Shown one piece after another: positions 1 through 64,000 of a stretch of 64,000 bases of DNA. Source of the DNA: Akkermansiaceae bacterium (GTDB lineage Bacteria > Verrucomicrobiota > Verrucomicrobiia > Verrucomicrobiales > Akkermansiaceae); the NCBI GenBank assembly GCA_028822935.1, contig JAPKCM010000001.1, forward strand, positions 1-64,000, in the 5' to 3' direction. The notes under the pieces were generated by a model, which saw only the letters and a program-made list of their open reading frames with translations, was not told where the DNA came from and made no database searches. The translations under genes were made by a program, and so were the position numbers. Position 1 is the first letter of the stretch, and each line of letters begins with the position of its first letter.

Positions 1-275
1 ATAGGCCGTTGGCGTAGCTGTAGATCAGCAGGGCTAGCATCATATGGGGCGGAAACTGTTTGGCCCCGGTCCCCCGGTGATTGACGCGAAAGCTCTCCAG
101 CGGAAGTCGGTCCACAGCCTCGATCACAAAATGGACCAGGTCGTCCTCGGGCACCCACTCACGAAGATCCGGAGGCAGAAGCATCGGCGTATTTCGGTCA
201 ATGGAAACAAATCGTGCAGCGATGGCTTGAGACTATCAAATTCTCAGGCCGATTCAAAGTCCGGCAGACTCCTAG
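1..275 (-). mobile_element. 5' end of an IS1182-like transposase gene, cut by the window edge
   Basis: On the minus strand the sequence from about 216 down to 1 translates into the N-terminal domain of an IS1182/DUF772-type DDE transposase. Recognisable pieces are RFVSIDRNTPMLLPPDL, a following REWVPEDDLVHFV block, and PPHMMLALLIYSYANG running off the left edge. I see no ATG before the Met of the PMLLPP motif, and a TAG stop lies a few codons upstream (about 232-234), so the start is either non-ATG or lost. Positions 171-275 recur at 8051-8155, which suggests that the element end lies near 275. The rest of the element lies outside the window, so I cannot say whether it is active. Confidence 0.75.
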
Positions 276-390
276 GAATTTTATTTTGGCGGGAAGGCCT
301 TGAAGCCGCCTGAGGGCTGGAGCGAAATGGCGGAGAGAGGGGACCGCTATCCTTAAACAGTGAAGCGTCCCGCAGGTCTTCCTACGAAAC
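271..390. repeat. Copy A of a ~110-bp hairpin-containing repeat
   Basis: Starts at CCTAGGAATTTTATTTTGG and continues through GGAAGGCCTTGAAGCC, GGAGCGAAATGG and CCCGCAGGTCTTCCTAC. The GGC..GCC centre can fold into a short stem-loop. The same order of blocks is seen near 2905-2998 and 5380-5492. It abuts the IS1182-like end. Confidence 0.55.
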
Positions 391-419
391 GCCGACGAAC
401 TTGGGAATGCCTGCCTTGC

Positions 420-2846
420 CTATTCTTCCCGAACCCGGAAGAAGGCTTTGACAGGACGCGGATTCTCTTCCGAGAAATTAGCGGTGTAGGTCGATTCGGT
501 GCCGTCGCCAGCCTCCAGTGAATCAGTCAATTCTATCCACTTTCCGTCAAGGGATGTCGCCATATCTACTGCGTAATTACGATCAGGGCTAGATTTCCAG
601 ATCAGCTCCACCGAAAGATCCATGACCTCTATTTCAGTAATTTCCAATGCTCCCCCGGAAGCCCCTTGAGCTAAAAACAAGGCCTGTGCTTGTTCTTCTG
701 TAATCAAGATACCCTGGAAGTAGTTGAAAACTGCGATATCACCGTCAAAGGACTCAGGATTAAAGGGGTTTCCACCGGGAATGTTATTCCCTGTTCCTAG
801 CTCTGCCAAATCTCCACCATCCCAATCTAAAATGGCTGCGCTACTTGTCACCTCGGCTTTCAGTTCGCCATTTACAAAGAGTCTTGCTGTCCCGCTTGCT
901 GCAGAATTCAGATCCCCCACGCCAACGACATGGAAGAAATTAGTGGCCGATCCAATCTCGGCAAGGTCCGTGGAAGCGATGACCCGTTGGGTGTCATTAT
1001 TGGCAGCCTGGAATCGAAAATCCAAGACGCTGCCGTTTAGAACAATACCCGTTCCGGCACCATTTCCACCTGTATTGAACAAGGTGTGGAGACCTTCGAA
1101 GTCGCCGGGGCGGAAGATGAATTCCCAGCTAACGTTCGCCTTGGTAACCGGATCGCCCAGCCCGTCTTGAAACGAATCAGCAGGATTGCTCATGAGAGCC
1201 AGACTGGGAGAGTTGATCCACGTGGTAATGTTGCCGAAATTTGAAGAGCCGGATTCTACCGTGCCCGAGCCGGACCATACTATTCCGGGATTTCCGGTGG
1301 AATTGATGCTTGGCTGCCACCCGACTCCCAAATCAATAACATCCTTGGCATCCCATCCCAGGGTCGGGATAACACTAGTTGAGAGATTGACTGTGACATC
1401 TTCCGTCACACTACCAAGTTCATTGGTTGCAGTGAGAATATAGGTGGTATTGGCCACCGGACTAACAATCACACTGTCGAGATCTCCGACATCTCCCACA
1501 TCAGGGGATAGGGACAGCGAGGCCTCCCCGGAAACCTCCCAAACGAGAGTTGCCGAATCCCCGCTCAAGATTGTGTCAGCCCCACTCGTCGCAAAGCTAC
1601 TGATGACCGGGGGCCCGACATGGACCTTGACCGACGCGCGCTGGTCCAAAGAATCACTCGTTCCATTGAGAATGTAGGTCGTGCTCCTAGTTGGGTTCAC
1701 AGTGGTGCTACCCGCTCCATCGACCGTTATGCCCGCGACATCGGCCACCCCGTTATCGATGGACAAGCCGTCAAAATCATTGACTTCCCACGATAGAATG
1801 ACCGGATCTCCCGAAGCCACTCGGACCTCGTCTGAGGTGAAACTTTTAATGGGCACCATGTCCGATTCAATTCCGGTTAGGTAATGAAGACGTGCCTGGT
1901 CGGCGGTTAATGAAGTTCCGTCGTAGATCGCGAATTCATCGATGACTCCGTCATAAGAAAAGACCGGATCCTCTCCCGTAACCAGACCGTCGTGAAAAAC
2001 GGACTCGGCATAACGGCGCCCGATTCCGATGGCATCGGAGTGATTATACCACAATCCAACTTTGTCTTCGACCCGTCCGATTTCCTCACCATTGAGATAT
2101 GCCACTAAATCTCCATTGAGATTCTCTTGAATGTTATCCGGCTTATCGATGACGAAGACCAAATGGTAAATCTCCCCTGCTGAGACCGTCGTGTTAATCG
2201 CGAAATCAGGATCGGTTGGTCCGGGACCAGCCTCACCTCCCCAGGGAGTTTCCGCCAGATTGGTCGTCATGATATAGAGCTCCGCCTCCGTGGGCTCAGC
2301 CGCCTGGGTTCCATCCAAATAGATACTGATGCCTCGTGTTCTCCCTCCTTCTTCAAAAATAATTTGCCGGTTTTCTCGGCCGGTCACCGGTAGATTGCGA
2401 GGTTGAAACCATAATTCGTAGGTTCGATTGGCAGTCCCCGGATTGCCGGGAACGACGTTCAAGGCCGGGGAATTGGGAACAAGCAGCCCCTGTGATTCCG
2501 CTGCGTCGAACATGATAGCGCCATCATCTGAATTCGGGACAATTCCGTCCACTACCATCGGCAGAACGGCTGTATTGCTTCTCAGTTCTGCATGGAGGGG
2601 TAACCCACTTTCATCGCTGCCAAGCACGGCAAATACTTTGCCCATCCCACTGGTCAATTTCCCCATCGTCCAGTAGATATCAGGATCGTCCAGAAGGATA
2701 ACATTCTGGCCGTCTTCGGCTTGAGAAGAGAGACTCAGAGTCCCAGAAATCAGAGCGGTAAGGGCGGTTTTTCCAAGTAATGCATGGAATCCCTGAACAT
2801 TAGATTGGTTATCTATTTGTGTCATCGGTACAGAAGCGCAGTTCAT
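420..2846 (-). CDS. Secreted LamG/concanavalin-like protein with Ig-like repeats
   Basis: Large secreted protein of about 808 residues. I place the start at the ATG at 2846 (a second ATG is at 2825) because the upstream extension to 2999 reads through a dispersed repeat and a signal peptide then follows directly (GKTALTALISGTLSLSSQA, cleaved before EDGQ). Two LamG/laminin-G-like beta-sandwich regions are visible, one near the N-terminus (YELWFQPRNLP, IGIGRRY, IDEFAIYDG) and one near the C-terminus (VSWEFIFRPGDFEG, FVNGELKAEV, GDIAVFNYF). Between them are two Ig-like repeats with the pattern SWEV..L.I..G...V.P...TTYIL. The last ~75 residues (LEITEIEV to FFRVREE) match the end of the protein at 5641-7950 and may be a shared attachment or sorting domain. 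Function is unknown; carbohydrate or surface binding is plausible. Confidence 0.8.
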   Translation of the reverse strand: MNCASVPMTQIDNQSNVQGFHALLGKTALTALISGTLSLSSQAEDGQNVILLDDPDIYWTMGKLTSGMGKVFAVLGSDESGLPLHAELRSNTAVLPMVVDGIVPNSDDGAIMFDAAESQGLLVPNSPALNVVPGNPGTANRTYELWFQPRNLPVTGRENRQIIFEEGGRTRGISIYLDGTQAAEPTEAELYIMTTNLAETPWGGEAGPGPTDPDFAINTTVSAGEIYHLVFVIDKPDNIQENLNGDLVAYLNGEEIGRVEDKVGLWYNHSDAIGIGRRYAESVFHDGLVTGEDPVFSYDGVIDEFAIYDGTSLTADQARLHYLTGIESDMVPIKSFTSDEVRVASGDPVILSWEVNDFDGLSIDNGVADVAGITVDGAGSTTVNPTRSTTYILNGTSDSLDQRASVKVHVGPPVISSFATSGADTILSGDSATLVWEVSGEASLSLSPDVGDVGDLDSVIVSPVANTTYILTATNELGSVTEDVTVNLSTSVIPTLGWDAKDVIDLGVGWQPSINSTGNPGIVWSGSGTVESGSSNFGNITTWINSPSLALMSNPADSFQDGLGDPVTKANVSWEFIFRPGDFEGLHTLFNTGGNGAGTGIVLNGSVLDFRFQAANNDTQRVIASTDLAEIGSATNFFHVVGVGDLNSAASGTARLFVNGELKAEVTSSAAILDWDGGDLAELGTGNNIPGGNPFNPESFDGDIAVFNYFQGILITEEQAQALFLAQGASGGALEITEIEVMDLSVELIWKSSPDRNYAVDMATSLDGKWIELTDSLEAGDGTESTYTANFSEENPRPVKAFFRVREE

Positions 2847-2904
2847 CGTTTTTTTATAGAGTAGGGAAGATGTAATATTGAGATCATAGTGTAAAAGATT
2901 ACCT

Positions 2905-2998
2905 TTAGAAACTTTCTTTTGGCGGGAGGGCTTTGTAGCCGTCTTTGAACCGGAGCAACGGAGAATATTCCAAAAAAGTATTTCGCGGGTCTTCCTCA
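2905..2998. repeat. Copy B of the ~110-bp hairpin repeat
   Basis: Contains CTTTCTTTTGGCGGGAGGG, a GGCTTTGTAGCC centre, GAACCGGAGCAACGGAG and GCGGGTCTTCCTC, in the same order as copies A (271-390) and C (5380-5492). It sits just upstream of the signal peptide of the LamG protein, so any reading of that gene that starts at 2999 translates the repeat. Confidence 0.5.
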
Positions 2999-3097
2999 TG
3001 ATTTGAGGAAGGCCATTCCGACTTAAAAGAAGGGCGTATTAAAAATTCGATTTACCGGATTGGATAAGTTTTACAGACTGCTAGCTTCACAAACGAT

Positions 3098-5290
3098 ATG
3101 AACCGATTCTTCAAATCTTTCATCCCGCTTCCGCTCCTGTCCATCGTGGTCGGACTTGCTCCCATCTCGGCAAAAAAACCTAATATCGTCTTCTTTTTTA
3201 CGGACGACCAAACCATCAGCACCCTTGGCTGCTACGGAAACCCCGTCGTCAAATCTCCCAATATCGATGCCCTCGCCAAACGCGGCACTCGTTTTCAACA
3301 AGCATTCGTCAGCCACCCCATTTGCTGGGCTAGCCGCACCTCCATTCTCACTGGCCTTACTGCTCGCAGCTTTCGCCAACCCGGCAATGGAGACCGCGCC
3401 ACTAAAAAATCCGTCTCGGTTCTCTACTCAGATCTTCTCCGCGAAAACAACTATCGCACCGGCTACTACGGCAAATGGCACTTCAGCGCGCGACCCTATG
3501 ACCAGAAAGCTCACTTCGACGAGTTTGAAGCGATCGGCCGCGATCCCTTCTTCAAAAAGCAAGCCGATGGCTCCCTCCGCCACGAGACCGATCTAATCGT
3601 CGATCGCGGCATCGCATTCCTGAAATCTCAACCCAAGGACAAACCCTTTGCCCTCAATATGTGGTTCAATGCCTGTCACGCCGAAGATGGCGACAAGCGC
3701 CCCGGCATTGGCCACTTCGCCTGGCCTCAATCCGCCAATGGCCTCTTCGAAGACACCTACATCGGACCGCCCCGCCTCGCTGATCCCGCGATCTTCGAAG
3801 CTCTCCCCGACTTCCTCCAAACCAGCATCACCCGCGAGCGCTACTTCTGGCGTTGGAACACTCCCGAAAAATACCAAACTAACATGCGTGCCTATTACCG
3901 CATGGTCACCGGAATCGACAATGCCATCGGGCGTTTTTTAAAAGCTCTCGATGAAGCCGGTCTCTCCGAAAACACCATCGTCGTTTACTCAGCCGACAAT
4001 GGCTACCATATGGCCAACCGCGGTCTCTCCGGTAAGTGGTCCCATTATGAGGAATCGATTCAAGTCCCTCTCATTATCGCTGACCCCCGTGTCTCCGAAG
4101 ATCAACAGGGCCAGGTCACCACCGCAGCCGCTCTCAATATCGACATCCCAGCCACTTTCCTCGACTGGGCCGGCATCAAAACTCCGGAGCGGTACGATGG
4201 TCGCAGCCTGAAGCCTCTCGTCGAAGGCAAGACTCCTAAAGACTGGCGTACCGAAACCTTTCACGAACACTTCGCGGTCCGAAACCGTATTCCGGCCTAC
4301 GAAGGAATCCGGACTTCCACCCATAAATACGTCCGCTATCTCGACCACGACACCGAGTTTCTCCACGATCTCAAGAACGATCCTGATGAACTCGTCAACC
4401 TCGCCAAGGATCGCAAGTATTCAGCCAAGCTCGCTGAAATGCGTGAACGGACTGACGCCCGTATCAAGGAACTTGGTGGTCCGCTCGATCCCCTCAAAGG
4501 TCTCTTCACTGCCTCAACCGCTCCCTACCCTGAATCCTCCGCTGCCGTCGGATTAGCAAGTAACGCCGAAGGTTTCATCCGCCTCTTTAACGGACAAAGC
4601 CTCCGCAACTGGACTGGCAATTCGAAATACTGGTCGGTCAAAGACAAGGCCATCACCGGCGTCACTGATGGCTCGCTTAAGATGAACCGCTTTATCACTT
4701 GGAATGGCTCAACCGTTCAAAACTTCGAACTCCAGGTGAAAGTCAAATTCAGCGACCGCGCCAACAGCGGTATTCAATATCGTGGCAAAATGCGCCCTGA
4801 AGTCGATCTCGACATCGTCTCCGGTTACCAATTCGACATTATGCAAAACCCACCGCACCAAAACGGCATGGTCTATGACGAACGTGGCCGACGAATTCTC
4901 GCCTATACCGGACAAAAAGTCGTCATCGATGAGGAAGGGAAATCTTGGATTGTCGGAGAAATACCTGTCAAAAAATTCGAGCCCGACGTGTGGCACGACT
5001 ACCGCGTTCTTGTCCGTGGAAACCACCACCAACACTGGATCGACGGCCATCAAACCGCCGACCTCATCGACCTCGATGAAAAAGGCCGCGCCCTCGAAGG
5101 AGTCCTTGGCTTCCAAGTCCACGTCGGTCCCGCCATGGAAATCCAGTTTCGCAATATTCTCCTCAAAAACCTCCCTGACGCCCTCCCGCTTCGGACCGCC
5201 GCAGACACCAAGATCCCAGTTGGATCCCTCGGCGTTCGCCCCCAAGGCACTCCGGCGAAAGACTGGAAGCCTCCTCTCTATCAAAAGTAA
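3098..5290 (+). CDS. Secreted sulfatase fused to a DUF1080 domain
   Basis: Two-domain exported enzyme of 730 residues. A signal peptide (residues 1-25, ending in PISA) is followed by a type I sulfatase domain (about 28-470). It has the metal-binding TDDQ at 35-38, the formylglycine motif C76-W-A-S-R80, YYGKWH at 123-128, YSADNGYH at 297-304 with the D300-N301 metal pair, and the SGKW lysine at 313. A DUF1080 (3-keto-disaccharide hydrolase-like, concanavalin fold) domain begins near FIRLFNGQSLRNW (493-505) and runs to about 695. Such fusions suggest action on sulfated polysaccharide, desulfation plus binding or cleavage of the sugar; the substrate cannot be told from sequence. Cys76 needs conversion to formylglycine, which the FGE-like lipoprotein at 41455-42570 could supply. 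Codons end in C far more often than in the adjacent genes, a possible sign of transfer. Confidence 0.92.
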   Translation: MNRFFKSFIPLPLLSIVVGLAPISAKKPNIVFFFTDDQTISTLGCYGNPVVKSPNIDALAKRGTRFQQAFVSHPICWASRTSILTGLTARSFRQPGNGDRATKKSVSVLYSDLLRENNYRTGYYGKWHFSARPYDQKAHFDEFEAIGRDPFFKKQADGSLRHETDLIVDRGIAFLKSQPKDKPFALNMWFNACHAEDGDKRPGIGHFAWPQSANGLFEDTYIGPPRLADPAIFEALPDFLQTSITRERYFWRWNTPEKYQTNMRAYYRMVTGIDNAIGRFLKALDEAGLSENTIVVYSADNGYHMANRGLSGKWSHYEESIQVPLIIADPRVSEDQQGQVTTAAALNIDIPATFLDWAGIKTPERYDGRSLKPLVEGKTPKDWRTETFHEHFAVRNRIPAYEGIRTSTHKYVRYLDHDTEFLHDLKNDPDELVNLAKDRKYSAKLAEMRERTDARIKELGGPLDPLKGLFTASTAPYPESSAAVGLASNAEGFIRLFNGQSLRNWTGNSKYWSVKDKAITGVTDGSLKMNRFITWNGSTVQNFELQVKVKFSDRANSGIQYRGKMRPEVDLDIVSGYQFDIMQNPPHQNGMVYDERGRRILAYTGQKVVIDEEGKSWIVGEIPVKKFEPDVWHDYRVLVRGNHHQHWIDGHQTADLIDLDEKGRALEGVLGFQVHVGPAMEIQFRNILLKNLPDALPLRTAADTKIPVGSLGVRPQGTPAKDWKPPLYQK

Positions 5291-5379
5291 TAGGCCTCAT
5301 CAACATTCCCTAGAATCGCCAGCCGCCCGAAGCCACCAACATGAATCAACCGGGGTTGCCTCGTCAAATCGAGCTCGAA

Positions 5380-5492
5380 CTCCTAGGGATTTTCTTTTGG
5401 CCGGGGGGCTTTGAAGCCGCCCTTGGACCGGAGCGGAAGAGGGTGAAAGGGGGGGGTGACTCTTTCGAGGAAAGGCGCAGGAACTCATGACT
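5380..5492. repeat. Copy C of the ~110-bp hairpin repeat; intergenic 5291-5640
   Basis: ACTCCTAGGGATTTTCTTTT, a GGGGGGCTTTGAAGCCGCCC hairpin centre, GGACCGGAGCGGAAGAGGG and GCGCAGGAACTC line up with copies A and B. It fills the middle of the 350-bp gap between the sulfatase and the thrombospondin-3-repeat gene. I see no other gene or clear terminator in that gap. Confidence 0.55.
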
Positions 5493-5640
5493 CATTTACT
5501 TTTGTTAGATATAGGGTTTATTTTCTAGCAATCTAGAGGTCAGATGATCTCTGGCTTGTAGCGGATGTCACCCTTTCAATCTTGCAAAGAAATGTTCCTT
5601 TGAGTGGATTAGGGATTCTTCAAAAAATAGACACACTACG

Positions 5641-7950
5641 ATGATGAAAAACTGGAAATATTTATTAGAAAGCATGATCCTATTGGGTCTCTTAATCTCA
5701 CCGGTCTCCGCGCTTCCGATTGCGGGGGTCGATTTCGACGACGGTGGGGGCGGAGACGACATCACCCCCGATGATCTAGAGTTGACGGACGGGGTCACGG
5801 TCTCTGCTTGGGCTTTTGCTGGTGCGGGTAGTATCCCGGGGGTTGACCCGAATGCAAATGCGGGTCGGGCGAGTGCTCCCGTGAGGAAGATTAACGGGCC
5901 GAATAACACGAGTGCCAACCCACCGGCAGTGGGTGACGCTCCTCCAACACTGGGAATACACTCCTTCTCGATCACGATCGATGCCACTCCGATTGATCTC
6001 AATAGTGTGAAGTTCGATTTTAGTGCTGCGACGGGGAGTGCCAATATTCGTTGGGTCGCGTTCCGAACCAGTCTTGATGCCAATATTATCTTTAGTGAAG
6101 TGGGCGCGGCCCGTCCGGCATTTCCGACGGTTGAGATTGATCTGTCTGACCCCAAGTATTCGAATCTCTCCGATCAAACGGTCGAGTTTTTCTGGTATTG
6201 TGGAGGCCAGGGATCCGGTGACCTGGATATCGACACGATCATTATCGATGCTTCCGGAGGAAGCTTTGTGGATAGGGACAACGATTTGCTGGCGGACAAT
6301 TTTGAGCAACTCATCATCGATGCCGATGGAGGAGATGCAATTGTGACCCTCGCTGATGTGCTCCCGGGTGATGATTTCGATACCGATGGAGCAGACAACC
6401 TGTCCGAGCAAAATAATGGGACTGATCCGCTTGATAAGGATACCGACAATGACACCTTGTTGGATGGGGTGGAAACCAATGACGGAACCTTCGATGATTT
6501 GGCGACGGATACCGGAACCAATCCACTGGTACCTGACACAGATGACGATGGGCTGCCTGATGGGGTGGAGACCAATGACGGGACCTTTGATGATATCAAT
6601 ACCGATACCGGGACGAATCCCCTGGTGGCGGATACCGATCTGGACACCATTCCTGACGGCTATGAAGTTACCAATTCATTGAATCCGCTCACCGATGATT
6701 CCGGGCTTGATCCGGATAATGACGATTCGGACAATCTTAAGGAATTCAACCGCGGAACGGATCCCCAGCTCGATGACACCGATGGAGACGGGATTAAAGA
6801 CGGTTCTGAAACCGACGACGGAACCTATGATGGTCCGACTGATACAGGAACGGATCCTCTTGATTTTGATACCGATGACGATGGTCTTCGCGACGGAGTG
6901 GAGACGAAAACCGGGGTCTACGTCGATGAAATGAACACCGGAAGTGATCCATTTGTGGAAGATAGTGATTCTGACAATTACCGTGACGGAGCGGAAGTGA
7001 ACATTCATGGAACTGATCCAAATAACGCAGCCGGAGCTCCGGCTGGACTGAGCGTTCTTTTCATTGGAGGAAGTGCTAACGGGACCACAGGGTCTGATCC
7101 TCGGATCATTAGATTCATCCAGGACAAGTATGGCATTTCCAGTGTGACCTATCTGCAGGCAAGTGTCGCGACAGAGGCTGACGAGGATAGCTTTGATCTC
7201 TTGGTTCTTTCCTCGACCCCTAGTTCAGGTGATATCCGAGACAAATTTGAAGATTCTCTCGTTCCGATCGTGAACTGGGAAGAAGCGATCTCGGATAACC
7301 TAGTGGGTGAGTTTGGTCTTGCGACTGCGATCTTATCGAAGTCGATTCTTACCACCTCGATTTCTCATACAGGCCATCCGATTACCGAGGGTTTACCTGA
7401 TCCAGTTGTGTTATTTGATGCCGCAGGTCCAGAGACTACGAGCTCGGGCGCTTTGTTTGAAGGGGTCACCAGTGCGGGTAATGATGCCGATACCGGGGAG
7501 GCAATGATCTTTCTGGCGGAGACCGGGGATAGCGTTGATCCTAATGCCTTGGTTCCGGGAGATGTCGCTCCGGCTCGTCGGATCATGCTCCCATGGACTG
7601 ATAGCACGGTGGATACCTTAACGCCTGCTGGGTGGCAATTATTTGGAAACGCCTTTGATTGGGCGGTGGAACGTTTGGCCGGGCCAAAGACTCTTGAGAT
7701 CACCCAAATTGATTACGATAGCACGACTGAGCCGGGTAATATTCTGCTGAGTTTGACCTTTAATTCTTCAGAAGGGAGAACCTACAGTCTATACGCCGAT
7801 CCTGGTCTTGGGGCGCCGCTCGAAAATCAAATTGAGGTTGATGATGGTGTGATCGGTACGGCTGGGAGCACGACGGCTGTGGTGAACTTTAATAGCTTTG
7901 GATTGGACAAGAGTTCGGCCACCTTCTTCTTCACGATTCGCGAGAATTAG
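5641..7950 (+). CDS. Secreted protein with thrombospondin type-3 calcium repeats
   Basis: Exported protein of 769 residues. The signal peptide is KYLLESMILLGLLISPVSA (cleaved before LPIAG). An N-terminal beta-rich region (to about 210) precedes a run of Asp-rich thrombospondin type-3-like repeats (about 210-465; DTDGDGIKDG, DTDDDGLPDG, DTDNDTLLDG), which bind calcium in known families. Next comes a domain starting SVLFIGGSANG (about 470-690) with alpha/beta character and a GHPITEGLPDP segment reminiscent of ThuA or glutamine-amidotransferase-like folds; that match is weak. The final ~85 residues (LEITQIDY to FFFTIREN) resemble the C-terminus of the LamG protein at 420-2846. Probably surface-attached or secreted; role unknown. 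Confidence 0.85.
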   Translation: MMKNWKYLLESMILLGLLISPVSALPIAGVDFDDGGGGDDITPDDLELTDGVTVSAWAFAGAGSIPGVDPNANAGRASAPVRKINGPNNTSANPPAVGDAPPTLGIHSFSITIDATPIDLNSVKFDFSAATGSANIRWVAFRTSLDANIIFSEVGAARPAFPTVEIDLSDPKYSNLSDQTVEFFWYCGGQGSGDLDIDTIIIDASGGSFVDRDNDLLADNFEQLIIDADGGDAIVTLADVLPGDDFDTDGADNLSEQNNGTDPLDKDTDNDTLLDGVETNDGTFDDLATDTGTNPLVPDTDDDGLPDGVETNDGTFDDINTDTGTNPLVADTDLDTIPDGYEVTNSLNPLTDDSGLDPDNDDSDNLKEFNRGTDPQLDDTDGDGIKDGSETDDGTYDGPTDTGTDPLDFDTDDDGLRDGVETKTGVYVDEMNTGSDPFVEDSDSDNYRDGAEVNIHGTDPNNAAGAPAGLSVLFIGGSANGTTGSDPRIIRFIQDKYGISSVTYLQASVATEADEDSFDLLVLSSTPSSGDIRDKFEDSLVPIVNWEEAISDNLVGEFGLATAILSKSILTTSISHTGHPITEGLPDPVVLFDAAGPETTSSGALFEGVTSAGNDADTGEAMIFLAETGDSVDPNALVPGDVAPARRIMLPWTDSTVDTLTPAGWQLFGNAFDWAVERLAGPKTLEITQIDYDSTTEPGNILLSLTFNSSEGRTYSLYADPGLGAPLENQIEVDDGVIGTAGSTTAVVNFNSFGLDKSSATFFFTIREN

Positions 7951-8050
7951 GGCTTGGATATTCTACACAATAAAACAAAAATAGCGAAAATATGAGCGAC
8001 TGCAGTTAGCTGGTTGCCACGTCACGGTGGATGGCTCGTTCGATCTTTCG

Positions 8051-8155
8051 GGAGGCAGAAGCATCGGCGTATTTCGGTCAATGGAAACAAATCGTAAGGC
8101 GATGGTTTGAGACTATCAAATTCTCAGGCCGATTCAAAGTCCGACAGACTCCTAG
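8051..8155 (-). mobile_element. 105-bp solo remnant of the IS1182-like element end
   Basis: Matches 171-275 at about 100 of 105 positions. It covers the first codons of the transposase (reading RFVSIDRNTPMLLPP on the minus strand) and the outer end up to AGACTCCTAG, then homology stops abruptly on both sides. It looks like the leftover of a deleted insertion, in the 7951-8198 gap, which otherwise holds nothing I can name. Confidence 0.7.
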
Positions 8156-8198
8156 CAGATTAGTAATCGCTGACGCCGAAATCGGTGGCGAGGGCCTT

Positions 8199-8741
8199 TT
8201 AAAGGCCGACGGAGTAAGGAAGCTGTTGACTGACCGATTTGAGTAGTTCGCTCAGCCCCTCGATGGCGATTTCCATGCCAGCGAGATATTCTCCGCCGGT
8301 GAGGTAAGGCGGGGCTCGATCGATGATTTGATCGAGGGCTTGCTGAGGCAGGATGGGTTCCAAGCCGTAGCCCACAATCATGGCAGCTTGCTTTCGGCTG
8401 GGCTCGATTAGAATGGCGACATCCCGGTTTTTTCTTGCTTCGAGATTCCCTCCGAAAGTCCAGCCCGATTGAAGATCCAGAAGATGATCGGTGGGAGATC
8501 GGCCTTTTGATCGAAGGTCCGTGTGATCACGTGGAGTCGACACTGGGGAAAGCTTTCCTGATAGTCAGAGATGACTTTGGTAAGCTTCTTGGTTTCGGAT
8601 TTACTGAAGAGATTACATTCATCCGAGATTCCGGTGAGTGGGGCCCATAGCGCGCGCCAGTTTTTTCAAATCCATCTGGCAGCTTGAGCATTTAGGAGAG
8701 GTCTCCCTCAATGGAGCATAGCAATATGGACAATCGATGAC
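8199..8741 (-). pseudogene. Frameshifted zinc-ribbon TPM-domain protein
   Basis: Reading three frames in succession on the minus strand gives one recognisable protein. From about 8741 an N-terminal zinc ribbon is seen (VIDCPYCYAPL, then KCSSCQMDLKKLARAMG). A second frame carries NLFSKSETKKLTKVISDYQ and QCRLHVITRTFDQKADLPP up to about 8430. A third frame carries RDVAILIEPSRKQAAMIVGY, GLEPILPQQALDQIIDRAPP and GEYLAGMEIAIEGLSELL, the typical end of a TPM (TPM_phosphatase) domain, to the stop at 8199. At least two frameshifts are needed and no ATG is seen before the ribbon (GTC in its place). Intact relatives are thought to be envelope or stress-related; here the gene is broken unless the frameshifts are sequence errors. 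Confidence 0.7.
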
Positions 8742-8849
8742 AAAGAACTGGTAGATTATTTTAACAATTCCAGAAAGGACGAAAGAGGAACTCCCTTGAT
8801 CGAGGTGATTTTACGCTTTGGTTCCGCCCTGAAATTTGGAAACTCAGCC

Positions 8850-9596
8850 ATGTCAGATTTTTCAGGAAAACGTGTCGTCATTACAGGAGCCGGTCGTGGG
8901 ATTGGTCTCGCTATCGCCCAAGCCTTCGCTGCTCGTGGAGCAAAAGTCGCTGTCATTAGTCGAAATGAAACGAGTTGTGGTGCGGCTGCCAAGGCGATCA
9001 ATGCCGAGTATCCTGAGAGTGCTCGATTCTACGGCCTGGACGTTTCAGATTTCGATGCCGTGCAAGAATGTGGCAAAAAAGTCCTAGAAGACTTCGGTGG
9101 GGTCGATATCCTCGTGAATAACGCGGGAGTGACACGCGATGGTCTCATCTTACGGATGAAGAGCGAGGACTGGGACACCGTCCTCGATACCAATCTTAAA
9201 GGGGCCTTCAACTTGGTGAAGGCCTTTCAGCGCTCCCTGATGAAGAGTGACGCGCCTCGCATCATCAATATCAGCTCGGTGATCGGGCTGATCGGAAATG
9301 CGGGCCAAGCGAACTACGCGGCAAGTAAGGCGGGTCTCATTGGATTCACCAAATCAGTGGCCCGGGAATTGGCGGGAAGAAAGGTGACCTGCAATGCAAT
9401 CGCCCCTGGATTCATCACGACCGACATGACGGACGAGCTTCCGGAAGCGATCAAAGAGGATATCGTGAAGCGGGTGCCACTATCTGACTTCGGGCAAGTC
9501 GATGACATCGCGAATGCGGTGCTATTTCTGGCCGGACCAGAGGCTCGTTACATCACGGGCCAAGTCCTCGCCGTGGATGGCGGAATGACGATGTAG
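8850..9596 (+). CDS. fabG: 3-oxoacyl-[acyl-carrier-protein] reductase
   Basis: NADPH-dependent reductase of the elongation cycle of type II fatty acid synthesis, cytoplasmic. The 248-residue protein is a classical short-chain dehydrogenase: cofactor loop GAGRGIG near the N-terminus, NNAGVTRDG, catalytic Ser in NISSVIG, the YAASKAG Tyr/Lys pair, and the C-terminal GQVLAVDGGMTM seen in FabG. I start at the ATG at 8850 (MSDFSGK), because the upstream extension to 8796 is unlike the family. It stands alone here; acpP and fabF are not adjacent, and fabI is at 44249. A structured inverted repeat and a terminator follow it. Confidence 0.95.
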   Translation: MSDFSGKRVVITGAGRGIGLAIAQAFAARGAKVAVISRNETSCGAAAKAINAEYPESARFYGLDVSDFDAVQECGKKVLEDFGGVDILVNNAGVTRDGLILRMKSEDWDTVLDTNLKGAFNLVKAFQRSLMKSDAPRIINISSVIGLIGNAGQANYAASKAGLIGFTKSVARELAGRKVTCNAIAPGFITTDMTDELPEAIKEDIVKRVPLSDFGQVDDIANAVLFLAGPEARYITGQVLAVDGGMTM

Positions 9597-9620
9597 GCTC
9601 GTCGAAAAATCATTTAATTT

Positions 9621-9783
9621 AAGGGCACCTTCGGCAACCTCATTTTTTAAAATGAAGCCAGATTTCCCTCTCTCAGCGTTGTCCACGAACCTTATAAATT
9701 CCTTCAAAAGGATCCGTGTCCGCCTCGATCTGGAAAAACCTAACTCCATTTTAGATTGAAAGCAGGTTGCCTGAGGCGCCCTT
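9621..9783 (+). ncRNA. Candidate structured RNA or MITE-like inverted repeat after fabG
   Basis: Positions 9621-9640 (AAGGGCACCTTCGGCAACCT) and 9764-9783 (AGGTTGCCTGAGGCGCCCTT) are near-perfect inverted repeats. Nested inside are further pairable segments: TAAAATG near 9649 with CATTTTA near 9748, and CCAGAT near 9658 with ATCTGG near 9728. The whole 163 nt could fold into one long interrupted hairpin and is followed at once by a terminator. This layout fits a small structured RNA (6S-like in gross shape) or a miniature inverted-repeat element. I found no sequence signature that names a family, and the strand is assumed from the terminator. Confidence 0.4.
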
Positions 9784-9785
9784 AA

Positions 9786-9820
9786 GAAGGCCGCTCCGTG
9801 ATGGGCGGCTTTTCTTTTTA
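9786..9820. terminator. Terminator between fabG side and convergent 9833 gene
   Basis: GCCGC (9790-9795 region) pairs with GCGGC across TCCGTGATGG, followed by TTTTCTTTTT. The flanking AAGAAG on the left gives a weaker U-tract on the other strand, so it may serve both convergent transcripts. Confidence 0.7.
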
Positions 9821-9832
9821 CTGAGGTCTTTT

Positions 9833-10819
9833 TTACCCCTCCGAAAAGGGCTTCACCACGCCGCTTTCGAGAGAGCCTCCAAGCCAAGCCAGGAAGTGAT
9901 TCATCTCAGAGTGATCCTTGCGGAGATTCTGTAAGATTTCCCAACCGCAGTGAGTTTTGGCGGTTGCTGGTCCAATGCGCTCGATATCGAGACGGCTCAT
10001 GAGAGCTTCCGTTTCCCGAGGCATCGCGTTGGCGATTTGTGAGGGGTGGGGGAGGTCATCGAGATTTTCGGAAGAAAGTCCAAAGCTTGTCACTCCGATT
10101 CCGAAGCGATTTGCGAGGAGGCGGACTTGGTCAGCAAGCAGTTCGTCTTCGATGCTATTGGCATAAAAAAGTTCGCCCGAGTTGGCCCAGAGAGAAGCAC
10201 TGACGGTTTGGAAAAGGTCTTCGTGGAAGCGATCATGATTCGCTGCGCTGCGCATCCGAACGGAGGTCAGGCTGTAAGGTGGAAGCCCCAGTGCTTGCTT
10301 GAGTGCAAGGTGAGCGGGATCGAGCGTAAGGCCTTCATCGGTCAAGTCGCCGTGTTCCCAGTCGATGAACACCATTTCGGGAAATTTCCAAAGGTTTCCG
10401 ACGGAAGAAGTCTGAGCAAGGGATTGACGGAATTCAAAAGTAAAGAGCCCACGGGTTTCCGCATATTTATGAACGATGGCCCGAAATTTTTGAATCCGAA
10501 GCATCGCCTGATTAGTCGATGAGGTATCATTCAGTTCATCGAGACGGCCTTGTTGCATCGCGACGATTTCCTGGGCTCCTGAGAGCGCTGGCATCTGGGC
10601 TCCACGCTTGTAGTAGCCTTGTCCCTTTTCAACCTTCGCGATGGGCGAGCTAGGGTCGCAGGACATGATCGAGAAATGGTAGCGTAGAGATGCGTCCGAG
10701 TAGTTGCCATCGAGCTTCATCCGAACGAGACGAATCAACTCGGTCCCCTTGATAGATTCACGAGGATTGGGGGGAAGAAGATCGGTGAGGAGATCGGTAA
10801 GCTGGCTGCGGAGGCTCAT
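9833..10819 (-). CDS. Hypothetical protein with N-terminal winged helix and nuclease-like C-terminal region
   Basis: 328 residues, no signal peptide or membrane segment. The first ~80 residues look like a winged-helix domain (ESIKGTELIRLVRMKL, ASLRYHFSIM, GQGYYKRG). The middle part contains FTFEFRQSLAQ, LWKFPEMVFIDWEHG and LALKQALGL, and later LLADQVRLLANRFGIGVTSF. The FPE-x-V block and the closing NRFGIG segment recall COG2958-type helix-turn-helix plus PD-(D/E)XK-like proteins, but the resemblance is faint and I see no complete catalytic triad. It is convergent with fabG and stands as a single gene. Called hypothetical, possibly DNA-binding. Confidence 0.7.
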   Translation of the reverse strand: MSLRSQLTDLLTDLLPPNPRESIKGTELIRLVRMKLDGNYSDASLRYHFSIMSCDPSSPIAKVEKGQGYYKRGAQMPALSGAQEIVAMQQGRLDELNDTSSTNQAMLRIQKFRAIVHKYAETRGLFTFEFRQSLAQTSSVGNLWKFPEMVFIDWEHGDLTDEGLTLDPAHLALKQALGLPPYSLTSVRMRSAANHDRFHEDLFQTVSASLWANSGELFYANSIEDELLADQVRLLANRFGIGVTSFGLSSENLDDLPHPSQIANAMPRETEALMSRLDIERIGPATAKTHCGWEILQNLRKDHSEMNHFLAWLGGSLESGVVKPFSEG

Positions 10820-11026
10820 TTTAAAATGTTGCTTGGAGGAAAGGCGCGGTGACTGTTAATAGGAAATCGGAATGAGAGCACTTGGCGCAAGCATCAATTG
10901 GTAAGAATTCTAAAAAGAGGTAAGAAAAGGGCTCTTCTCAACACGTTATTCACAAATCTCGGCCATTTTATCTGAATGAATCAATTCAACTTGTCGTCGT
11001 ACCTCCCGAACTGTTACTTTTCCAGC

Positions 11027-11722
11027 ATGAAACCATTCGTAAATTTTTTTCTCTCTTTCTCTCTTATCTCCGTTTCGGTAGCTCAGGATGCCGAGCAAAT
11101 TATGCAGTCGGTGAGGCAGGTTACGGCGCTGCAAGAGGAGCAGGATCTTCACGGTTCTATTCGTAAGGGGAATCAGCGAACGCCTCTTTCGCTCTTCCTG
11201 CGTGGCGAGAATATCCAGTTTGCTCTCGATGGAGGAAATGAGCGATTTCACCTACGTTTCGATGCTGATAAACAGGAATTGCGCGAAATTGTGGAGGGGA
11301 AAACGGATGTGTTTCCTACGAAAAAAATCTCACAGGCGATCGCAAACACCGATGTGAGCTACGAGGACCTCGCCTTGAAATTTCTCTATTGGAAAAATCC
11401 TCGTATTGCAGGTGAGGATACCATCAAGGGCCAGAAATGCTGGCGCGTGCACGTTTCAAATCCAGAAAAAAGCGGCCGCTATCGAGAAGTGAGCGTGTGG
11501 GTTTCGAAGACGCAGCGTGCTCTCATGCGCGTCATCGGATATGGTCCCAAACCAGACCGTGCTCCTTTGAAGCAATTTGAAATCACCAACATCATGAGGG
11601 TGAAAGACGTCTACACTGTGAAGACGATGAAGGTGAGCGCCTTTGGCAAAGATGGTCGAGCTTCAGGAATTACCTATCTAGAATTCGATAAGCCCAAGCC
11701 GGCGAAACGCAAGGGTCGCTAA
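11027..11722 (+). CDS. LolA-like outer membrane lipoprotein-sorting family protein
   Basis: Exported protein of 231 residues. I start at the ATG at 11027 because it opens the signal peptide (KPFVNFFLSFSLISVSVAQ); an upstream ATG at 10976 would add an unlikely leader. The mature part has the beta-rich pattern of the LolA/LppX-like fold seen in proteins annotated as outer membrane lipoprotein-sorting protein (IRKGNQRTPLSLFLRGENIQ, KCWRVHVSNPE, VSVWVSKTQRALMRV, TYLEFDKPKP). Members act in the periplasm and bind acyl chains of lipoproteins or lipids; the cargo here is unknown. It converges with the squalene-cyclase-repeat gene, only 3 bp away. Confidence 0.75.
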   Translation: MKPFVNFFLSFSLISVSVAQDAEQIMQSVRQVTALQEEQDLHGSIRKGNQRTPLSLFLRGENIQFALDGGNERFHLRFDADKQELREIVEGKTDVFPTKKISQAIANTDVSYEDLALKFLYWKNPRIAGEDTIKGQKCWRVHVSNPEKSGRYREVSVWVSKTQRALMRVIGYGPKPDRAPLKQFEITNIMRVKDVYTVKTMKVSAFGKDGRASGITYLEFDKPKPAKRKGR

Positions 11723-11725
11723 GGA

Positions 11726-12868
11726 CTAGTTCGACTCAGCCTTGAGGGGAAAGGTGCGGTGGATCTGTTCCAAGGTCATGACCGCGTAGCAGGTCACGAG
11801 GATGGGCTCGTTTTCCATCCAGCGTGAAGTTTCGTTGATCCACGAGCCATCTTCGCGTTGGCTGCTGAGAACCTTGGTCGAGAGTTCGCTGCGCCAATCA
11901 ATTTTCTTTCCTCCTGGGCCGTCAAGAGTGGGGAGGTGCGCGGCAGCGAGAGTCTTGGCCATAACGTGGTAGTAGTAAAAAAGTCCCTGACCGCCGAGGC
12001 CTGGATTTTCCTTCAAGGTGAAATTTTTCGAGAGCCATGTGATGACTGTTTTGACCCGTGGGTCATCTGCGGTGAGATCGGAATAGACGAGAGAGAGGAG
12101 TCCAGCGTAGGACATGGAGCCATAGGAGCGAAGTGCTATCTTTCCATCCTCGCTGACATCTTCGCCTGCCTTCGAGTTTCCGGGGAAGTAGACAAAGCCA
12201 CCATCGTTTCCGGCTTTGTCACCCTTATTGGTCTCCTGTAGATTTTGACACTTCGTCACAAATTCGAGAGCAGCGGCCCAATCGAGTTCCGGTTGCTTTT
12301 TCTCACCAGCGTCGGTGGCGAGAGTTCGAGTGTGGTAGAGAGCTTCCAGTGCGAGGTGGGTGTTGGAGAGGTCTGAGTGATCGTAGGATCCTCCATAGCC
12401 GATGCCACCATCGAACTTTGAATCCAGTTTCCCTTTGACGCCCCAGTCAGTCTGTTGGTTCACGAGGAAGGCGCGCGCTTTGAGGATCGGCACCTTGTAT
12501 TTTACGGGATCCGCCGCCATGAGGGCCATGATCGAGGAGGCTGTGTTGTAAGTGGCGAGTCCGATCGAGTAGATGCCACCATTCTTCTGCTGTTGTGCGA
12601 TGAGCCAAGTGAGGCCCTTGGTGTAGTTCTCCGGAAGAGGCTTCTTCAGATCGAGGGAAGGATCGGAAAGTAGGGACCGGAGCGTGAGCGCAGTGAAGGC
12701 GGGAAGTTCGGGGTTGCCCCAGTATCCCTCGGCATGCTGTTTGGAGAGAAGGTAGGCATTTCCCTTTTTGATCGTCTCTTGCATCTCAAGCTTAAGCGAG
12801 AGATGGGCACCATCTTGGGCAAGGATGGGCGAAGCGAAACACAGAGCTGCGATGAGGATGTTTTTCAT
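11726..12868 (-). CDS. Secreted prenyltransferase/squalene-oxidase-repeat protein
   Basis: 380 residues with signal peptide KNILIAALCFASPILAQ. The mature protein shows repeated alpha-alpha-barrel units typical of prenyltransferase/squalene cyclase repeats: GNAYLLSKQHAEGYWG, GLTWLIAQQQKNGG, KFDGGIGYGGSYDHSD, SQREDGSWINE. The DXDD protonation motif of true squalene cyclases is not seen, and a periplasmic location argues against terpenoid cyclisation, so a binding or scaffold role is more likely. The upstream YdjY-like gene overlaps it by 4 bp (12865-12868), so the two are translationally coupled. A paralogue of the same architecture is at 34688-35866. Confidence 0.85.
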   Translation of the reverse strand: MKNILIAALCFASPILAQDGAHLSLKLEMQETIKKGNAYLLSKQHAEGYWGNPELPAFTALTLRSLLSDPSLDLKKPLPENYTKGLTWLIAQQQKNGGIYSIGLATYNTASSIMALMAADPVKYKVPILKARAFLVNQQTDWGVKGKLDSKFDGGIGYGGSYDHSDLSNTHLALEALYHTRTLATDAGEKKQPELDWAAALEFVTKCQNLQETNKGDKAGNDGGFVYFPGNSKAGEDVSEDGKIALRSYGSMSYAGLLSLVYSDLTADDPRVKTVITWLSKNFTLKENPGLGGQGLFYYYHVMAKTLAAAHLPTLDGPGGKKIDWRSELSTKVLSSQREDGSWINETSRWMENEPILVTCYAVMTLEQIHRTFPLKAESN

Positions 12869-13569
12869 GGCTGATGAAGTTTGATGATAAAGGTGACGAC
12901 TGTTCCTTCTGCTGGCATCCGGGTGGGATGAGTGAACCAGATGTCGTCGTTGAGATTGTCTTTCCCTGGATAACTCACCATGGCGGGTTGTCTTGGGAAA
13001 ATGGCGAAGAGGTCTCCGCTGACCTCCGCTTTAAATTGTCCGTTGTGGAGGTAGGAACCGGTGTAGAGCCAAGGGCCGGTGACCATCGGCTTTTCGGTGA
13101 TGCTGTGCACAATTAGGTCGTTGATGGATACTGTTTTGCTTTTTCCGTCAGCCTCATATTTTACGAAGATATCGAGGCGGGCCGCTTTTTTGACTTCGTC
13201 TGAGACTTCGAAAAACTTTCCGGTTGGGCGGTAGTCCTCGTCGACGATCTCGAAGAGTTCTTTCGATTCCTGGAAGCCGAGAAGTTTCATGGCGATGTTG
13301 AGGTTGAGTGGAGAAATGTCGGAGAGGAAAAGGGCCTCGTGGACTTTGCCTTTTCCGTTAACCAAAAGATACTCCAGAGGGCGGTCGACAAGGTTGACGC
13401 CGGCCCCGAAGGTGATTTCGCGAGTCTTCTTGTTCAGCTTTACTTTTCCGATCTGATACTCGTTGGCGTTGAGCTGTTTGATCTCCGGCTTTTTAGGCGC
13501 ATCGGGGGCTGGCTCAGCTGCGGATAGCGCGAGAGGAATCAGGAAGAAAACGAAGGGAAGTAGGCGCAT
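12865..13569 (-). CDS. YdjY-like secreted protein
   Basis: 234 residues with signal peptide LLPFVFFLIPLALSAA. The region KKTREITFGAGVNLVDRPLE followed by LLVNGKGKVHEALFLSD and NIAMKLLGF matches the YdjY-domain pattern known from bacterial exported proteins, where a bound metal or metalloprotein context is suspected but function is unproven. The pairing with a squalene-cyclase-repeat protein by a 4-bp ATGA overlap suggests the two act together in the periplasm. Confidence 0.75.
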   Translation of the reverse strand: MRLLPFVFFLIPLALSAAEPAPDAPKKPEIKQLNANEYQIGKVKLNKKTREITFGAGVNLVDRPLEYLLVNGKGKVHEALFLSDISPLNLNIAMKLLGFQESKELFEIVDEDYRPTGKFFEVSDEVKKAARLDIFVKYEADGKSKTVSINDLIVHSITEKPMVTGPWLYTGSYLHNGQFKAEVSGDLFAIFPRQPAMVSYPGKDNLNDDIWFTHPTRMPAEGTVVTFIIKLHQP

Positions 13570-13627
13570 CTGGGCTTAAATGGGACGTTCAGAGGTAAGA
13601 ACGGGTGGGTTGGGCTGATTCTTAGGA

Positions 13628-14560
13628 CTAATTTGAAGATTTACTTTCCTTGGTGAGTGCGATCGCCAGGTCACGCCACATTGACCGTGTGATATGGCGA
13701 TTGAGTAATTCTACCGCAGGAATGCTCTCGCTTCCGCGAAGAAAGGGATATCCGAGATTAGCAAGGTAGCCGCGCACGCTGAGAAAGGTGCCTCGGATGA
13801 GCGCATCGGTGAGATTTTCGCTATCGCTTCGGACGGGTATGAGTCCAGTTTTGCTATGTCCGTTTTGGCTGCCGGAGATCCAGATTACAATGGAGGGATC
13901 GGCGACTCCTGTTTCGGTGCTTGCTCCCTCTACTTTTGGAATAATTTTAAGTTGATCTCCCGAATTCTTGCGGATGAGAGTGGCAATCTCCAAAGCGGCA
14001 GTTTTGAGCTCCTCGTTCGTTGTTTTCCAGCTGCCGAAGCGCAGAATCAGCGAACGTTCTCCACCAGGGTCGACATTCCAGCGAGGAAGGGTGGGGCTAA
14101 GCGATGCGATATCCGCGCTCGCTTGTTTTAGCTCTTCCGAGGAGGCTTGCGGGCAGCTGTCGATCACACGTTCCAGGGCCAAGAGCGCGCGTTGGAAGTC
14201 TCCCCGAGCCTGAAGAGTGGAAGAGAGAGCGAGAAGCTTGGCGGCAGAATGGTTGAGGGCATACTGCCGGTATTCGTCGAGCCCGGGGGCTGATTCGAGG
14301 TCTCCCAGTTCTTCATCGGTAATCTCGGTGACAACAGGAACCTCGTCGTCCACGGGTTGAGCGGTGAGGTCGATCTTGGGGCCATTCTTAATCTTGGGCT
14401 GCATCACAGGAGCTCCTACCGCGAGATCCGCTCCGAAGTCCTCTGGTGCGAGGGTGATTTCCTCGGGAGTCATGAAATCCATGTCGCCGGTATGCATGAA
14501 CCAAGTGATTAGGATGACTCCGATCAGGGAAATGAAAATAATAGGCCAAGGGACGCGCAC
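13628..14560 (-). CDS. Hypothetical membrane-anchored protein
   Basis: 310 residues. One N-terminal transmembrane segment (WPIIFISLIGVILITWFM, about 5-22) anchors a mostly periplasmic protein. After an acidic linker there is a short TPR-like helical part (HSAAKLLALSSTLQARGDFQ, ALLALERVIDSCP, about 100-145). The C-terminal half (about 155-300) contains RSLILRFGSWKT and DPSIVIWISGSQNG. I recognise no family. It lies between the YdjY-like gene and rplS and its role is unknown. Confidence 0.7.
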   Translation of the reverse strand: MRVPWPIIFISLIGVILITWFMHTGDMDFMTPEEITLAPEDFGADLAVGAPVMQPKIKNGPKIDLTAQPVDDEVPVVTEITDEELGDLESAPGLDEYRQYALNHSAAKLLALSSTLQARGDFQRALLALERVIDSCPQASSEELKQASADIASLSPTLPRWNVDPGGERSLILRFGSWKTTNEELKTAALEIATLIRKNSGDQLKIIPKVEGASTETGVADPSIVIWISGSQNGHSKTGLIPVRSDSENLTDALIRGTFLSVRGYLANLGYPFLRGSESIPAVELLNRHITRSMWRDLAIALTKESKSSN

Positions 14561-14624
14561 TGCTAAGAGGATGAAAGCTGAATGGCGGCGGGGAAAGGTA
14601 AAAAGTAGTCCTCGTCAATTGGCC

Positions 14625-14658
14625 CAAAAAAGAGCCGCCGGGCAGGACCGGACGGCTC
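14625..14658 (-). terminator. Terminator of rplS
   Basis: GAGCCG (14632-14637) pairs with CGGCTC (14653-14658); the inner CCGG segments can pair too. The A-run at 14625-14631 becomes a U-tract on the minus strand, right after the rplS stop at 14682. Confidence 0.85.
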
Positions 14659-14681
14659 GAAAAAAATTGGAAGCAATCAGC

Positions 14682-15029
14682 TTAGTCAGCGCTCTTCACA
14701 AGAGTCGCCTTCTTACCAAGACGGCTGCGGAGATAGTTGAGCTTGGCGCGACGAACGCTGCCTCTCTTGACGATGTCCACTCCGTCAATACGGGGGCTGT
14801 GGATGCAGAAGACACGTTCAACACCCGTTCCGTAGGAAATCTTACGAACGGTGAAGCTTGAGTTGAGGCCCTTGCCACCGTGCTTGCCGATAACGATGCC
14901 TTGGAAAATCTGGATACGCTCTTTGCCACCTTCCACAACACGGGTGTTCACCTTCACCGTGTCACCAACGTTAAACTCAGTAACGTCTGACTTCAGTTGC
15001 TCTTGCTCGATCTTATCAATGATGGTCAT
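14682..15029 (-). CDS. rplS: 50S ribosomal protein L19
   Basis: 115 residues, the normal length for bL19, which sits at the 30S-50S interface. Family signatures are [50 protein letters not shown] and [16 protein letters not shown]. It is followed by a good terminator. The usual partners rpsP, rimM and trmD are not next to it, so here the gene appears to be monocistronic. Confidence 0.97.
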
Positions 15030-15441
15030 GGTGGTATGGGCGCGGTAGGCGGGAGAGGGGAACTATTGGTTTTACGGGGGGAATGCAACTGTTTTTCGAG
15101 ACGTTTCGCTCAAAGTTGTCGGCTGGAGGAGGAAAAATCACTGTCGGGGAGGGCATGGCTGGCTATTGACGATTAGCATGTAGCTGTTAGCCCCGACAGG
15201 CGTTCTCCGGGACTTTGATTCCATCTGCTCAGGATTGAGGTTCGTTTTTTCCACTCCGGTTGTCGTTTCTTCGGAAAGATTGATCTTATTCGGATGACGA
15301 TGATGGGCTCCGTGGCAACCACTGCAGTTTGAATTTGAGTTCCAATCCTTGAGGCAAGGAGTTGTGTTTCGCTCGAGTCGGTGATCGGATCGCTAAAGGT
15401 AAAGGGCCAGGCGGTTGAAATCACGTTGATGGCATGAATTG

Positions 15442-15472
15442 AAAAAGCCCTTGGTGATTAATCACCAAGGGC
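15442..15472 (-). terminator. Strong terminator of the tiny lipoprotein gene
   Basis: A 26-nt perfect palindrome at 15447-15472 (12-bp arms starting GCCCTTGGTGAT), with an A-run at 15442-15446 that gives a U-tract on the minus strand. It lies about 65 bp after the stop of the 32-residue lipoprotein gene. The remaining 15030-15441 stretch holds nothing I can support; an 83-codon minus-strand frame there has no convincing features. Confidence 0.85.
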
Positions 15473-15537
15473 CAGTGTTCTAAGCACTAATAACAAAAGT
15501 TGATTGATCTCACGGATCAATTTGTGAGGGTGCTCGG

Positions 15538-15636
15538 TCAGCAAGGAGGAGGCGGTGCTGTGCTGGAGCAGGAAGAGATGGCGGAGGCTCCTACGAAGAG
15601 GGCCACAGATGCTAGCAGAAAGCTGATTTTTAACAT
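15538..15636 (-). CDS. Tiny predicted lipoprotein, 32 residues
   Basis: Starts at the ATG at 15636 and reads MLKISFLLASVALFVGASA then ISSCSSTAPPPPC and a TGA stop. The N-terminus has a Lys, a hydrophobic core and a lipobox (I-S-S-C), so the predicted mature product is a lipidated Cys followed by a Ser/Pro-rich tail of about ten residues ending in Cys. A strong terminator at 15442-15472 supports it as a real transcription unit. The role is unknown; very small lipoproteins of the entericidin type are an analogy, not a homology claim. Confidence 0.6.
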   Translation of the reverse strand: MLKISFLLASVALFVGASAISSCSSTAPPPPC

Positions 15637-15704
15637 AACAATAGTAAGACGTTGAGAAGGTAGATTTTATTCCAGAGTTTTTGAATTTATTTTAGAGTTC
15701 TCCT

Positions 15705-18700
15705 TTAAGCTGCCTTTTTAGGGGTTGCGGCTTGTTGCCACTGTTTGGCGATGGCGTGAATCTCGTCGTTTTCAGGCGGATTGGCTGCTGGGCCGAAGGA
15801 GCGGTCCTTGAGGGTGGTGATGGATGTTTTGAGCTCTTCCATTTCTGAATCTCCAAGGGGGGTATTCTTCTGAATGTTTTCGAGGAAGGTCAGAAGGGTG
15901 ACCGGAGTAAGGGTGCTGGGGAGAGCGGGACCGGTGATGATTTCTTCCTCGGGCTTTTTACGCAGGAGGAAGAAAATAGAGCCGGCGATGATGACGAGTG
16001 CGGCGGCGATGATCCAAGCGAGCCAAGATTGGCTTTCCTCACCGGCGATGATCTCGGTCGTATTATCGACCTCAACGAGATCGACGTCGTCGTAGCGTTG
16101 GCGGAGGAGGCCTTCGTCTTCCTTTTCCGAGACCTTGACGAGGACTTCGGGAAAGTTGAAGCTGGTGGGAAGGTGGTCACCTTCGGGGGCGAGGGTGAGA
16201 CGCCATTCGTGGGTCGAGAGGGGGGCGCCGTCGTCGGTGGTGGCATCGAGTTCTTCGACCTGGAGTTCACGGTCCTCGATATCGGATACGGTGAGATCAT
16301 CGAATTCCAGTTTCACCAATTCTTCCAGCGAAGGAATGAGGCCGTGGGCTTGGGCTCGGATTTCGAGGTAGATTTTATTCTCCGCCTCGGACTCGCGCTC
16401 ATCAAGGATCATGGTGAGGGAAAGGTCGCGGAAGGGCCGGGCTGAGGCCTTTTGCGAGGCCTCGATCGGGATGGCCGCGGAAGAAATAGGGAGGACGACG
16501 TAGCCGGAGGTGTCGAGGAAATCGAGATCGATCTTCAGAGGAGGAATGGAGTCAATCTCGGGGCCCTTGGGTTTCAAGAGGAAGTAGGCATATGGAGTGA
16601 CGGTCCAGCCAGGTTCGGCATCGGTGCGGGCGGCTACCTTCGAATTGTGGAAGGTAATTGAAACGATCTCGAAGTGCTCGGAGAGGACGGCACGCGCGCC
16701 TTTTTCAAATTTGTCGCGGTAGTCCTCGGTGGGGCGACCGTAGTTGTAGGAATAGCGCGAGTTGTTTTGATTAATGAGGTAGCGCTGGAAGCCGCCGGAC
16801 TCGCGCTCGATCTCCTTGGTATGGCGGAGATTGACGAAGAGGCCAAAGGGCTCGGTTGAGGAGATGCGGTCGGGGCCGTCGACATAGGTATCGAGTTCAA
16901 TCTCGGTGACGAGATCCTGATAATATTGGTAGACCTTTGAGGCTTCCTCGATGCGTTCGTGCTCGCCGGTGATGGGGAGAGCGGCTTCAAGGAAGCGGTA
17001 TTTCAGATCGGCGGAGACGTTTGCGAGTCGGGCATTGATCGTCTTTGCAAAACTGTCGAGGTGGCGCTTCTTGGCCTCGCCGGGAAGGGCGTCGAGGGCA
17101 GCTTTAATCTTGGGGAGTTCGCTCGGGACGGGTTGGTCATCGGCTTTGAGTGCGCCGAGGTCAGGGGAGCCGAGAGAGGCGTAAAACCAAGTGGTAAATG
17201 GTTCCTCTGATTCGTCTTTCTTGTCTTCGAGAGGAAGAGTAGCGGCATACTTTGCTGCGGCGTCAGCGAGATCATCGAGCGCGAATCGTTTGTTGGCCGA
17301 GTGCTCGGGGTAGGAGGCGATCTTGGCCTGGTAGTTTGATCGTTCGTAAGAGAGCGAGGCTTTTTGGATTTCGAGGGCCCAGCTTTCTGTGTGCTTTTCA
17401 AGGGCGTCGTGGCAGAGCTGGTTGGCAGCGGCGTAGCCACGGAGGACCTGCGCTTCCAGTTCCTTGTCCTTGCGCTTGGTCTTGGCCTGCTCCTGCACTT
17501 TTGGATTGGGCCAGAGGCGGGCGAGATTCGTGCGCATGCGCCGGAGGAGGGAGGCGATGGTGTCGGGGTCGAGTTCATCGACGGGTCCGAAGACGGATTC
17601 GAGTGATTCGACGCGCCAGACTTCGGCTTGCGAGTGGGCCTGGATAAAGGCGTCGGAGAATTCGTCTTCAAAGTTGTCCTCGAGGGCAAGTCCTCGGACT
17701 TCCTTGACGAACTCGGAAAGTTTTCTGAGGTTCCGTTCCTGCTTGGATCGGGTGAGGGGAATCGTTTCCGCGCGTTGGTTGTAGCCCGAGTAGTAGAAGT
17801 AGCTGGAGCGATAGCGGGACTGCTGGTTGGGGTTGTTGTTTTCGGCCCAGACCTGGATCATTTCGCGCACGAGATCCTCGGTGGCTTCGGGACGATGGGA
17901 GGCGAGGTTTTTGAGGAGGGGGAAAGCTTGGGACTCCTCTTTGACTTTCAAGAAGAGGGATGCGCAGACGCCAAAGTGATCGAGGCGGACGGGTTCATCG
18001 ATGTTTGCGAGCCACTTGTGACCGGGGCGGGTGCGGAGGAGATCGCCGGAGTCGATGGGTGGGGTGACGTTTCGGCTAAAGGTCTGCTGTGGTCGACGGC
18101 CGTAGTAGATGTTTCCGAAGGGGTCATAGTTCGATTGGGGCCGCAGCGAGGTTGACGTGTCGAGGCGCTTAGTGCGGTCGGCTTCGGCATTCCAGTTGCG
18201 GACGTAGAGAGTGAGCACCTCTTTCCAGTCGGCGAGGTCGACTTCTTCGTTTCCAAGAAGAGCGGCGGCCGCGGCGGATTGGAGTTTGAGTTGCTCCAGA
18301 CGGAAGTCGGGTGAGCCATGTTCGCGGGTTTGTGCGGCGAGCGTTCCGACGGCGGCGAGGATTTCGAAGCCTTCGCCTCCGGCATTGGAAAAGGTCTTGG
18401 TGAGCCAGTCTTTTCCAGTGCTGCCTTCGAGCTCCGGGACCAAGGCGAGAGCACGATAGAGGGCGATTCCTTTTTCATTCAGCGGGGCTTTCTTTTCGCC
18501 AATGATCTCCAAGCTGAGACCCCAGGCCTGTGGGAGATGTTCTTTTCCCTTTTCTGACGAGTGGGACTCGGCGTGGAAACGGGCGAGGAGATTGAGAGAG
18601 GCATACTTTTTCTCCTCCCGCGCTTTTTCGAGATCAGGAAGAAAGACGGCTACTTGATCGAGCTTACTTGCGGTGATGAGGAGTTCGGCGGTGCGGTGCT

Positions 18701-19487
18701 TTGTTTCCTCATCTTTTGTGCCGAAGTAGCGGGTGCCTGTCTTGAGCGCGTCAAAGAAGGCCGGGGGCATTTTCTGGGAACTGCCAATGAGTTTAGCGAG
18801 GAGGGTCAGGGTGTTTTGATCGGGCGCTTTTTTGGCGGCATCGGAGAGGGCGAGGATTTCGCCGGGGCGGAGATATTGCGCTTGGGAATGTCCTTTGGCA
18901 CCGAGATTGGCGAGTTCGGGGCGGGGGTTCACCTGGACCTTGGCTCCGAGCTGTTGGATGATGCGGGAGAAGGCGATTTTGGCGTCGTTATCGGGGAGCT
19001 TTTCGAGAGCGTCTTTGACGGAGGTCCAGTTTCCAAGAATGACGTCGTGTCGGAGCGTCTTTACGTCTTCCTGATACTGTTTCAGCTTGGCTTGATTCTC
19101 CTTTTGCTTGAGCTGGGCGGGGGTTGATTTAGGTGGGTCGGCTTCTGGCGCGTCTTTGGGAGGGGCTGTGGGCTTGAGTTTATCGGCCTCTTTTTCGTCT
19201 CCTTTTTCGGTGAGGCGTTTGGCTTTAAGGCGGGCTTCGAGAATTCCCGAGGTGGTTCGATCGATGACGAGTTTTTGGAGAAGCTGAGTGCGGGTCTGCT
19301 CGGGCGTCTTTTGACTGCTGCTGCCACTGGGGCGGGCTCCTTGCAACTGCATCTGCGCGAGGATCTCCGCAGGGATATTTGTGGCTTCTATGGCATTTTT
19401 GCCGATTTGGACCGGAGAAATGACGAGAGCGGAGAGGGATGAAGCGAGGAGGAAGGGAAGGGTCAGGGCAAGGTGGCGAGAGGTCAT
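15705..19487 (-). CDS. Giant secreted, C-terminally anchored protein of a Bat-type operon
   Basis: 1260 residues. A signal peptide (LALTLPFLLASSLSALVISP) precedes a long, mostly helical, highly charged periplasmic region; residues about 90-130 are Lys/Glu/Pro-rich and look disordered. A single transmembrane helix (WIIAAALVIIAGSIFFLL, about 1158-1175) follows, then a basic RKK stop-transfer signal and a ~85-residue cytoplasmic tail. An aromatic-rich segment (SRYRSSYFYYSGYNQ) sits mid-protein. I recognise no named domain. It is the last gene of the minus-strand run that starts with moxR at 26841, downstream of the TPR gene. By position it could be a large periplasmic partner of the VWA proteins, comparable in role to BatD/E, but this is inference. 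Confidence 0.8.
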   Translation of the reverse strand: MTSRHLALTLPFLLASSLSALVISPVQIGKNAIEATNIPAEILAQMQLQGARPSGSSSQKTPEQTRTQLLQKLVIDRTTSGILEARLKAKRLTEKGDEKEADKLKPTAPPKDAPEADPPKSTPAQLKQKENQAKLKQYQEDVKTLRHDVILGNWTSVKDALEKLPDNDAKIAFSRIIQQLGAKVQVNPRPELANLGAKGHSQAQYLRPGEILALSDAAKKAPDQNTLTLLAKLIGSSQKMPPAFFDALKTGTRYFGTKDEETKHRTAELLITASKLDQVAVFLPDLEKAREEKKYASLNLLARFHAESHSSEKGKEHLPQAWGLSLEIIGEKKAPLNEKGIALYRALALVPELEGSTGKDWLTKTFSNAGGEGFEILAAVGTLAAQTREHGSPDFRLEQLKLQSAAAAALLGNEEVDLADWKEVLTLYVRNWNAEADRTKRLDTSTSLRPQSNYDPFGNIYYGRRPQQTFSRNVTPPIDSGDLLRTRPGHKWLANIDEPVRLDHFGVCASLFLKVKEESQAFPLLKNLASHRPEATEDLVREMIQVWAENNNPNQQSRYRSSYFYYSGYNQRAETIPLTRSKQERNLRKLSEFVKEVRGLALEDNFEDEFSDAFIQAHSQAEVWRVESLESVFGPVDELDPDTIASLLRRMRTNLARLWPNPKVQEQAKTKRKDKELEAQVLRGYAAANQLCHDALEKHTESWALEIQKASLSYERSNYQAKIASYPEHSANKRFALDDLADAAAKYAATLPLEDKKDESEEPFTTWFYASLGSPDLGALKADDQPVPSELPKIKAALDALPGEAKKRHLDSFAKTINARLANVSADLKYRFLEAALPITGEHERIEEASKVYQYYQDLVTEIELDTYVDGPDRISSTEPFGLFVNLRHTKEIERESGGFQRYLINQNNSRYSYNYGRPTEDYRDKFEKGARAVLSEHFEIVSITFHNSKVAARTDAEPGWTVTPYAYFLLKPKGPEIDSIPPLKIDLDFLDTSGYVVLPISSAAIPIEASQKASARPFRDLSLTMILDERESEAENKIYLEIRAQAHGLIPSLEELVKLEFDDLTVSDIEDRELQVEELDATTDDGAPLSTHEWRLTLAPEGDHLPTSFNFPEVLVKVSEKEDEGLLRQRYDDVDLVEVDNTTEIIAGEESQSWLAWIIAAALVIIAGSIFFLLRKKPEEEIITGPALPSTLTPVTLLTFLENIQKNTPLGDSEMEELKTSITTLKDRSFGPAANPPENDEIHAIAKQWQQAATPKKAA

Positions 19488-19505
19488 CTGGGTGATGAGG
19501 GGTGA

Positions 19506-19692
19506 TTAGAAATTGCGAAGCTTCACTTCGGGGAAGATTAAACGGGGCGAGAATCCCCGGCTTCTTTTGGGGACTCCGATATTAAGATCCTGAGCCGTCG
19601 GGTGGAGGGCCTTGGCCTGCTCCACGAGAGTCTTCGGTTTTCTTGCCGGGCTTGCTTCCAGGTTTCGGGCGACCGCCCGATTTGCATCCTTG
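19506..19692 (-). other. Probable displaced C-terminal extension of the TPR gene
   Basis: Immediately after the TPR gene stop the next frame is open for 62 codons up to 18 bp before the start of the 1260-residue gene. It reads as plausible protein (DANRAVARNLEASPARK, LVEQAKALHPTAQDLNIGVP, FSPRLIFPEVKLRNF). Removing one C from the CCCC run complementary to 19702-19705 would join it in frame to GLPIP of the TPR protein. Either a frameshift mutation, a sequence error or, less likely, chance. Confidence 0.4.
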
Positions 19693-20268
19693 TCATTGGT
19701 TGGGGATGGGAAGTCCGTAGAGTTCGGTGGGCTCGGCGCGCGCCAAGCGAATGGCGGCTTCGAGATCGTTGAGGTGTTTTTCTTTGTTGGAAGTGGTCTG
19801 TGCAAGAAGTTTGTATTCCTGGCGAGCCGCTTCGATTTCGGGCTCCCATTCGCTGGCGGGGAGGCCTTCGAGTTTCATGAGGTAGGTCATGTAGTAGCGG
19901 GAATTTGCGAGGGTCGAAAGGGCGTCTTCCTTAAGTTCGGAAGAGGCATTGGGGTCTGCGTTGAGCTCGGCGACCAGTTCCGCCAAATCTTCGCGGGCTT
20001 CGGGGAGTCCGCAGCTTTGCATTTTGGCTTTGGCGATCTCGAGCTGAATGCGGCGCGAATCATAGGTGCGGTCCTTTGGGAGTTTGGCGAGAGCCTTTTG
20101 GTAGAGTTCGACGGCGTTGGCCCAGTCTTCATCGGCGACCGCTTGGCGGGCATCCGTGAGGATATCTTCGGTGTGGTCGAGGGTAAGGTTCTCCTTACCG
20201 GGGCCAAAATGGTAGGCGGCGAAGCCGAGAGGGATGAGGAGCCAGAGGGTGGCAATGATAATTCTCAT
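19693..20268 (-). CDS. TPR-like periplasmic protein of the Bat-type operon
   Basis: 191 residues. An N-terminal hydrophobic signal or anchor (IIIATLWLLIPLGFAAY) is followed by helical repeats of TPR type (ADEDWANAVELYQKALAKLP, EIAKAKMQSCGLPEAREDL, ALSTLANSRYYMTYL). TPR proteins such as BatB/BatE-associated factors occur in MoxR-VWA operons and scaffold complexes at the inner membrane. The predicted end (PIPNQ) may be premature: an alternative frame continues for 62 codons directly after it (19506-19692). Confidence 0.75.
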   Translation of the reverse strand: MRIIIATLWLLIPLGFAAYHFGPGKENLTLDHTEDILTDARQAVADEDWANAVELYQKALAKLPKDRTYDSRRIQLEIAKAKMQSCGLPEAREDLAELVAELNADPNASSELKEDALSTLANSRYYMTYLMKLEGLPASEWEPEIEAARQEYKLLAQTTSNKEKHLNDLEAAIRLARAEPTELYGLPIPNQ

Positions 20269-20272
20269 AATG

Positions 20273-20458
20273 TTAATTATTTTTTCTTTGTAGCAGTAAG
20301 AGCAGGGGAACGAAAGGATGCTTTTTGAGGAAGCGGAAGGAGGGCTGGGATTTGTTCAGAGATTTCTCATCGGAGATCTCTTTTAGTGAAGTTGTTTTTC
20401 GAACAAGGATTCCGCATGCGAGTCCGACGACGATGGATAAAACGAGGGGAAGGTTCAT
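20273..20458 (-). CDS. Possible small membrane protein
   Basis: 61 codons ending 4 bp before the TPR gene start. It reads as one hydrophobic segment (NLPLVLSIVVGLACGILV) followed by a basic tail. It resembles nothing I know. The spacing within the operon favours a real gene, but the second half (KKHPFVPLLLLLQRKN) is low-complexity and may be chance. Confidence 0.35.
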   Translation of the reverse strand: MNLPLVLSIVVGLACGILVRKTTSLKEISDEKSLNKSQPSFRFLKKHPFVPLLLLLQRKNN

Positions 20459-20573
20459 GCAGAGGAGGAATCAGGTTAGCTGGTGTAGCAGCGTTGTTCG
20501 TTTTTGGAAAAAGTGGACCGGCTCAAAAAGGGATTTTGAAGCCCAATGAAGAGGTGGTGTTTCCTTGAGAGAA

Positions 20574-21815
20574 TTATTGAATGGGGAACTTTAGGTTTAT
20601 CGTTTTTCCTTTTCTAATGATCTGACAATCCAGCTTTGTCGGTTGTGGGTGCCGTTTGAGGAGGGTGCCGAAGAGTTGGGATTCGGTGAGGTTTTCTTTG
20701 AGCCCGTCAACTTCGATGAGGATGTCGCTTTTTAGGAAACCGGCGCGGAGGGTGAGCTGGTCTTTCCTGATTTTGAGACGGTAACGATCTTTGTCAGAGA
20801 GGGATTCGAGTTTCATCCCTCCGCCGATCCGGGCACGCATGGGCCAGGTGCCGACCCGGCGTGAAATGTCGGATTTCAGGCGCCAGTTGTTGGGGAGAAT
20901 AAGGGTGACTGGTCGAAGGATGCCTTTCCTCGTGATCAGAAGGGGGAGTTGGTCCTGGTCGCGGAGATGGTGGAGGGTCCAGGAAAAGTCGGCGGTTAAA
21001 ATGGGCGTGTCGCCATCTACGAGGAGGATTTCGTCGCCGGGTTGGAGGCGGGCTTTCGCGGCGGGGCTGTCTGGAAGAATTTTTGCGCTCGTGGTGGGTT
21101 TGGAATCATGGAACACGATGCCGACGGTTTCGGGTTCCGGAATGGGGTGGCTGAGCCGGAGAGGAAGAGGCTTCTTTTGATCGCGATAGACGGCTTTGGG
21201 TCCGTCGCCGATTTGATGGCAGTGGACGTAGGAGGGAACGACTTTCCCCTGCCAGTCGAGATCGGGTTTGAAGTTGCGTTGGTGTTTCGCGATTTTGGGG
21301 GATTTCGAGTGGGGTTTTGTAAGAGAGAGGGCGGGGTTGCTTTCCTTTCAGACGGGCTTTGTTCTTGGGGTAGAATTTGTGAAGAGAGAGGGCGGCGGTG
21401 AGGCTGGCTTTGAAGCCTTTGATTGATTTCTGGGCAGGATCTTTTTGATGTTTCCATGAGCCAAAGCGTCCGTAGGTGGTGCCATCGGCGTTGAGGATGA
21501 GGGCGGAGAGGGAGAGGTCGTAGTCGAACTGGAAGCGTGAGAGATCGAGCGAGTTCGTGTCGATGAGGCGGAGGCAGACGAATTGATCGAGGAGGGGAGA
21601 GAGCTGGTGATTTCTCAATTGATGCTTACGCAGGCGAGGCAGGGGACGCAGCGGAGGACGACGAGGACGGGTTTCTTTTCGGTCTTGGCTTTTGCGAAGG
21701 CGGCGTCGACATCGTTGTAAATCCACCGGTCGTTCTTGGCCATGCTCTCCTTGGCAGCGCGAACGGATCCTTCGCGATCTTTAAGGGTATCTGCGAGGCT
21801 GATGAGAGGGATCAA
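20574..21815 (-). pseudogene. Thioredoxin-fold plus PDZ domain protein, broken by two frameshifts
   Basis: One family can be followed through three frames. Frame 1 (21815 to 21615): a signal-like start (MIPLISLADTL), KNDRWIYNDVDAAFAKAKTE, then the thioredoxin-like core KPVLVVLRCVPCLAC with a C-x-x-C. Frame 2 (about 21612 to 21300): LSPLLDQFVCLRLIDTNSLD, FQFDYDLSLSALILNADGTT, YGRFGSWKHQ. Frame 3 (about 21300 to 20574): DLDWQGKVVPSYVHCHQIGD, a PDZ domain (KILPDSPAAKARLQPGDEIL, DGDTPILTADFSWTLH), SDISRRVGTWPMRAR and a second PDZ-like end. The second shift is at the G5 run 21297-21301: deleting one base restores the frame. The first is near 21615-21622. The intact family would be a periplasmic redox protein with PDZ domains. 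It lies directly downstream of the VWA genes. Confidence 0.75.
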
Positions 21816-21847
21816 GAGGAGGAGAAATCGTTTTATGGTGAGGGCTG

Positions 21848-22852
21848 TTAGAGCTGCTGGGTCATTCTGGATTCCGAGTTTCCGGGGTTGAAGGAAGTCG
21901 TAAGAAAGCGAAGGAAAAGAGGGAGGATTGCGAGGATGAGGGCGGAGACTGCTCCTGCGATGAGGGCGTATTCGCGGAGGGTGAGTTTGAGGCCCTTCTT
22001 ATCGGTATCGAGGGTGCCCATGCGGGCGAGCATCGAAGTGGGGATGTGCTTGAGGTTGCCATCGTGATATTCGCCACCGAGGCGGGAGGCGATTTGCTGG
22101 AGGGCGCCGACATCCTGGCGGGAGTTGCGGCCATCGATCATGGAGCCTTTTGAGGGGTTGCCGACCCCAAGAACGAGCGCGCCGCTGATGGATGGAGGCA
22201 TCTTGGGCATGCCGGTGGCGGGGACGGTGTCGCCATCGCTGACGAGAAGGAGGGTGGTGGAATCGGCGGGCCAATCGCGGGCGATGCGGGCGGCTTCTTC
22301 AAGGCCATCGAAGAGGCGGGTTTTGCCGGTGGGGAAGACGGACGAAAGAGGGAGGCCGTCGAGGAAGTTGAGGATGACTTCAAGGTCGCGGGATTCCTGG
22401 ACGACGGGTTTGGCTCCGTTGTAGACGGCGACCATGGTGATGTGGAGTTTTTCGTCGGTGGTCCTTTTTAAGAGGGATTGGACGAGGTCGGCGGCGCGCT
22501 TGGTGCGGGAGACTCCAGTGCCATCTCCGGAATCCTGAAGTCTCATGGAAGGGGAAACGTCGACGACGAGCATGAGGTGGCGTCGTTCCTTTGCTTCGAC
22601 TTCCTTCATCTTGGATCGATGAGCCTTGGGCTCGATGAGCATTAGGGTGACGAGAGACCAGGAAAGTCCGGTGAGGGAAAGGACTCGCAGGATGGGAGCG
22701 AGGTAAGCGAGTGAGGAGAATTTGCCATCGGGTCCGAAGGCCAGGTGCTGGGTTTTTTTGACTCGAAAGGCGTGGAGGATCTCCGCTCCAGTCGCGAGAA
22801 TGAGAACAGCGATAGCCGTGAGGATCGAGGGCATGGGGATCTGATCTACCAT
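21848..22852 (-). CDS. VWA-domain membrane protein (BatA/BatB-like)
   Basis: 334 residues. Two N-terminal hydrophobic segments (ILTAIAVLILATGAEIL and LAPILRVLSLTGLSWSLVTL) precede a von Willebrand A domain with the MIDAS motif DVSPSM, then TLLLVSDGDTVP and GALVLGVGNP. A C-terminal helix (YALIAGAVSALILAILPLFL) closes it. This is the topology of Bat-type VWA proteins, which display a metal-dependent binding domain at the membrane and work with MoxR ATPases. Its start overlaps the end of the preceding VWA gene by 7 bp, so the two are coupled. Confidence 0.88.
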   Translation of the reverse strand: MVDQIPMPSILTAIAVLILATGAEILHAFRVKKTQHLAFGPDGKFSSLAYLAPILRVLSLTGLSWSLVTLMLIEPKAHRSKMKEVEAKERRHLMLVVDVSPSMRLQDSGDGTGVSRTKRAADLVQSLLKRTTDEKLHITMVAVYNGAKPVVQESRDLEVILNFLDGLPLSSVFPTGKTRLFDGLEEAARIARDWPADSTTLLLVSDGDTVPATGMPKMPPSISGALVLGVGNPSKGSMIDGRNSRQDVGALQQIASRLGGEYHDGNLKHIPTSMLARMGTLDTDKKGLKLTLREYALIAGAVSALILAILPLFLRFLTTSFNPGNSESRMTQQL

Positions 22853-23763
22853 GGCGAATATCGGAGTCCGAAGAGGGTGAGGAGAAAGGCTCCGAGAATG
22901 GAGAGGCCGGCGATGGTCCAGGGGCGGAAGTGGTCGACGGGGTCGGGGGTGAGGCGAACGAGAGAAGCTTGTGCCATTCCATCGATTTTTCTGAAAATAG
23001 AATCGAGGGCCGCGGGGTCTCCTGCGGCGAAGGTTTGGCCGCCGGTGATGGAGGAAATGACGGAGACTTCGGCGGGGGCGTCGCCGCCACCGATGTGGAC
23101 GGCATAAACGGTGATATTATTTTCGGCGAGCGATTGGGCGATTTTGACATCGTTGCCATTGGAGAGATCGAAGCTCTGTCCATCGGAGAGGAGGACGATC
23201 ATGCGGTCACCGACTTCAGATTCGAGGAGGTATTTTTCGGCCTGCTTGAGTGCCTTACCTATGGAGGTGCCGCCACTGAACCAATTGGGGAGCTTGCTGG
23301 GGTGGAGGAAAGGAGGGGCGTAGCGGAAGGCAGAGACGTCGGTGGTGAGGGGGACCCAGCGGAGGTTGTCGTCGCCAAAGACGAGGAGAGAAAAGGCGTC
23401 GCCTTTTCGGTAAGTGAGGAATTCGTTGAGCGAATCCATTGCGACCTCGTAGCGATCTTGTTCTCCAAAAGAGGCGATCATGGAACCTGAGACATCGAGA
23501 CAGAACATGATGTTGGTGAGCTCACGTTCGCTTTTTGGGCGCTCGAATTGTCGGGGTCCGGCGACGAGAATGATGAAAGTGGCGAGGAGGAGAGCCGGGA
23601 GTGAGTTGACGAGGTTGAGAGTGCGGGAGAGCCACTTTGAGTGAGTTGTTTCCTGATGGTCGAAAGGAAGCGCGAGGGCACGGGCGTGGGTTCGCCATTG
23701 GAACACGATCAGGAGGATCGGGATGGCGAGCGCGAGGAGCGCGATTGGATAGGCGAAGGACAA
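22846..23763 (-). CDS. VWA-domain membrane protein (BatA-like)
   Basis: 305 residues with N-terminal membrane segments (FAYPIALLALAIPILLIVF and LVNSLPALLLATFIILVAG), a VWA domain with a perfect MIDAS DVSGSM, GGTSIGKALKQAEKYLLE and DRMIVLLSDGQSFDLSNG, and a C-terminal helix (WTIAGLSILGAFLLTLFGL). It is the first of two tandem VWA genes; heteromeric BatA/BatB complexes are known from Bacteroides and Leptospira relatives. Overlaps the next gene by 7 bp. Confidence 0.9.
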   Translation of the reverse strand: MSFAYPIALLALAIPILLIVFQWRTHARALALPFDHQETTHSKWLSRTLNLVNSLPALLLATFIILVAGPRQFERPKSERELTNIMFCLDVSGSMIASFGEQDRYEVAMDSLNEFLTYRKGDAFSLLVFGDDNLRWVPLTTDVSAFRYAPPFLHPSKLPNWFSGGTSIGKALKQAEKYLLESEVGDRMIVLLSDGQSFDLSNGNDVKIAQSLAENNITVYAVHIGGGDAPAEVSVISSITGGQTFAAGDPAALDSIFRKIDGMAQASLVRLTPDPVDHFRPWTIAGLSILGAFLLTLFGLRYSPW

Positions 23764-23929
23764 GGGAAGATTGAGGAGTGAATTGCTTGGCTGGGGAGTT
23801 TAACCGTAACCGGAGTGAAACGGAAATAGGTAACGGCAAATTTCGCAGATTAAGACTGATGGTTGGGGGTGGATTGACCACAGAGAGCGCAGAGGAAGCT
23901 GAGCCTTGGTTGAAGGAATGGCTCTGTGT
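23764..23929. repeat. Intergenic segment carrying two dispersed short repeats
   Basis: Positions 23844-23865 are identical over 22 bp to 25626-25647 (core GCAGATTAAGACTGATGG). Positions 23876-23917 match 49914-49955 at roughly 33 of 42 positions (GACCACAGA..GCGCAGA..AGCTGA). They interrupt the otherwise tight Bat-type operon. Confidence 0.6.
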
Positions 23930-24739
23930 TTAGGGTTTCTCGATCTGGGATTTAGAGTTTGCCCGATAGGGCTCGAGGAGCGGGAGGATGTCCTTGTGGG
24001 TGAGTTCGGGGTTGGGGGCGTGGAGCCATTGCTCGAGTTTTAGGATGAGGGGGGAGGCATCCGGGTGGGTGCGGAGTTGAATGAGGGCTTTGGCGGGGGA
24101 GAGGTTTTGGAGGTTGGGGAGTTTTTGTTTCCAGTGACCGATGATGAGGCGTTCGAGTTGGGCGCGGTCGTTGTCGGGGAGGTCGCCTTTTGAGGCGGAG
24201 CTGACGAGGCGGTTGAGCTTTTCGTGGAGAGTGGGCTCGGGTGTGGGCGGAGCTGGGGGAGGGGGCAGTTTTTTGCGGTAGAGCAGGATGATGAGGAAGC
24301 CGAGGAGCCAGAGGATGCTGAGAATGAGGATGAGGAGGCGGTAGCCGCCTAGGCGATCGGGGTCGTTTGGTTTGAGGGCTTCGGGTGGGGGAAGGCTGTC
24401 GAGAGGATGTCGGGTAGTAATTTCGATTTGGGAATCAAATGCGGAGAGGGCGTCACCATTTGTGTAGTGAAGGTAAGCGGAGAGTTGGTGGGTGCCGGGG
24501 TCGAGGCCGTAGACTTCGAGGTCGTAGCGGAAGCCATCGGCTGCGGGTTTGATCTCGAGGAGGCGGATGACGAGTGAGCCTTCGCGGTTTTTCTGCGGAA
24601 TGGGTTCGACTTTGGCACCGGGGATGTAGAGGTCGGTGATGGTGGTGGGGAGGCCGAGAGGAGACGAACTTTGAACAGTGGGATCTGAACAGTGAGCTTT
24701 GAAGGTGAGGAAGATGAAGAGAAGGATGAGTCTGTTCAT
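23930..24739 (-). CDS. Bat-operon membrane protein, DUF4381-like C-terminal part
   Basis: 269 residues. Signal peptide (LILLFIFLTFKAHC, possibly cleaved before SDP) and a beta-rich periplasmic domain (VIRLLEIKPAADGFRYDLEV, THQLSAYLHYTNGD). A transmembrane helix follows (YRLLILILSILWLLGFLIIL, about 135-154), then a Pro-rich linker and a cytoplasmic helical tail (LHEKLNRLVSSASKGDLPD, LSPAKALIQLR). The tail resembles the DUF4381-type proteins that sit between DUF58 and VWA genes in Bat operons. It overlaps the DUF58 gene by 4 bp. Confidence 0.7.
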   Translation of the reverse strand: MNRLILLFIFLTFKAHCSDPTVQSSSPLGLPTTITDLYIPGAKVEPIPQKNREGSLVIRLLEIKPAADGFRYDLEVYGLDPGTHQLSAYLHYTNGDALSAFDSQIEITTRHPLDSLPPPEALKPNDPDRLGGYRLLILILSILWLLGFLIILLYRKKLPPPPAPPTPEPTLHEKLNRLVSSASKGDLPDNDRAQLERLIIGHWKQKLPNLQNLSPAKALIQLRTHPDASPLILKLEQWLHAPNPELTHKDILPLLEPYRANSKSQIEKP

Positions 24740-25584
24740 CGGGCGAGGAGGTTGCGGGATTGGAGGAAGAGGCGGAGGGAGGCGAGGTAGGGACGGTCGG
24801 TGTGGATCGTGAAATGATCGATGGAAGCGCGTTTGAGTTCGGATGTTTTTTCTTCGAGCGAGGTGAATTGCTTTTTGGAAGAGATGGTGAATTGGCGGCC
24901 GGTTTCGACTTCTCGTCCTCGGATGAGCCCGGCTCCGGGGAGGGATTCTTCGGCGGGGTCTCGTAGGAGGAGGACGGCGAGGTCGTGTTTGTGCCCGAGG
25001 AGTTTGAGGGCGGGGATGGCGCCGGGATCGTGGAGGTCGGAGAGGACGAAGATGAGGCTGCGTTCGCGGAGGGAAGGATTCAGCGAGAGAAGCTTACTGG
25101 AAAGTTGGGTGGACTCAGCGAAGTCGTAGGTGCGGAGTTCGTGGAGCCATTGGAGGATGGTTTCGCGGGAGAGTGAGGGCTTGATGTTGATCTCGCGGGA
25201 TCCGCCGCCGAGCATGCCTACAGGGGAGACGCGGTCGAGGCAGGCGAGACCGAGGCCGCCGGCGATTTGGACGGCAAGTTCGTATTTTGAGTGCTTCGTG
25301 GAAGCGAGGGTCATGGAGGCTGAGGTATCGACGATGAACCAGACGGGGAGACTTTTGGGAGATTCGAATTCTTTGACGTGGGTGACGCCGGTGCGAGCGG
25401 TGACTCGCCAGTCGATACTTTTGACGGGGTCGCCCGGGACGTAGGGGCGTGACTGAACGAATTCGAGGCCCTGGCCGAGGAAGGGGGAGCGATCGGTTCC
25501 GTAGGAAAGCGAATCGGCAAGACGCTTTACCGCGAGTAGGAATTGGCGGGAGTCGAGGGGCTGGGTTGATTCGAGTTTAGGCAT
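24736..25584 (-). CDS. DUF58-domain protein of the Bat-type operon
   Basis: 282 residues. The DUF58 signature is clear: GQGLEFVQSRPYVPGDPVKS followed by IDWRVTARTG, then a VWA-like fold with VWFIVDTSASM and SLIFVLSDLHDPGA. DUF58 proteins are the usual partners of MoxR AAA+ ATPases, and the gene lies directly downstream of moxR. No membrane segment is seen. The stop overlaps the next start by 4 bp. Confidence 0.92.
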   Translation of the reverse strand: MPKLESTQPLDSRQFLLAVKRLADSLSYGTDRSPFLGQGLEFVQSRPYVPGDPVKSIDWRVTARTGVTHVKEFESPKSLPVWFIVDTSASMTLASTKHSKYELAVQIAGGLGLACLDRVSPVGMLGGGSREINIKPSLSRETILQWLHELRTYDFAESTQLSSKLLSLNPSLRERSLIFVLSDLHDPGAIPALKLLGHKHDLAVLLLRDPAEESLPGAGLIRGREVETGRQFTISSKKQFTSLEEKTSELKRASIDHFTIHTDRPYLASLRLFLQSRNLLAR

Positions 25585-25848
25585 TATTTAGAGCAAGGAG
25601 GGGGACTTGAAAGGGGAGGTTTATCCGCAGATTAAGACTGATGGTTGAGGAGGGGATGAACATTTAACACTCAAGTCTGAACTACTTGGTTGGGGGCTAG
25701 ATTTGGGCTGTTTTGGCTACGAGGCGTTTTCCTGAAATCATGAGAAGAGAGGTCGCTATCGATGTGGTGATGAAGGTCAGCAAATAGAAGCCTGATTTTC
25801 ATCATCGGATCGTGTCGGATATTCAGAGGCTAAGAGCCTCTGCTACGA
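25585..25848. repeat. 264-bp gap in the Bat-type operon with a dispersed repeat and a hairpin
   Basis: Contains the 22-bp repeat copy at 25626-25647 and a hairpin CAGAGGCTAAGAGCCTCTG at 25827-25845, just after the moxR stop. The hairpin lacks a U-tract, so it may attenuate or stabilise the message rather than terminate it. Confidence 0.45.
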
Positions 25849-26841
25849 TTATGAGATTGAGGCGTCGAGGATTTCTTGGAGGACTTGTTTGGCGGTGCGG
25901 CCTTCGGCGAGGGCTTCGTAGGAGAGCCGGATTCGGTGGAGGCAGACGTCTTCGGCGAGGGCGAAGAGGTCTTCGGGGATGGCGTAGTTGCGGCCGTGGA
26001 TGAGGGCGCGGGCGCGGGAGGCTTTGAGGAGTGAGATGCCGGCGCGAGGGGAGCAGCCGAGTTCGAGTTCGGGGTGCTTGCGGGTGCGCTCGACGATGTC
26101 GACGACGTGCTTGAGGAGGACTTCGCTGACGTGGATGTTGTGCGTTGCCTCCATGGCATCGATGAGGTCCTGAGGAGTGCCTACTGCGTCATCGGTGACG
26201 AGGTCGAACTCGGTTCGGGCGACGGCCCCATCGCCTTTTTTCTCCACTCCGAGGTTCATGTTTCGGCGGAGGATTTCTTCTTCTTCTTCGATGGTGGGGT
26301 AATCGAGACGGTGGCAAAGCATGAAGCGGTCGAGCTGGGCTTCGGGGAGTTCGAAGGTTCCCGATTGCTCGATGGGGTTCTGCGTCGCGATGACGAGGAA
26401 GGGCGTGGGGAGGGAGAAGGTTTCGCTGCCGAGGGTCACTTTTCGCTCCTGCATTGCTTCGAGAAGGGCTCCCTGGACCTTGGGCGCGGCTCGATTGATC
26501 TCATCGGTGAGGAGGAGGTTGGTGAAAATGGGGCCCCGGTGGGTGCGGAATTCGCCTGTCTTGCTATCGAGGATCTCGGTTCCGAGGATGTCGGAGGGGA
26601 GGAGGTCAATGGTGAACTGGACGCGGCTGAAGTCGAGGTGCAGGGCTTTCGAGATCGTGTTGACCAGAAGGGTCTTCGCGAGGCCGGGCATGCCTTCCAA
26701 CAGGAGGTGGCCGGAGGTGAGGAGGGCGATGATGGTTCGTTCAACGACGACGTCCTGTCCGACCACGATTTGGCCGACGCGCTCGCGGATGTTGTGAAGA
26801 TAAGTGGCGATAGCCTCTGGAGAGGCGGAATTGGTGCTCAT
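25849..26841 (-). CDS. MoxR-family AAA+ ATPase
   Basis: 330 residues, typical length. Walker A GMPGLAKT at 50-57, Walker B with LLLTDEINRA, sensor region IATQNPIEQSGT, LPEAQLDRFM arginine-finger area and the C-terminal lid (SPRAGISLLKASRARAL). MoxR ATPases act as chaperones that load metals or assemble complexes together with VWA and DUF58 partners, here encoded downstream on the same strand. Cytoplasmic. Confidence 0.95.
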   Translation of the reverse strand: MSTNSASPEAIATYLHNIRERVGQIVVGQDVVVERTIIALLTSGHLLLEGMPGLAKTLLVNTISKALHLDFSRVQFTIDLLPSDILGTEILDSKTGEFRTHRGPIFTNLLLTDEINRAAPKVQGALLEAMQERKVTLGSETFSLPTPFLVIATQNPIEQSGTFELPEAQLDRFMLCHRLDYPTIEEEEEILRRNMNLGVEKKGDGAVARTEFDLVTDDAVGTPQDLIDAMEATHNIHVSEVLLKHVVDIVERTRKHPELELGCSPRAGISLLKASRARALIHGRNYAIPEDLFALAEDVCLHRIRLSYEALAEGRTAKQVLQEILDASIS

Positions 26842-26941
26842 GAAATCAAGTGCTTGAAAGGGATTGCGGTGTGACCTTCAGGAGTAAGCGTCCGAAGGAG
26901 GGGTTTTTTGTTTAGCTTTTTTAGCTCCCGGAGGTCGGGGA

Positions 26942-28375
26942 TCAGAGGTCAGAGAATGGGATGGAGACTTTGGCCTCGAATGTTTTTTCATCGGTGGGAG
27001 CGATGTTGATGGTCGCTCCGATGGTGAGGGCGATTTCCTTGCAAAGACTGAGGCCGATTCCGGAGTGTCCCTCGCCGTGGGTGCGGACTTTATCGGCACG
27101 ATAGAAGGGTTCGAAGAAGCGCTCGCGGTCTTCTTCGAGCTTTTCCGGGATGGTATTGGAAATAGTGAGGATCAGATGCTTCTTTTCATCGGACGTTCCG
27201 ACTTTAATGGTAGAGCTTTCCTCGGCGTAAGAGGCGGCGTTATCGATGAGATTGCTGACAAGGATGCGCAGGAGTTCGGCGTCATTTTCTTGGATGAAGT
27301 GTTCAGAATTGAGTTCCCATTTAGCGCTTAATTTGCGCTTTATGATTTTTTGCGAGAGTTCCTTCCATGCGGTATCGAGGAGTTCGTGGAGATCTAAGCG
27401 GCCCAAGACGAGGACTTCGTTTCCGCCCTGAAGTCGCGCAAATTGCATGAGTCGGGTGACGGTTGTTTTCATCCCGTCGGCGATGGTGTCGACTTTTTGA
27501 AAGCGGTTTTGATAATCTTCGCCGGAGCGTTCACGGGTCAATGCGAGTTCGGTGACTATCTTGATTCCTGAGAGGGGGGTGCGCAGTTCGTGGGCGGCAT
27601 GGTAGGAGAAGTCCCGTTCTCGTTTTCGGACTCCTTCGATTCGTTCGAGGAGGTGATTGTAGCCCACGACCAGTCCTCGCAGCTCCTTCGGGAAATCGTG
27701 TGAAATGACGATGGGACGTCCGAGCTGGTTGTCCTCCCGCGCGTCTAGGCGGTCGGAGAGATCCTTTAGAGGAACGAGGCTTTGGTTAATCACGCCGAAG
27801 ATGGCGACGCCACAGAGAACGAAGGTTCCCAGCCCTACTAAAATGAGCGTTTGTCGAAGGTTGCGCAGAGCGTTGTCCTTTTGTCGGGTGCTGGCGGCGA
27901 GGACGAAGACGAATTGCGGAATCTCGTAGTCAGGGACTTCAATGACACGGTCCTTGGGCACGGCGTTGACGAGGATTCCGATGGCGCGAATACTTTGATC
28001 TCCGCCGATGGTGGCGTCGAGAAAGAGAGGTTCATTGAGTTCACCATGGAAACGCGGGAGTTCGCGAGGGCCGAGGGCGGGTGACTTAACCGATTGGCCC
28101 GTGCGCACATCCCAGGCTTGGGCGAGGTCATCGAGGGCGCGGGTAGGGTCGTCTTCGATATCGAGAAGCCACTCATGGTAGACATTTCCGCCCTGGGTTT
28201 CCAACTCCAAGACCATTAAGTTTGCAGTGGATTTGAGATCGACGTCGATTTGTTCGATGAAGGAATTTCGGACCGAAAAGTAGACGATGAAGATGCCCAT
28301 GAGGACCATCAGCAGGATGGACAGACCGGTGCCAAGAAGGAGGCGGCCGAGGATCGATGGATTAGGTCCCGTCAT
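26942..28375 (-). CDS. Sensor histidine kinase
   Basis: 477 residues. Two membrane helices (about 11-33 and 176-197) flank a ~140-residue periplasmic sensor domain. A HAMP-like linker follows, then the H-box HELRTPLSG with phospho-accepting H262, the N-box NLIDNAASYA, and a G2 box GHSGIGLSL. It autophosphorylates on H262 and should phosphorylate the regulator encoded just upstream, with which it overlaps by 14 bp. The signal is unknown. The periplasmic domain has no family features I can name. Confidence 0.92.
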   Translation of the reverse strand: MTGPNPSILGRLLLGTGLSILLMVLMGIFIVYFSVRNSFIEQIDVDLKSTANLMVLELETQGGNVYHEWLLDIEDDPTRALDDLAQAWDVRTGQSVKSPALGPRELPRFHGELNEPLFLDATIGGDQSIRAIGILVNAVPKDRVIEVPDYEIPQFVFVLAASTRQKDNALRNLRQTLILVGLGTFVLCGVAIFGVINQSLVPLKDLSDRLDAREDNQLGRPIVISHDFPKELRGLVVGYNHLLERIEGVRKRERDFSYHAAHELRTPLSGIKIVTELALTRERSGEDYQNRFQKVDTIADGMKTTVTRLMQFARLQGGNEVLVLGRLDLHELLDTAWKELSQKIIKRKLSAKWELNSEHFIQENDAELLRILVSNLIDNAASYAEESSTIKVGTSDEKKHLILTISNTIPEKLEEDRERFFEPFYRADKVRTHGEGHSGIGLSLCKEIALTIGATINIAPTDEKTFEAKVSIPFSDL

Positions 28376-29042
28376 TCGGATCTAGGAAATATCCCTGCCC
28401 GCGGCGGGTCTGTAGAAGATTTGGTTCGTCGCCCTCGTTCAGTTTTTTCCGGAGGTAACTGACGTAGACGTCGACGGCATTACTAGAGCCGCCTTCGGCA
28501 TCCTGATAAACGTGTTCCCAGATTTCCTGACGGGAAACGATCTCGCCCGCGCGATAAGCGAGATATTCCAAAAGGCCGTATTCCCGCTTCGTGAGGACGA
28601 TTTCCCGCTTTCCCCGGGTGACGCGCTTGCTGTTCAGATCAACGACGAGATCTCCGACTTCGATGGTGGCCTTTTTCTTTCCGTAGACCTTCCGAGTCTG
28701 GGCTTGGATGCGGGCAAGGAGTTCGGGCAGGCCGAAGGGCTTGATGAGGTAGTCATCGGCTCCAGCATTGAGTCCCTCGACGCGATTCTCCATCGAATCG
28801 AGGGCGCTGGTAATAATGATGGGGGTTTCATCCCCATTTTTCCGGAGTTCGGTCAAAATTTTGAGCCCATCGATGCCGGGAACCATGAGGTCGAGCACGA
28901 TGGCGTCGTATTTGTGGCTGGTGGCAAATTTGAGTCCCTCGTTTCCGTCGGGTGTCGCGTCGACGGCAAACCCTGTGTCTTTCAGGTGTTCCGTGATCGA
29001 TTCACGAAGGGGAGTGTAGTCTTCAATCAGGAGGATGCGCAT
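28362..29042 (-). CDS. OmpR-family response regulator
   Basis: 226 residues counted from the ATG at 29042 (MRILLIEDY); an ATG 12 bp upstream is possible. The receiver domain has the acidic pair in IED, the phosphorylation site D51 in VLDLMVPG, the T/S in IITSAL and K101 in LIKPFG. The C-terminal winged helix is of OmpR/PhoB type (LTKREYGLLEYLAYRAGEIV, NAVDVYVSYLRKKL, RRGQGYFL). First gene of a two-gene operon with the kinase; targets unknown. Confidence 0.94.
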   Translation of the reverse strand: MRILLIEDYTPLRESITEHLKDTGFAVDATPDGNEGLKFATSHKYDAIVLDLMVPGIDGLKILTELRKNGDETPIIITSALDSMENRVEGLNAGADDYLIKPFGLPELLARIQAQTRKVYGKKKATIEVGDLVVDLNSKRVTRGKREIVLTKREYGLLEYLAYRAGEIVSRQEIWEHVYQDAEGGSSNAVDVYVSYLRKKLNEGDEPNLLQTRRGQGYFLDPNDGT

Positions 29043-29183
29043 ATAACGGTCCACGAGCTTAGGGTAAGGAATGAATTCAAGGAAATGCTAAAGTGTGGAA
29101 AGGAAGATTGAATCTCTAATGAAGGAGAATTTCAGGAAAAAAATTAGGTCGGCTTGCGCCCTGATTCGGATTAGGGCAGCGTC

Positions 29184-31064
29184 ATGCAGAGTGGTATGAT
29201 TGAAACTTGGCAGCAAATCGCATTGGTCGTTCTCGTCGTCCTCGTTTTCGCGGGTTTCGTGAAGGAATGGTTGTCGGCTGAGGTCGTCTCTCTCAGTGCG
29301 CTTGTGATCTGTGTTCTAATTGGAGTGCTTCCGATTGCAGTGGCAGCGCCGTCGCTTGATCTAACGGGAGACGAACTGTCCGAAGCGATACGCCGTTTTA
29401 ATGCCGATGCCTTGCGGGTCTTTGCTCATCCGGCGCCGATCACGGTCGCGTGCATGTTTGTTTTGAGCGCTGCGCTTGATCGCACGGGAGTGGTTGAAAT
29501 TCTGGGGAATTGGTTTGAAAGGGTGGCGGCGACGAGTCCGACCCGGATGCTCGTGGTGATGATTTTGATCGTGGCAGCGCTATCGGGATTCATGAACAAC
29601 ACGCCGGTGGTGGTGGTCTTTATGCCGATCGTGCTCGCGATTTGTCGTCGTAAGGACTGGAAGGCGTCGCGTTTTTTGATTCCGCTTTCCTATGCCGCGA
29701 TTGTTGGTGGCACGACCACGATTATTGGAACATCGACCAACTTGGTGGCGTCGGGGATTGCCGCAGCTCATAGCCCGGATCTGGTTTTCTCGATGTTCGA
29801 GGTGACGAAATTGGGCCTCGTTTTTGTGGCGGTGACCTTTGTCTACCTCGTCACGATTGGGCAGAAACTTCTTCCTGATCGGGTGACGTTGGCGGCCCTT
29901 ATCGATTCGAAGGATTCCCGCGAGTTTATCACGCGGGCTTATGTTTCGAAGGATTCTGATCTGATTGGGAAGGCGATTACGGAAACCTATCTAAAGAAGA
30001 TGAAGAAGGCGCGGGTGATCGATGTGGTGCGTGACGGGAATCGTGTGCAGACGCCGCTGAATGAGACGATTCTGGAGGAGGCGGACGAGATTATTTTAAA
30101 AGGGAAGCTTGAAGAGATCATGAGTCTTTCGAAGGAGGAAGGGATGACGACGATGAAAGATGAAACCGGCCTGGAGGGGGTTCGGACCGAGACCGCTGTG
30201 CTGATGGAGGGGATTATTGGTCCTGATTCATCGATGGCGGGACGGAGCCTTCGTGAATTGAATTTCAGGCAGAAATTTGGCGTGATCATCGTGGCGGTTC
30301 ATCGTCGTGGGAAAAACCTCCAGGAGCGCTTCGAGGACGTAAAACTGGCCTTTGGTGACACGCTGCTGGTTCAGGGACCTGCCACGCGGATGCAGCAGCT
30401 TTTCCAGGAGAAGGACTTCGTGAACCTCTCGGAGCCGAAGCGGCAGATCGTTCGGAAGAAAAAGGCACCATTGGCGATTGGCGCGCTTCTGGCGTTCATG
30501 ATTCTAGGGGCGCTTGGTGGGGCGGGCGTAATTGCGCCGGTGCCGATCGTGCTGATTGCGCTTTCGGCTGCTGTTTTTGTTCTTGTCACTCGTTGCTTAG
30601 AACCCAGCGAGGCTTATCAGGCGATCGAGTGGAAGGTGCTCTTTATGATTATTGGCATGCTGGGGCTTGGGAAGGCGCTTGAATTTTCGGGCGTCGCCAT
30701 GCTTCTGGCGAACTGGGTGGTCGGGACGGTGGGGGATGCGGATCCCAGAATTTTGATCGCGGCTTTCTATCTTCTGGCTGCGGTTCTTACGGAAATGGTT
30801 TCCAATAATGCGGTTGCGGCGCTTCTGACCCCTCTTTCGATCATCGTGAGCCATCAGCTTGGATTGGATGCGCGCCCGTTTATTGTAGCGGTGATGTTCG
30901 GCTCCTCGGCGAGCTTCGTGACCCCGATCGGCTACCAGACGAACACCTTTGTTTACGGTGCTGGAGGATACAAATTTGGCGATTTTTTCCGAGCTGGCTT
31001 CCCTTTGGCGGTCATCCTCTGGATCTTGGCAAGCTTCTTGATTCCGGTGATGTGGCCACTCTAA
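29184..31064 (+). CDS. SLC13-type anion transporter with two RCK_C domains
   Basis: 626 residues and about eleven membrane helices. The two SLC13/DASS motifs are visible, SGFMNNTPVVVVFMP in the first half and EMVSNNAVAALLTPLS in the second, with TSTNLVASG and GYQTNTFVYG beside them. Between the halves (about 215-400) are two soluble TrkA-C (RCK_C) domains (SDLIGKAITETYLKK, DEIILKGKLEEI; SSMAGRSLRELNFRQK, GDTLLVQGPATRMQQL), which bind ligands and gate transport in related SLC13-like permeases. Substrates of such proteins include sulfate and dicarboxylates. Sulfate would fit a sulfatase-encoding organism, and dicarboxylates would fit the adjacent mdh; neither is shown. Confidence 0.9.
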   Translation: MQSGMIETWQQIALVVLVVLVFAGFVKEWLSAEVVSLSALVICVLIGVLPIAVAAPSLDLTGDELSEAIRRFNADALRVFAHPAPITVACMFVLSAALDRTGVVEILGNWFERVAATSPTRMLVVMILIVAALSGFMNNTPVVVVFMPIVLAICRRKDWKASRFLIPLSYAAIVGGTTTIIGTSTNLVASGIAAAHSPDLVFSMFEVTKLGLVFVAVTFVYLVTIGQKLLPDRVTLAALIDSKDSREFITRAYVSKDSDLIGKAITETYLKKMKKARVIDVVRDGNRVQTPLNETILEEADEIILKGKLEEIMSLSKEEGMTTMKDETGLEGVRTETAVLMEGIIGPDSSMAGRSLRELNFRQKFGVIIVAVHRRGKNLQERFEDVKLAFGDTLLVQGPATRMQQLFQEKDFVNLSEPKRQIVRKKKAPLAIGALLAFMILGALGGAGVIAPVPIVLIALSAAVFVLVTRCLEPSEAYQAIEWKVLFMIIGMLGLGKALEFSGVAMLLANWVVGTVGDADPRILIAAFYLLAAVLTEMVSNNAVAALLTPLSIIVSHQLGLDARPFIVAVMFGSSASFVTPIGYQTNTFVYGAGGYKFGDFFRAGFPLAVILWILASFLIPVMWPL

Positions 31065-31116
31065 GCGCGAAGAGGTTGACCCGATGGGGTGAGAGCGTTA
31101 TTGCTCCGACATCGTT

Positions 31117-32103
31117 ATGAAGGACCCAATCACCGTCTCAGTCACTGGAGCAGCCGGGCAAATCGGCTACGCTCTCCTCACCCGCATCGCGTCCGGCTCC
31201 ATGTTTGGACCTGATCAGCCGGTAAATCTTCGCTTGATCGAGATCGAGCCGGCCATGGGCGCGCTTGAAGGCACGGTGATGGAGCTTGATGACTGCGCTT
31301 TTCCGCTTCTCAATGAAATCGTTCCTACTTGCGATCTCGCGGAAGGATTTCAGGGTAGCGACTGGGCCCTTCTTGTTGGCTCAGTTCCTCGCAAAGCGGG
31401 TATGGAGCGCGCCGATCTTCTCGGGATTAACGGAAAAATTTTCACCGGTCAGGGCCAAGCGATTGCTGCCAATGCGGCGCCGGGAGTCCGCACGCTGGTC
31501 GTCGGAAACCCCTGCAATACGAATTGCCTTATTGCGATGAACAACGCGGTAGGCATTCCTAACAATCAGTTCTTTGCAATGACGCGTCTGGATGAAAATC
31601 GTGCCAAGAGTCAGCTCGCCGCGAAAGCAGGAGTTCATAACAGCGTGGTGAGCAACCTGTGCATCTGGGGGAATCACTCCGCAACGCAGTATCCTGATTT
31701 TACCAATGCCAAGATCAAGGGCCAGCCCGTGACCGACGTCATCAGTGACCGTGCGTGGCTCGAGGGCGAGTTCATCAGCACCGTGCAGCAGCGCGGTGCG
31801 GCGATCATCAAAGCACGGGGCCAAAGCTCGGCAGCATCTGCTGCAAATGGTGTGGTCGATACCGTGCGGTCGCTCACGTCTCCGACTCCGGAAGGCGATT
31901 GGACGAGCGTCGCAATTTGCTCCGACGGCTCTTATGGAATTCCTGAGGGCCTCATTGCCTCGATGCCGATCCGCACCAACGGTCAGACTTGGGAAGTTGT
32001 GCAGGGAGTTGAACTCGATGAATTTTCCCGTGCCAAGGTGGATGCCTCGGTTGCTGAACTTAGTGAAGAGCGTGAGGCCGTGAAGGATCTTATTCCTTCC
32101 TAA
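31117..32103 (+). CDS. mdh: Malate dehydrogenase
   Basis: 328 residues, cytoplasmic, NAD-type, oxidises malate to oxaloacetate in the TCA cycle. The Rossmann motif is [12 protein letters not shown] near the N-terminus, followed by [13 protein letters not shown] (substrate loop with Arg), [23 protein letters not shown] and the catalytic His in [12 protein letters not shown]. The arrangement is that of the cytosolic-type (group 2) MDH. thiG starts 9 bp after the stop, so the two are probably co-transcribed. Confidence 0.96.
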
Positions 32104-32112
32104 ACTACCGAA

Positions 32113-32895
32113 ATGGCATCGCCTTTAATCATCGCGGGACGAGAGTTTGGCTCGCGCCTCATGCTAGGCACGGGGAAGTTCCCGTCGCTTGAGCTGATGC
32201 GTGATGCGCTTGAAGCCAGCGGCACAGAAATCGTGACGGTTGCGCTTCGGCGCGCTGATTTGAGTGGGGAGAAAGACCCGTTTTCCAATATTCTCGAGTT
32301 TGTCGACTCTGAGAAATATCTTATTTTGCCCAATACGAGTGGGGCGATGAATGCTGAGGAGGCGGTCCGGCTTTCTCGTCTGGCGGCAGCAGCAGGATTG
32401 CCAAAATGGATCAAGCTAGAGATTCATCCAGACCCAACTTACCTTCTTCCCGATCCGATTGAGACGCTTAAAGCTGCTGAAATTTTGGTAAAGGAAGGCT
32501 TTACGGTCTTGCCTTACATTAATGCTGATCCGGTGCTGGCAAAGCGCTTGCAGGAAGTAGGCGTGGCGACGGTGATGCCTCTCGGCGCTCCGATTGGGAC
32601 GAACAAGGGCATTACGACGCGGGATCAGATTCGCATCATTATCGATCAAGCCCAAGTGCCGGTGGTGGTCGATGCGGGGATCGGTGCACCGAGCCATGCT
32701 GCTGAAGCGATGGAAATGGGAGCCGATGCCGTGCTGGTGAATACCGCGATTGCGATTGCGTCTGATCCTTGCAGGATGGGAAGAGCGTTTGCCAAGGCCA
32801 CGGAAGCGGGACGGGCAGCCTTTGAAATAGGACTTCCGGAGATCATCGGGGAAGCTTCGGCGACAAGTCCGCTGACGGGCTTTCTTGCGGATTAG
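32113..32895 (+). CDS. thiG: Thiazole synthase
   Basis: 260 residues, the usual size. ThiG forms the thiazole phosphate of thiamine from deoxyxylulose phosphate, dehydroglycine and ThiS thiocarboxylate. Visible features are [17 protein letters not shown], the Schiff-base Lys in WIKLEI (K101), [48 protein letters not shown] and AVLVNTAIA. thiS, thiH or thiO are not adjacent, and no TPP riboswitch is seen ahead of mdh or thiG. A bidirectional terminator follows at 33037. Confidence 0.96.
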
Positions 32896-33036
32896 TCATC
32901 CGACCATTCTTCCTATGAGGTCACTTAATTATTTTTCCTGAAGGATATTCGCGGGATTGAAACACTACTTGGCATCAGAGCTTGGTTATGGACGTAGGAT
33001 TGGAATACCGAGGGGGCACGCCGACCCATGCGCCAT

Positions 33037-33071
33037 AAAAAAGCGGCACGCCTTTCGGGGTGCCGCTTTTA
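33037..33071. terminator. Bidirectional terminator between thiG and talB
   Basis: AAAAGCGGCAC and GTGCCGCTTTT pair across GCCTTTCGGG (33039-33070), with A- and T-runs on the two sides. Serves the convergent thiG and transaldolase transcripts. Confidence 0.92.
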
Positions 33072-33089
33072 AAAAGAATAGATGTTCGT

Positions 33090-34040
33090 TTAGATCATCT
33101 CGGCGACGAGCTTCTCGAGCTTGACAATGTCAGCGGAGAAGGCACGGATGCCTTGAGCGGTCTTTTCGGTGGCCATGGCGTCCTCGTTGAACTCAAAGCG
33201 GAAGGCTTTTTCGTCGTAGGAGATCTTTTCGAGATCGCAGGTGCCAGCGGGGTCGAGCTTGCGCTCGAGGGTTCCCTCGGTATTTTGCAGCTCTTCGAGA
33301 AGGCCGGGAGAAATGGTGAGAAGATCGCAACCGGCAAGGCTGGTGATCTGTCCGGTGTTCCGGAAGGACGCTCCCATGACCTCGGTCTTGTAGCCGTGTT
33401 TCTTGTAGTAGCTGTAGATCTTGGCAACGGATTGCACGCCGGGATCTTCATCGCCGACGTAATCGGTGTTGTTCTCCTTTTTGAACCAGTCGTAGATGCG
33501 ACCGACGAAGGGGGAGATGAGTTGGACTCCGGCTTCGGCACAAGCGACGGCCTGGGCGAAGGCGAAGAGGAGAGTGAGATTGCAGTGGATGCCTTCCTTC
33601 TCGAGTTCTTCAGCAGCCTTGATGCCTTCCCAAGTGGAAGCGATCTTGATGAGGATGCGGTCGCGAGAGATGCCCTCGGCCTCGTAGGCGGCGATGAGCT
33701 CTTTGGCTTTTGCGATGGTGGCTGCGGTGTCGAAGGAGAGACGGGCGTCGACTTCGGTGGAAACACGACCAGGAACGATCTTGAGGATCTCAAGGCCGAA
33801 GAGGATGAGGACGCGGTCGAGGATGGCTTCGATCAGAGCGTCACCGGACTTGCCGGATTCCTTGAGTTCCTTGACAGCTTGCTCAACGATGCCGCGATAC
33901 TCGGACTTGCTGGCAGCTTGAAGGATGAGAGAGGGGTTGGTGGTGGCATCCTGCGGTTGGTATTCCTGCATGGAGGCGAAGTTCCCAGTGTCTGCAACGA
34001 CGGTGGTGAATTCTTTTAAGCTGTCGAGATGGTTTGACAT
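33090..34040 (-). CDS. tal: Transaldolase
   Basis: 316 residues, matching TalB-type transaldolases (non-oxidative pentose phosphate pathway). The N-terminal [10 protein letters not shown] motif, the Schiff-base K132 in [34 protein letters not shown] and [13 protein letters not shown] are present. Single gene with its own terminator. Confidence 0.97.
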
Positions 34041-34300
34041 AACTTCGAAGCAATGGAGCGGGAATCGGGGAGAGGCAAGTCTTTCTTGTTTTCAAGGGGA
34101 GGAGGTGGACGGCGGATCTTGAACGACAATCGTAGCGAAGTGGAGATCGCCTTTAGGAAAATGGATGGGATTTTTGGATGAGGGGCTTGGTTGGGGGGCT
34201 TCCTCCTACGCCCCTCGGCTACGGCGGACAAGACGGCGGGCAGGTGGTTGATGAGCGACGGGGGCGCCGCAGCTCCTTTTCCTTGGGTTTTTGGGGACGA

Positions 34301-34330
34301 AAAAAGCGCACTCTTTTGGGGCGCGCTTTG
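34301..34330 (-). terminator. Terminator of the glycine-zipper lipoprotein gene
   Basis: AAAGCGC (34303-34309) pairs with GCGCTTT (34323-34329); the A-run on the left is a U-tract on the minus strand. The rest of the 34041-34300 gap holds no feature I can support. Confidence 0.75.
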
Positions 34331-34356
34331 GAGAAATAAAGTTTCTGGGGCCGAGT

Positions 34357-34608
34357 TTAGCGGGCTTGCTGGTTTTTTCCGTAGAGGTAACCTCCACCGC
34401 CACCGGCTGCAGCTCCAAGGGCGGCGCCTTCGAGTCCCTTTCCTGATTGGTGTCCGATGATTCCCCCGAGGATGGCTCCGGCAGCGGCGCCATTTATGGC
34501 AGTGCGCTTGGCATGGGCGTTCGGATCATAAGTATTGGTGTTCTGCGTGCAGCTGCTGAAGGTCAGGGCTGAGGCGAGTCCGGCGATGATGGCAAATTGT
34601 GTTTTCAT
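34357..34608 (-). CDS. Glycine-zipper lipoprotein
   Basis: 83 residues. A lipoprotein signal (FAIIAGLASALTFSSC, lipobox F-S-S-C) precedes a short linker and a glycine-zipper segment (INGAAAGAILGGIIGHQSG, GLEGAALGAAAGGGGGYLYG). Glycine zippers pack helices in membranes and occur in outer-membrane lipoproteins such as the SlyB/YmgG/OsmB groups. Likely anchored in an envelope membrane; role unknown. It has its own terminator. Confidence 0.85.
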   Translation of the reverse strand: MKTQFAIIAGLASALTFSSCTQNTNTYDPNAHAKRTAINGAAAGAILGGIIGHQSGKGLEGAALGAAAGGGGGYLYGKNQQAR

Positions 34609-34687
34609 GGTTCTTGTTGGTGTAAGTTAATTACTTACTTCTATTAACGGCTCCCAGAACAAAGTTATTCACAGGAAGTGAAAAAAA

Positions 34688-35866
34688 TCAGCGAATAGCG
34701 TTTCTCAGTCTCGAAAGTGAGGTAACGGCGTAGCCCGTTCCGTAGGGCTGATGGTAATCATAAAGGGGGTAATCCCACCAGGAGCCGTCCTTTTCCTGTT
34801 TTGAGATCAAATGCTCGGCAAGATGGGGAATGAAAGGCTGTTGTTCGGCAGCGGGGAGCATTTGGAGGCACTCGGTGGCGTAGTAGAATCCGTAGTAGTA
34901 AAAGTAGCCCGAGATGGAGAAGTGGGTTTCGTGGGGAACAGGGCGCTTGCGGGCGATGTCGAACCAACCTTCACGGACGCAGAGGCGCTGGAGCCAGTCG
35001 TGGAGAAGCTCATCGGTGACTCGCTTGTCGCCGAACTTTCTCATGGCGGCCATGCAGACTTGGGAGCGTCCAAGGGATCCGGCAGGCCGGTTGATAGCGT
35101 AGCGGGGACGGTATTTGTGGGAGAGTGAGTATACGAAGGCCCAGTCGGGGGTGCGTTGTTTTTCGATAGAATCCAAGCCGCGTTGGACCTGCTTTTGAGG
35201 GAGCTTGGTGCCGAGTGTTTCTTCGGCCTCCTTCATTCCCAGCAGGGCGGTCGCGGTCGAAAAGGAAGTGGGAAGGCCTGAGAAGTGAGCGGTGTGGAAC
35301 CCATCGAGGTCGAGGTAGCCCCAGCCGCCATTGATGTCCTCGATTTTGAGAAGGCTCACGATTTGTTGGGAGGCGAGAAGTTTGAGGCGCGATTGCTTGG
35401 TGGGATCGTCTTTTCGATATTCGTGAAGAGCGGAAAGCACGCGAAGTCCGTAAGCATGGCCCCAGATGTTGTAGGTCGTGGTGGGGTCGACGTTTCTTAG
35501 TTTGGGTAGCTTCGTGAGCATCCATTCTTCGCCTTTTTCGATGGCAGCGATGACCTCGGGACGTCGATCTCCCGAATCGATGAGGCCAGCGAGAGCAAGC
35601 GACGAGGAGCCGGAGAGGAAGGCGAGGTGGGCTTCCGGGACGGGAGCGTAAATGTTGAGGCCCTTGGTGCGGCGGGCGCTGCCGAAGGAGCCATCGGGAT
35701 TTTGCTTCTTAACGAGGTAATCGACCCCGCGTGTGATCGAAGTGGTCAGCTCTTCCTTGCTGACGGGCTTGGCCTCGGGGAGGGGGCCGAGCTCAGGGAG
35801 CTTGGCCAGAATGCTGCAAGTCAATGCCGCAAAAAGGACGAGAGTGGAAGAGGTGGTAGAAGGCAT
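34688..35866 (-). CDS. Secreted squalene-cyclase-repeat protein
   Basis: 392 residues from the ATG at 35866, which starts a signal peptide (STLVLFAALTCSILAKLPE) and lies 1 bp from the stop of the upstream HlyD-like gene. Helical repeats of prenyltransferase/squalene cyclase type are seen: SITRGVDYLVKKQNPDGSFG, KGEEWMLTKLPKL, RGLDSIEKQRTPDWAFVY, EHLISKQEKDGSWWDYP. As in the protein at 11726-12868 the cyclase DXDD motif is not seen. Tight linkage to the HlyD-like protein suggests an envelope role for the pair. Confidence 0.85.
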   Translation of the reverse strand: MPSTTSSTLVLFAALTCSILAKLPELGPLPEAKPVSKEELTTSITRGVDYLVKKQNPDGSFGSARRTKGLNIYAPVPEAHLAFLSGSSSLALAGLIDSGDRRPEVIAAIEKGEEWMLTKLPKLRNVDPTTTYNIWGHAYGLRVLSALHEYRKDDPTKQSRLKLLASQQIVSLLKIEDINGGWGYLDLDGFHTAHFSGLPTSFSTATALLGMKEAEETLGTKLPQKQVQRGLDSIEKQRTPDWAFVYSLSHKYRPRYAINRPAGSLGRSQVCMAAMRKFGDKRVTDELLHDWLQRLCVREGWFDIARKRPVPHETHFSISGYFYYYGFYYATECLQMLPAAEQQPFIPHLAEHLISKQEKDGSWWDYPLYDYHQPYGTGYAVTSLSRLRNAIR

Positions 35867-35867
35867 T

Positions 35868-37274
35868 TTAGCTCTTGGGGGTGAGCACCACTTGATCGAC
35901 GGTAAGGCCGGTGAGGACCTCGGTGTTTTCGTCCATGCTCTGCCCGGTGGTGATTTCGCGAGATTCGTTTTTTCCATCGGCGAGCTTCACTTCAACGGTG
36001 GACTTGCCGTCTTTTTTAGTGATTGCCGAAGTGGGGACGGTGAGGGCCTTTTCGTTGTGGTAGGTTACCACTTCGATTTTGCCCTTCATGCCTCCGAGGA
36101 TGGGAGAATCTACAGGGAGCTCGACAGTGAAGGAGGTCTGGTAATTGCCAGTGCCATTTGGAATTTGATCAAGCTGAGTGAGTTGGGCTTTGAACGCTTG
36201 ATCGATGAGTCCTTCGACGGTGGCTGTGGCGGCGTTTCCGATTTTCAGGAGCAAGCGCTTGTCTTGTCCGATCGAGCTGTGGAGCGCGAGGGGAGTGGCG
36301 GCAGGAACTAAGGTCATGAGAGCGCTCTTATTAGGAAGGCTGCCATTTTCCATGAGGAACTTGTCGGTTGCTCCGAGTGACCAGGACCCGTTATTGATTT
36401 CGCCATAATAAACGGTGCCATCAGCTGGAGCGGTGATGGTGAAAAAGGCGGCGTCATCTTTAAGCTCGGCGAGATTTTCATCGGCGATGGCATCGTTGCG
36501 CTTGTCCTTGGCGACGCTGAGGCGTTTTTCATCGAGGATGCGGGGTAGATTGAGTTCTGCCGTTTCGAAGGCGAGGGTGGAGTTATCGAAGCTAGTTTGA
36601 AGATCGGTCGCTTTATGGGGAATCGACTTCTTGAGGGACCAAGCGGTGGACAATTTTGTCTTTTTGAGAGCGAATTTGGCTGCTTTCACGGAAGAGTACT
36701 GTCGTTTGAGGATGATTTCCTCTGTTTCCTCAGTCACGCCATCCTCTTCATACATTTTGAGGAGCTGCTTGAGTTCTTCCTCGTAGTAGGAAAGCGAACG
36801 CTCGGCGGAATCGAGACGCTCACGGGTGGTTTCTTCCTCGAGGGCGCGTCCGGTGTTCGTGAAGTAAGCGAGTGATTCCTCAGCGCGTTCGAGGCTGACG
36901 CGTTGTTGCTCGAGCGCGCGAAGTGTGGTGATTTCGAGATCAGCGAGTTCTCGTTCGGAACGGGCGAGGGCGATCTTGCGCGCGGAGACTCCTTTTTCGG
37001 TTTCTGCGAGGTGCTTCTGATAATCCTCCGGGTCGCATTTGATGAGAATGTCGCCTTTTTTAACGGTTGAGCCGTGGTCGGTGAGCTGTTGAATGAGGTA
37101 GCCGGACCATTGTTGCGGATCGATCTTGAGAACCGTGGCTTCGGTGGGAAGGAAGGTGGCTTCGAGGTCGATGGTCTTTTCGAAGATCGATTCTTGAACA
37201 GTGTGCTCGCCGGCATGGAGCGAGGTGATTACGACGCATGAGGCTGCGCAGGAAATGGGCGAAATGAGTTTCAT
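35868..37274 (-). CDS. HlyD-like membrane-fusion/adaptor protein
   Basis: 468 residues with signal peptide (ISPISCAASCVVITSLHAG). A biotinyl-lipoyl-like half (WSGYLIQQLTDHGSTVKKGD, ILIKCDPEDYQKHL) leads into a long coiled-coil hairpin (about 95-235, rich in Glu, Arg and Leu). The second lipoyl half (FFTITAPADGTVYYGEI) and beta-barrel region (GKIEVVTYHNEKALTVP, SAITKKDGKSTVEV) follow. This is the architecture of periplasmic adaptor proteins of RND or ABC exporters. No pump or outer-membrane channel gene is adjacent; the next gene is the squalene-cyclase-repeat protein, which is an unusual partner. Confidence 0.82.
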   Translation of the reverse strand: MKLISPISCAASCVVITSLHAGEHTVQESIFEKTIDLEATFLPTEATVLKIDPQQWSGYLIQQLTDHGSTVKKGDILIKCDPEDYQKHLAETEKGVSARKIALARSERELADLEITTLRALEQQRVSLERAEESLAYFTNTGRALEEETTRERLDSAERSLSYYEEELKQLLKMYEEDGVTEETEEIILKRQYSSVKAAKFALKKTKLSTAWSLKKSIPHKATDLQTSFDNSTLAFETAELNLPRILDEKRLSVAKDKRNDAIADENLAELKDDAAFFTITAPADGTVYYGEINNGSWSLGATDKFLMENGSLPNKSALMTLVPAATPLALHSSIGQDKRLLLKIGNAATATVEGLIDQAFKAQLTQLDQIPNGTGNYQTSFTVELPVDSPILGGMKGKIEVVTYHNEKALTVPTSAITKKDGKSTVEVKLADGKNESREITTGQSMDENTEVLTGLTVDQVVLTPKS

Positions 37275-37288
37275 CGAGGTTAGGGTGA

Positions 37289-37963
37289 TTAACGATTTCC
37301 GTAGTAGTTCCCTTTGCGCGCGAGGTAAAGAGTGCGGTTTTTTTTCGACTTGTCGGAGAGGGGTGCGAACTCGTGAACGACTTCGAAGCCACCGCGCTGG
37401 AGCGCTTTTTTGAGGCTGGGATTGAGCCGGGTGCCGATCAGGCCGAGGAAGCCTCCGGCTTTGAGCATTTGGTGGATATTTCCCAGACTCACGGGATGGA
37501 CTGGCTTGTATCCGGAAGGAGAGAGTCCTTCGAGAAGGTCCATGTCCATGACGACAGCCTGGCTACCGGAATACTTTTCAGGGATGGGGTTAAATGGACT
37601 GAGTGTCTCGATGTGAACACGCTCGTCATCGAGGGGATTTTCTTCCAGATGTTCCTGGAGCCAATCGGGAAGCTCTTTTGCTTCGGGGAAAATAACGAAG
37701 TCTGCTTTTTCCTGTGGGAGATAGTGCCGTGCTGCTGCGACGCCATGGCCAAAACCGAGACCGAGAAAGAGGATGCGGGGTTGCTTGGCGGCCCGGAAGG
37801 GCTGGCAGATCATCTGGACGAGATCATGTGCCGGTCGGCCAAGATGCTGGGCATCGACTTGCCGCCCTTCGCATTCAAGAAAGTGACGACCGTCATGCTC
37901 AATTAGATCAAGAGTGAGACGGGAATAGGCCTGAGCTTGTGCAACGATGTTACGAGGTTTCAT
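37289..37963 (-). CDS. Spermidine-synthase-like SAM-binding protein
   Basis: 224 residues, cytoplasmic. ILFLGLGFGHGVAAARHYLP is a Rossmann-type SAM or decarboxy-SAM binding loop. ADFVIFPEAKELPDWL and AVVMDMDLLEGLSPSGY follow, then the methyltransferase-like end MLKAGGFLGLIGTRLN and GFEVVHEFAPLSDK. The overall order matches the spermidine synthase/methyltransferase superfamily, but the synthase catalytic Asp motif is not obvious, so a methyltransferase is equally possible. It lies 14 bp upstream of the HlyD-like gene and may share its transcript. Confidence 0.7.
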   Translation of the reverse strand: MKPRNIVAQAQAYSRLTLDLIEHDGRHFLECEGRQVDAQHLGRPAHDLVQMICQPFRAAKQPRILFLGLGFGHGVAAARHYLPQEKADFVIFPEAKELPDWLQEHLEENPLDDERVHIETLSPFNPIPEKYSGSQAVVMDMDLLEGLSPSGYKPVHPVSLGNIHQMLKAGGFLGLIGTRLNPSLKKALQRGGFEVVHEFAPLSDKSKKNRTLYLARKGNYYGNR

Positions 37964-38033
37964 AGGTGGTCCTCAAAAGGACAAGAGGCTTTTCTTGTCA
38001 AGGGGGGCAGATATCCAGTAGAAAAAGAGAGTA

Positions 38034-38360
38034 ATGAGTGAAGAACAAGGAAATCCCGCCCCTCAGCCCTCAGATTCTCAGCCTCCAGCACCTAGTCAGG
38101 GAGCTCCTGCTCCTGTTCCTAGTGCAGACAAAAAGGTCCTTGCCGGGATTCTTTCGATTTTTCTTGGAGGTTGGGGAATTCATAAGTTTGTTTTGGGATA
38201 TACCAAAGAGGGAATCATTATGCTGATTATTGGATTACTGACCTGTTGGATTTTCCCGGTCATGTGCGTGATTGGAATCATTGAAGGAATTATTTACCTC
38301 ACGAAATCTGATGAGGAGTTTGTTGCGACCTACGTGAAAGGGCGCAGAGGCTGGTTCTAG
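38034..38360 (+). CDS. TM2-domain protein
   Basis: 108 residues. A Pro/Gln/Ala-rich N-terminus (about 1-35) precedes a TM2 domain: KVLAGILSIFLGGWGIHKFV, then LGYTKEGIIMLIIGLL and CWIFPVMCVIGIIEGIIYL. TM2 proteins have two short helices joined by a tight turn and unknown function. A single gene, divergent from the SAM-binding protein. Confidence 0.9.
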   Translation: MSEEQGNPAPQPSDSQPPAPSQGAPAPVPSADKKVLAGILSIFLGGWGIHKFVLGYTKEGIIMLIIGLLTCWIFPVMCVIGIIEGIIYLTKSDEEFVATYVKGRRGWF

Positions 38361-38485
38361 GTTCTGTATGTGAGTGACTTTTTAATGAGAGGCGATATTT
38401 ACTCTTACGATATCCATTAATCGTTGGATTTTAATGTATTTCACAGTTCATTTGAATCATTTTAATTAGTGGGGAGGTTTTTAAA

Positions 38486-38528
38486 GGGCTGCCTGCGGGC
38501 AGCTCCTTGTGGTTCCCCAAAGTGGGGT
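38486..38528 (+). promoter_or_regulatory. Two tandem hairpins before the ABC permease gene
   Basis: GCTGCC (38488-38493) pairs with GGCAGC (38498-38503) and CCCC pairs with GGGG at 38515-38528. Neither has a U-tract. They lie 16-58 bp before the permease start and could form a leader structure; no known riboswitch is recognised. Confidence 0.3.
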
Positions 38529-38543
38529 TAAACTCCGTCCCTG

Positions 38544-39389
38544 ATGATTTTCCTTCGGCAGCTATTCGGTGAATTGCACAAACTCTTCGCGCGTCGACGC
38601 ACTTATATTGGCTACGTCGTTTTTCTCGTCTTTGAGGCTCTTCTTCTCACTTTGTGGGTAAAGCTCGGTCGGGAACAGGTCGAGAAGCTGGCTGAGAGGA
38701 ATTTGATTCCGGTGGAAGAGCTCTACTCCTCACTGACTTCAACTTACTGGATTATGGGTTGGAGTATGTTCCTTCTCGGTTCGATCTACTTCGCTCTTGT
38801 GGCGGGAGATATCGTGGCGAAGGAATCGGAGGATGGAAATATGCGCATGGTGCTGGCGCGGCCGGTTTCGCGGCTTCGTGTTCTTTTGCTGAAGTATGCG
38901 GCGGCCATCATTTACACCGTGACCTTCGTCATCTTCGTCGGGGTGAGTGGCTACGCGATGTCGGTGGCCGCGATGGGTTGGGAAGGGGGACTTTTCATCT
39001 GGAATCCCGATATGTTTATCCTCGCGGTTTATCCCGACTGGAGCGAGGGCTTCATCAGGTTGTTCGCGGGAGCCTGTTTTATGGGAGTGAGCATGTGCGT
39101 CGTGACCTCGCTGGGATTCTTCTTCTCCTGCATGAAAATGAAACCAGCGGCGGCTACGATTATGGCGCTCAGTGTATTCTTTATCGATTTTGTGCTCCAG
39201 AACGTTCCTTTTTTGGCGGATTTTAAGGAATCGTTTATCACCTTCCGGATGTCGGCCTGGGTCTATCTCATGGCGGAACAAATCCCGTGGGCTCGAGTCA
39301 TCGAAAGCTATGCCATCCTGATGGGACTCAACGTGAGTCTTTTCGTGATGGGATGGATGATCTTCCAATCGCGCGATTTCAAAACCTAG
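38544..39389 (+). CDS. ABC-2-type transporter permease
   Basis: 281 residues with about six membrane helices (YIGYVVFLVFEALLLTLWV; MGWSMFLLGSIYFALVAGDI; AAIIYTVTFVIFVGVSGYAM; GVSMCVVTSLGFFFSCM and more). DIVAKESEDGNMRMVLARPV is the ABC-2/NatB-like signature loop that follows helix 2. The cognate ATPase is not next to it, which is odd for this family. The substrate is unknown. Confidence 0.85.
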   Translation: MIFLRQLFGELHKLFARRRTYIGYVVFLVFEALLLTLWVKLGREQVEKLAERNLIPVEELYSSLTSTYWIMGWSMFLLGSIYFALVAGDIVAKESEDGNMRMVLARPVSRLRVLLLKYAAAIIYTVTFVIFVGVSGYAMSVAAMGWEGGLFIWNPDMFILAVYPDWSEGFIRLFAGACFMGVSMCVVTSLGFFFSCMKMKPAAATIMALSVFFIDFVLQNVPFLADFKESFITFRMSAWVYLMAEQIPWARVIESYAILMGLNVSLFVMGWMIFQSRDFKT

Positions 39390-39427
39390 GCATTGCCTGT
39401 GCGAAATGCGGTGCTTGAATACAGGCC

Positions 39428-40507
39428 ATGACGAAAGCCGAAAAAGACTTCCTCTTCAATCTTCTCGAAACTCCAAGCCCGACGGGATTTGAAATGCCCG
39501 GCCAGCGGGTTTGGGCGAAATATATTGGGAAGTTCGCTGACTCGGTGGAGTGCGATGCTTACGGATCTACTTGGGCGACTTTGAAAGGAAAGAGTGATAA
39601 GATCGTGATGCTTGAAGCGCACGCAGATGAGATCGGCTATATGGTCAAGGCCATCACGAAAGACGGATTTATCTACCTTGATCGGGTGGGAGGAAGCGAT
39701 GCTGCGACTGGCCAGGGACGACGTTTGCAAATTCTTGGGGACAAGGGAGTGGTTAAAGGAATCATTGGGAATACCGCAATTCATCTTCGTCGGGATTCAT
39801 TGGGTTCGGAAAAAGCGCCTCAGATCCATGAACTTTGGGTCGATGTAGGAGCGTCGAATCCGGAGGGTGTGGCCAAGCTCGGTTTGCGCGTCGGGCATCC
39901 GGCGGTTTATGTCGATGGTCCCATGGATCTCGGGAAGGACCGTCTCGTGAGTCGTGCTGTTGATAATCGAATCGGTGGATACATCATTGCCCAGGCGATG
40001 AAGAAGATTGCGGCGTCCAAGATCAAGCCAGCTTTTACCTTGGTGTGTCTCAATGCTGTGCAGGAGGAGATTGGCGGATATGGGGCTAAAATGGCGACCC
40101 ACCGTTTGAATCCTGACGTTTGTCTTTGCACCGACGTGACCCATGCCACTGATACTCCGGGTTTGAGTGATCAGAAGCATGGAAAAGTGACCTTGGGTGG
40201 TGGTCCGACCGTGACTCATGGAACGGCGAGTCATCCGTTGGTGGTTGAACGATTGACGGATGTTGCCGAGAAGAAAAAAATTCCACTACAACATGAGGCC
40301 TCCAGCCGATTCACGGGAACGGATACCGATAGCATTTATCACTCCCGTGATGGCGTGCCCAGTGCCTTGGTTTCTCTCCCTCTCCGCTGCATGCACTCGG
40401 TGGTAGAGATGGCCCATTATGGCGATATTCAGCAAACGATTGATCTCATGGCGGACTTTGTATCCACCTTGAAACCAAAGGATCTTTTTCATCAATCACT
40501 CAAGTGA
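39428..40507 (+). CDS. M42-family aminopeptidase
   Basis: 359 residues. Metallo-aminopeptidase of the glutamyl aminopeptidase/endoglucanase M family, cytoplasmic, forming large tetrahedral complexes in studied members. Metal and catalytic motifs are AHADEIG at 64-70 (metal His and catalytic Asp), RAVDNRIGG (bridging Asp), the catalytic Glu pair in VQEEIGGYG, TDVTHATDTPG, and the last ligand in SLPLRCMHSVVEM. Releases N-terminal residues from peptides. Starts 38 bp after the permease gene; a shared transcript is possible. Confidence 0.93.
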   Translation: MTKAEKDFLFNLLETPSPTGFEMPGQRVWAKYIGKFADSVECDAYGSTWATLKGKSDKIVMLEAHADEIGYMVKAITKDGFIYLDRVGGSDAATGQGRRLQILGDKGVVKGIIGNTAIHLRRDSLGSEKAPQIHELWVDVGASNPEGVAKLGLRVGHPAVYVDGPMDLGKDRLVSRAVDNRIGGYIIAQAMKKIAASKIKPAFTLVCLNAVQEEIGGYGAKMATHRLNPDVCLCTDVTHATDTPGLSDQKHGKVTLGGGPTVTHGTASHPLVVERLTDVAEKKKIPLQHEASSRFTGTDTDSIYHSRDGVPSALVSLPLRCMHSVVEMAHYGDIQQTIDLMADFVSTLKPKDLFHQSLK

Positions 40508-40553
40508 TTCGTTTTTCTTGAACTTAGCACGGCGCTAATGGTCTAATAGCTAC

Positions 40554-41447
40554 ATGCAGCGCCGAAAAACTCGCAAAGGATACTGGTGGTGGTCGTGGCT
40601 TGTTGCCATTTTTGCGGCCGGAGGAACAATAGGCGGCTGGTTCGTGGGAGAGAGCTTATGGAAAAAATCGCCCAAAAATTATATTTCTTCGGCGTTGATT
40701 AAGGTGGATATTATTCCGACCTACGTGGAGGCTGGTGCCCGTGAACAGATGGTGGATGGGCTTTTGAATGCCGAGGAGGTAGAGATCCTTGCCAGCCTCA
40801 AGTCGGTCCATTTTCTAACCATGCTGGCTACAAGTGCGAATCTTTGGGAGCGATGGGGAGTAGAAGAAAATGAGGGCCTTAAGCGCTTACGGAAATCGCT
40901 GCAGTTTAATCTCAATAAAGATAAGGAGCTGATTGTCGATGTTTCCCGGAGCACGCCCGAAGATGCCTTGGAGCTTGCCAAGACAACTGCCGAAACGACC
41001 TTGTGGGGTCTTCAACAGCTTGCCGAATTGCGCAAGGTTGAAGGCTTGCGACTGATGAAAGAGGATCTTGCGGGTATTAAGAGAGAAGTCGATGACTCGA
41101 CTGCGGAATTGGCTGCCGTCCTTAAACGCACAGGAGCTCCCATAGAACCGAAAGAGGGGATGAATCTCGATGACTTTGCCTTTGTTGAAGGGGTCGTTGA
41201 GGCCAAGGTTGTCTGGGAAACCGCCTTAGCAGATCTTAAAGTTAAAAAGAAAGAACTCCTGCCGATGAAGTTGCACTGGGAGCGTAAGGTAAAGGAGCCG
41301 ATACTGCTTGAAGAACCTCAGCTTCCTACACGGATCAGTTTTTCTCAAAAAGAAGACTACCAGACGCAAGGAGCGGTGGCTGGAGTTTCGGTGGGCATTG
41401 TTTTGGGCCTGCTCGCGATGTTAGTGTGCTGGAAGATTTTCAGTTAA
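40554..41447 (+). CDS. Wzz/chain-length-determinant-like membrane protein
   Basis: 297 residues. N-terminal (WLVAIFAAGGTIGGWFVGES) and C-terminal (GAVAGVSVGIVLGLLAMLVC) membrane helices flank a ~210-residue periplasmic region with heptad-rich helices (ELAKTTAETTLWGLQQLAEL; LRLMKEDLAGIKREVDDST). After helix 1 comes YISSALIKVDIIPTY, as in Wzz domains. This is the topology of polysaccharide co-polymerases, but no polysaccharide genes are near and the Pro-rich motif before the second helix is short (EPQLPTRIS). Role inferred only from shape. Confidence 0.65.
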   Translation: MQRRKTRKGYWWWSWLVAIFAAGGTIGGWFVGESLWKKSPKNYISSALIKVDIIPTYVEAGAREQMVDGLLNAEEVEILASLKSVHFLTMLATSANLWERWGVEENEGLKRLRKSLQFNLNKDKELIVDVSRSTPEDALELAKTTAETTLWGLQQLAELRKVEGLRLMKEDLAGIKREVDDSTAELAAVLKRTGAPIEPKEGMNLDDFAFVEGVVEAKVVWETALADLKVKKKELLPMKLHWERKVKEPILLEEPQLPTRISFSQKEDYQTQGAVAGVSVGIVLGLLAMLVCWKIFS

Positions 41448-41454
41448 AGGGGGC

Positions 41455-42570
41455 CTACTTGGAGATGACACAGCGGAATCCGGTGTGATTCGAGGGCGCG
41501 AGTGACTCGGAGAAATGCCGGGCTGCCGGGCGGTAGCGGAGGCAGTAGGTGTAGTGACAGAGGAAGGAGCCTCCCTTGGTCACGTGGAGCTTCGAGAGCT
41601 CATCGGGATCTTCTTCAGGCCATTGGCCATAGTTTAGAAAGTGGCCGATCATGGGCTCGCTCACTCCAGTAGGGGGAGATTGGCCGGTGGCAATAAAGAG
41701 TTCGTAGGCATCGGGTCGATAGAAGTCCTGACAGTGTTCCCAAACATTGCCCGACACGTCGTAGAGACCGTAGCCATTGGGCGGGTAGCTCTTCACTGGA
41801 GCAGAACCAGCGTAGCCATCAACTCCGGAGTCATTTTCAGGAAAATCTCCGGTGAAAATATTGGCGTGCCATTTTCCGGAGTCGTCCTGAAACTCGTTGC
41901 CCCAGACGTAGGTGTTTTGATCGAGTCCTCCACGGGCGGCTCGTTCCCATTCGGCTTCGGTGGGGAGGCGTTTGCCAATCCAGGCCGCATAGGCTTGAGC
42001 GTCTTCCCAAGTGACACAGACGACGGGATGATCCATTTTTTCGGAAATGTCGGACTCAGGTCCAAGAGGGTGCCGCCAGCTCGCATCAGGAACCATTTGC
42101 CACCACTGCCAAACAGCGTCGCGGATTCGGAGCTCAACCTTCTCCGGCGGGGAGCGGAAAACAAGTGCGCCTGGCTTAAGGGCCTCGGGTGGGGCGAGAG
42201 GAAAATCGACGGCGCTCCATCCTTTTTCTGCTTGGGTGATCCAACCGGTGGCCTCGACGAATTTGAGAAACTCGGCATTGGTGACCTCATGTTCGTCCAT
42301 GTGGAATGCTTCGACGGTGACCTCATGGGCTGGAAATTCTTCAGGGAACATGGCGGCGTCGCCTTCCCCTTTGTTGGTTCCGCGGGTGTAGGTGCCACCA
42401 GGGATTAAGACCATTCCCTCGGGGCTTTTCTCCAAATCTCTTTCCCTCAGATTACTTGCTTCCTTAACTGCTGGATCTGTGGTGGCGGTGCTTGCGTCGT
42501 CTTTTTGATCACACGAAGAGATCGCAAAGAGAGCGATTAGCGTGAGAAAGGGGGGAGGGGGAAATTTCAT
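41455..42570 (-). CDS. Lipoprotein formylglycine-generating enzyme (SUMF1 family)
   Basis: 371 residues from the ATG at 42570; a TTG one codon upstream is possible. Lipoprotein signal with lipobox I-S-S-C (Cys20). The FGE-sulfatase domain shows MVLIPGGTYTRGTN, HMDEHEVTNAEFLKFV, HPVVCVTWEDAQAYAAWIGK, RLPTEAEWERAARGG, GYGLYDVSGNVWEHC and the C-terminal active-site block KGGSFLCHYTYCLRYRPAAR. In true FGE two cysteines five residues apart bind copper and oxidise the sulfatase Cys; here Cys338 and Cys343 have exactly this spacing, unlike many SUMF1 relatives that lack the pair. Lipid anchoring puts it outside the cytoplasm. A sulfatase with the target motif is encoded at 3098-5290. Confidence 0.88.
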   Translation of the reverse strand: MKFPPPPFLTLIALFAISSCDQKDDASTATTDPAVKEASNLRERDLEKSPEGMVLIPGGTYTRGTNKGEGDAAMFPEEFPAHEVTVEAFHMDEHEVTNAEFLKFVEATGWITQAEKGWSAVDFPLAPPEALKPGALVFRSPPEKVELRIRDAVWQWWQMVPDASWRHPLGPESDISEKMDHPVVCVTWEDAQAYAAWIGKRLPTEAEWERAARGGLDQNTYVWGNEFQDDSGKWHANIFTGDFPENDSGVDGYAGSAPVKSYPPNGYGLYDVSGNVWEHCQDFYRPDAYELFIATGQSPPTGVSEPMIGHFLNYGQWPEEDPDELSKLHVTKGGSFLCHYTYCLRYRPAARHFSESLAPSNHTGFRCVISK

Positions 42571-42620
42571 CAATGCGGGTTGGACTTGGTTTTAGAGGAA
42601 GGAGCCATTTAAATAAGACC

Positions 42621-43391
42621 GTGTCCAAGACGAAATTTCGCCCCTGTATTGATCTCCACGAGGGGAAGGTAAAACAGATCGTGGGCGGGACGCTCAATGA
42701 CGAGGGAGCCAAGGAGAACTTCGTCTCCGAAAAGTCTCCGCATTGGTATGCCAAGAAGTTTCGTGATGATTCCCTGTTGGGAGGGCACGTGATCCAATTG
42801 GGCCCCGGGAATCAGGATGCCGCACGCGAGGCTCTCGCTGCTTGGCCGGGTGGACTTCAAATCGGTGGAGGAATTGGACTGGAGAACGCTAGAGAATGGA
42901 TTGATGCGGGGGCGGGGCAGGTAATTGTCACCTCCTGGCTCTTTGATAAAGAAGGGCGCTTTTTAAAGGAGCGTCTGGTGAAGCTTGCCGAAGAGGTGGG
43001 AAAAGAACGTGTTGTAGTTGATCTGAGCTGTCGCAAGGTTGCCGATGGCTGGAAGGTCGCGATGAATCGCTGGCAGACGATTACTGAAATGCCCATCACT
43101 CTTGCGGTGATCGAAGAGCTGTCGGATTATTGTGGCGAATTTTTGATTCACGCTGCTGATGTTGAAGGGATTTGTGGCGGAGTGGACGAGGAACTTGTGG
43201 CTCTCCTGGGAAAGTGGCGGGGCTGCCCGATTACTTATGCCGGTGGGGTCCGCGGGCTCGACGACTTGCAGTTGATCAACGAAGCTAGTGGCGGTTGGCT
43301 CGATGCTACCGTCGGAAGCGCGCTCGACCTTTTTGGTGGAAGTGGTGTGACCTATGAGGAACTGATACAATGGAACCAACACGATGAATGA
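42621..43391 (+). CDS. hisA: Eukaryote-type phosphoribosylformimino-AICAR ribotide isomerase
   Basis: Histidine biosynthesis, ProFAR to PRFAR isomerisation, cytoplasmic beta-alpha barrel. Sequence order fits the HIS6-type (yeast/plant-like) HisA rather than the common bacterial form: FRPCIDLHEGKVKQIVGGTL, HVIQLGPGNQDAAREAL, GGLQIGGGIGLENAREWIDA, VIVTSWLFD, VVVDLSCRK, LIHAADVEGICGGVDEELV and ITYAGGVRGLDDL. I prefer the GTG at 42621 (VSKTKFRP) because HIS6 proteins begin just before the CIDLH motif; the ATG at 42573 adds 16 residues. Its stop overlaps mtfA by 8 bp. No other his genes are in the window. Confidence 0.9.
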   Translation: MSKTKFRPCIDLHEGKVKQIVGGTLNDEGAKENFVSEKSPHWYAKKFRDDSLLGGHVIQLGPGNQDAAREALAAWPGGLQIGGGIGLENAREWIDAGAGQVIVTSWLFDKEGRFLKERLVKLAEEVGKERVVVDLSCRKVADGWKVAMNRWQTITEMPITLAVIEELSDYCGEFLIHAADVEGICGGVDEELVALLGKWRGCPITYAGGVRGLDDLQLINEASGGWLDATVGSALDLFGGSGVTYEELIQWNQHDE

Positions 43392-44199
43392 TGCTCTAGG
43401 CTGGATCGCGCTCATGGCAGGAGGTGTCTTTTTCACTGTCGTTTTACTTCGGAAGTTTCGTCGTCTGCAGCAGATCGCGGATCGGGAAGATTTGCGCAGA
43501 CTTCAGTTGAGTGATGCCGATTGGGAAGTTCTGGGCCAGAAGGCTCGCTTGGTTCGGAAAGCACCACTCGAGGTCAGAAAGCGATTGGAGGGAATTATCG
43601 AGGTTCTCATGGCGGAAAAGAACTTTGAGGCCTGTGGAGAATTAGAAAAGATCACCGATGAAATGAAGCTGGTGGTGATGGCTCAGGCGGCCTTGATTTT
43701 GGTGGGGCGTGAGCACGACTATTTTTCGATGTTGAAAAGCGTCCTTATTTATCCCGAAGCCTATCAAGCGAAAGGGCACGGTGGTGATGAGCAAGTGCGG
43801 CTGGGTGAGAGTTGGAGTTCCGGGAGTATCGTTCTCTCGTGGAAGAGCGTGGTGAAAGGCGGGGAGGATCCCGGCGACGGGCGCAATGTGGTCTTGCATG
43901 AGTTTTCCCATCAATTGGATCAAGCTAACCCTGCGAGTGCCGGAGTTCCAATTTTGAAATCTAAAGTGGACTATCGCGAATGGGCGGAGGCCTTTGGGGA
44001 CGCTTACAAGGAATTTGTTGATCGGGTGGACGCGGGTGGACGCACGGTTTTGGATAAATATGGCGCGACGAACCCGGCGGAGTTTTTCGCGGTTGGGACG
44101 GAGACCTTTTTCGAAAAGGGAAAGCAGCTTCGGGAGCACTATCCGGAAGTGTATCGCGAATTTAAGGATTATTACGGGCTCGATCCGGCCGAATGGTAG
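43384..44199 (+). CDS. MtfA-like zinc peptidase
   Basis: 271 residues. An N-terminal membrane helix (LGWIALMAGGVFFTVVLLRK) precedes an MtfA/DUF980-type domain with the zinc motif H-E-F-S-H in NVVLHEFSHQLDQ, a WSSGSIVLSW block, and PAEFFAVGTETFFEK, which supplies the third ligand Glu. E. coli MtfA inactivates the Mlc repressor and has aminopeptidase activity; here it carries a membrane anchor, as in many non-enteric relatives. Coupled to hisA by an 8-bp overlap. Confidence 0.9.
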   Translation: MNDALGWIALMAGGVFFTVVLLRKFRRLQQIADREDLRRLQLSDADWEVLGQKARLVRKAPLEVRKRLEGIIEVLMAEKNFEACGELEKITDEMKLVVMAQAALILVGREHDYFSMLKSVLIYPEAYQAKGHGGDEQVRLGESWSSGSIVLSWKSVVKGGEDPGDGRNVVLHEFSHQLDQANPASAGVPILKSKVDYREWAEAFGDAYKEFVDRVDAGGRTVLDKYGATNPAEFFAVGTETFFEKGKQLREHYPEVYREFKDYYGLDPAEW

Positions 44200-44248
44200 C
44201 AGGTCTTTCGCATTGTCAAAGCAGCCCTGCTGGGAGATGCTCGAACTG

Positions 44249-45025
44249 ATGAGTAACCAGCCATTGAGCGGAAAGACCGCAATTGTTTTTGGAGTCGCAA
44301 ATAAGCGGAGTATCGCGTGGGCGATTGCTAAAGCTTGGGCGGAGGCCGGAGCGACCTTAATTTTTAATTATCAAGGAGAGCGTTTGAAGGGAAATGTCGA
44401 ACAGCTCGCCGGAACATTTGGTGATGATGTCGCGATGTATCCTTGCGATGTCACGAGTGACGAAGAACTCGACGCCTTTTTCGCAAATGTCAAAAAGCAC
44501 ACCGATAAAATCGATCTTGTTCTTCACTCGGTTGCCTTTGCCCCCAAAGAAGCTCTCGAAGGAGACTTTGTCAGCACTACTCGTGAAGCTTATTCGATCT
44601 CCCACGATATCAGTGCTTACTCACTTGTCGCCTTGGCTCAGCGTGCTGCGCCGATGATGACCGATGGTGGAAGCATTATCGCGATGTCCTACTATGGCGC
44701 TGCCAAGGTGGTTCCACACTACAACGTGATGGGAGTCGCTAAAGCGAGCTTGGAGGCTTCCACTCGTTATCTTGCATCTGATCTGGGATCGAAAAAGATC
44801 CGGGTGAATTGCATCAGCGCAGGGCCTGTGCAGACGCTCGCGGCTCGGGGAATTTCCGGATTTGGAACAATGATCAAGCACTACGAAGATCATGCGCCGC
44901 TTGGTCGTTCCTGCACTCCAAAGGAGCTCGGGTCTACCGGCGTTTTCCTTGCGAGTGAAGGAGCTGCCTCGATCACAGGTCAGGTCATCTATGTTGATGG
45001 TGGATATCAAATCATGGGAATGTAA
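44249..45025 (+). CDS. fabI: Enoyl-[acyl-carrier-protein] reductase
   Basis: 258 residues. NADH-dependent last step of the fatty acid elongation cycle. Features: GKTAIVFGVANKRSIAWAIA (FabI cofactor loop), LVLHSVAFAPKEAL, the SYYGAAKVVPHYNVMGVAKA segment with the Tyr-x6-Lys pair, and GPVQTLAARGISGF. I start at the ATG at 44249 (MSNQPLSG), 12 bp after a GGGAG. The FabI isoform suggests triclosan-type sensitivity by family knowledge. It lies 49 bp after mtfA. Confidence 0.96.
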   Translation: MSNQPLSGKTAIVFGVANKRSIAWAIAKAWAEAGATLIFNYQGERLKGNVEQLAGTFGDDVAMYPCDVTSDEELDAFFANVKKHTDKIDLVLHSVAFAPKEALEGDFVSTTREAYSISHDISAYSLVALAQRAAPMMTDGGSIIAMSYYGAAKVVPHYNVMGVAKASLEASTRYLASDLGSKKIRVNCISAGPVQTLAARGISGFGTMIKHYEDHAPLGRSCTPKELGSTGVFLASEGAASITGQVIYVDGGYQIMGM

Positions 45026-45027
45026 TT

Positions 45028-45651
45028 ATGGGTGAATGGTATTATGGAAAAGGGGGGCAGCAAGAGGGGCCTTTTGATGAGGTGACTCTTCGTCAACGTA
45101 TTGCAGCCGGGCAAGTGAGCCCGACTGATTTGGTGTGGCGTGAAGGAATGGCGGAATGGCTTCCGCTTTCGCAAGTGGCGGAGCTTTCGTCATCGAGTTC
45201 AGTGGTAGCTCCTAGTTCGGGGGCAGCTCCAGCGTCTCCTTATGCGCCTCCGGGGGGAAATCCAGCGCTATATGCCGCGGCTCCCGCAACGAGTGGATTG
45301 GCGATTGCGAGTTTGGTTTGTGGAATTCTAGCGCTAGTTTCGAGCTGCATGTATGTTGGTATTCTTTTTGGAATTCCAGCGGTGATTTGCGGGCACATGG
45401 CGATGAAAAAAATCGCGGACCCTCAGGATCCTGTTGGCGGGAAGGGCATGGCTCTGGCTGGCCTCATCTGTGGATATATTGGCAGCTTGGTTTCTCTCGT
45501 GATTATTGGAGTCGTCGTTTTCGCTCTCAACGCAACAGATGGAGGATTTTCGAAAATTATAGAAGAGGTTGAGCGCCAGCAGTCGGAGAATCAAGAACAG
45601 ATCGAAGAGTCGCAGCGACAGGTGGAGGATGCAGGAGAGGATGCTCACTAA
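45028..45651 (+). CDS. GYF_2 plus DUF4190 membrane protein
   Basis: 207 residues starting 2 bp after the fabI stop. The N-terminal GYF_2 domain reads WYYGKGGQQEGPFDEVTLRQ and DLVWREGMAEWLPLSQV. A Ser/Ala/Pro-rich linker follows, then two membrane helices of a DUF4190 domain (LAIASLVCGILALVSSCMYV; GMALAGLICGYIGSLVSLVI). The C-terminus is a Glu/Gln-rich coiled coil. GYF_2 domains may bind proline-rich peptides. Function unknown. Confidence 0.88.
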   Translation: MGEWYYGKGGQQEGPFDEVTLRQRIAAGQVSPTDLVWREGMAEWLPLSQVAELSSSSSVVAPSSGAAPASPYAPPGGNPALYAAAPATSGLAIASLVCGILALVSSCMYVGILFGIPAVICGHMAMKKIADPQDPVGGKGMALAGLICGYIGSLVSLVIIGVVVFALNATDGGFSKIIEEVERQQSENQEQIEESQRQVEDAGEDAH

Positions 45652-46066
45652 AGAGAAACAGGGGTGGCCTCGTTTTGTCTTGGTCGTTCCCCTAACTCTT
45701 CTACTTCTCGTCGTTTTTCGATTTATCTATCCAAGCTTAGCTGGTTCGATGCCGAGCTGTCCGCTTCTTTCGCTCACGGGTTTCCAGTGTCCTGGTTGTG
45801 GTGGGACGCGGGCGGCCGATGCACTTGTTCATTTCCGCTGGATCGATGCGTTAGGAAATCACGCTTGGTTTGTCTTGGTCGTCCTCATTGGGCTCCCCGT
45901 CATATTTTGGATGGCCCTCAAAGAAAAATATCCCACAATTCCCGGTCCGCGGTTTCATGAAAACTGGCTCTGGTTTTGTCTGGTCTCGCTTTTGATTTTT
46001 GCGGTCCTGAGATCGATGGAGCCATTTCAATGGCTGGCGCCTGATCCGATAAAGAGCGAGAACTAG
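45641..46066 (+). CDS. DUF2752 membrane protein
   Basis: 141 residues from the ATG at 45641, preceded by GAGAGG; it overlaps the previous gene by 11 bp. Three membrane helices and the DUF2752 cysteine motif CPLLSLTGFQCPGCGGTRA after the first helix. DUF2752 proteins often follow GYF/DUF4190-type genes in this phylum-like context. Function unknown. It overlaps the convergent kamA end by 4 bp. Confidence 0.9.
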   Translation: MLTKEKQGWPRFVLVVPLTLLLLVVFRFIYPSLAGSMPSCPLLSLTGFQCPGCGGTRAADALVHFRWIDALGNHAWFVLVVLIGLPVIFWMALKEKYPTIPGPRFHENWLWFCLVSLLIFAVLRSMEPFQWLAPDPIKSEN

Positions 46067-47244
46067 CTCGTTGGAACCTTAGATTCAATGGGCTCCGAAT
46101 AGACGAATTTTTTCCCTTCGTAGTTGCGGAGGATCACGCGTTCGGGATTTTTATCCAAGACGTATTCCGGATTGAGAGGGATCTTCCCGCCGCCGCCCGG
46201 ACCATCGACGACATACTGTGGAATGCCGTAGCCCGTGGTATGGCCGCGTAGGCCCTCGATGATTTCAAGCCCCTTATTGATTCCAGTACGGAGGTGCTTG
46301 GTCCCTTCGATGAGATCGGCTTGATAAAGATAGTAAGGGCGAACGCGGCACATGAGCAGCTTGTGCACGAGGTCTCGCTGAATTTCGACCGAGTCGTTGA
46401 TGCCCTTAAGAAGGACGGATTGGTTTCCCATCTGAATCCCGGCATCTGCTAGGCGTCCGAGACCATCGCGAACTTCACTCGTGAGTTCATCCGGGTGGTT
46501 GGTGTGGATGGAAATAAAGAGGGGGTGAAACTGCTTGAGCATGCCGCAGAGCGCAGGCGTGATCCGCTGGGGAAGGAAGATGGGGATGCGCGATCCGATC
46601 CTCAGGAACTGGATGTGCGGAATCTCGCGGAGTCTCGTGAGGAGTTTCTCGAGCTTGTTGTCTGAGAACAAAAGGGGATCCCCTCCTGATAAGAGGACGT
46701 CGCGGACCTGCGGAGTTTTTTTGAGATACTCGATCGCTTGGTCCCACTGAATCTCGAGTTTCTGATCGGAAACGCCAGAGACGACCCGGGACCTTGTGCA
46801 GTAGCGGCAGTAGGAAGCGCAGCGGTCGGTCACGAGAAAGAGGACGCGATCCGGGTAGCGGTGAACCAAGCCGGGAACCGGCATGTGGGAATCTTCGCCA
46901 CAGGGATCCTTCATGTCAGCGGGATCGACATAGGTTTCCTCGATCCGAGGAATGACCTGACGTCGCATTGGGCATCCGGGATCCGTGGGGTGAATGAGAT
47001 TAAAGAAATGGGGCGTCACCGATGTCGCCAGTTTTGTTCCGGTGAGGAGAATTCCTGCGCGTTCCTCCTCGGAAAGCGTTAGGTGTTTTTCGATTTGCTC
47101 CAGTGACTTGACGCAATTTTTAAGCTGCCAGGTGTGGGAATTCCAATCTTCTGGTGAAACATTCTCATCTGCCCAGTATCCCGGCGCCGCTGATTTGAAG
47201 GTCAATTCGTTCAAGTTGGTTTGATCATAGTTGTCTTTGGCCAC
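46063..47244 (-). CDS. kamA: KamA-family lysine 2,3-aminomutase
   Basis: 393 residues. Radical SAM and PLP enzyme that interconverts L-lysine and beta-lysine in characterised members. The cluster motif is C142-x3-C146-x2-C149 (RCASYCRYCT), SAM binding GGDPLL follows, and the PLP-Lys motif is DGPGGGGKIPL near the end. The family also includes EpmB and glutamate 2,3-aminomutase; the length and PGGGGK motif favour the KamA group. No beta-lysine acetyltransferase (ablB) or lysine fermentation gene is adjacent, so osmolyte synthesis is only a possibility. Confidence 0.9.
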   Translation of the reverse strand: MAKDNYDQTNLNELTFKSAAPGYWADENVSPEDWNSHTWQLKNCVKSLEQIEKHLTLSEEERAGILLTGTKLATSVTPHFFNLIHPTDPGCPMRRQVIPRIEETYVDPADMKDPCGEDSHMPVPGLVHRYPDRVLFLVTDRCASYCRYCTRSRVVSGVSDQKLEIQWDQAIEYLKKTPQVRDVLLSGGDPLLFSDNKLEKLLTRLREIPHIQFLRIGSRIPIFLPQRITPALCGMLKQFHPLFISIHTNHPDELTSEVRDGLGRLADAGIQMGNQSVLLKGINDSVEIQRDLVHKLLMCRVRPYYLYQADLIEGTKHLRTGINKGLEIIEGLRGHTTGYGIPQYVVDGPGGGGKIPLNPEYVLDKNPERVILRNYEGKKFVYSEPIESKVPTS

Positions 47245-47315
47245 TTGTCAAAAGGGGTATCTCCAATATTTTGGTAGTCTTAAATATTCGATTGTGCTAA
47301 ATTGCTGGTCGTCTT

Positions 47316-48056
47316 ATGTTTCATCAAGCTCATCGCGATACAATGCGCGCTTCGTATGCCGATATTTTGGCATCGCTTAAGCGATCCGATGGCATGCCGA
47401 TCTCTGATCTCTCCCGTGAGTTGGGAAAGAGCTACATGGGGATCAAGCAGCATTGCTTGAAGCTCACTGAGATGGGCTATCTCGAAGAATGGCGTGTTCC
47501 TAGGGCCAAGAAGGAAGTGGGTCGTCCTGAGAAGCTCTATCGACTGACCAAGAAGTGTGATCCACTTTTCCCACAAGCTGGGTCAGAGTTGGGCTCGTCT
47601 GTTTTAGAAGGGGTGAAGGCACTCTATGGAGAAGCGGCTCCGGAAAAGCTTCTCTTTCATCATTTTCAAAAATTGCTCAATCGCTGGCAGCCGAAGGTTC
47701 GGGCGGGGAAATCGATGGTAGAAAAGGCGACTCGCCTTGCTGATCTTCGCGATAAAGAGGGCTGGTTTAGTCGCTGTCACTATGATCCTGAGACTGGTTT
47801 TCGGATCGAAGAATTTCACACTCCGCTTGCCGATGTTTATGAAAACTATCCCAATGCCGTTCGCATGGAGGTGCAAATGATGGAAAAGGTGCTCGGAACA
47901 CGCATTGTCCGGACGGAAGCTTCCACTGGGAAGGGCCGGAAGCGCGTTGTCTATGAAATCGCCACACTCGGAGTGAGTGAGGAAAAGGCCAAGGCCCGTC
48001 CTCCAATTTCTGCGCGGCCTGAAGTAGATCGAGCGCCTCAGGGGATGTTGTTTTAG
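47316..48056 (+). CDS. Winged-helix transcriptional regulator
   Basis: 246 residues. An N-terminal winged helix (ADILASLKRSDGMPISDLSR, ELGKSYMGIKQHCLKLTEMG, wing VGRPEKLYRLTKK) is followed by an effector-like C-terminal domain (EKATRLADLRDKEGWFSRCH, FRIEEFHTPLADVYENYP). The order resembles SufR/ArsR-like regulators with a GRPxxxY wing, though the SufR cysteine cluster is not evident. Divergent from kamA with 71 bp between starts, so it may control kamA. Confidence 0.8.
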   Translation: MFHQAHRDTMRASYADILASLKRSDGMPISDLSRELGKSYMGIKQHCLKLTEMGYLEEWRVPRAKKEVGRPEKLYRLTKKCDPLFPQAGSELGSSVLEGVKALYGEAAPEKLLFHHFQKLLNRWQPKVRAGKSMVEKATRLADLRDKEGWFSRCHYDPETGFRIEEFHTPLADVYENYPNAVRMEVQMMEKVLGTRIVRTEASTGKGRKRVVYEIATLGVSEEKAKARPPISARPEVDRAPQGMLF

Positions 48057-48971
48057 TTAAACGAGAGGACTGGGATAGTCCCCGCTATCGACGAGAGTTT
48101 GGATGCTCTGGACCACGTGTGGCTTGTCTTCGGGGTAGGTGACGCCGAACCAGGAGGATGAAGTTTCGAGGACATGGCAGGCTGCAGTGCCATCGGCGAT
48201 GAGATTATCGACGACGGTTGGGATGTAGCACTCGCTCTTGCGCGCGGTGCCGTTCTCCTTGAGGAAGCTGATGAAGTGCGTCTCAAGCTGATCGAGGAAG
48301 CGGACAGGGAATCCCCAGAGGTTCATCGAAACGATGGTGTCCTCTGCGATGAGACAAGCCTCGCCATTGAGGGCGCGGCCTTCGATTTCGTTGTCATCTT
48401 TGCGGGAGATATTGATGACTTCTTCGACTCCTCCGAGAAAGTTTTCGGTCGTCTGGCAAATACCGCGATTGACGGAACCGTGGTCGGAAAGGGTGTTGGC
48501 GATCTGGTAACCGACGAGACCGTAATGCTCCTTGTCGTTGTCGATGGAATTACTGGTTAGGAATGAGGCAGCCTGCATGTAGGCATCTTTTCCATAAAAG
48601 TCGTCGGCATTGATGACGGCAAACGGGCGGTCGATTTCGTGACGCGCGGCACGGATGGCGTGGGCTGTGCCCCAGGGTTTTTCACGACCTTCGGGGGCGG
48701 AGAATCCCTCGGGGAGGTCGTCGAGTTCTTGGAAAGCGTAGGCGACTTCGATCTGGCTCGAGAACTTGCCTCCGACAGATTCGCGGAAGGCCTCGGCGAA
48801 GTCTTCACGGATGACGAAGATCACTTTGGAAAATCCGGCGCGCATGGCATCGAAGACCGAGTAGTCGAGGACGGTCTCACCATTTGGGCCCATGGGATCC
48901 ATTTGTTTTAGGCCCCCATATCGGGAGCCCATTCCTGCTGCGAGAACGACGAGTGCGGGGGAATCTACCAT
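48057..48971 (-). CDS. Sugar-phosphate nucleotidyltransferase-like protein
   Basis: 304 residues from the ATG at 48971, chosen because it precedes the nucleotide-binding start SPALVVLAAGMGSRYGGLKQ; the upstream extension to 49118 is not family-like. AVINADDFYGKDAY is the metal-binding DD region, and PWGTAHAIRAARHEI the base/sugar contact. Belongs to the GT-A NTP_transferase fold, which makes NDP-sugars; the product is unknown. Convergent with the regulator gene with no space between stops. Confidence 0.88.
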   Translation of the reverse strand: MVDSPALVVLAAGMGSRYGGLKQMDPMGPNGETVLDYSVFDAMRAGFSKVIFVIREDFAEAFRESVGGKFSSQIEVAYAFQELDDLPEGFSAPEGREKPWGTAHAIRAARHEIDRPFAVINADDFYGKDAYMQAASFLTSNSIDNDKEHYGLVGYQIANTLSDHGSVNRGICQTTENFLGGVEEVINISRKDDNEIEGRALNGEACLIAEDTIVSMNLWGFPVRFLDQLETHFISFLKENGTARKSECYIPTVVDNLIADGTAACHVLETSSSWFGVTYPEDKPHVVQSIQTLVDSGDYPSPLV

Positions 48972-49229
48972 GCAGAAGAGATTTCGACTGGAGAAGCTGA
49001 GAAAGGCAATGGTTTTCTGGTGAAGAAAGGTTTTTGGGCGATGGAGAGGGATGAGGAGCTTGCGATACTTGGGGAGCGGATTTCCGTGGATTTTTGGATC
49101 GACGAAGATGAGGCTCATCGCCCGTAGCCTGCATGAAGATTGGCAGAGTTAAGGAACGACTCCGAAATTAATGAAGACATGGCACTCGATTCCGGTCCCA
49201 TCAGGTTCGTCGACTTCTCCTTGATTAGT

Positions 49230-49889
49230 CTAGTCCTGCGACTCCTCAAACTCCTTCTTAGATTGCTTACGGCATTCGGAGACAAAGAAGTTGCAGGCTT
49301 CTTGGCAGACGAGGGGAATGGCCTTTCCGCCGGGAAGGGTGCCATCGAATTGAGAGGCTTCGCTTGCTTCGAGTGGGTTGTCGTCATCGAGTTGCCAGAG
49401 AATTTTCTTCACGCACTTGTTGGCGGGACCACAGAGGGTTTTGACGAGATGCTGGGCACCTGCGTCTGAAACGTTCCGGCTGTGGCGATACATGCCGGTC
49501 TGTCGATTCAGCTTATCGCGGAGATTCTGGGTGCGGATCTCGCCCTTTTTCCAAGCGTTCCAAAGACCGAACGAGGCGGGATAAAAGAGATCGAGCGCGC
49601 GGCGGAGTTGGGCCACCTCATCGAGGAGAATGACCCAGCCACCGGGAAGGGAAATCTCGCCTTTGGTGAAGCGGTATTCGCCCTCAGGAGTGTAGAGGCC
49701 AAGCTCACGGGCGGAGTCGGGATAGCAGTGCTGAGTAAGATCCGAGAAATCGCCGGAGGTCACTTTTTCCTCATCATCGAGATGGCAAAGAATAAATGAA
49801 GCGGCGTGGTGATCTGTTAGAATGCGCAGCTGACCGATCTGATTGATTCCTTGATCGAGGGCGTCAGCGAAAGTTTGATTGAGAGACAT
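49230..49889 (-). CDS. DR2241-like 4Fe-4S protein next to CbiX
   Basis: 219 residues from the ATG at 49889. The C-terminal half carries a cysteine pattern CGPANKC, then VCQEACNFFVSEC, expected for a 4Fe-4S cluster and similar to Deinococcus DR2241-type proteins that accompany CbiX chelatases. The N-terminus has FADALDQGINQIGQLRILTD and PGGWVILLDEVAQLRRAL. It follows the CbiX gene by 131 bp on the same strand. Probable redox or metal-handling partner in tetrapyrrole synthesis. Confidence 0.75.
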   Translation of the reverse strand: MSLNQTFADALDQGINQIGQLRILTDHHAASFILCHLDDEEKVTSGDFSDLTQHCYPDSARELGLYTPEGEYRFTKGEISLPGGWVILLDEVAQLRRALDLFYPASFGLWNAWKKGEIRTQNLRDKLNRQTGMYRHSRNVSDAGAQHLVKTLCGPANKCVKKILWQLDDDNPLEASEASQFDGTLPGGKAIPLVCQEACNFFVSECRKQSKKEFEESQD

Positions 49890-49913
49890 GAGGTGGATTG
49901 GAGAAGAGAGATG

Positions 49914-49955
49914 GACCACAGAAAACGCAGAAGGAGCTGAACTTGGTTGGAGGGA
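49914..49955. repeat. Dispersed short repeat, second copy
   Basis: Diverged copy of 23876-23917 (ACCACAGA..GCAGA..AGCTGA..TTGGTTG). Lies between the CbiX and DR2241-like genes. Confidence 0.5.
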
Positions 49956-50019
49956 AGAGAGCGCGAATCTTGCGAATTTTACTAATCTTGGATGAGGGGG
50001 GGAGTTCGGTTAGGCTGGA

Positions 50020-50838
50020 TCAGGAAAGGTGGGCGCTATCGAATGAGGTGACGAGATCGAGAATAACATCGGCCATCATGGGCTCGATACCGATTGCGGA
50101 GGAGTAGTAGAGCGTCTTTTCGCGGAGGTGGTAGGGATTGTGGCGGAAGATTTCCTTCTGGCTCGCGGCGAGGCCTTCTTCTTTTTCAAAGCCCAGCATC
50201 ATCGGGATATCTTGGTAGCTGTGGAGGCCATCGGCGATGAAGAAGGGGACCACGACGGCATTCTCGGTTTGGGTCATCTTCGCCCAGTCTGCGATGAAGG
50301 GAGGCTCTTCCATGTAAGTGTCATGCACCGCGGCGAAACGGCATTCCGGCAGCGTTTTGATCAGCTCGACCTGGTCTCTGATTGCTTTGGTAGAATTCTT
50401 ATTCAGCCCCGTGCCATGGCCCACGATGAAGAGGGTCGATTCTTCCTGTGGCACTCCGGGTGCGACCTCCTCGGTCCGTTGGAGAATGAGTGAAGTCATC
50501 GAAGGATGAATGCCGACAGGATCGCAGTAGTGCAGCGTCTTTCCGTGGATCTTCGTGGTCGGTCCATCGAGTTCGAACTCACGAGGGATCACCTCTTGGG
50601 TGAAATATCCTTCACTGATGAAGTCGGGCACGATGTAGACCTCGTCCGCATCGATCATGTAAAGAGCTTCACGCATCGAGGGCTCCTCTTTCCAAAAGCA
50701 GCAGTGCACCTCGGCAAAGACTCCGCGGGCGCGAATCTCCTTCGCGTGATCAAAGTAGGGGGTGGAGGAATCCGGGTTTTCCGTCGAACCGTGCCCCACG
50801 ATGAGAAGGGCAGCATTCGGCTTAAGCGAGAAATTCAT
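50020..50838 (-). CDS. cbiX: Two-domain CbiX-type chelatase
   Basis: 272 residues with two tandem CbiX domains. First: NAALLIVGHGSTENPDSST, EEPSMREALYMIDADEVYIV. Second: TLFIVGHGTGLNKNSTKAI, YMEEPPFIADWAKMTQTEN, VVVPFFIADGLHS. The GHG histidines are the catalytic metal ligands in class II chelatases. They insert Co or Fe (sometimes Ni) into sirohydrochlorin for cobalamin, siroheme or F430. Which metal is used is not decidable here. Paired with the DR2241-like 4Fe-4S protein downstream. Confidence 0.88.
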   Translation of the reverse strand: MNFSLKPNAALLIVGHGSTENPDSSTPYFDHAKEIRARGVFAEVHCCFWKEEPSMREALYMIDADEVYIVPDFISEGYFTQEVIPREFELDGPTTKIHGKTLHYCDPVGIHPSMTSLILQRTEEVAPGVPQEESTLFIVGHGTGLNKNSTKAIRDQVELIKTLPECRFAAVHDTYMEEPPFIADWAKMTQTENAVVVPFFIADGLHSYQDIPMMLGFEKEEGLAASQKEIFRHNPYHLREKTLYYSSAIGIEPMMADVILDLVTSFDSAHLS

Positions 50839-50891
50839 GGGCGCAGGATACTTTGGCTTGCCCTACGCGCAAGCGGGAGTGTGATGTGAAT

Positions 50892-51527
50892 ATGCTTTTT
50901 GAAGATCTCCGCGTTTGGAGGGATCCGGTCGCTCGATCCGGTCCTGAAAACATGGCAGTGGATGAGTGGCTCACGACCCAAACCGAGGAGGGTCCTATTT
51001 TGCGAGTCTATGATTGGGACGGCGCCTGGGTGAGCTTGGGGTATTTCCAAAGCCTAGCCGAGGCCCAGCGGCTTTTTGGAAACGAGGTCTCGTATGTAAG
51101 ACGCTGGACGGGTGGAGGAATTGTCGATCACCGAAACGATTCGACCTACACGCTGGTGATGCCGAGAAGTGAAAAAGCGACTTCGATGCGAGGCGACGAA
51201 AGCTACTGTGCCATTCATAAGGTTGTGGTGGTGGTGCTTCGAAAAAGCGGTGTCGACTGTGAACTTACGGGAGAGGATTCCGAAAACAAGTCAGCGGCTT
51301 GTTTTAAGAAGCCAGTGCGCTGGGACATCGTCTCGAATGGCAAGAAGCTAGCGGGGGCAGGGCAGCGCCGGGGAAAGTGGGGGACGCTCCATCAGGGAAG
51401 TGTGATGGGAGAGGTAGAGCATTTGGCTGAGGAGTTGTCGCAAAAAGTGAGGCACGTGGAATTAATCTACCCAGAGGACTACGAATTACGCTATCAGGAT
51501 CAGAAGTGGCTCGATCGAGTTCCCTGA
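50892..51527 (+). CDS. Lipoate/octanoyl-protein ligase-like protein
   Basis: 211 residues from the ATG at 50892 (MLFEDLRVW). Biotin/lipoate A/B ligase fold: AVDEWLTTQTEEGPILRVYD, WVSLGYFQSLAEAQR, VRRWTGGGIVDHRNDSTYTL, the conserved Lys region DIVSNGKKLAGAGQRR and LHQGSVMGE. The RRxTGGG and NGKK motifs are those of LplA/LipM-type enzymes that attach lipoyl or octanoyl groups to 2-oxoacid dehydrogenases. Shorter than LplA (no accessory domain), so LipM-like or a scavenging ligase is possible. Confidence 0.85.
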   Translation: MLFEDLRVWRDPVARSGPENMAVDEWLTTQTEEGPILRVYDWDGAWVSLGYFQSLAEAQRLFGNEVSYVRRWTGGGIVDHRNDSTYTLVMPRSEKATSMRGDESYCAIHKVVVVVLRKSGVDCELTGEDSENKSAACFKKPVRWDIVSNGKKLAGAGQRRGKWGTLHQGSVMGEVEHLAEELSQKVRHVELIYPEDYELRYQDQKWLDRVP

Positions 51528-51552
51528 CTCTTATCGCGGGATTTGAGGGAGA

Positions 51553-51990
51553 TCAGGACTGGGCGGAGGCGCATTTCGGGCAGGTGCCGAAGAATTCGAG
51601 TTCGTGGTAGAGGTTTTGGAATCCTGTTTCTTGGCGCATTTCTTCTTCGAGCTGATGAACGGGGCAGGGGGCTTCGATGGCCTCGATGCTGCCGCAGTCG
51701 GTGCAAATCAGGTAGTCGCGGTGGGTCCCGGGGATGAGGAGGGCGAAGTAGGCAGCGCGCTCGTGAAGGCCGAGGCGGCGTACGATTCCTTTATCGTTGA
51801 GACGCTGAAGGAGCCGGAACACGGTGGTCTGGTCGCATTGCTTGGAGAGATGACCGCAGCTGCTCAGGTCAGCGAGGGTCATCGGGCGATTGTGATCGGC
51901 GAGGCAGGTGAGAATAGCTTCCAGGGCCTTGGTGCGTCGAAGGCCGGAGGAGCGGGCGCGCTCGAGAAGGTTTTCGTAGAGTTTTGGCAT
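51553..51990 (-). CDS. Fur-family metal-dependent repressor
   Basis: 145 residues, usual size. The winged helix contains RRTKALEAILTCLADHNRPM, QCDQTTVFRLLQRLNDKGIV. The dimerisation domain has HRDYLICTDCGSIEAIEAP with one structural zinc pair (C-x-x-C) and CPKC near the end. Fur, Zur and PerR cannot be told apart with certainty; the presence of a zinc-independent L36 gene 1.2 kb away makes Zur worth testing. Directly downstream of ruvB with no gap. Confidence 0.92.
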   Translation of the reverse strand: MPKLYENLLERARSSGLRRTKALEAILTCLADHNRPMTLADLSSCGHLSKQCDQTTVFRLLQRLNDKGIVRRLGLHERAAYFALLIPGTHRDYLICTDCGSIEAIEAPCPVHQLEEEMRQETGFQNLYHELEFFGTCPKCASAQS

Positions 51991-53016
51991 TTAAAGTAGG
52001 CTTTGTTGGCCGCCGGGAGCGGGAGGGAGGTCAGCTCCAATTTTGGTGTAGGCGGCTGGCATGGCGACCCGGCCCCGGGGAGTCCGTTTGACAAAACCTT
52101 GCATGATGAGGAAAGGTTCGTGAACTTCTTCTAAGGTTGAGGCGTCTTCTCCGACCGAGACGGCGATGGACGAAAGTCCTACGGGGCCACCATTGAACTT
52201 ATAAATCAGTGCTTCGAGGAGGCGCTTGTCCATTTCATCGAGTCCGTCTTGATCGATTTCGATCATGGCGAGGGCGTCGGAGGCAGTCTTGGCGTCGATC
52301 TTTCCATCGGCTCGAACCTGAGTGTAATCCCGAACCCAGCGGAGGAGATTGTTGGCGATGCGGGGGGTTCCGCGTGACCGGCGGGCAATTTCACTCGCGC
52401 CTTCCGGGTTGATTTTGAGATCTAGGATCGAAGCCGAACGCTCGATAATAAAAGCGAGTTGCTCGTTGGTATAATAATCGAGTCGGTTGAGAAGACCGAA
52501 GCGAGAGCGTAGGGGGGCGGTGAGCATGCCGGAGCGGGTGGTGGCGCCGACGAGGGTGAATTTGGGAAGCTGAAGCTGAATAGAGCGAGCGGAAGGGCCT
52601 GAGTCGATGATGATATCGAGTCGGAAGTCTTCCATGGCTGGGTAAAGATATTCCTCGATGGCCGGGTGAAGTCGGTGGATTTCATCGATGAACAAGATGT
52701 CGCCACGCTGGAGATTGGTCAAGATGCCCGCGAGATCGCCCGCTTTTTCAATCTGGGGGCCTGAGGTGGTGTGGAGCGTGGAGCCCACGGCAGTGGAAAC
52801 AATATTGGCCAGAGTCGTTTTCCCCAAACCTGGAGGGCCGGAAAGAAGAATGTGTTCAAGGACGTCATCGCGCTTCTTGGCTGCTTCCACCATAAGCATC
52901 AGGCGCTCGGTGACCTTTTCCTGGCCGTGGAAGTCATCGAAACCGGGAGGGCGCAGAGTGAGATCGAGCGGAGTCTCGGGAGCGTTGACCGTTTCTTGAA
53001 AGTAGGATTCTGACAT
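51991..53016 (-). CDS. ruvB: Holliday junction branch migration helicase
   Basis: 341 residues, the normal RuvB length. AAA+ motor that drives branch migration with RuvA. N-terminal [19 protein letters not shown], Walker [15 protein letters not shown], Walker [30 protein letters not shown] with sensor 1 and arginine finger, and the winged-helix end ([36 protein letters not shown]). The fur-family gene follows immediately. ruvA and ruvC are not here. Confidence 0.97.
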
Positions 53017-53151
53017 TGAGCGACATTGCCAATCGGCGTAAGAGAGTGAACCATGAAGCTTTTCTTTTGAACACCGATTTTTTCTTAGGAATGGGCTTTA
53101 CATGGGGAAGGTGAAGACTAGTCTGCGCGCTCGCACAAACATACGGTTTTT

Positions 53152-53316
53152 ATGAAAGTTCTTTCTTCCCTCGCCTCCGCCAAGCGCCGCCACGCAGACT
53201 GTCAAGTGGTCAAACGTAAAGGAACCCTATACGTGATTAATAAGACGAACCCTCGTTTCAAAGCCCGTCAAGGTGCTACTAAGGGAACCAAGATGTCCAA
53301 AAAGGGCGTCAACTAG
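53152..53316 (+). CDS. rpmJ: 50S ribosomal protein L36, zinc-free form
   Basis: 54 residues, too short for a casual scan. Reads [40 protein letters not shown] and a short basic tail. The order matches bL36, but only one Cys is present, so it lacks the zinc ribbon (the C-minus or YkgO-like form). Divergent from ruvB by 135 bp, and followed by a terminator. Confidence 0.93.
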
Positions 53317-53336
53317 GCGGTTCACGATCATTTTTT

Positions 53337-53368
53337 AAAGGCGGTTCCGAAGTGGAGTCGCCTTTTTT
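53337..53368. terminator. Terminator after rpmJ
   Basis: AAAGGCG (53337-53343) pairs with CGCCTTT (53359-53365), followed by T-run. The TTTTTT at 53331-53336 lets it also act on the convergent tcdA transcript. Confidence 0.85.
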
Positions 53369-53376
53369 CGGGTCGA

Positions 53377-54177
53377 TTACTCGGCCAACTGCTGAAGTGC
53401 CCAGCCGGCAGCGAGGTTACCAAAGGTTGCGGTAAGATGGGTGGCTGCGCCATAGCCAGCGTCACATCTGATTCCGCCGGTATGATTTTCAGGGCGGTCT
53501 GTGGAGGTGGAGCCATCACATTGCGGAAACAAGCGCTCTTCGGGGGAAAAGACGGCGGGAATGCCAAACTTGCCACCCTTTTTCGTCGCTTGCGGGAAGC
53601 GATAGCGACCGCGCAGTTGTCTGCGAACTCCATTGAGGAGCGAGTCACCGTGGACTCTCGATAAGTCATCGATTTGAACTTTTGTGGCATCGGTTTTCCC
53701 TCCGGCTGCTCCGCTGGTAATAACGGGAATCCCAAGGTGCCTGCAGGTGGCGAGGAGGTGAATCTTGGAGCGGCTACTATCGATGGCGTCGATCACAAGA
53801 TTCGGTCTCTTTTCTGTCAGAATCACGTTGGCGTTTTTTTCGCTATAGAAACAATGATGTTCGATCAGGGTGGCTTCTGGATTGATTGCGTCGACTCGTT
53901 CGGCAAGAGCAGTGGTTTTTGATTGGCCCACCGTCTGGGTGAGGGCGTGGATCTGGCGGTTGACGTTTGTTTGGCAGAGTTCATCGAGGTCAACGAGAGA
54001 AAAGGTGCCCACGCCAGAGCGAGCGAGGGCCTCGACGACCCAGGATCCGACACCGCCGAGACCGATGATCATGACATGGCTGTGGGAAAATTTCTCCAAA
54101 GCGGAAATCCCATAGAGGCGGGCGATTCCACCAAAGCGGGTGAGGAAGTCATCAGTCACAGCCCTTGAAAACCCCAT
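53377..54177 (-). CDS. tcdA: tRNA threonylcarbamoyladenosine dehydratase
   Basis: 266 residues. E1-like/ThiF-fold ATP-dependent enzyme that cyclises t6A37 of tRNA to ct6A. ATP-binding loop IIGLGGVGSWVVEALARSG at 37-55, LVDLDELCQTNVNRQIHAL, VIDAIDSSRSKIHLLATCR, and GIPVITSGAAGGKTD. The lengths and the motif order fit TcdA (CsdL) rather than MoeB or ThiF. Single gene; convergent with rpmJ. Confidence 0.92.
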   Translation of the reverse strand: MGFSRAVTDDFLTRFGGIARLYGISALEKFSHSHVMIIGLGGVGSWVVEALARSGVGTFSLVDLDELCQTNVNRQIHALTQTVGQSKTTALAERVDAINPEATLIEHHCFYSEKNANVILTEKRPNLVIDAIDSSRSKIHLLATCRHLGIPVITSGAAGGKTDATKVQIDDLSRVHGDSLLNGVRRQLRGRYRFPQATKKGGKFGIPAVFSPEERLFPQCDGSTSTDRPENHTGGIRCDAGYGAATHLTATFGNLAAGWALQQLAE

Positions 54178-54236
54178 TTTCGGCTGAGAGACAAGTTCAT
54201 TGATTCATCAACGCTCTTCCGCTATTCTCTTTGATC

Positions 54237-54698
54237 ATGGAGGTCGCAGAGGAAGTTAACCCCAAACGGAATTACGTTCGCCAATTTTCGGTGATGCTGC
54301 CGAATCGAGTGGGGGCCTTCAGTTCGCTGGCCAGATTGCTTGATCGTCGGAAGATCGATGTGATCGGTCTATCGGTTCAGGATTCGAGTGATGCCACGGT
54401 AGCACGCCTCATCCTGAGTGATCCCGATGCCGCCGAGGAGCTTTTTATGGAGCAGGGAATTGCGTTCACGCTTTCCGAGCTTGTGGTGATCCGCATGCTG
54501 GAATCGGGCGAAGGTCTCAAGAAATGTCTCATGACGCTCTATGAGGCCGAGACAAATCTCGATTACGCCTTTTCGCTAATGACGCAGCACCAAGGCCGCT
54601 CCCTACTGGCGCTGCATTTGGAGGATCTTGAGTTTGGGGCTTCCATGCTTAATCAGGCGGGATTCACGGTCGTTTACGAAAATGAACTTCTTCGCTAA
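54237..54698 (+). CDS. ACT-domain protein
   Basis: 153 residues from the ATG at 54237. Two ACT-like modules: RQFSVMLPNRVGAFSSLARL with DVIGLSVQDSSDATVARLIL, and a second half ending RSLLALHLEDLEFGASMLNQ. ACT domains bind amino acids or small ligands and regulate enzymes; a stand-alone double-ACT protein is probably regulatory. Divergent from tcdA. Confidence 0.85.
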   Translation: MEVAEEVNPKRNYVRQFSVMLPNRVGAFSSLARLLDRRKIDVIGLSVQDSSDATVARLILSDPDAAEELFMEQGIAFTLSELVVIRMLESGEGLKKCLMTLYEAETNLDYAFSLMTQHQGRSLLALHLEDLEFGASMLNQAGFTVVYENELLR

Positions 54699-54743
54699 GA
54701 ATTTAGCTTAATGAACGTAGACTAGTATACTTTGAAACCTTTT

Positions 54744-56024
54744 ATGACTGAAAACATGCAACCTAATCGCCGTAAGCTCCTGAAAACAGGGAGCGCACTC
54801 GCCGCCACTCTTCCATTCTCTAGTTTCGCGCAAGCGGGTGGGAGCGACGAGATCAAAGTCGCTGTCATCGGCGCCGGTGGTCGAGGCCGAGGGGCCGCCA
54901 CTCAGACTCTTAATGCCGGAGGTACTAAAATCGTCGCGGTAGCGGATGCCTTTCGTGACAATGCCGAGCGTGCTGTGGCGGGACTTAAGGAACGGTTTAA
55001 AGAGCGGGTCGATGTGCCTGCAGAGCGAATTTTCGATGGATTTGATGGCTATCGGGCGGCGATCGACGCTGCCGAGGTCGTTATTTTGGCCACCACTCCG
55101 GGTTTCCGTCCTGCGCATTTCGAATATGCGGTTGAGCAAGGGAAGCACGTGTTCATGGAGAAGCCCGTTGCGGTCGATGCTCCGGGAATCCGTAGGGTTC
55201 TTGCGGCCGCCAAGAAAGCCGACGAGAAAAATCTCAAAGTGGTGTGCGGACTTCAGCGTCGTTACCAAAATAGTTACATCGAAACTCTGGAGCAAATTAA
55301 GAGCGGTGTCATCGGGGAGATCACCTCAGCACAGGTATACTGGAATGGTGGGGGAGTTTGGGTTCGTGAGCGCGCCGAGGGAATGACTGAGATGGAGTAT
55401 CAGATGCGCAACTGGTATTACTTTAACTGGCTGTGCGGTGATCACATCGTGGAACAGCATGTTCATAACCTTGATGTGATGAACTGGTTTAAAGGTGGAC
55501 CTCCGATGAAAGCCCAAGGGATGGGTGGGCGCCAAGTCCGCATTGGACCGGAAACCGGGGAAATTTTTGACCACCACTACGTCGAGTATACCTATGCCGA
55601 TGGAACCGTAATGAACTCCCAGTGTCGTCACCAGCGTGGTGCGATGAATCGGGTGACTGAGGTCGTTGGGGCACAGAATGGTCGCGCGATGCCTGGTCGT
55701 ATTCTTGATAGGGGCGGGAAGACGATTTGGCGCTTCAAAGGGGAAAAGAATGACCCTTACCAGACCGAGCACGATGTTCTCTACAAGCACATCCGTGAGG
55801 ACAAGCCGATCAACAACGCTTATTATACCGCAGCGAGCACAATGACAGCAATCTTAGGTCGCATGGTGACCTATTCAGGGAAGGAGATTAAGTATGATGA
55901 TGCTCTTGCCAATGGCCTTAGCACGATGCCGAAAACCCTTGGCTGGGATGCTGATCCAGGACCAAAGCCTGGTCCCGATGGACTTTATCCTGCGCCTATC
56001 CCTGGGAAGCACCAGGTGATGTAA
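54744..56024 (+). CDS. Tat-exported Gfo/Idh/MocA-family oxidoreductase
   Basis: 426 residues from the ATG at 54744 (an ATG at 54756 is possible). A Tat-like leader (NRRKLLKTGSALAATLPFSS) precedes the Rossmann domain with VAVIGAGGRGRGAATQ, then VVILATTPGFRP, the catalytic-type Lys in HVFMEKPVAVD, and LQRRYQNSYIETLEQIKSG; the C-terminal domain has WYYFNWLCGDHIVEQHVHN. Gfo/Idh proteins with Tat signals are common in this and related phyla, act on sugars or polyols with bound NAD(P), and several act on carbohydrate degradation. Substrate unknown. Confidence 0.92.
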   Translation: MTENMQPNRRKLLKTGSALAATLPFSSFAQAGGSDEIKVAVIGAGGRGRGAATQTLNAGGTKIVAVADAFRDNAERAVAGLKERFKERVDVPAERIFDGFDGYRAAIDAAEVVILATTPGFRPAHFEYAVEQGKHVFMEKPVAVDAPGIRRVLAAAKKADEKNLKVVCGLQRRYQNSYIETLEQIKSGVIGEITSAQVYWNGGGVWVRERAEGMTEMEYQMRNWYYFNWLCGDHIVEQHVHNLDVMNWFKGGPPMKAQGMGGRQVRIGPETGEIFDHHYVEYTYADGTVMNSQCRHQRGAMNRVTEVVGAQNGRAMPGRILDRGGKTIWRFKGEKNDPYQTEHDVLYKHIREDKPINNAYYTAASTMTAILGRMVTYSGKEIKYDDALANGLSTMPKTLGWDADPGPKPGPDGLYPAPIPGKHQVM

Positions 56025-56049
56025 AGATCGCTCCACAGCTTATTCACAA

Positions 56050-56084
56050 AAGGCCCGGTCGGTTTTATCCGGCGGGCCTTTTTT
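56050..56084 (+). terminator. Terminator of the Gfo/Idh/MocA gene
   Basis: AAGGCCCG (56050-56057) pairs with CGGGCCTT (56073-56080), followed by six T. Classic intrinsic terminator. Confidence 0.93.
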
Positions 56085-56146
56085 CTCTGTGAGTGACTGT
56101 GAATAAGACGCAGATACACGTTTAATTCTACGCTAAACCACAAAGT

Positions 56147-56494
56147 TTAGAATGGCTTGTAGATTGCCAAGTAGGCGGCGCCGCCACCGAGGACGATCAT
56201 GAGGATCCACGCTTGGCCCACTGGAATGAGGCGTCTTTTAAGAACGACAATCATTCCACCGATCAAGGCCCAGATAATGATTTTAGCGATCAACCAGATT
56301 GGAAAGCCTAAGCCCAACTTAGCTTGGAGACCGAATCCACTTACAAAAAGTGCCAGAAGAGAAATACCATGGATCATACCGTAAATACCTAAGGTTGCAG
56401 GCTTGCGCACGTCTGCTCCGATTAGGCCACCCATGGCAGAAAAGAGGCCCATGAGGCCAACGATGTGGATAATCTTGTAAACGAGGTAGTCCAT
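56147..56494 (-). CDS. Small integral membrane protein
   Basis: 115 residues, four predicted helices (IIHIVGLMGLFSAMGGLIGA; GMIHGISLLALFVSGFGL; FPIWLIAKIIIWALIGGMIV; AWILMIVLGGGAAYLAIY). A conserved-looking His in KIIHIVGLM and another in MIHGISL recall small haem or copper membrane proteins (the SirB/CopD-like group), but no firm match. Directly downstream (7 bp) of the ABC ATPase gene. Confidence 0.75.
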   Translation of the reverse strand: MDYLVYKIIHIVGLMGLFSAMGGLIGADVRKPATLGIYGMIHGISLLALFVSGFGLQAKLGLGFPIWLIAKIIIWALIGGMIVVLKRRLIPVGQAWILMIVLGGGAAYLAIYKPF

Positions 56495-56500
56495 GTTGAA

Positions 56501-57307
56501 TTAGGCGGTGGCTTTAAAGTGCGGAATGGCAGAGAGAAGGCGCTTGGTATACTCGTCTTTCGGATTGTGGAAGACTTCTTCTCCGTTTCCGTATTCTACG
56601 ATTTTTCCGCCATACATGACTGCAATGTCGTCAGCGATGTAGCGCACAACCGATAGGTCATGCGAAATGAAAATCATAGTCAGTCCAAGATCGTTCCGGA
56701 GATCCAGAAGTAGATTGAGTATTTGGGACTGGATGGAGACGTCGAGAGCGGAGACGGGCTCATCGGCGATGATCAGTTTGGGCTCGGGGGCGAGGGCGCG
56801 GGCGATCGCGATGCGCTGGCGCTGGCCGCCGGAAAATTCGTGGGGATATTTTCGCATGTAGCGAGAATCCAGGCCGACGGTAGCCATGAGTTCGCTCACC
56901 TTTTGTGTGAGAGTTGGGCGATCTTTTTTTAGGTTCGGGTGGCGCTGGAAAATGGCCTCAGCGAGTGTCGAATAGACGGTCATGCGCGGGTTGAGGGACG
57001 CATAAGGATCTTGAAAGATCATCTGAAAATCGAGACGGCGCGTGCGGACTTCGTGACGTTGAAGATCGGTGAGGTTTTCCCCATCTAGAATGACCGTCCC
57101 ACTGGTGGCAGGTTGCAGTTGCATCACGGTGCGTGAGAGAGTGGATTTACCACACCCCGACTCGCCGACCAAGCCGAGGATCGATCCTTTTTCAATTTTC
57201 AAGGTGACTCCGTCGACGGCTTTGATGACATCGGTCGTCGAGGAAAAGAGACCACTTCCCCGGACGGGGAAGTGAGTTTTTAAGTCATGAAGTTCGAGGA
57301 AAGCCAC
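56501..57307 (-). CDS. Oligopeptide-type ABC transporter ATPase (OppF/DppF-like)
   Basis: 268 residues. Walker A GESGCGKST, Q-loop MIFQDPYASLNPRMTV, ABC signature FSGGQRQRIAIA, Walker B KLIIADEPVSALDV, and switch His FISHDLSVVRYIA. The closing VEYGNGEEVFHNPKDEYTKR is the OppF/DppF C-terminal pattern. The permeases, binding protein and the OppD partner are not adjacent, so the transporter is incomplete within the window. Confidence 0.9.
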   Translation of the reverse strand: MAFLELHDLKTHFPVRGSGLFSSTTDVIKAVDGVTLKIEKGSILGLVGESGCGKSTLSRTVMQLQPATSGTVILDGENLTDLQRHEVRTRRLDFQMIFQDPYASLNPRMTVYSTLAEAIFQRHPNLKKDRPTLTQKVSELMATVGLDSRYMRKYPHEFSGGQRQRIAIARALAPEPKLIIADEPVSALDVSIQSQILNLLLDLRNDLGLTMIFISHDLSVVRYIADDIAVMYGGKIVEYGNGEEVFHNPKDEYTKRLLSAIPHFKATA

Positions 57308-57358
57308 AAGGAAAAAATAGGAGGATTGTCGATAATGACAAGCGAAGATAGTGTGGTC

Positions 57359-59575
57359 TCACTTTGAGGCTTTGGCCGCTTCTTCGAGTGCCTTCAGGGC
57401 TTCCTCGGGACCAAAAACTTCGGGCATGACGATAACAGGGGCATCGGGATCAGCCGGGGCGATCACGTTGACGGGAAGAGCAACGCGGCCGTAACGAGGG
57501 AAATCGTCACTGATCGTTTGAAGGCGTTTTGTATTATCGGCTTTGATAAGAAGAACGTTGAGTTCTTTTAGCTTGGCGAGGACTTCTTTGTTTGAGAACA
57601 CACGGCTCTCATTCACTTTACAAGTCGCTCACCAATCGGCGGTGTAATCTAGCCAAATGATACGCCCTTTCGGTCGAGAAACCTCCATGATGCCAGGATA
57701 CCATTCGTGCCAGGCGAGGCCCTGTTTTGGTGGCTTTGCGGTGGAGTAAGCCCAAGCGAGGCCTCCGAAGGTCATGAGGCCGGCAAGGCCGTATCCCGTG
57801 ACGAGACGTTTGGTTTTCGCCATCGTTGGCGTGCCGTAACGGCCGTAAAGGTAGACTCCCAATCCGATCAGGCAGAGGGCGAAGAGGAAGATATTGAAGT
57901 GATCTTCTCCCACGATTTTGAGGTAGCCTTTCATGAAGAAGACGACGGTTGCGAAGACGAAGAAGGCCATGACCTGTTTGAACGTTTCCATCCAAGCGCC
58001 AGGACGAGGGAGCTTCTTAATGAGAGCAGGGAAGAGAGAGAGAATGACGTAAGGGGAGGCGATCCCGATACCGAAGACCGTGAAGACGGCAAACTGAATG
58101 CCTCGGTTTTCCTGTGAAAGCGCGAAGGCCATGACGGCTCCGAGGAAGGGGCCGGAGCAAGGTGTGGCAACCAAGGTGGTAAGCACTCCTGAGAAAAAGG
58201 AGCCGGAGTAACCTTTCTTCGACTGGAGTTCTCCTCCCACACTGGTCATTTTAGAGCCAAATTCGAAGAGGCCGAAGAGATTCAGACCCATGAGAAAGAA
58301 GACGACGATCATCGTTCCAAGGAAAACTGGTTCCGAGAGTTGCTCTCCCCAATTGAGCTTTAGTGAAATGATGACGGCTGCGAGAATCCACATCGTGATG
58401 AGGAGACCCAGACCGAAGACCATGCCGTGAATTTTGATCTTCTTTTCGTCCTCACCGGCTTGGGCGACGAAGCCCATGATCTTGAGTCCGAGGACCGGGA
58501 AGACACAGGGCATGAGGTTCAAGATGAGTCCGCCGAGAAAGACGAGCCAAAGAGAAGAAAGGAAAGTGACTTCCTTTTCTTTACTTCCACCAGGGTCGAT
58601 TACTTCCGGGAGAACATTAACGTCGTATACTTCGAGTCCGGCTTTACGGTCAGCTGCCGTTGCAGGAACAAAAGCTGAGAGTGCTTCGCCTGTGGTGTCA
58701 CCTCCGCTTGTGGCGCCGCTGGTCAGCGGGGCACTAATCTCGACGCTCGACGATCCGAAGCCATCGCTGAAAGTAAAGAGGCCTTTGATTGACTCGCCTA
58801 CTTCACCGGCGTCAATTGCGAGCTCTTTTGTGCCCTGGTTTCGCTGGAGAGTCATCACGTAGTGTCCTTCTTTGTTGAGCACTCCTTCCTCTTGGGGCGC
58901 CTGCGAATCGATTTGTTGATCGGTGGAGAAGAAGTAGACGGGCTCCCCGAGCTCGATTCCTTCTGGGAAGATGATCTCAAGGGATATTTTTCCCTCCTTT
59001 TCAGTGGCGAGAGCGCCCCATGCCGAGCCGTCTTGCGGGAGCGCGGTGTTAGCAACTTCAAAAAATTCCTCGTTGGCCTCGATGGGGAGGGATTCTTCGC
59101 CGGCGGTAACCTTAAAGGAGAAGTCGTGGCTGCCCATAAGGCAGGACTTGTCATCACATTCCTGCCAGTCGAAGCTTCCCTTGATCTCGTATTCCGAACC
59201 GACCTTGAGGTTTTCGGAAGCCTCTATTTCTACAATGAAGGTTGCTTCGCCGTCATATCCATAAAGGGTGGCATCAACCCCTCCGACCGTTGTTCTGATC
59301 GCGGCGGGTTGCGGAAAGAGGAGTTTGCCTGCTGTCAACCCATCAGGAAGTTCCCATGTCACCGAGGGAGGGGAGCCGATCACTCCGGCGTTCTTGAAGT
59401 AGCTGTGAAAATGTTCGGCGTGGTTGAGGGTGAAGGCGACCTTGAATAAATCTCCTGGCTCCACCGCGGAGTATTCCGGCGTGACCTTGGCGGTCGTTTC
59501 TTTTTCTCCGAGGGAGAATTGTCCGAGGACGGTTTGAGTAAAGAGGATGAAGAAGAAAAATAGAGCTCGGTGCAT
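57359..59575 (-). CDS. dsbD: DsbD-type thiol:disulfide reductase with in-frame TGA, candidate selenoprotein
   Basis: Inner-membrane protein that passes reducing power from cytoplasmic thioredoxin to the periplasm. Order: signal peptide (ALFFFFILFTQTVLG), N-terminal alpha-like domain with the redox pair C140/C145 (DWQECDDKSCLMG), then eight-helix core with C357 (NLMPCVFPVLGLK) and C473 (VATPCSGPFLGA), then a C-terminal thioredoxin domain. At codon 649 (57631-57629) TGA replaces the first Cys of the thioredoxin motif: ...DYTADW-TGA-ATCKVNESRVF. The frame stays open after it for 89 codons with clear thioredoxin character (LKELNVLLIKADNTKR, ALPVNVIAP, IVMPEVFGPEEAL) and stops at 57359. Total 738 residues if TGA is read. 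I annotate it as a single gene; a nonsense mutation or base error would instead truncate it at W648. No Sec-machinery gene is in the window. Confidence 0.8.
57593..57611 (-). promoter_or_regulatory. Candidate bacterial SECIS hairpin in dsbD
   Basis: On the minus strand, TGAGA (57611-57607) pairs with TCTCA (57597-57593) around the 9-nt loop GCCGTGTGT; a G-T wobble could extend the stem to 6 bp with loop CCGTGTG. The stem begins 17 nt after the TGA and the loop begins about 22 nt after it. Known bacterial SECIS elements lie in this distance range and need a small loop with a G near its 5' side. The stem is short and AT-rich, so the evidence is supportive only. Confidence 0.5.
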
Positions 59576-59684
59576 GGTGGTGGCGTCTTGATGATTTTCC
59601 GTGAGAGGCGGAGGGATGACATTTACTCCCGGTTATTTTAGCAAGTTGCGGGAGAATAGATTTGTGATTGGAAACTGCAAGTGG

Positions 59685-60269
59685 CTAAGCGTCTTCTCTT
59701 TTGATCTCTCTCAGTTGCCGCAGTCCCTCACAAAAATAGGCATGGCCCGACCAGACCGTGAAGACTGCCGCAACGATGGTGGGGTAGAGGGGGGAGAGGT
59801 TGAAGAGTTTGAGCATGACCCAGCCGAGGGCGATCATTTGGGTTACGGTGCAGACTTTACCGGTCCAATGAGGATTGATGGGGACCCGGCGATTGATGAA
59901 ATAAAGAATCCAAATGCCAACGATGATCTCGATGTCACGCGCGATGACGAGGACGAGGAACCACATCGGGAGACGCCAATCCTGGCCCCAGTCCACCAAG
60001 GTTAGGGTAATGAGGCCGGTGAGGAGGAGCGCTTTGTCGGTGAGGGGATCGAGGATGGAACCGATGAGAGATTTTTGATTAAAGCGGCGGGCGACCCAGC
60101 CATCGAGCCCGTCCATCGCTGCTGCGACAATGTAAGTTCCCACCGCGAGCCAGCGCGTTGTTTCATTGGGAGAACCTGAGGCCACACTGTCGCCGTAGCG
60201 GATTGCGAGCACGCAAAAGACCGGCACCAGAAGAAGGCGCAGAATGGTAATCGCAGTGGCATAAGTCAT
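59685..60269 (-). CDS. pgsA: CDP-diacylglycerol-glycerol-3-phosphate 3-phosphatidyltransferase
   Basis: 194 residues from the ATG at 60269, which opens the first helix (ATAITILRLLLVPVFCVLA). First committed step to phosphatidylglycerol and cardiolipin, inner membrane. The CDP-alcohol transferase motif is intact: DGLDGWVARRFNQ then G..LDPLTDK, with both Asp pairs and the AR. Four further helices follow. Divergent from rsmA with 54 bp between starts. Confidence 0.93.
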   Translation of the reverse strand: MTYATAITILRLLLVPVFCVLAIRYGDSVASGSPNETTRWLAVGTYIVAAAMDGLDGWVARRFNQKSLIGSILDPLTDKALLLTGLITLTLVDWGQDWRLPMWFLVLVIARDIEIIVGIWILYFINRRVPINPHWTGKVCTVTQMIALGWVMLKLFNLSPLYPTIVAAVFTVWSGHAYFCEGLRQLREIKREDA

Positions 60270-60323
60270 CTTCCCGACTGAATTTAATGGACAACAAGGC
60301 TCCATGCAATTGAAAGGAGCGCT

Positions 60324-61688
60324 GTGACGCTCACTGAATTGAAAGAAGTCCTCGCTGAAATCGGGGTGACGCCCTCGCGCAAGTTGGGGCAAAACTTCCT
60401 CGTCGATCAAAATACGGCGGAGGGGATTGTCAATCTTCTCGACCCGCAGCCGGGTGATACTGTCGTGGAGGTGGGACCGGGAACGGGCGCGCTCACGGAG
60501 CATCTCATTGGGAAAGTGGGTCGTATTATCTTAGTCGAATATGATCGGAGGCTTGCGGAATACTTGATTAGGCGCTTTGCCGATCATCCCGAAGTGACGG
60601 TCATTTGTGAGGACGCGGTGCGCATTGATGTGCGCCCCTTCTTTGCTTATAAAAATATCAAACTGCTGGGAAATCTTCCCTACTCGGCCGGCGGGGCTAT
60701 TTTGCGGAACTTTCTCAAGGGCCCGTCACCTTTTACGAAAGCGATTCTGATGCTCCAGAAGGAGATGATCGACCGCATCCTGGCAGGCCCCAAGTGCAAG
60801 GACTACGGCGTGCTCACCCTCCGGATGCAGTGCGAGTGGGAGGGAGCCCGGGTAAAAGTTGTCCCACCAAGCTGCTTCTTCCCCAAACCGCTGATCGATT
60901 CCACCGTGATGAGCCTCGAGCCGAGACAAGCCAAGCTTCCGGTGCACGATCGTAAGCTTTTCGACGAGCTCGTCCGCCGTGGTTTTTCCCAGCGCAGGAA
61001 GCAGCTCCGCAAAAATCTCCCCGATGGGATCGACTGGGAGACCGCCAGCTCGGAACTCAGCCTCAGCCCCACCGCACGGGCCGAGGAACTCAGTCTCGCT
61101 GATTGGGTCGCACTCACTCGTCTTGCCGATCCCTTTTTTAAAAAGGAAGAAGGGCAGGGTGCGGGTGAGATACTTGATGTGGTCGATGAAAACGACGAAG
61201 TGATCCGCTCTGAGCGCCGCGATGTTATCCACCGCGATGACCTCACGCATCGGGCGGTCCACATCTTTGCGCTCAATAAGCACCGTGAACTCTTCCTGCA
61301 AAAGCGCTCCCGCCTTAAAGATAAATGCCCCGGCCTCTGGGATTCGAGCGCGGCGGGTCATGTCGATTCTGGCGAGGATTACGCCGCGTGCGCCACGCGC
61401 GAACTTGCCGAGGAACTCGGCCTCGAAGATCATGACCTTAAAGAAGTGGGCAAGCTTGGTGCCCACGCCAACACCGGTTGGGAGCACGTCCGAGTCTACG
61501 CCACCCTTGCCCAAGAAAAAGTCCGTTTCCCCTGCGTCGAGATCGAATATGGTGAGTGGTTCACGATGGAGCAAATCGAGGCCTGGGTGAATGGGGTCTC
61601 GGAAGACTTCGCACCCGGATTCCTGGCGTGCTGGAAATTGTGGAAAGAGGAGAATCCAGCGAGATTTGAGACGGGTATCGCGGACTGA
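60324..61688 (+). CDS. rsmA: RsmA (KsgA) rRNA dimethyltransferase fused to a Nudix hydrolase
   Basis: 454 residues, GTG start preceded by AAAGGAG 5 bp upstream. Residues 1 to about 270 are a complete RsmA: GQNFLVDQN, EVGPGTGALTEHL (SAM loop, 49-61), NLPYSAGGAI (117-126, NxPF/Y motif) and the C-terminal FSQRRKQLRKNL. RsmA dimethylates two adenines in helix 45 of 16S rRNA. Residues 281-454 are a Nudix hydrolase: ILDVVDENDEVIRSERRDVI, FLQKRSRLKDKCPGLWDSSA, and the Nudix box G345-x5-E351-x7-REL-x-EE-x-G366 (GHVDSGEDYAACATRELAEE). The two halves are in one frame with a short linker (FFKKEEGQGAGE). IDI-like or nucleotide-diphosphate activity cannot be told. Confidence 0.93.
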   Translation: MTLTELKEVLAEIGVTPSRKLGQNFLVDQNTAEGIVNLLDPQPGDTVVEVGPGTGALTEHLIGKVGRIILVEYDRRLAEYLIRRFADHPEVTVICEDAVRIDVRPFFAYKNIKLLGNLPYSAGGAILRNFLKGPSPFTKAILMLQKEMIDRILAGPKCKDYGVLTLRMQCEWEGARVKVVPPSCFFPKPLIDSTVMSLEPRQAKLPVHDRKLFDELVRRGFSQRRKQLRKNLPDGIDWETASSELSLSPTARAEELSLADWVALTRLADPFFKKEEGQGAGEILDVVDENDEVIRSERRDVIHRDDLTHRAVHIFALNKHRELFLQKRSRLKDKCPGLWDSSAAGHVDSGEDYAACATRELAEELGLEDHDLKEVGKLGAHANTGWEHVRVYATLAQEKVRFPCVEIEYGEWFTMEQIEAWVNGVSEDFAPGFLACWKLWKEENPARFETGIAD

Positions 61689-61822
61689 ATAGGCTTGCAG
61701 TAATCTACTGGGAGTTTGCGGTCGAAAGGATCATCAACGATCCTTAGTTGGGGGGGGAAGACCTAATGTCGCCGGACTTTTCTTGATTGTTCGTCTGGCT
61801 ACGTTCCCCTAGGCTGTCACCG

Positions 61823-62527
61823 ATGGATAAATTGATTTCTTTAGTGGTAGGTAGCCTCTGTGCTGCTGGTTCCTTGGTGGCGCAGGATGGTTTTGTCTCC
61901 ATCTTCGATGGCAAGACCCTCGAAGGCTGGAAGCCCAGCGAAGATAATCCGGCGGCCTTTTCGGTGGAAGCGAACGGCGAATTGAAGGTGACGGGGGACC
62001 GGGCCCACCTTTTCTATGTCGGAAAAGACGGAAATGCCGCGTTTCGGAATTTCGAGCTGAAGCTCAAGGCCAAGACCACTTTTGGATCGAACTCAGGAGT
62101 CTACTTTGCCACCCAGTATCAAAAAGAAGGCTGGCCGGAGATGGGCTACGAAGCCCAGGTCAATTCCACCCAAGTTGATCCCAAGAGGACGGGTAGCCTC
62201 TATGGCGTGGTCAATCTCTGGGTCGATCCCACTCAGAAGCAGGCCCCGTTTGTGGAAGTAAGCAAGGGTACTGTTAATCTTCGGATCACGGAGGCAGTGA
62301 GCAAGGACGAGGTGTGGTTCGACTACCACATCATCGTAAAAGGAAGCCACATCACCCTTAAGGTGAACGGAGAGACAACGGTGGAATTCACAGAGCCGAA
62401 AGGTTGGGAAGGGCCAAGTGCCAACACAAAAGGGCGCAAGCTGGGGCGGGGAACGATCGCTTTCCAAGCCCATGACCCCAAGAGTACGGTCTTTTATAAG
62501 GAGATTCAGCTGAAAATCACCGACTAA
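61823..62527 (+). CDS. Secreted DUF1080-domain protein
   Basis: 234 residues from the ATG at 61823, which opens the signal peptide (KLISLVVGSLCAAGSLVAQ). One DUF1080 domain: FVSIFDGKTLEGWKPSEDN, FRNFELKLKAKTTFGSNSGV, YFATQY, WFDYHIIVKGSHITLKVNG and the closing GTIAFQAHDPKSTVFYKEIQ. Members are 3-keto-glycoside hydrolases or carbohydrate-binding proteins. A second, divergent copy of this domain is fused to the sulfatase at 3098-5290. Confidence 0.9.
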   Translation: MDKLISLVVGSLCAAGSLVAQDGFVSIFDGKTLEGWKPSEDNPAAFSVEANGELKVTGDRAHLFYVGKDGNAAFRNFELKLKAKTTFGSNSGVYFATQYQKEGWPEMGYEAQVNSTQVDPKRTGSLYGVVNLWVDPTQKQAPFVEVSKGTVNLRITEAVSKDEVWFDYHIIVKGSHITLKVNGETTVEFTEPKGWEGPSANTKGRKLGRGTIAFQAHDPKSTVFYKEIQLKITD

Positions 62528-62630
62528 TCATTTTTTTAGAAAGGAAAGAAAAGGTGAAAAAGTCGCGCTCTAAGCTCGACAAAAGACCATCTGTCGGCAT
62601 AAACCGCGACCTTTCCCTAGACACTACATC

Positions 62631-64000
62631 ATGATTGATCTCAGCAAATACCGGAACATCGGCATCTTCGCACACGTTGATGCTGGAAAGACCACCACCA
62701 CCGAGCGAATTCTTAAGCTCACTGGTAAGATTCACAAGACCGGTGAGGTTCACGATGGTGAGTCCACCACGGACTTCATGGAGCAGGAAGCAGAGCGGGG
62801 GATTACGATTCAGTCCGCAGCCACTACTTGTTTCTGGGATGACCACCGGATGAACATCATTGATACACCGGGACACGTTGACTTCACGATTGAAGTTTAT
62901 CGTTCTTTGAAAGTGCTCGACGGCGGTGTCGGTGTTTTCTGTGGATCTGGCGGCGTTGAGCCTCAGTCCGAGACGAACTGGCGCTACGCAAACGACTCGG
63001 AGGTTGCTCGGATCATCTTCGTCAACAAGCTCGACCGCATCGGCGCTGACTTTTTCAGGGTCATTCAGCAGACCAGGGACATTCTTGGTGCCAAGCCGCT
63101 CGTCATGACGATCCCGATTGGTATTGAGGATTCTTTTGTGGGAGTTGTCGATGTCCTCGAAATGAAGGCTTATATTTGGGATGACACTGGTTTGCCTGAG
63201 AACTTTGAGATCACCGAGATTCCAGAAGATCTCAAGGAAATCGCGCAGAAGTATCACGATGAACTCGTCGACACTGCCGTGGAGCAGGATGATGAAGTGA
63301 TGGAATCTTACCTTGACGGGAACATTCCTGACATCGCGACCATTAAGAAGTGCATCCGTAAGGGTACCATCGCTCTGGATTTTTTCCCCGCATTCTGTGG
63401 TTCCGCCTTCAAGAACAAGGGAGTTCAAAACGTCCTTAATGGAGTGGTAGACTACCTTCCATCTCCTCTCGAAGTCCCTCCTGAGCCCGAGTTTGATGAT
63501 GAGGGAAACAAGACCGGCGAAGTCGCCCTTGCAGACCCAAGTGGCCCTCTTCGTGCGCTTGCTTTCAAGATCATGGACGACCAGTTCGGCGCCCTGACTT
63601 TCACCCGTATCTACTCGGGTAGCCTTAAGAAGGGTGACACCATTCTCAATACCTTCACTGGTAAGACTGAGCGTGTTGGCCGTCTCGTGGAGATGCATGC
63701 TGACACCCGGACGGAACTCGATAGCGCCCAAGCGGGTGATATTATTGCTCTCGTCGGTCTGAAGAATGTTCAAACTGGACACACTCTGTGCTCCAAAGAT
63801 AAGCCAGCGACTCTTGAGCCAATGGTATTCCCGGATCCTGTGATCTCGCTCGCCGTTTCAGCAATCGACAAGGCGAACGCTGAGAAACTGAGCATCGCGC
63901 TTGGTAAGATGATTCAGGAAGATCCTTCCTTCCGCGTCGAGACCGATCTCGACTCGGGTGAGACCATTCTTAAGGGAATGGGTGAGCTTCACCTCGATAT
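62631..64000 (+). CDS. Elongation factor G paralogue, 3' end beyond the window
   Basis: Starts at the ATG at 62631 and stays open to the right edge (456 codons). Translation GTPase: G1 [38 protein letters not shown] (switch regions), G3 IDTPGHVDF, then [20 protein letters not shown] and G4 [11 protein letters not shown]. Domain II begins near [15 protein letters not shown]. The wording of the [10 protein letters not shown] and [19 protein letters not shown] regions is closer to the EF-G II-like paralogues of some bacteria than to canonical FusA, but canonical EF-G cannot be excluded from half the protein. No str-operon neighbours are seen. Confidence 0.9.

Follow-up and report, generated by a model that had tools for sequence, protein, structure and literature searches.

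The dsbD gene of an Akkermansiaceae bacterium very probably encodes a selenoprotein of the DsbD/ScsB family, in which an in-frame UGA at codon 649 (UGA-649) would be read as selenocysteine (Sec). The gene lies in the window, as the whole 64-kb stretch of DNA analysed here is called, and its features are listed in Table 1. A first-pass annotation of this DNA had proposed that Cys was replaced by Sec at the TGA; this reading is supported by the Sec machinery of the genome, by a homologue column occupied by TGA or TGY, by the conserved part downstream and by a covarying hairpin.

Table 1. Features of the dsbD locus in the window.
Feature	Position	Strand	Remarks
dsbD gene	57359..59575	minus	739 codons, counting the UGA predicted to be recoded and the terminal TGA
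N-terminal periplasmic (alpha) region	58706..59503, limits approximate	minus	contains C140 and C145; resembles DsbD/ScsB N-terminal domains
Transmembrane (beta) domain	57740..58564, limits approximate	minus	contains C357 and C473
Thioredoxin-like gamma domain	57362..57730	minus	contains U649 and C652
In-frame UGA, codon 649	57629..57631	minus	predicted selenocysteine; aligns with E. coli DsbD Cys-461; TGA in 33 genomes
SECIS-like hairpin	57593..57611	minus	UGAGAGC-CGUGU-GUUCUCA; inside coding frame, start 17 nt after UGA

The reading frame and its domains

Upon translation of the dsbD frame, the TGA at codon 649 was found to be the sole internal stop. It is surrounded by LDYTADW-TGA-ATCKVNESRVFS, with ADW-TGA-ATCK as the core motif, and stands where the first Cys of the thioredoxin motif would be, giving W-U-A-T-C-K if read as Sec. 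After codon 649, the frame continues for 89 sense codons to a normal TGA terminator, in agreement with the first-pass annotation, which had placed the TGA on the first Cys of this motif with 89 open codons beyond. A profile alignment assigned codon 649 to Cys-461 of E. coli DsbD (motif ADWCVACK). Furthermore, C140, C145, C357, C473 and C652 were invariant in an alignment of 18 sequences; five of the six redox positions are thus always Cys and the sixth is U or Cys. The earlier statement that the remaining redox cysteines are intact was borne out.

Pfam analysis of the read-through frame identified DsbD_N (residues 37-152), DsbD_TM (343-549) and Thioredoxin_7 (621-690). One chain therefore combines the alpha domain, the membrane-spanning beta domain and the thioredoxin-like gamma domain with the six redox positions. 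An AlphaFold model of the full protein was of middling quality (mean pLDDT 74, pTM 0.40); parts of it matched the gamma domain of DsbD (4ip1) and DsbD N-terminal domains, the best match being the N-terminal domain of ScsB (6c29). Judged by these domain and fold matches, the protein is of the DsbD/ScsB type, and by modelled fold ScsB is a closer counterpart of its N-terminal region than classical DsbD is. The original identification as DsbD was hence correct for the family, the domain order and the cysteines, but the N-terminal region is closer to the larger ScsB type than to classical DsbD.

The NCBIfam model of the DsbD subfamily (NF001419) yielded 118.1 bits as compared to a curated cut-off of 330, which marks a divergent DsbD-type protein outside that model; NCBIfam 20.0 holds no model for Sec-DsbD. 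The best NCBIfam match was TsoB (NF045694). Membership in TsoB was rejected: the score of 167.9 bits is far under the cut-off of 805, the frame contains a single UxxC Sec, and Pfam detected no rhodanese domain in it. Paralogues in the genome are restricted to one alpha-only protein and one distant thioredoxin-like protein; neither a second full-length DsbD nor a full-length Cys paralogue was found there. Elsewhere in the window (60324-61688, plus strand), a 454-aa frame fuses a KsgA-type rRNA adenine dimethylase with a NUDIX domain.

Sec machinery, conservation and the downstream hairpin

The genome (4.59 Mb, 96% complete) was searched for the Sec machinery, as the first-pass annotation had suggested. 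It carries selA (485.6 bits, cut-off 267.9), selB (278-295 bits, cut-off 242.25), selD (386.5 bits, cut-off 125) and tRNA-Sec (selC; 53.9 bits, cut-off 47), all above the curated cut-offs; ARAGORN also called a tRNA-SeC(tca). Additionally, selD has an in-frame UGA at its usual Sec site, CGGU, and is probably an internal example, namely a second selenoprotein made by UGA recoding in the Sec-dsbD genome (locus L048). Within the family, selB was present in 29 of 31 genomes with Sec-DsbD as compared to 34 of 114 others (Fisher p = 6.7e-11, a value which overstates independence because the genomes are related). The two Sec-DsbD genomes lacking a strong selB match are drafts of 84-88% completeness, and one of them has tRNA-Sec.

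Out of 145 family genomes, 31 were found to have TGA at the position of codon 649 in DsbD. Scanning named genomes added two MAGs, L082 of the Verrucomicrobiales and L129 of Mariniblastus (Planctomycetota), giving 33 genomes from different assemblies, mostly of GTDB Akkermansiaceae. Among 107 aligned sites, which were found with a pattern requiring U or C in this column, the codon was TGA in 31, TGC in 56 and TGT in 20. In more than one species, the in-frame UGA (33 genomes) thus stands opposite a Cys codon of homologues (TGY, 76 sequences). In the read-through search, the best-matching frames contained no further stops except at their ends. The true terminators of ten relatives were TAA, TAG or TGA; apparently, terminators that are free to change do so, unlike UGA-649. 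For the codons after the UGA, pS was 0.66-0.86 as compared to a pN of 0.10-0.25, similar to the membrane domain and to the gamma codons before the UGA. Strong purifying selection acts on the codons downstream of UGA-649, and the decay of this part in relatives, which the first-pass annotation had named as contrary evidence, was not seen.

The Trp before the active residue is otherwise near-invariant and kept in 75 of 76 Cys forms; it is replaced by Thr or Asn (ADTU, ADNU) in the Sec forms L034, L041, L044, L045 and L139. Searching 388 genomes of the phylum with a strict DNA pattern combining motif and hairpin gave matches in 2, the pattern being narrow and no measure of distribution. A match of a shorter DNA pattern on a viral contig was attributed to chance, as no recognisable DsbD frame was present there.

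The hairpin downstream of codon 649 consists of a 7-bp stem and a 5-nt CGUGU apical loop in a register shared among Sec genes. The planctomycete and some others have the variant CGAGAAG-CGUGU-CUUCUCG or close forms, with compensatory changes. Across 25 distinct sequences, pairing holds in 94.9% of cells as compared to 31-70% for slid control structures, and double changes at two stem pairs (U-A to C-G, C-G to G-C) amounted to 12 cells versus 3.2 in shuffles. Compared with dinucleotide shuffles, folds of 57 nt had only a slight advantage in stability (mean z -0.63). Because this test is weak and the stem sits in coding sequence, 16 codons were recoded synonymously using the codon usage of each gene. 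The natural hairpin ranked in the top 5% for 23 of the 31 Sec genes (74%, median p 0.016) but for only 4 of the 76 Cys genes (5%, median 0.43); some Sec genes, e.g. L026, L035 and L082, failed. The sequences used for hairpin, selection and co-occurrence share ancestry, so that these tests do not count as independent. The hairpin found here, just 3' of the UGA, has a small apical loop with a G, which fits published bacterial SECIS elements (PMC1088965). Given the covariation and the recoding result, it resembles a bacterial SECIS.

In a phylogeny of 105 DsbD proteins, the 30 Sec forms fell into one clade, which includes the two Cys members L043 and L067. The Sec/Cys state changes three times on this tree as compared to 26 times with shuffled labels, and this distribution fits one gain of Sec and then two reversions to Cys, in L043 and L067. 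The genome of L043 (G041) contains tRNA-Sec and no strong selB match; L067 comes from the Pirellulaceae and retains, where the SECIS would lie, an inverted repeat rich in A and U that is perhaps a relic. A separate gamma-like domain was observed directly 3' of Sec-dsbD at a matching place in the genus-mates L020 (3575-4180, plus strand) and L022. That of L020 has the motif SDWDMTGHVNEKRVFS, with UxxC changed to DxxG, and looks like a redox-dead copy.

Proposed mechanism and alternative readings

In DsbD, electrons pass from thioredoxin to the beta, the gamma and then the alpha domain, and the alpha disulfide is attacked by the first cysteine of gamma. From knowledge of the family we infer Sec insertion itself, the route of the electrons and a faster gamma nucleophile. 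The ribosome would decode UGA-649 as Sec by means of SelB, tRNA-Sec and the adjacent downstream hairpin. Cytoplasmic thioredoxin would hand electrons to C357/C473 in the membrane, from where they would move to U649-C652 of gamma and on to C140-C145 of alpha, and periplasmic partners would then be reduced. U649 would thereby take the place of the residue attacking the alpha-domain disulfide.

In E. coli DsbD, Asp-455 and Glu-468 raise the pKa of the first gamma Cys to 10.6, and no higher value has been reported at this position (PMC3961690). Equivalents of both acids are retained in 31 of 31 Sec forms, the Asp column being partly fixed by the search pattern; of the 76 Cys homologues, only 29 have E in the Glu-468 column. 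As a selenol at position 649 would ionise far more readily, Sec could make the nucleophile faster and speed up the gamma-to-alpha step, with the acids still restraining it. Since the genome holds no second full-length DsbD, the relay would depend on selenium.

The TGA could instead be a nonsense mutation or an assembly error, leaving a pseudogene or a truncated two-domain protein. TGA is indeed an ordinary terminator in this genome; it also ends dsbD itself and, among the 31 long open frames of the window, closes 7. However, the identical codon recurs in all 33 genomes and always faces TGY in homologues, which excludes an assembly or sequencing error and agrees with the earlier judgement that a chance stop was unlikely. 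Together with the selection beyond the TGA, this makes a defective gene extremely improbable. Read-through of UGA is known to occur in bacteria, and UGA-649 might be decoded by a near-cognate tRNA-Trp or tRNA-Cys or by reassignment of UGA throughout the genome. Such decoding is hardly credible, as UGA serves as a terminator in the same gene and in the window; furthermore, neither the association with selB nor a covarying hairpin would be expected from general read-through.

Sec insertion at UGA-649, the preferred reading, might additionally include a selenium switch, by which translation at low selenium would stop at the UGA and give a gamma-less alpha-beta form. Insertion of Sec at UGA competes with termination, the stop falls after the beta domain at the gamma active site, and a full-length Cys paralogue is absent from the genome. 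Nevertheless, the truncated product would end within the gamma fold and would probably be inactive; we regard a switch as unlikely. It is possible, although rather doubtful, that Sec was gained once, within one clade of the PVC group, at the central step of the reducing pathway of the periplasm and kept in the cell's only full-length DsbD; disulfide reduction via the relay would then be selenium-dependent and the UGA a selenium-sensitive on/off point.

Relation to known selenoproteins and DsbD proteins

Sec-DsbD would place selenium in a transmembrane electron relay and not in a soluble enzyme, and it would allow the effect of Sec to be compared cleanly at a position where the E. coli cysteine has an exceptionally high pKa (10.6). 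For Akkermansiaceae, a family in which selenoproteins of this kind were not found described, it adds a SECIS-like element that is conserved and covaries. Standard annotation would end these genes at residue 648 and drop the gamma active site.

The domain cd02953 is presumably the DsbD gamma family of CDD. In the GOS survey of 2008, 22 selenoproteins with cd02953 and UxxC are entered as 'Trx-like 2 (Thiol disulfide interchange protein)' (PMC2398784), and a 'Thiol:disulfide interchange protein' with PF13098 and UxxC is also catalogued as a selenoprotein (PMC13188914, PMC1794560). Because of these entries, Sec in a DsbD-gamma-type domain counts as already known. A literature search, in which few subscription papers were searchable, found no account of a Sec-containing DsbD or ScsB in full length, of the SECIS of such a protein or of its occurrence in Akkermansiaceae; as far as found, the complete protein, the SECIS and the lineage are apparently undescribed.

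Compared by description, the GOS and PF13098 entries share with the protein studied here a thioredoxin domain of the thiol:disulfide interchange type and Sec at the first CxxC position. They are domain-level entries, those of GOS deriving from marine metagenome reads, and the texts consulted describe neither a full alpha-beta-gamma architecture nor SECIS or lineage for them. TsoB, a rhodanese/DsbD fusion-like selenoprotein (NF045694) with two Sec in a UxxxxU motif (PMC13188914), has the DsbD-like membrane and thioredoxin part in common with Sec-DsbD, which in contrast has one UxxC Sec and no rhodanese domain. E. coli DsbD (PDB 2fwe, 1vrs, 4ip1) and Proteus ScsB (6c29) share its domain order, cysteines and gamma fold, but their gamma domain has Cys in place of the predicted Sec; the N-terminal region is larger than that of DsbD and best matched by ScsB. 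Finally, Sec-containing thioredoxins with UxxC are catalogued (PMC13188914) and show the identical substitution in the same fold; these are listed as separate thioredoxins, whereas the thioredoxin domain of Sec-DsbD is fused to a transmembrane relay.
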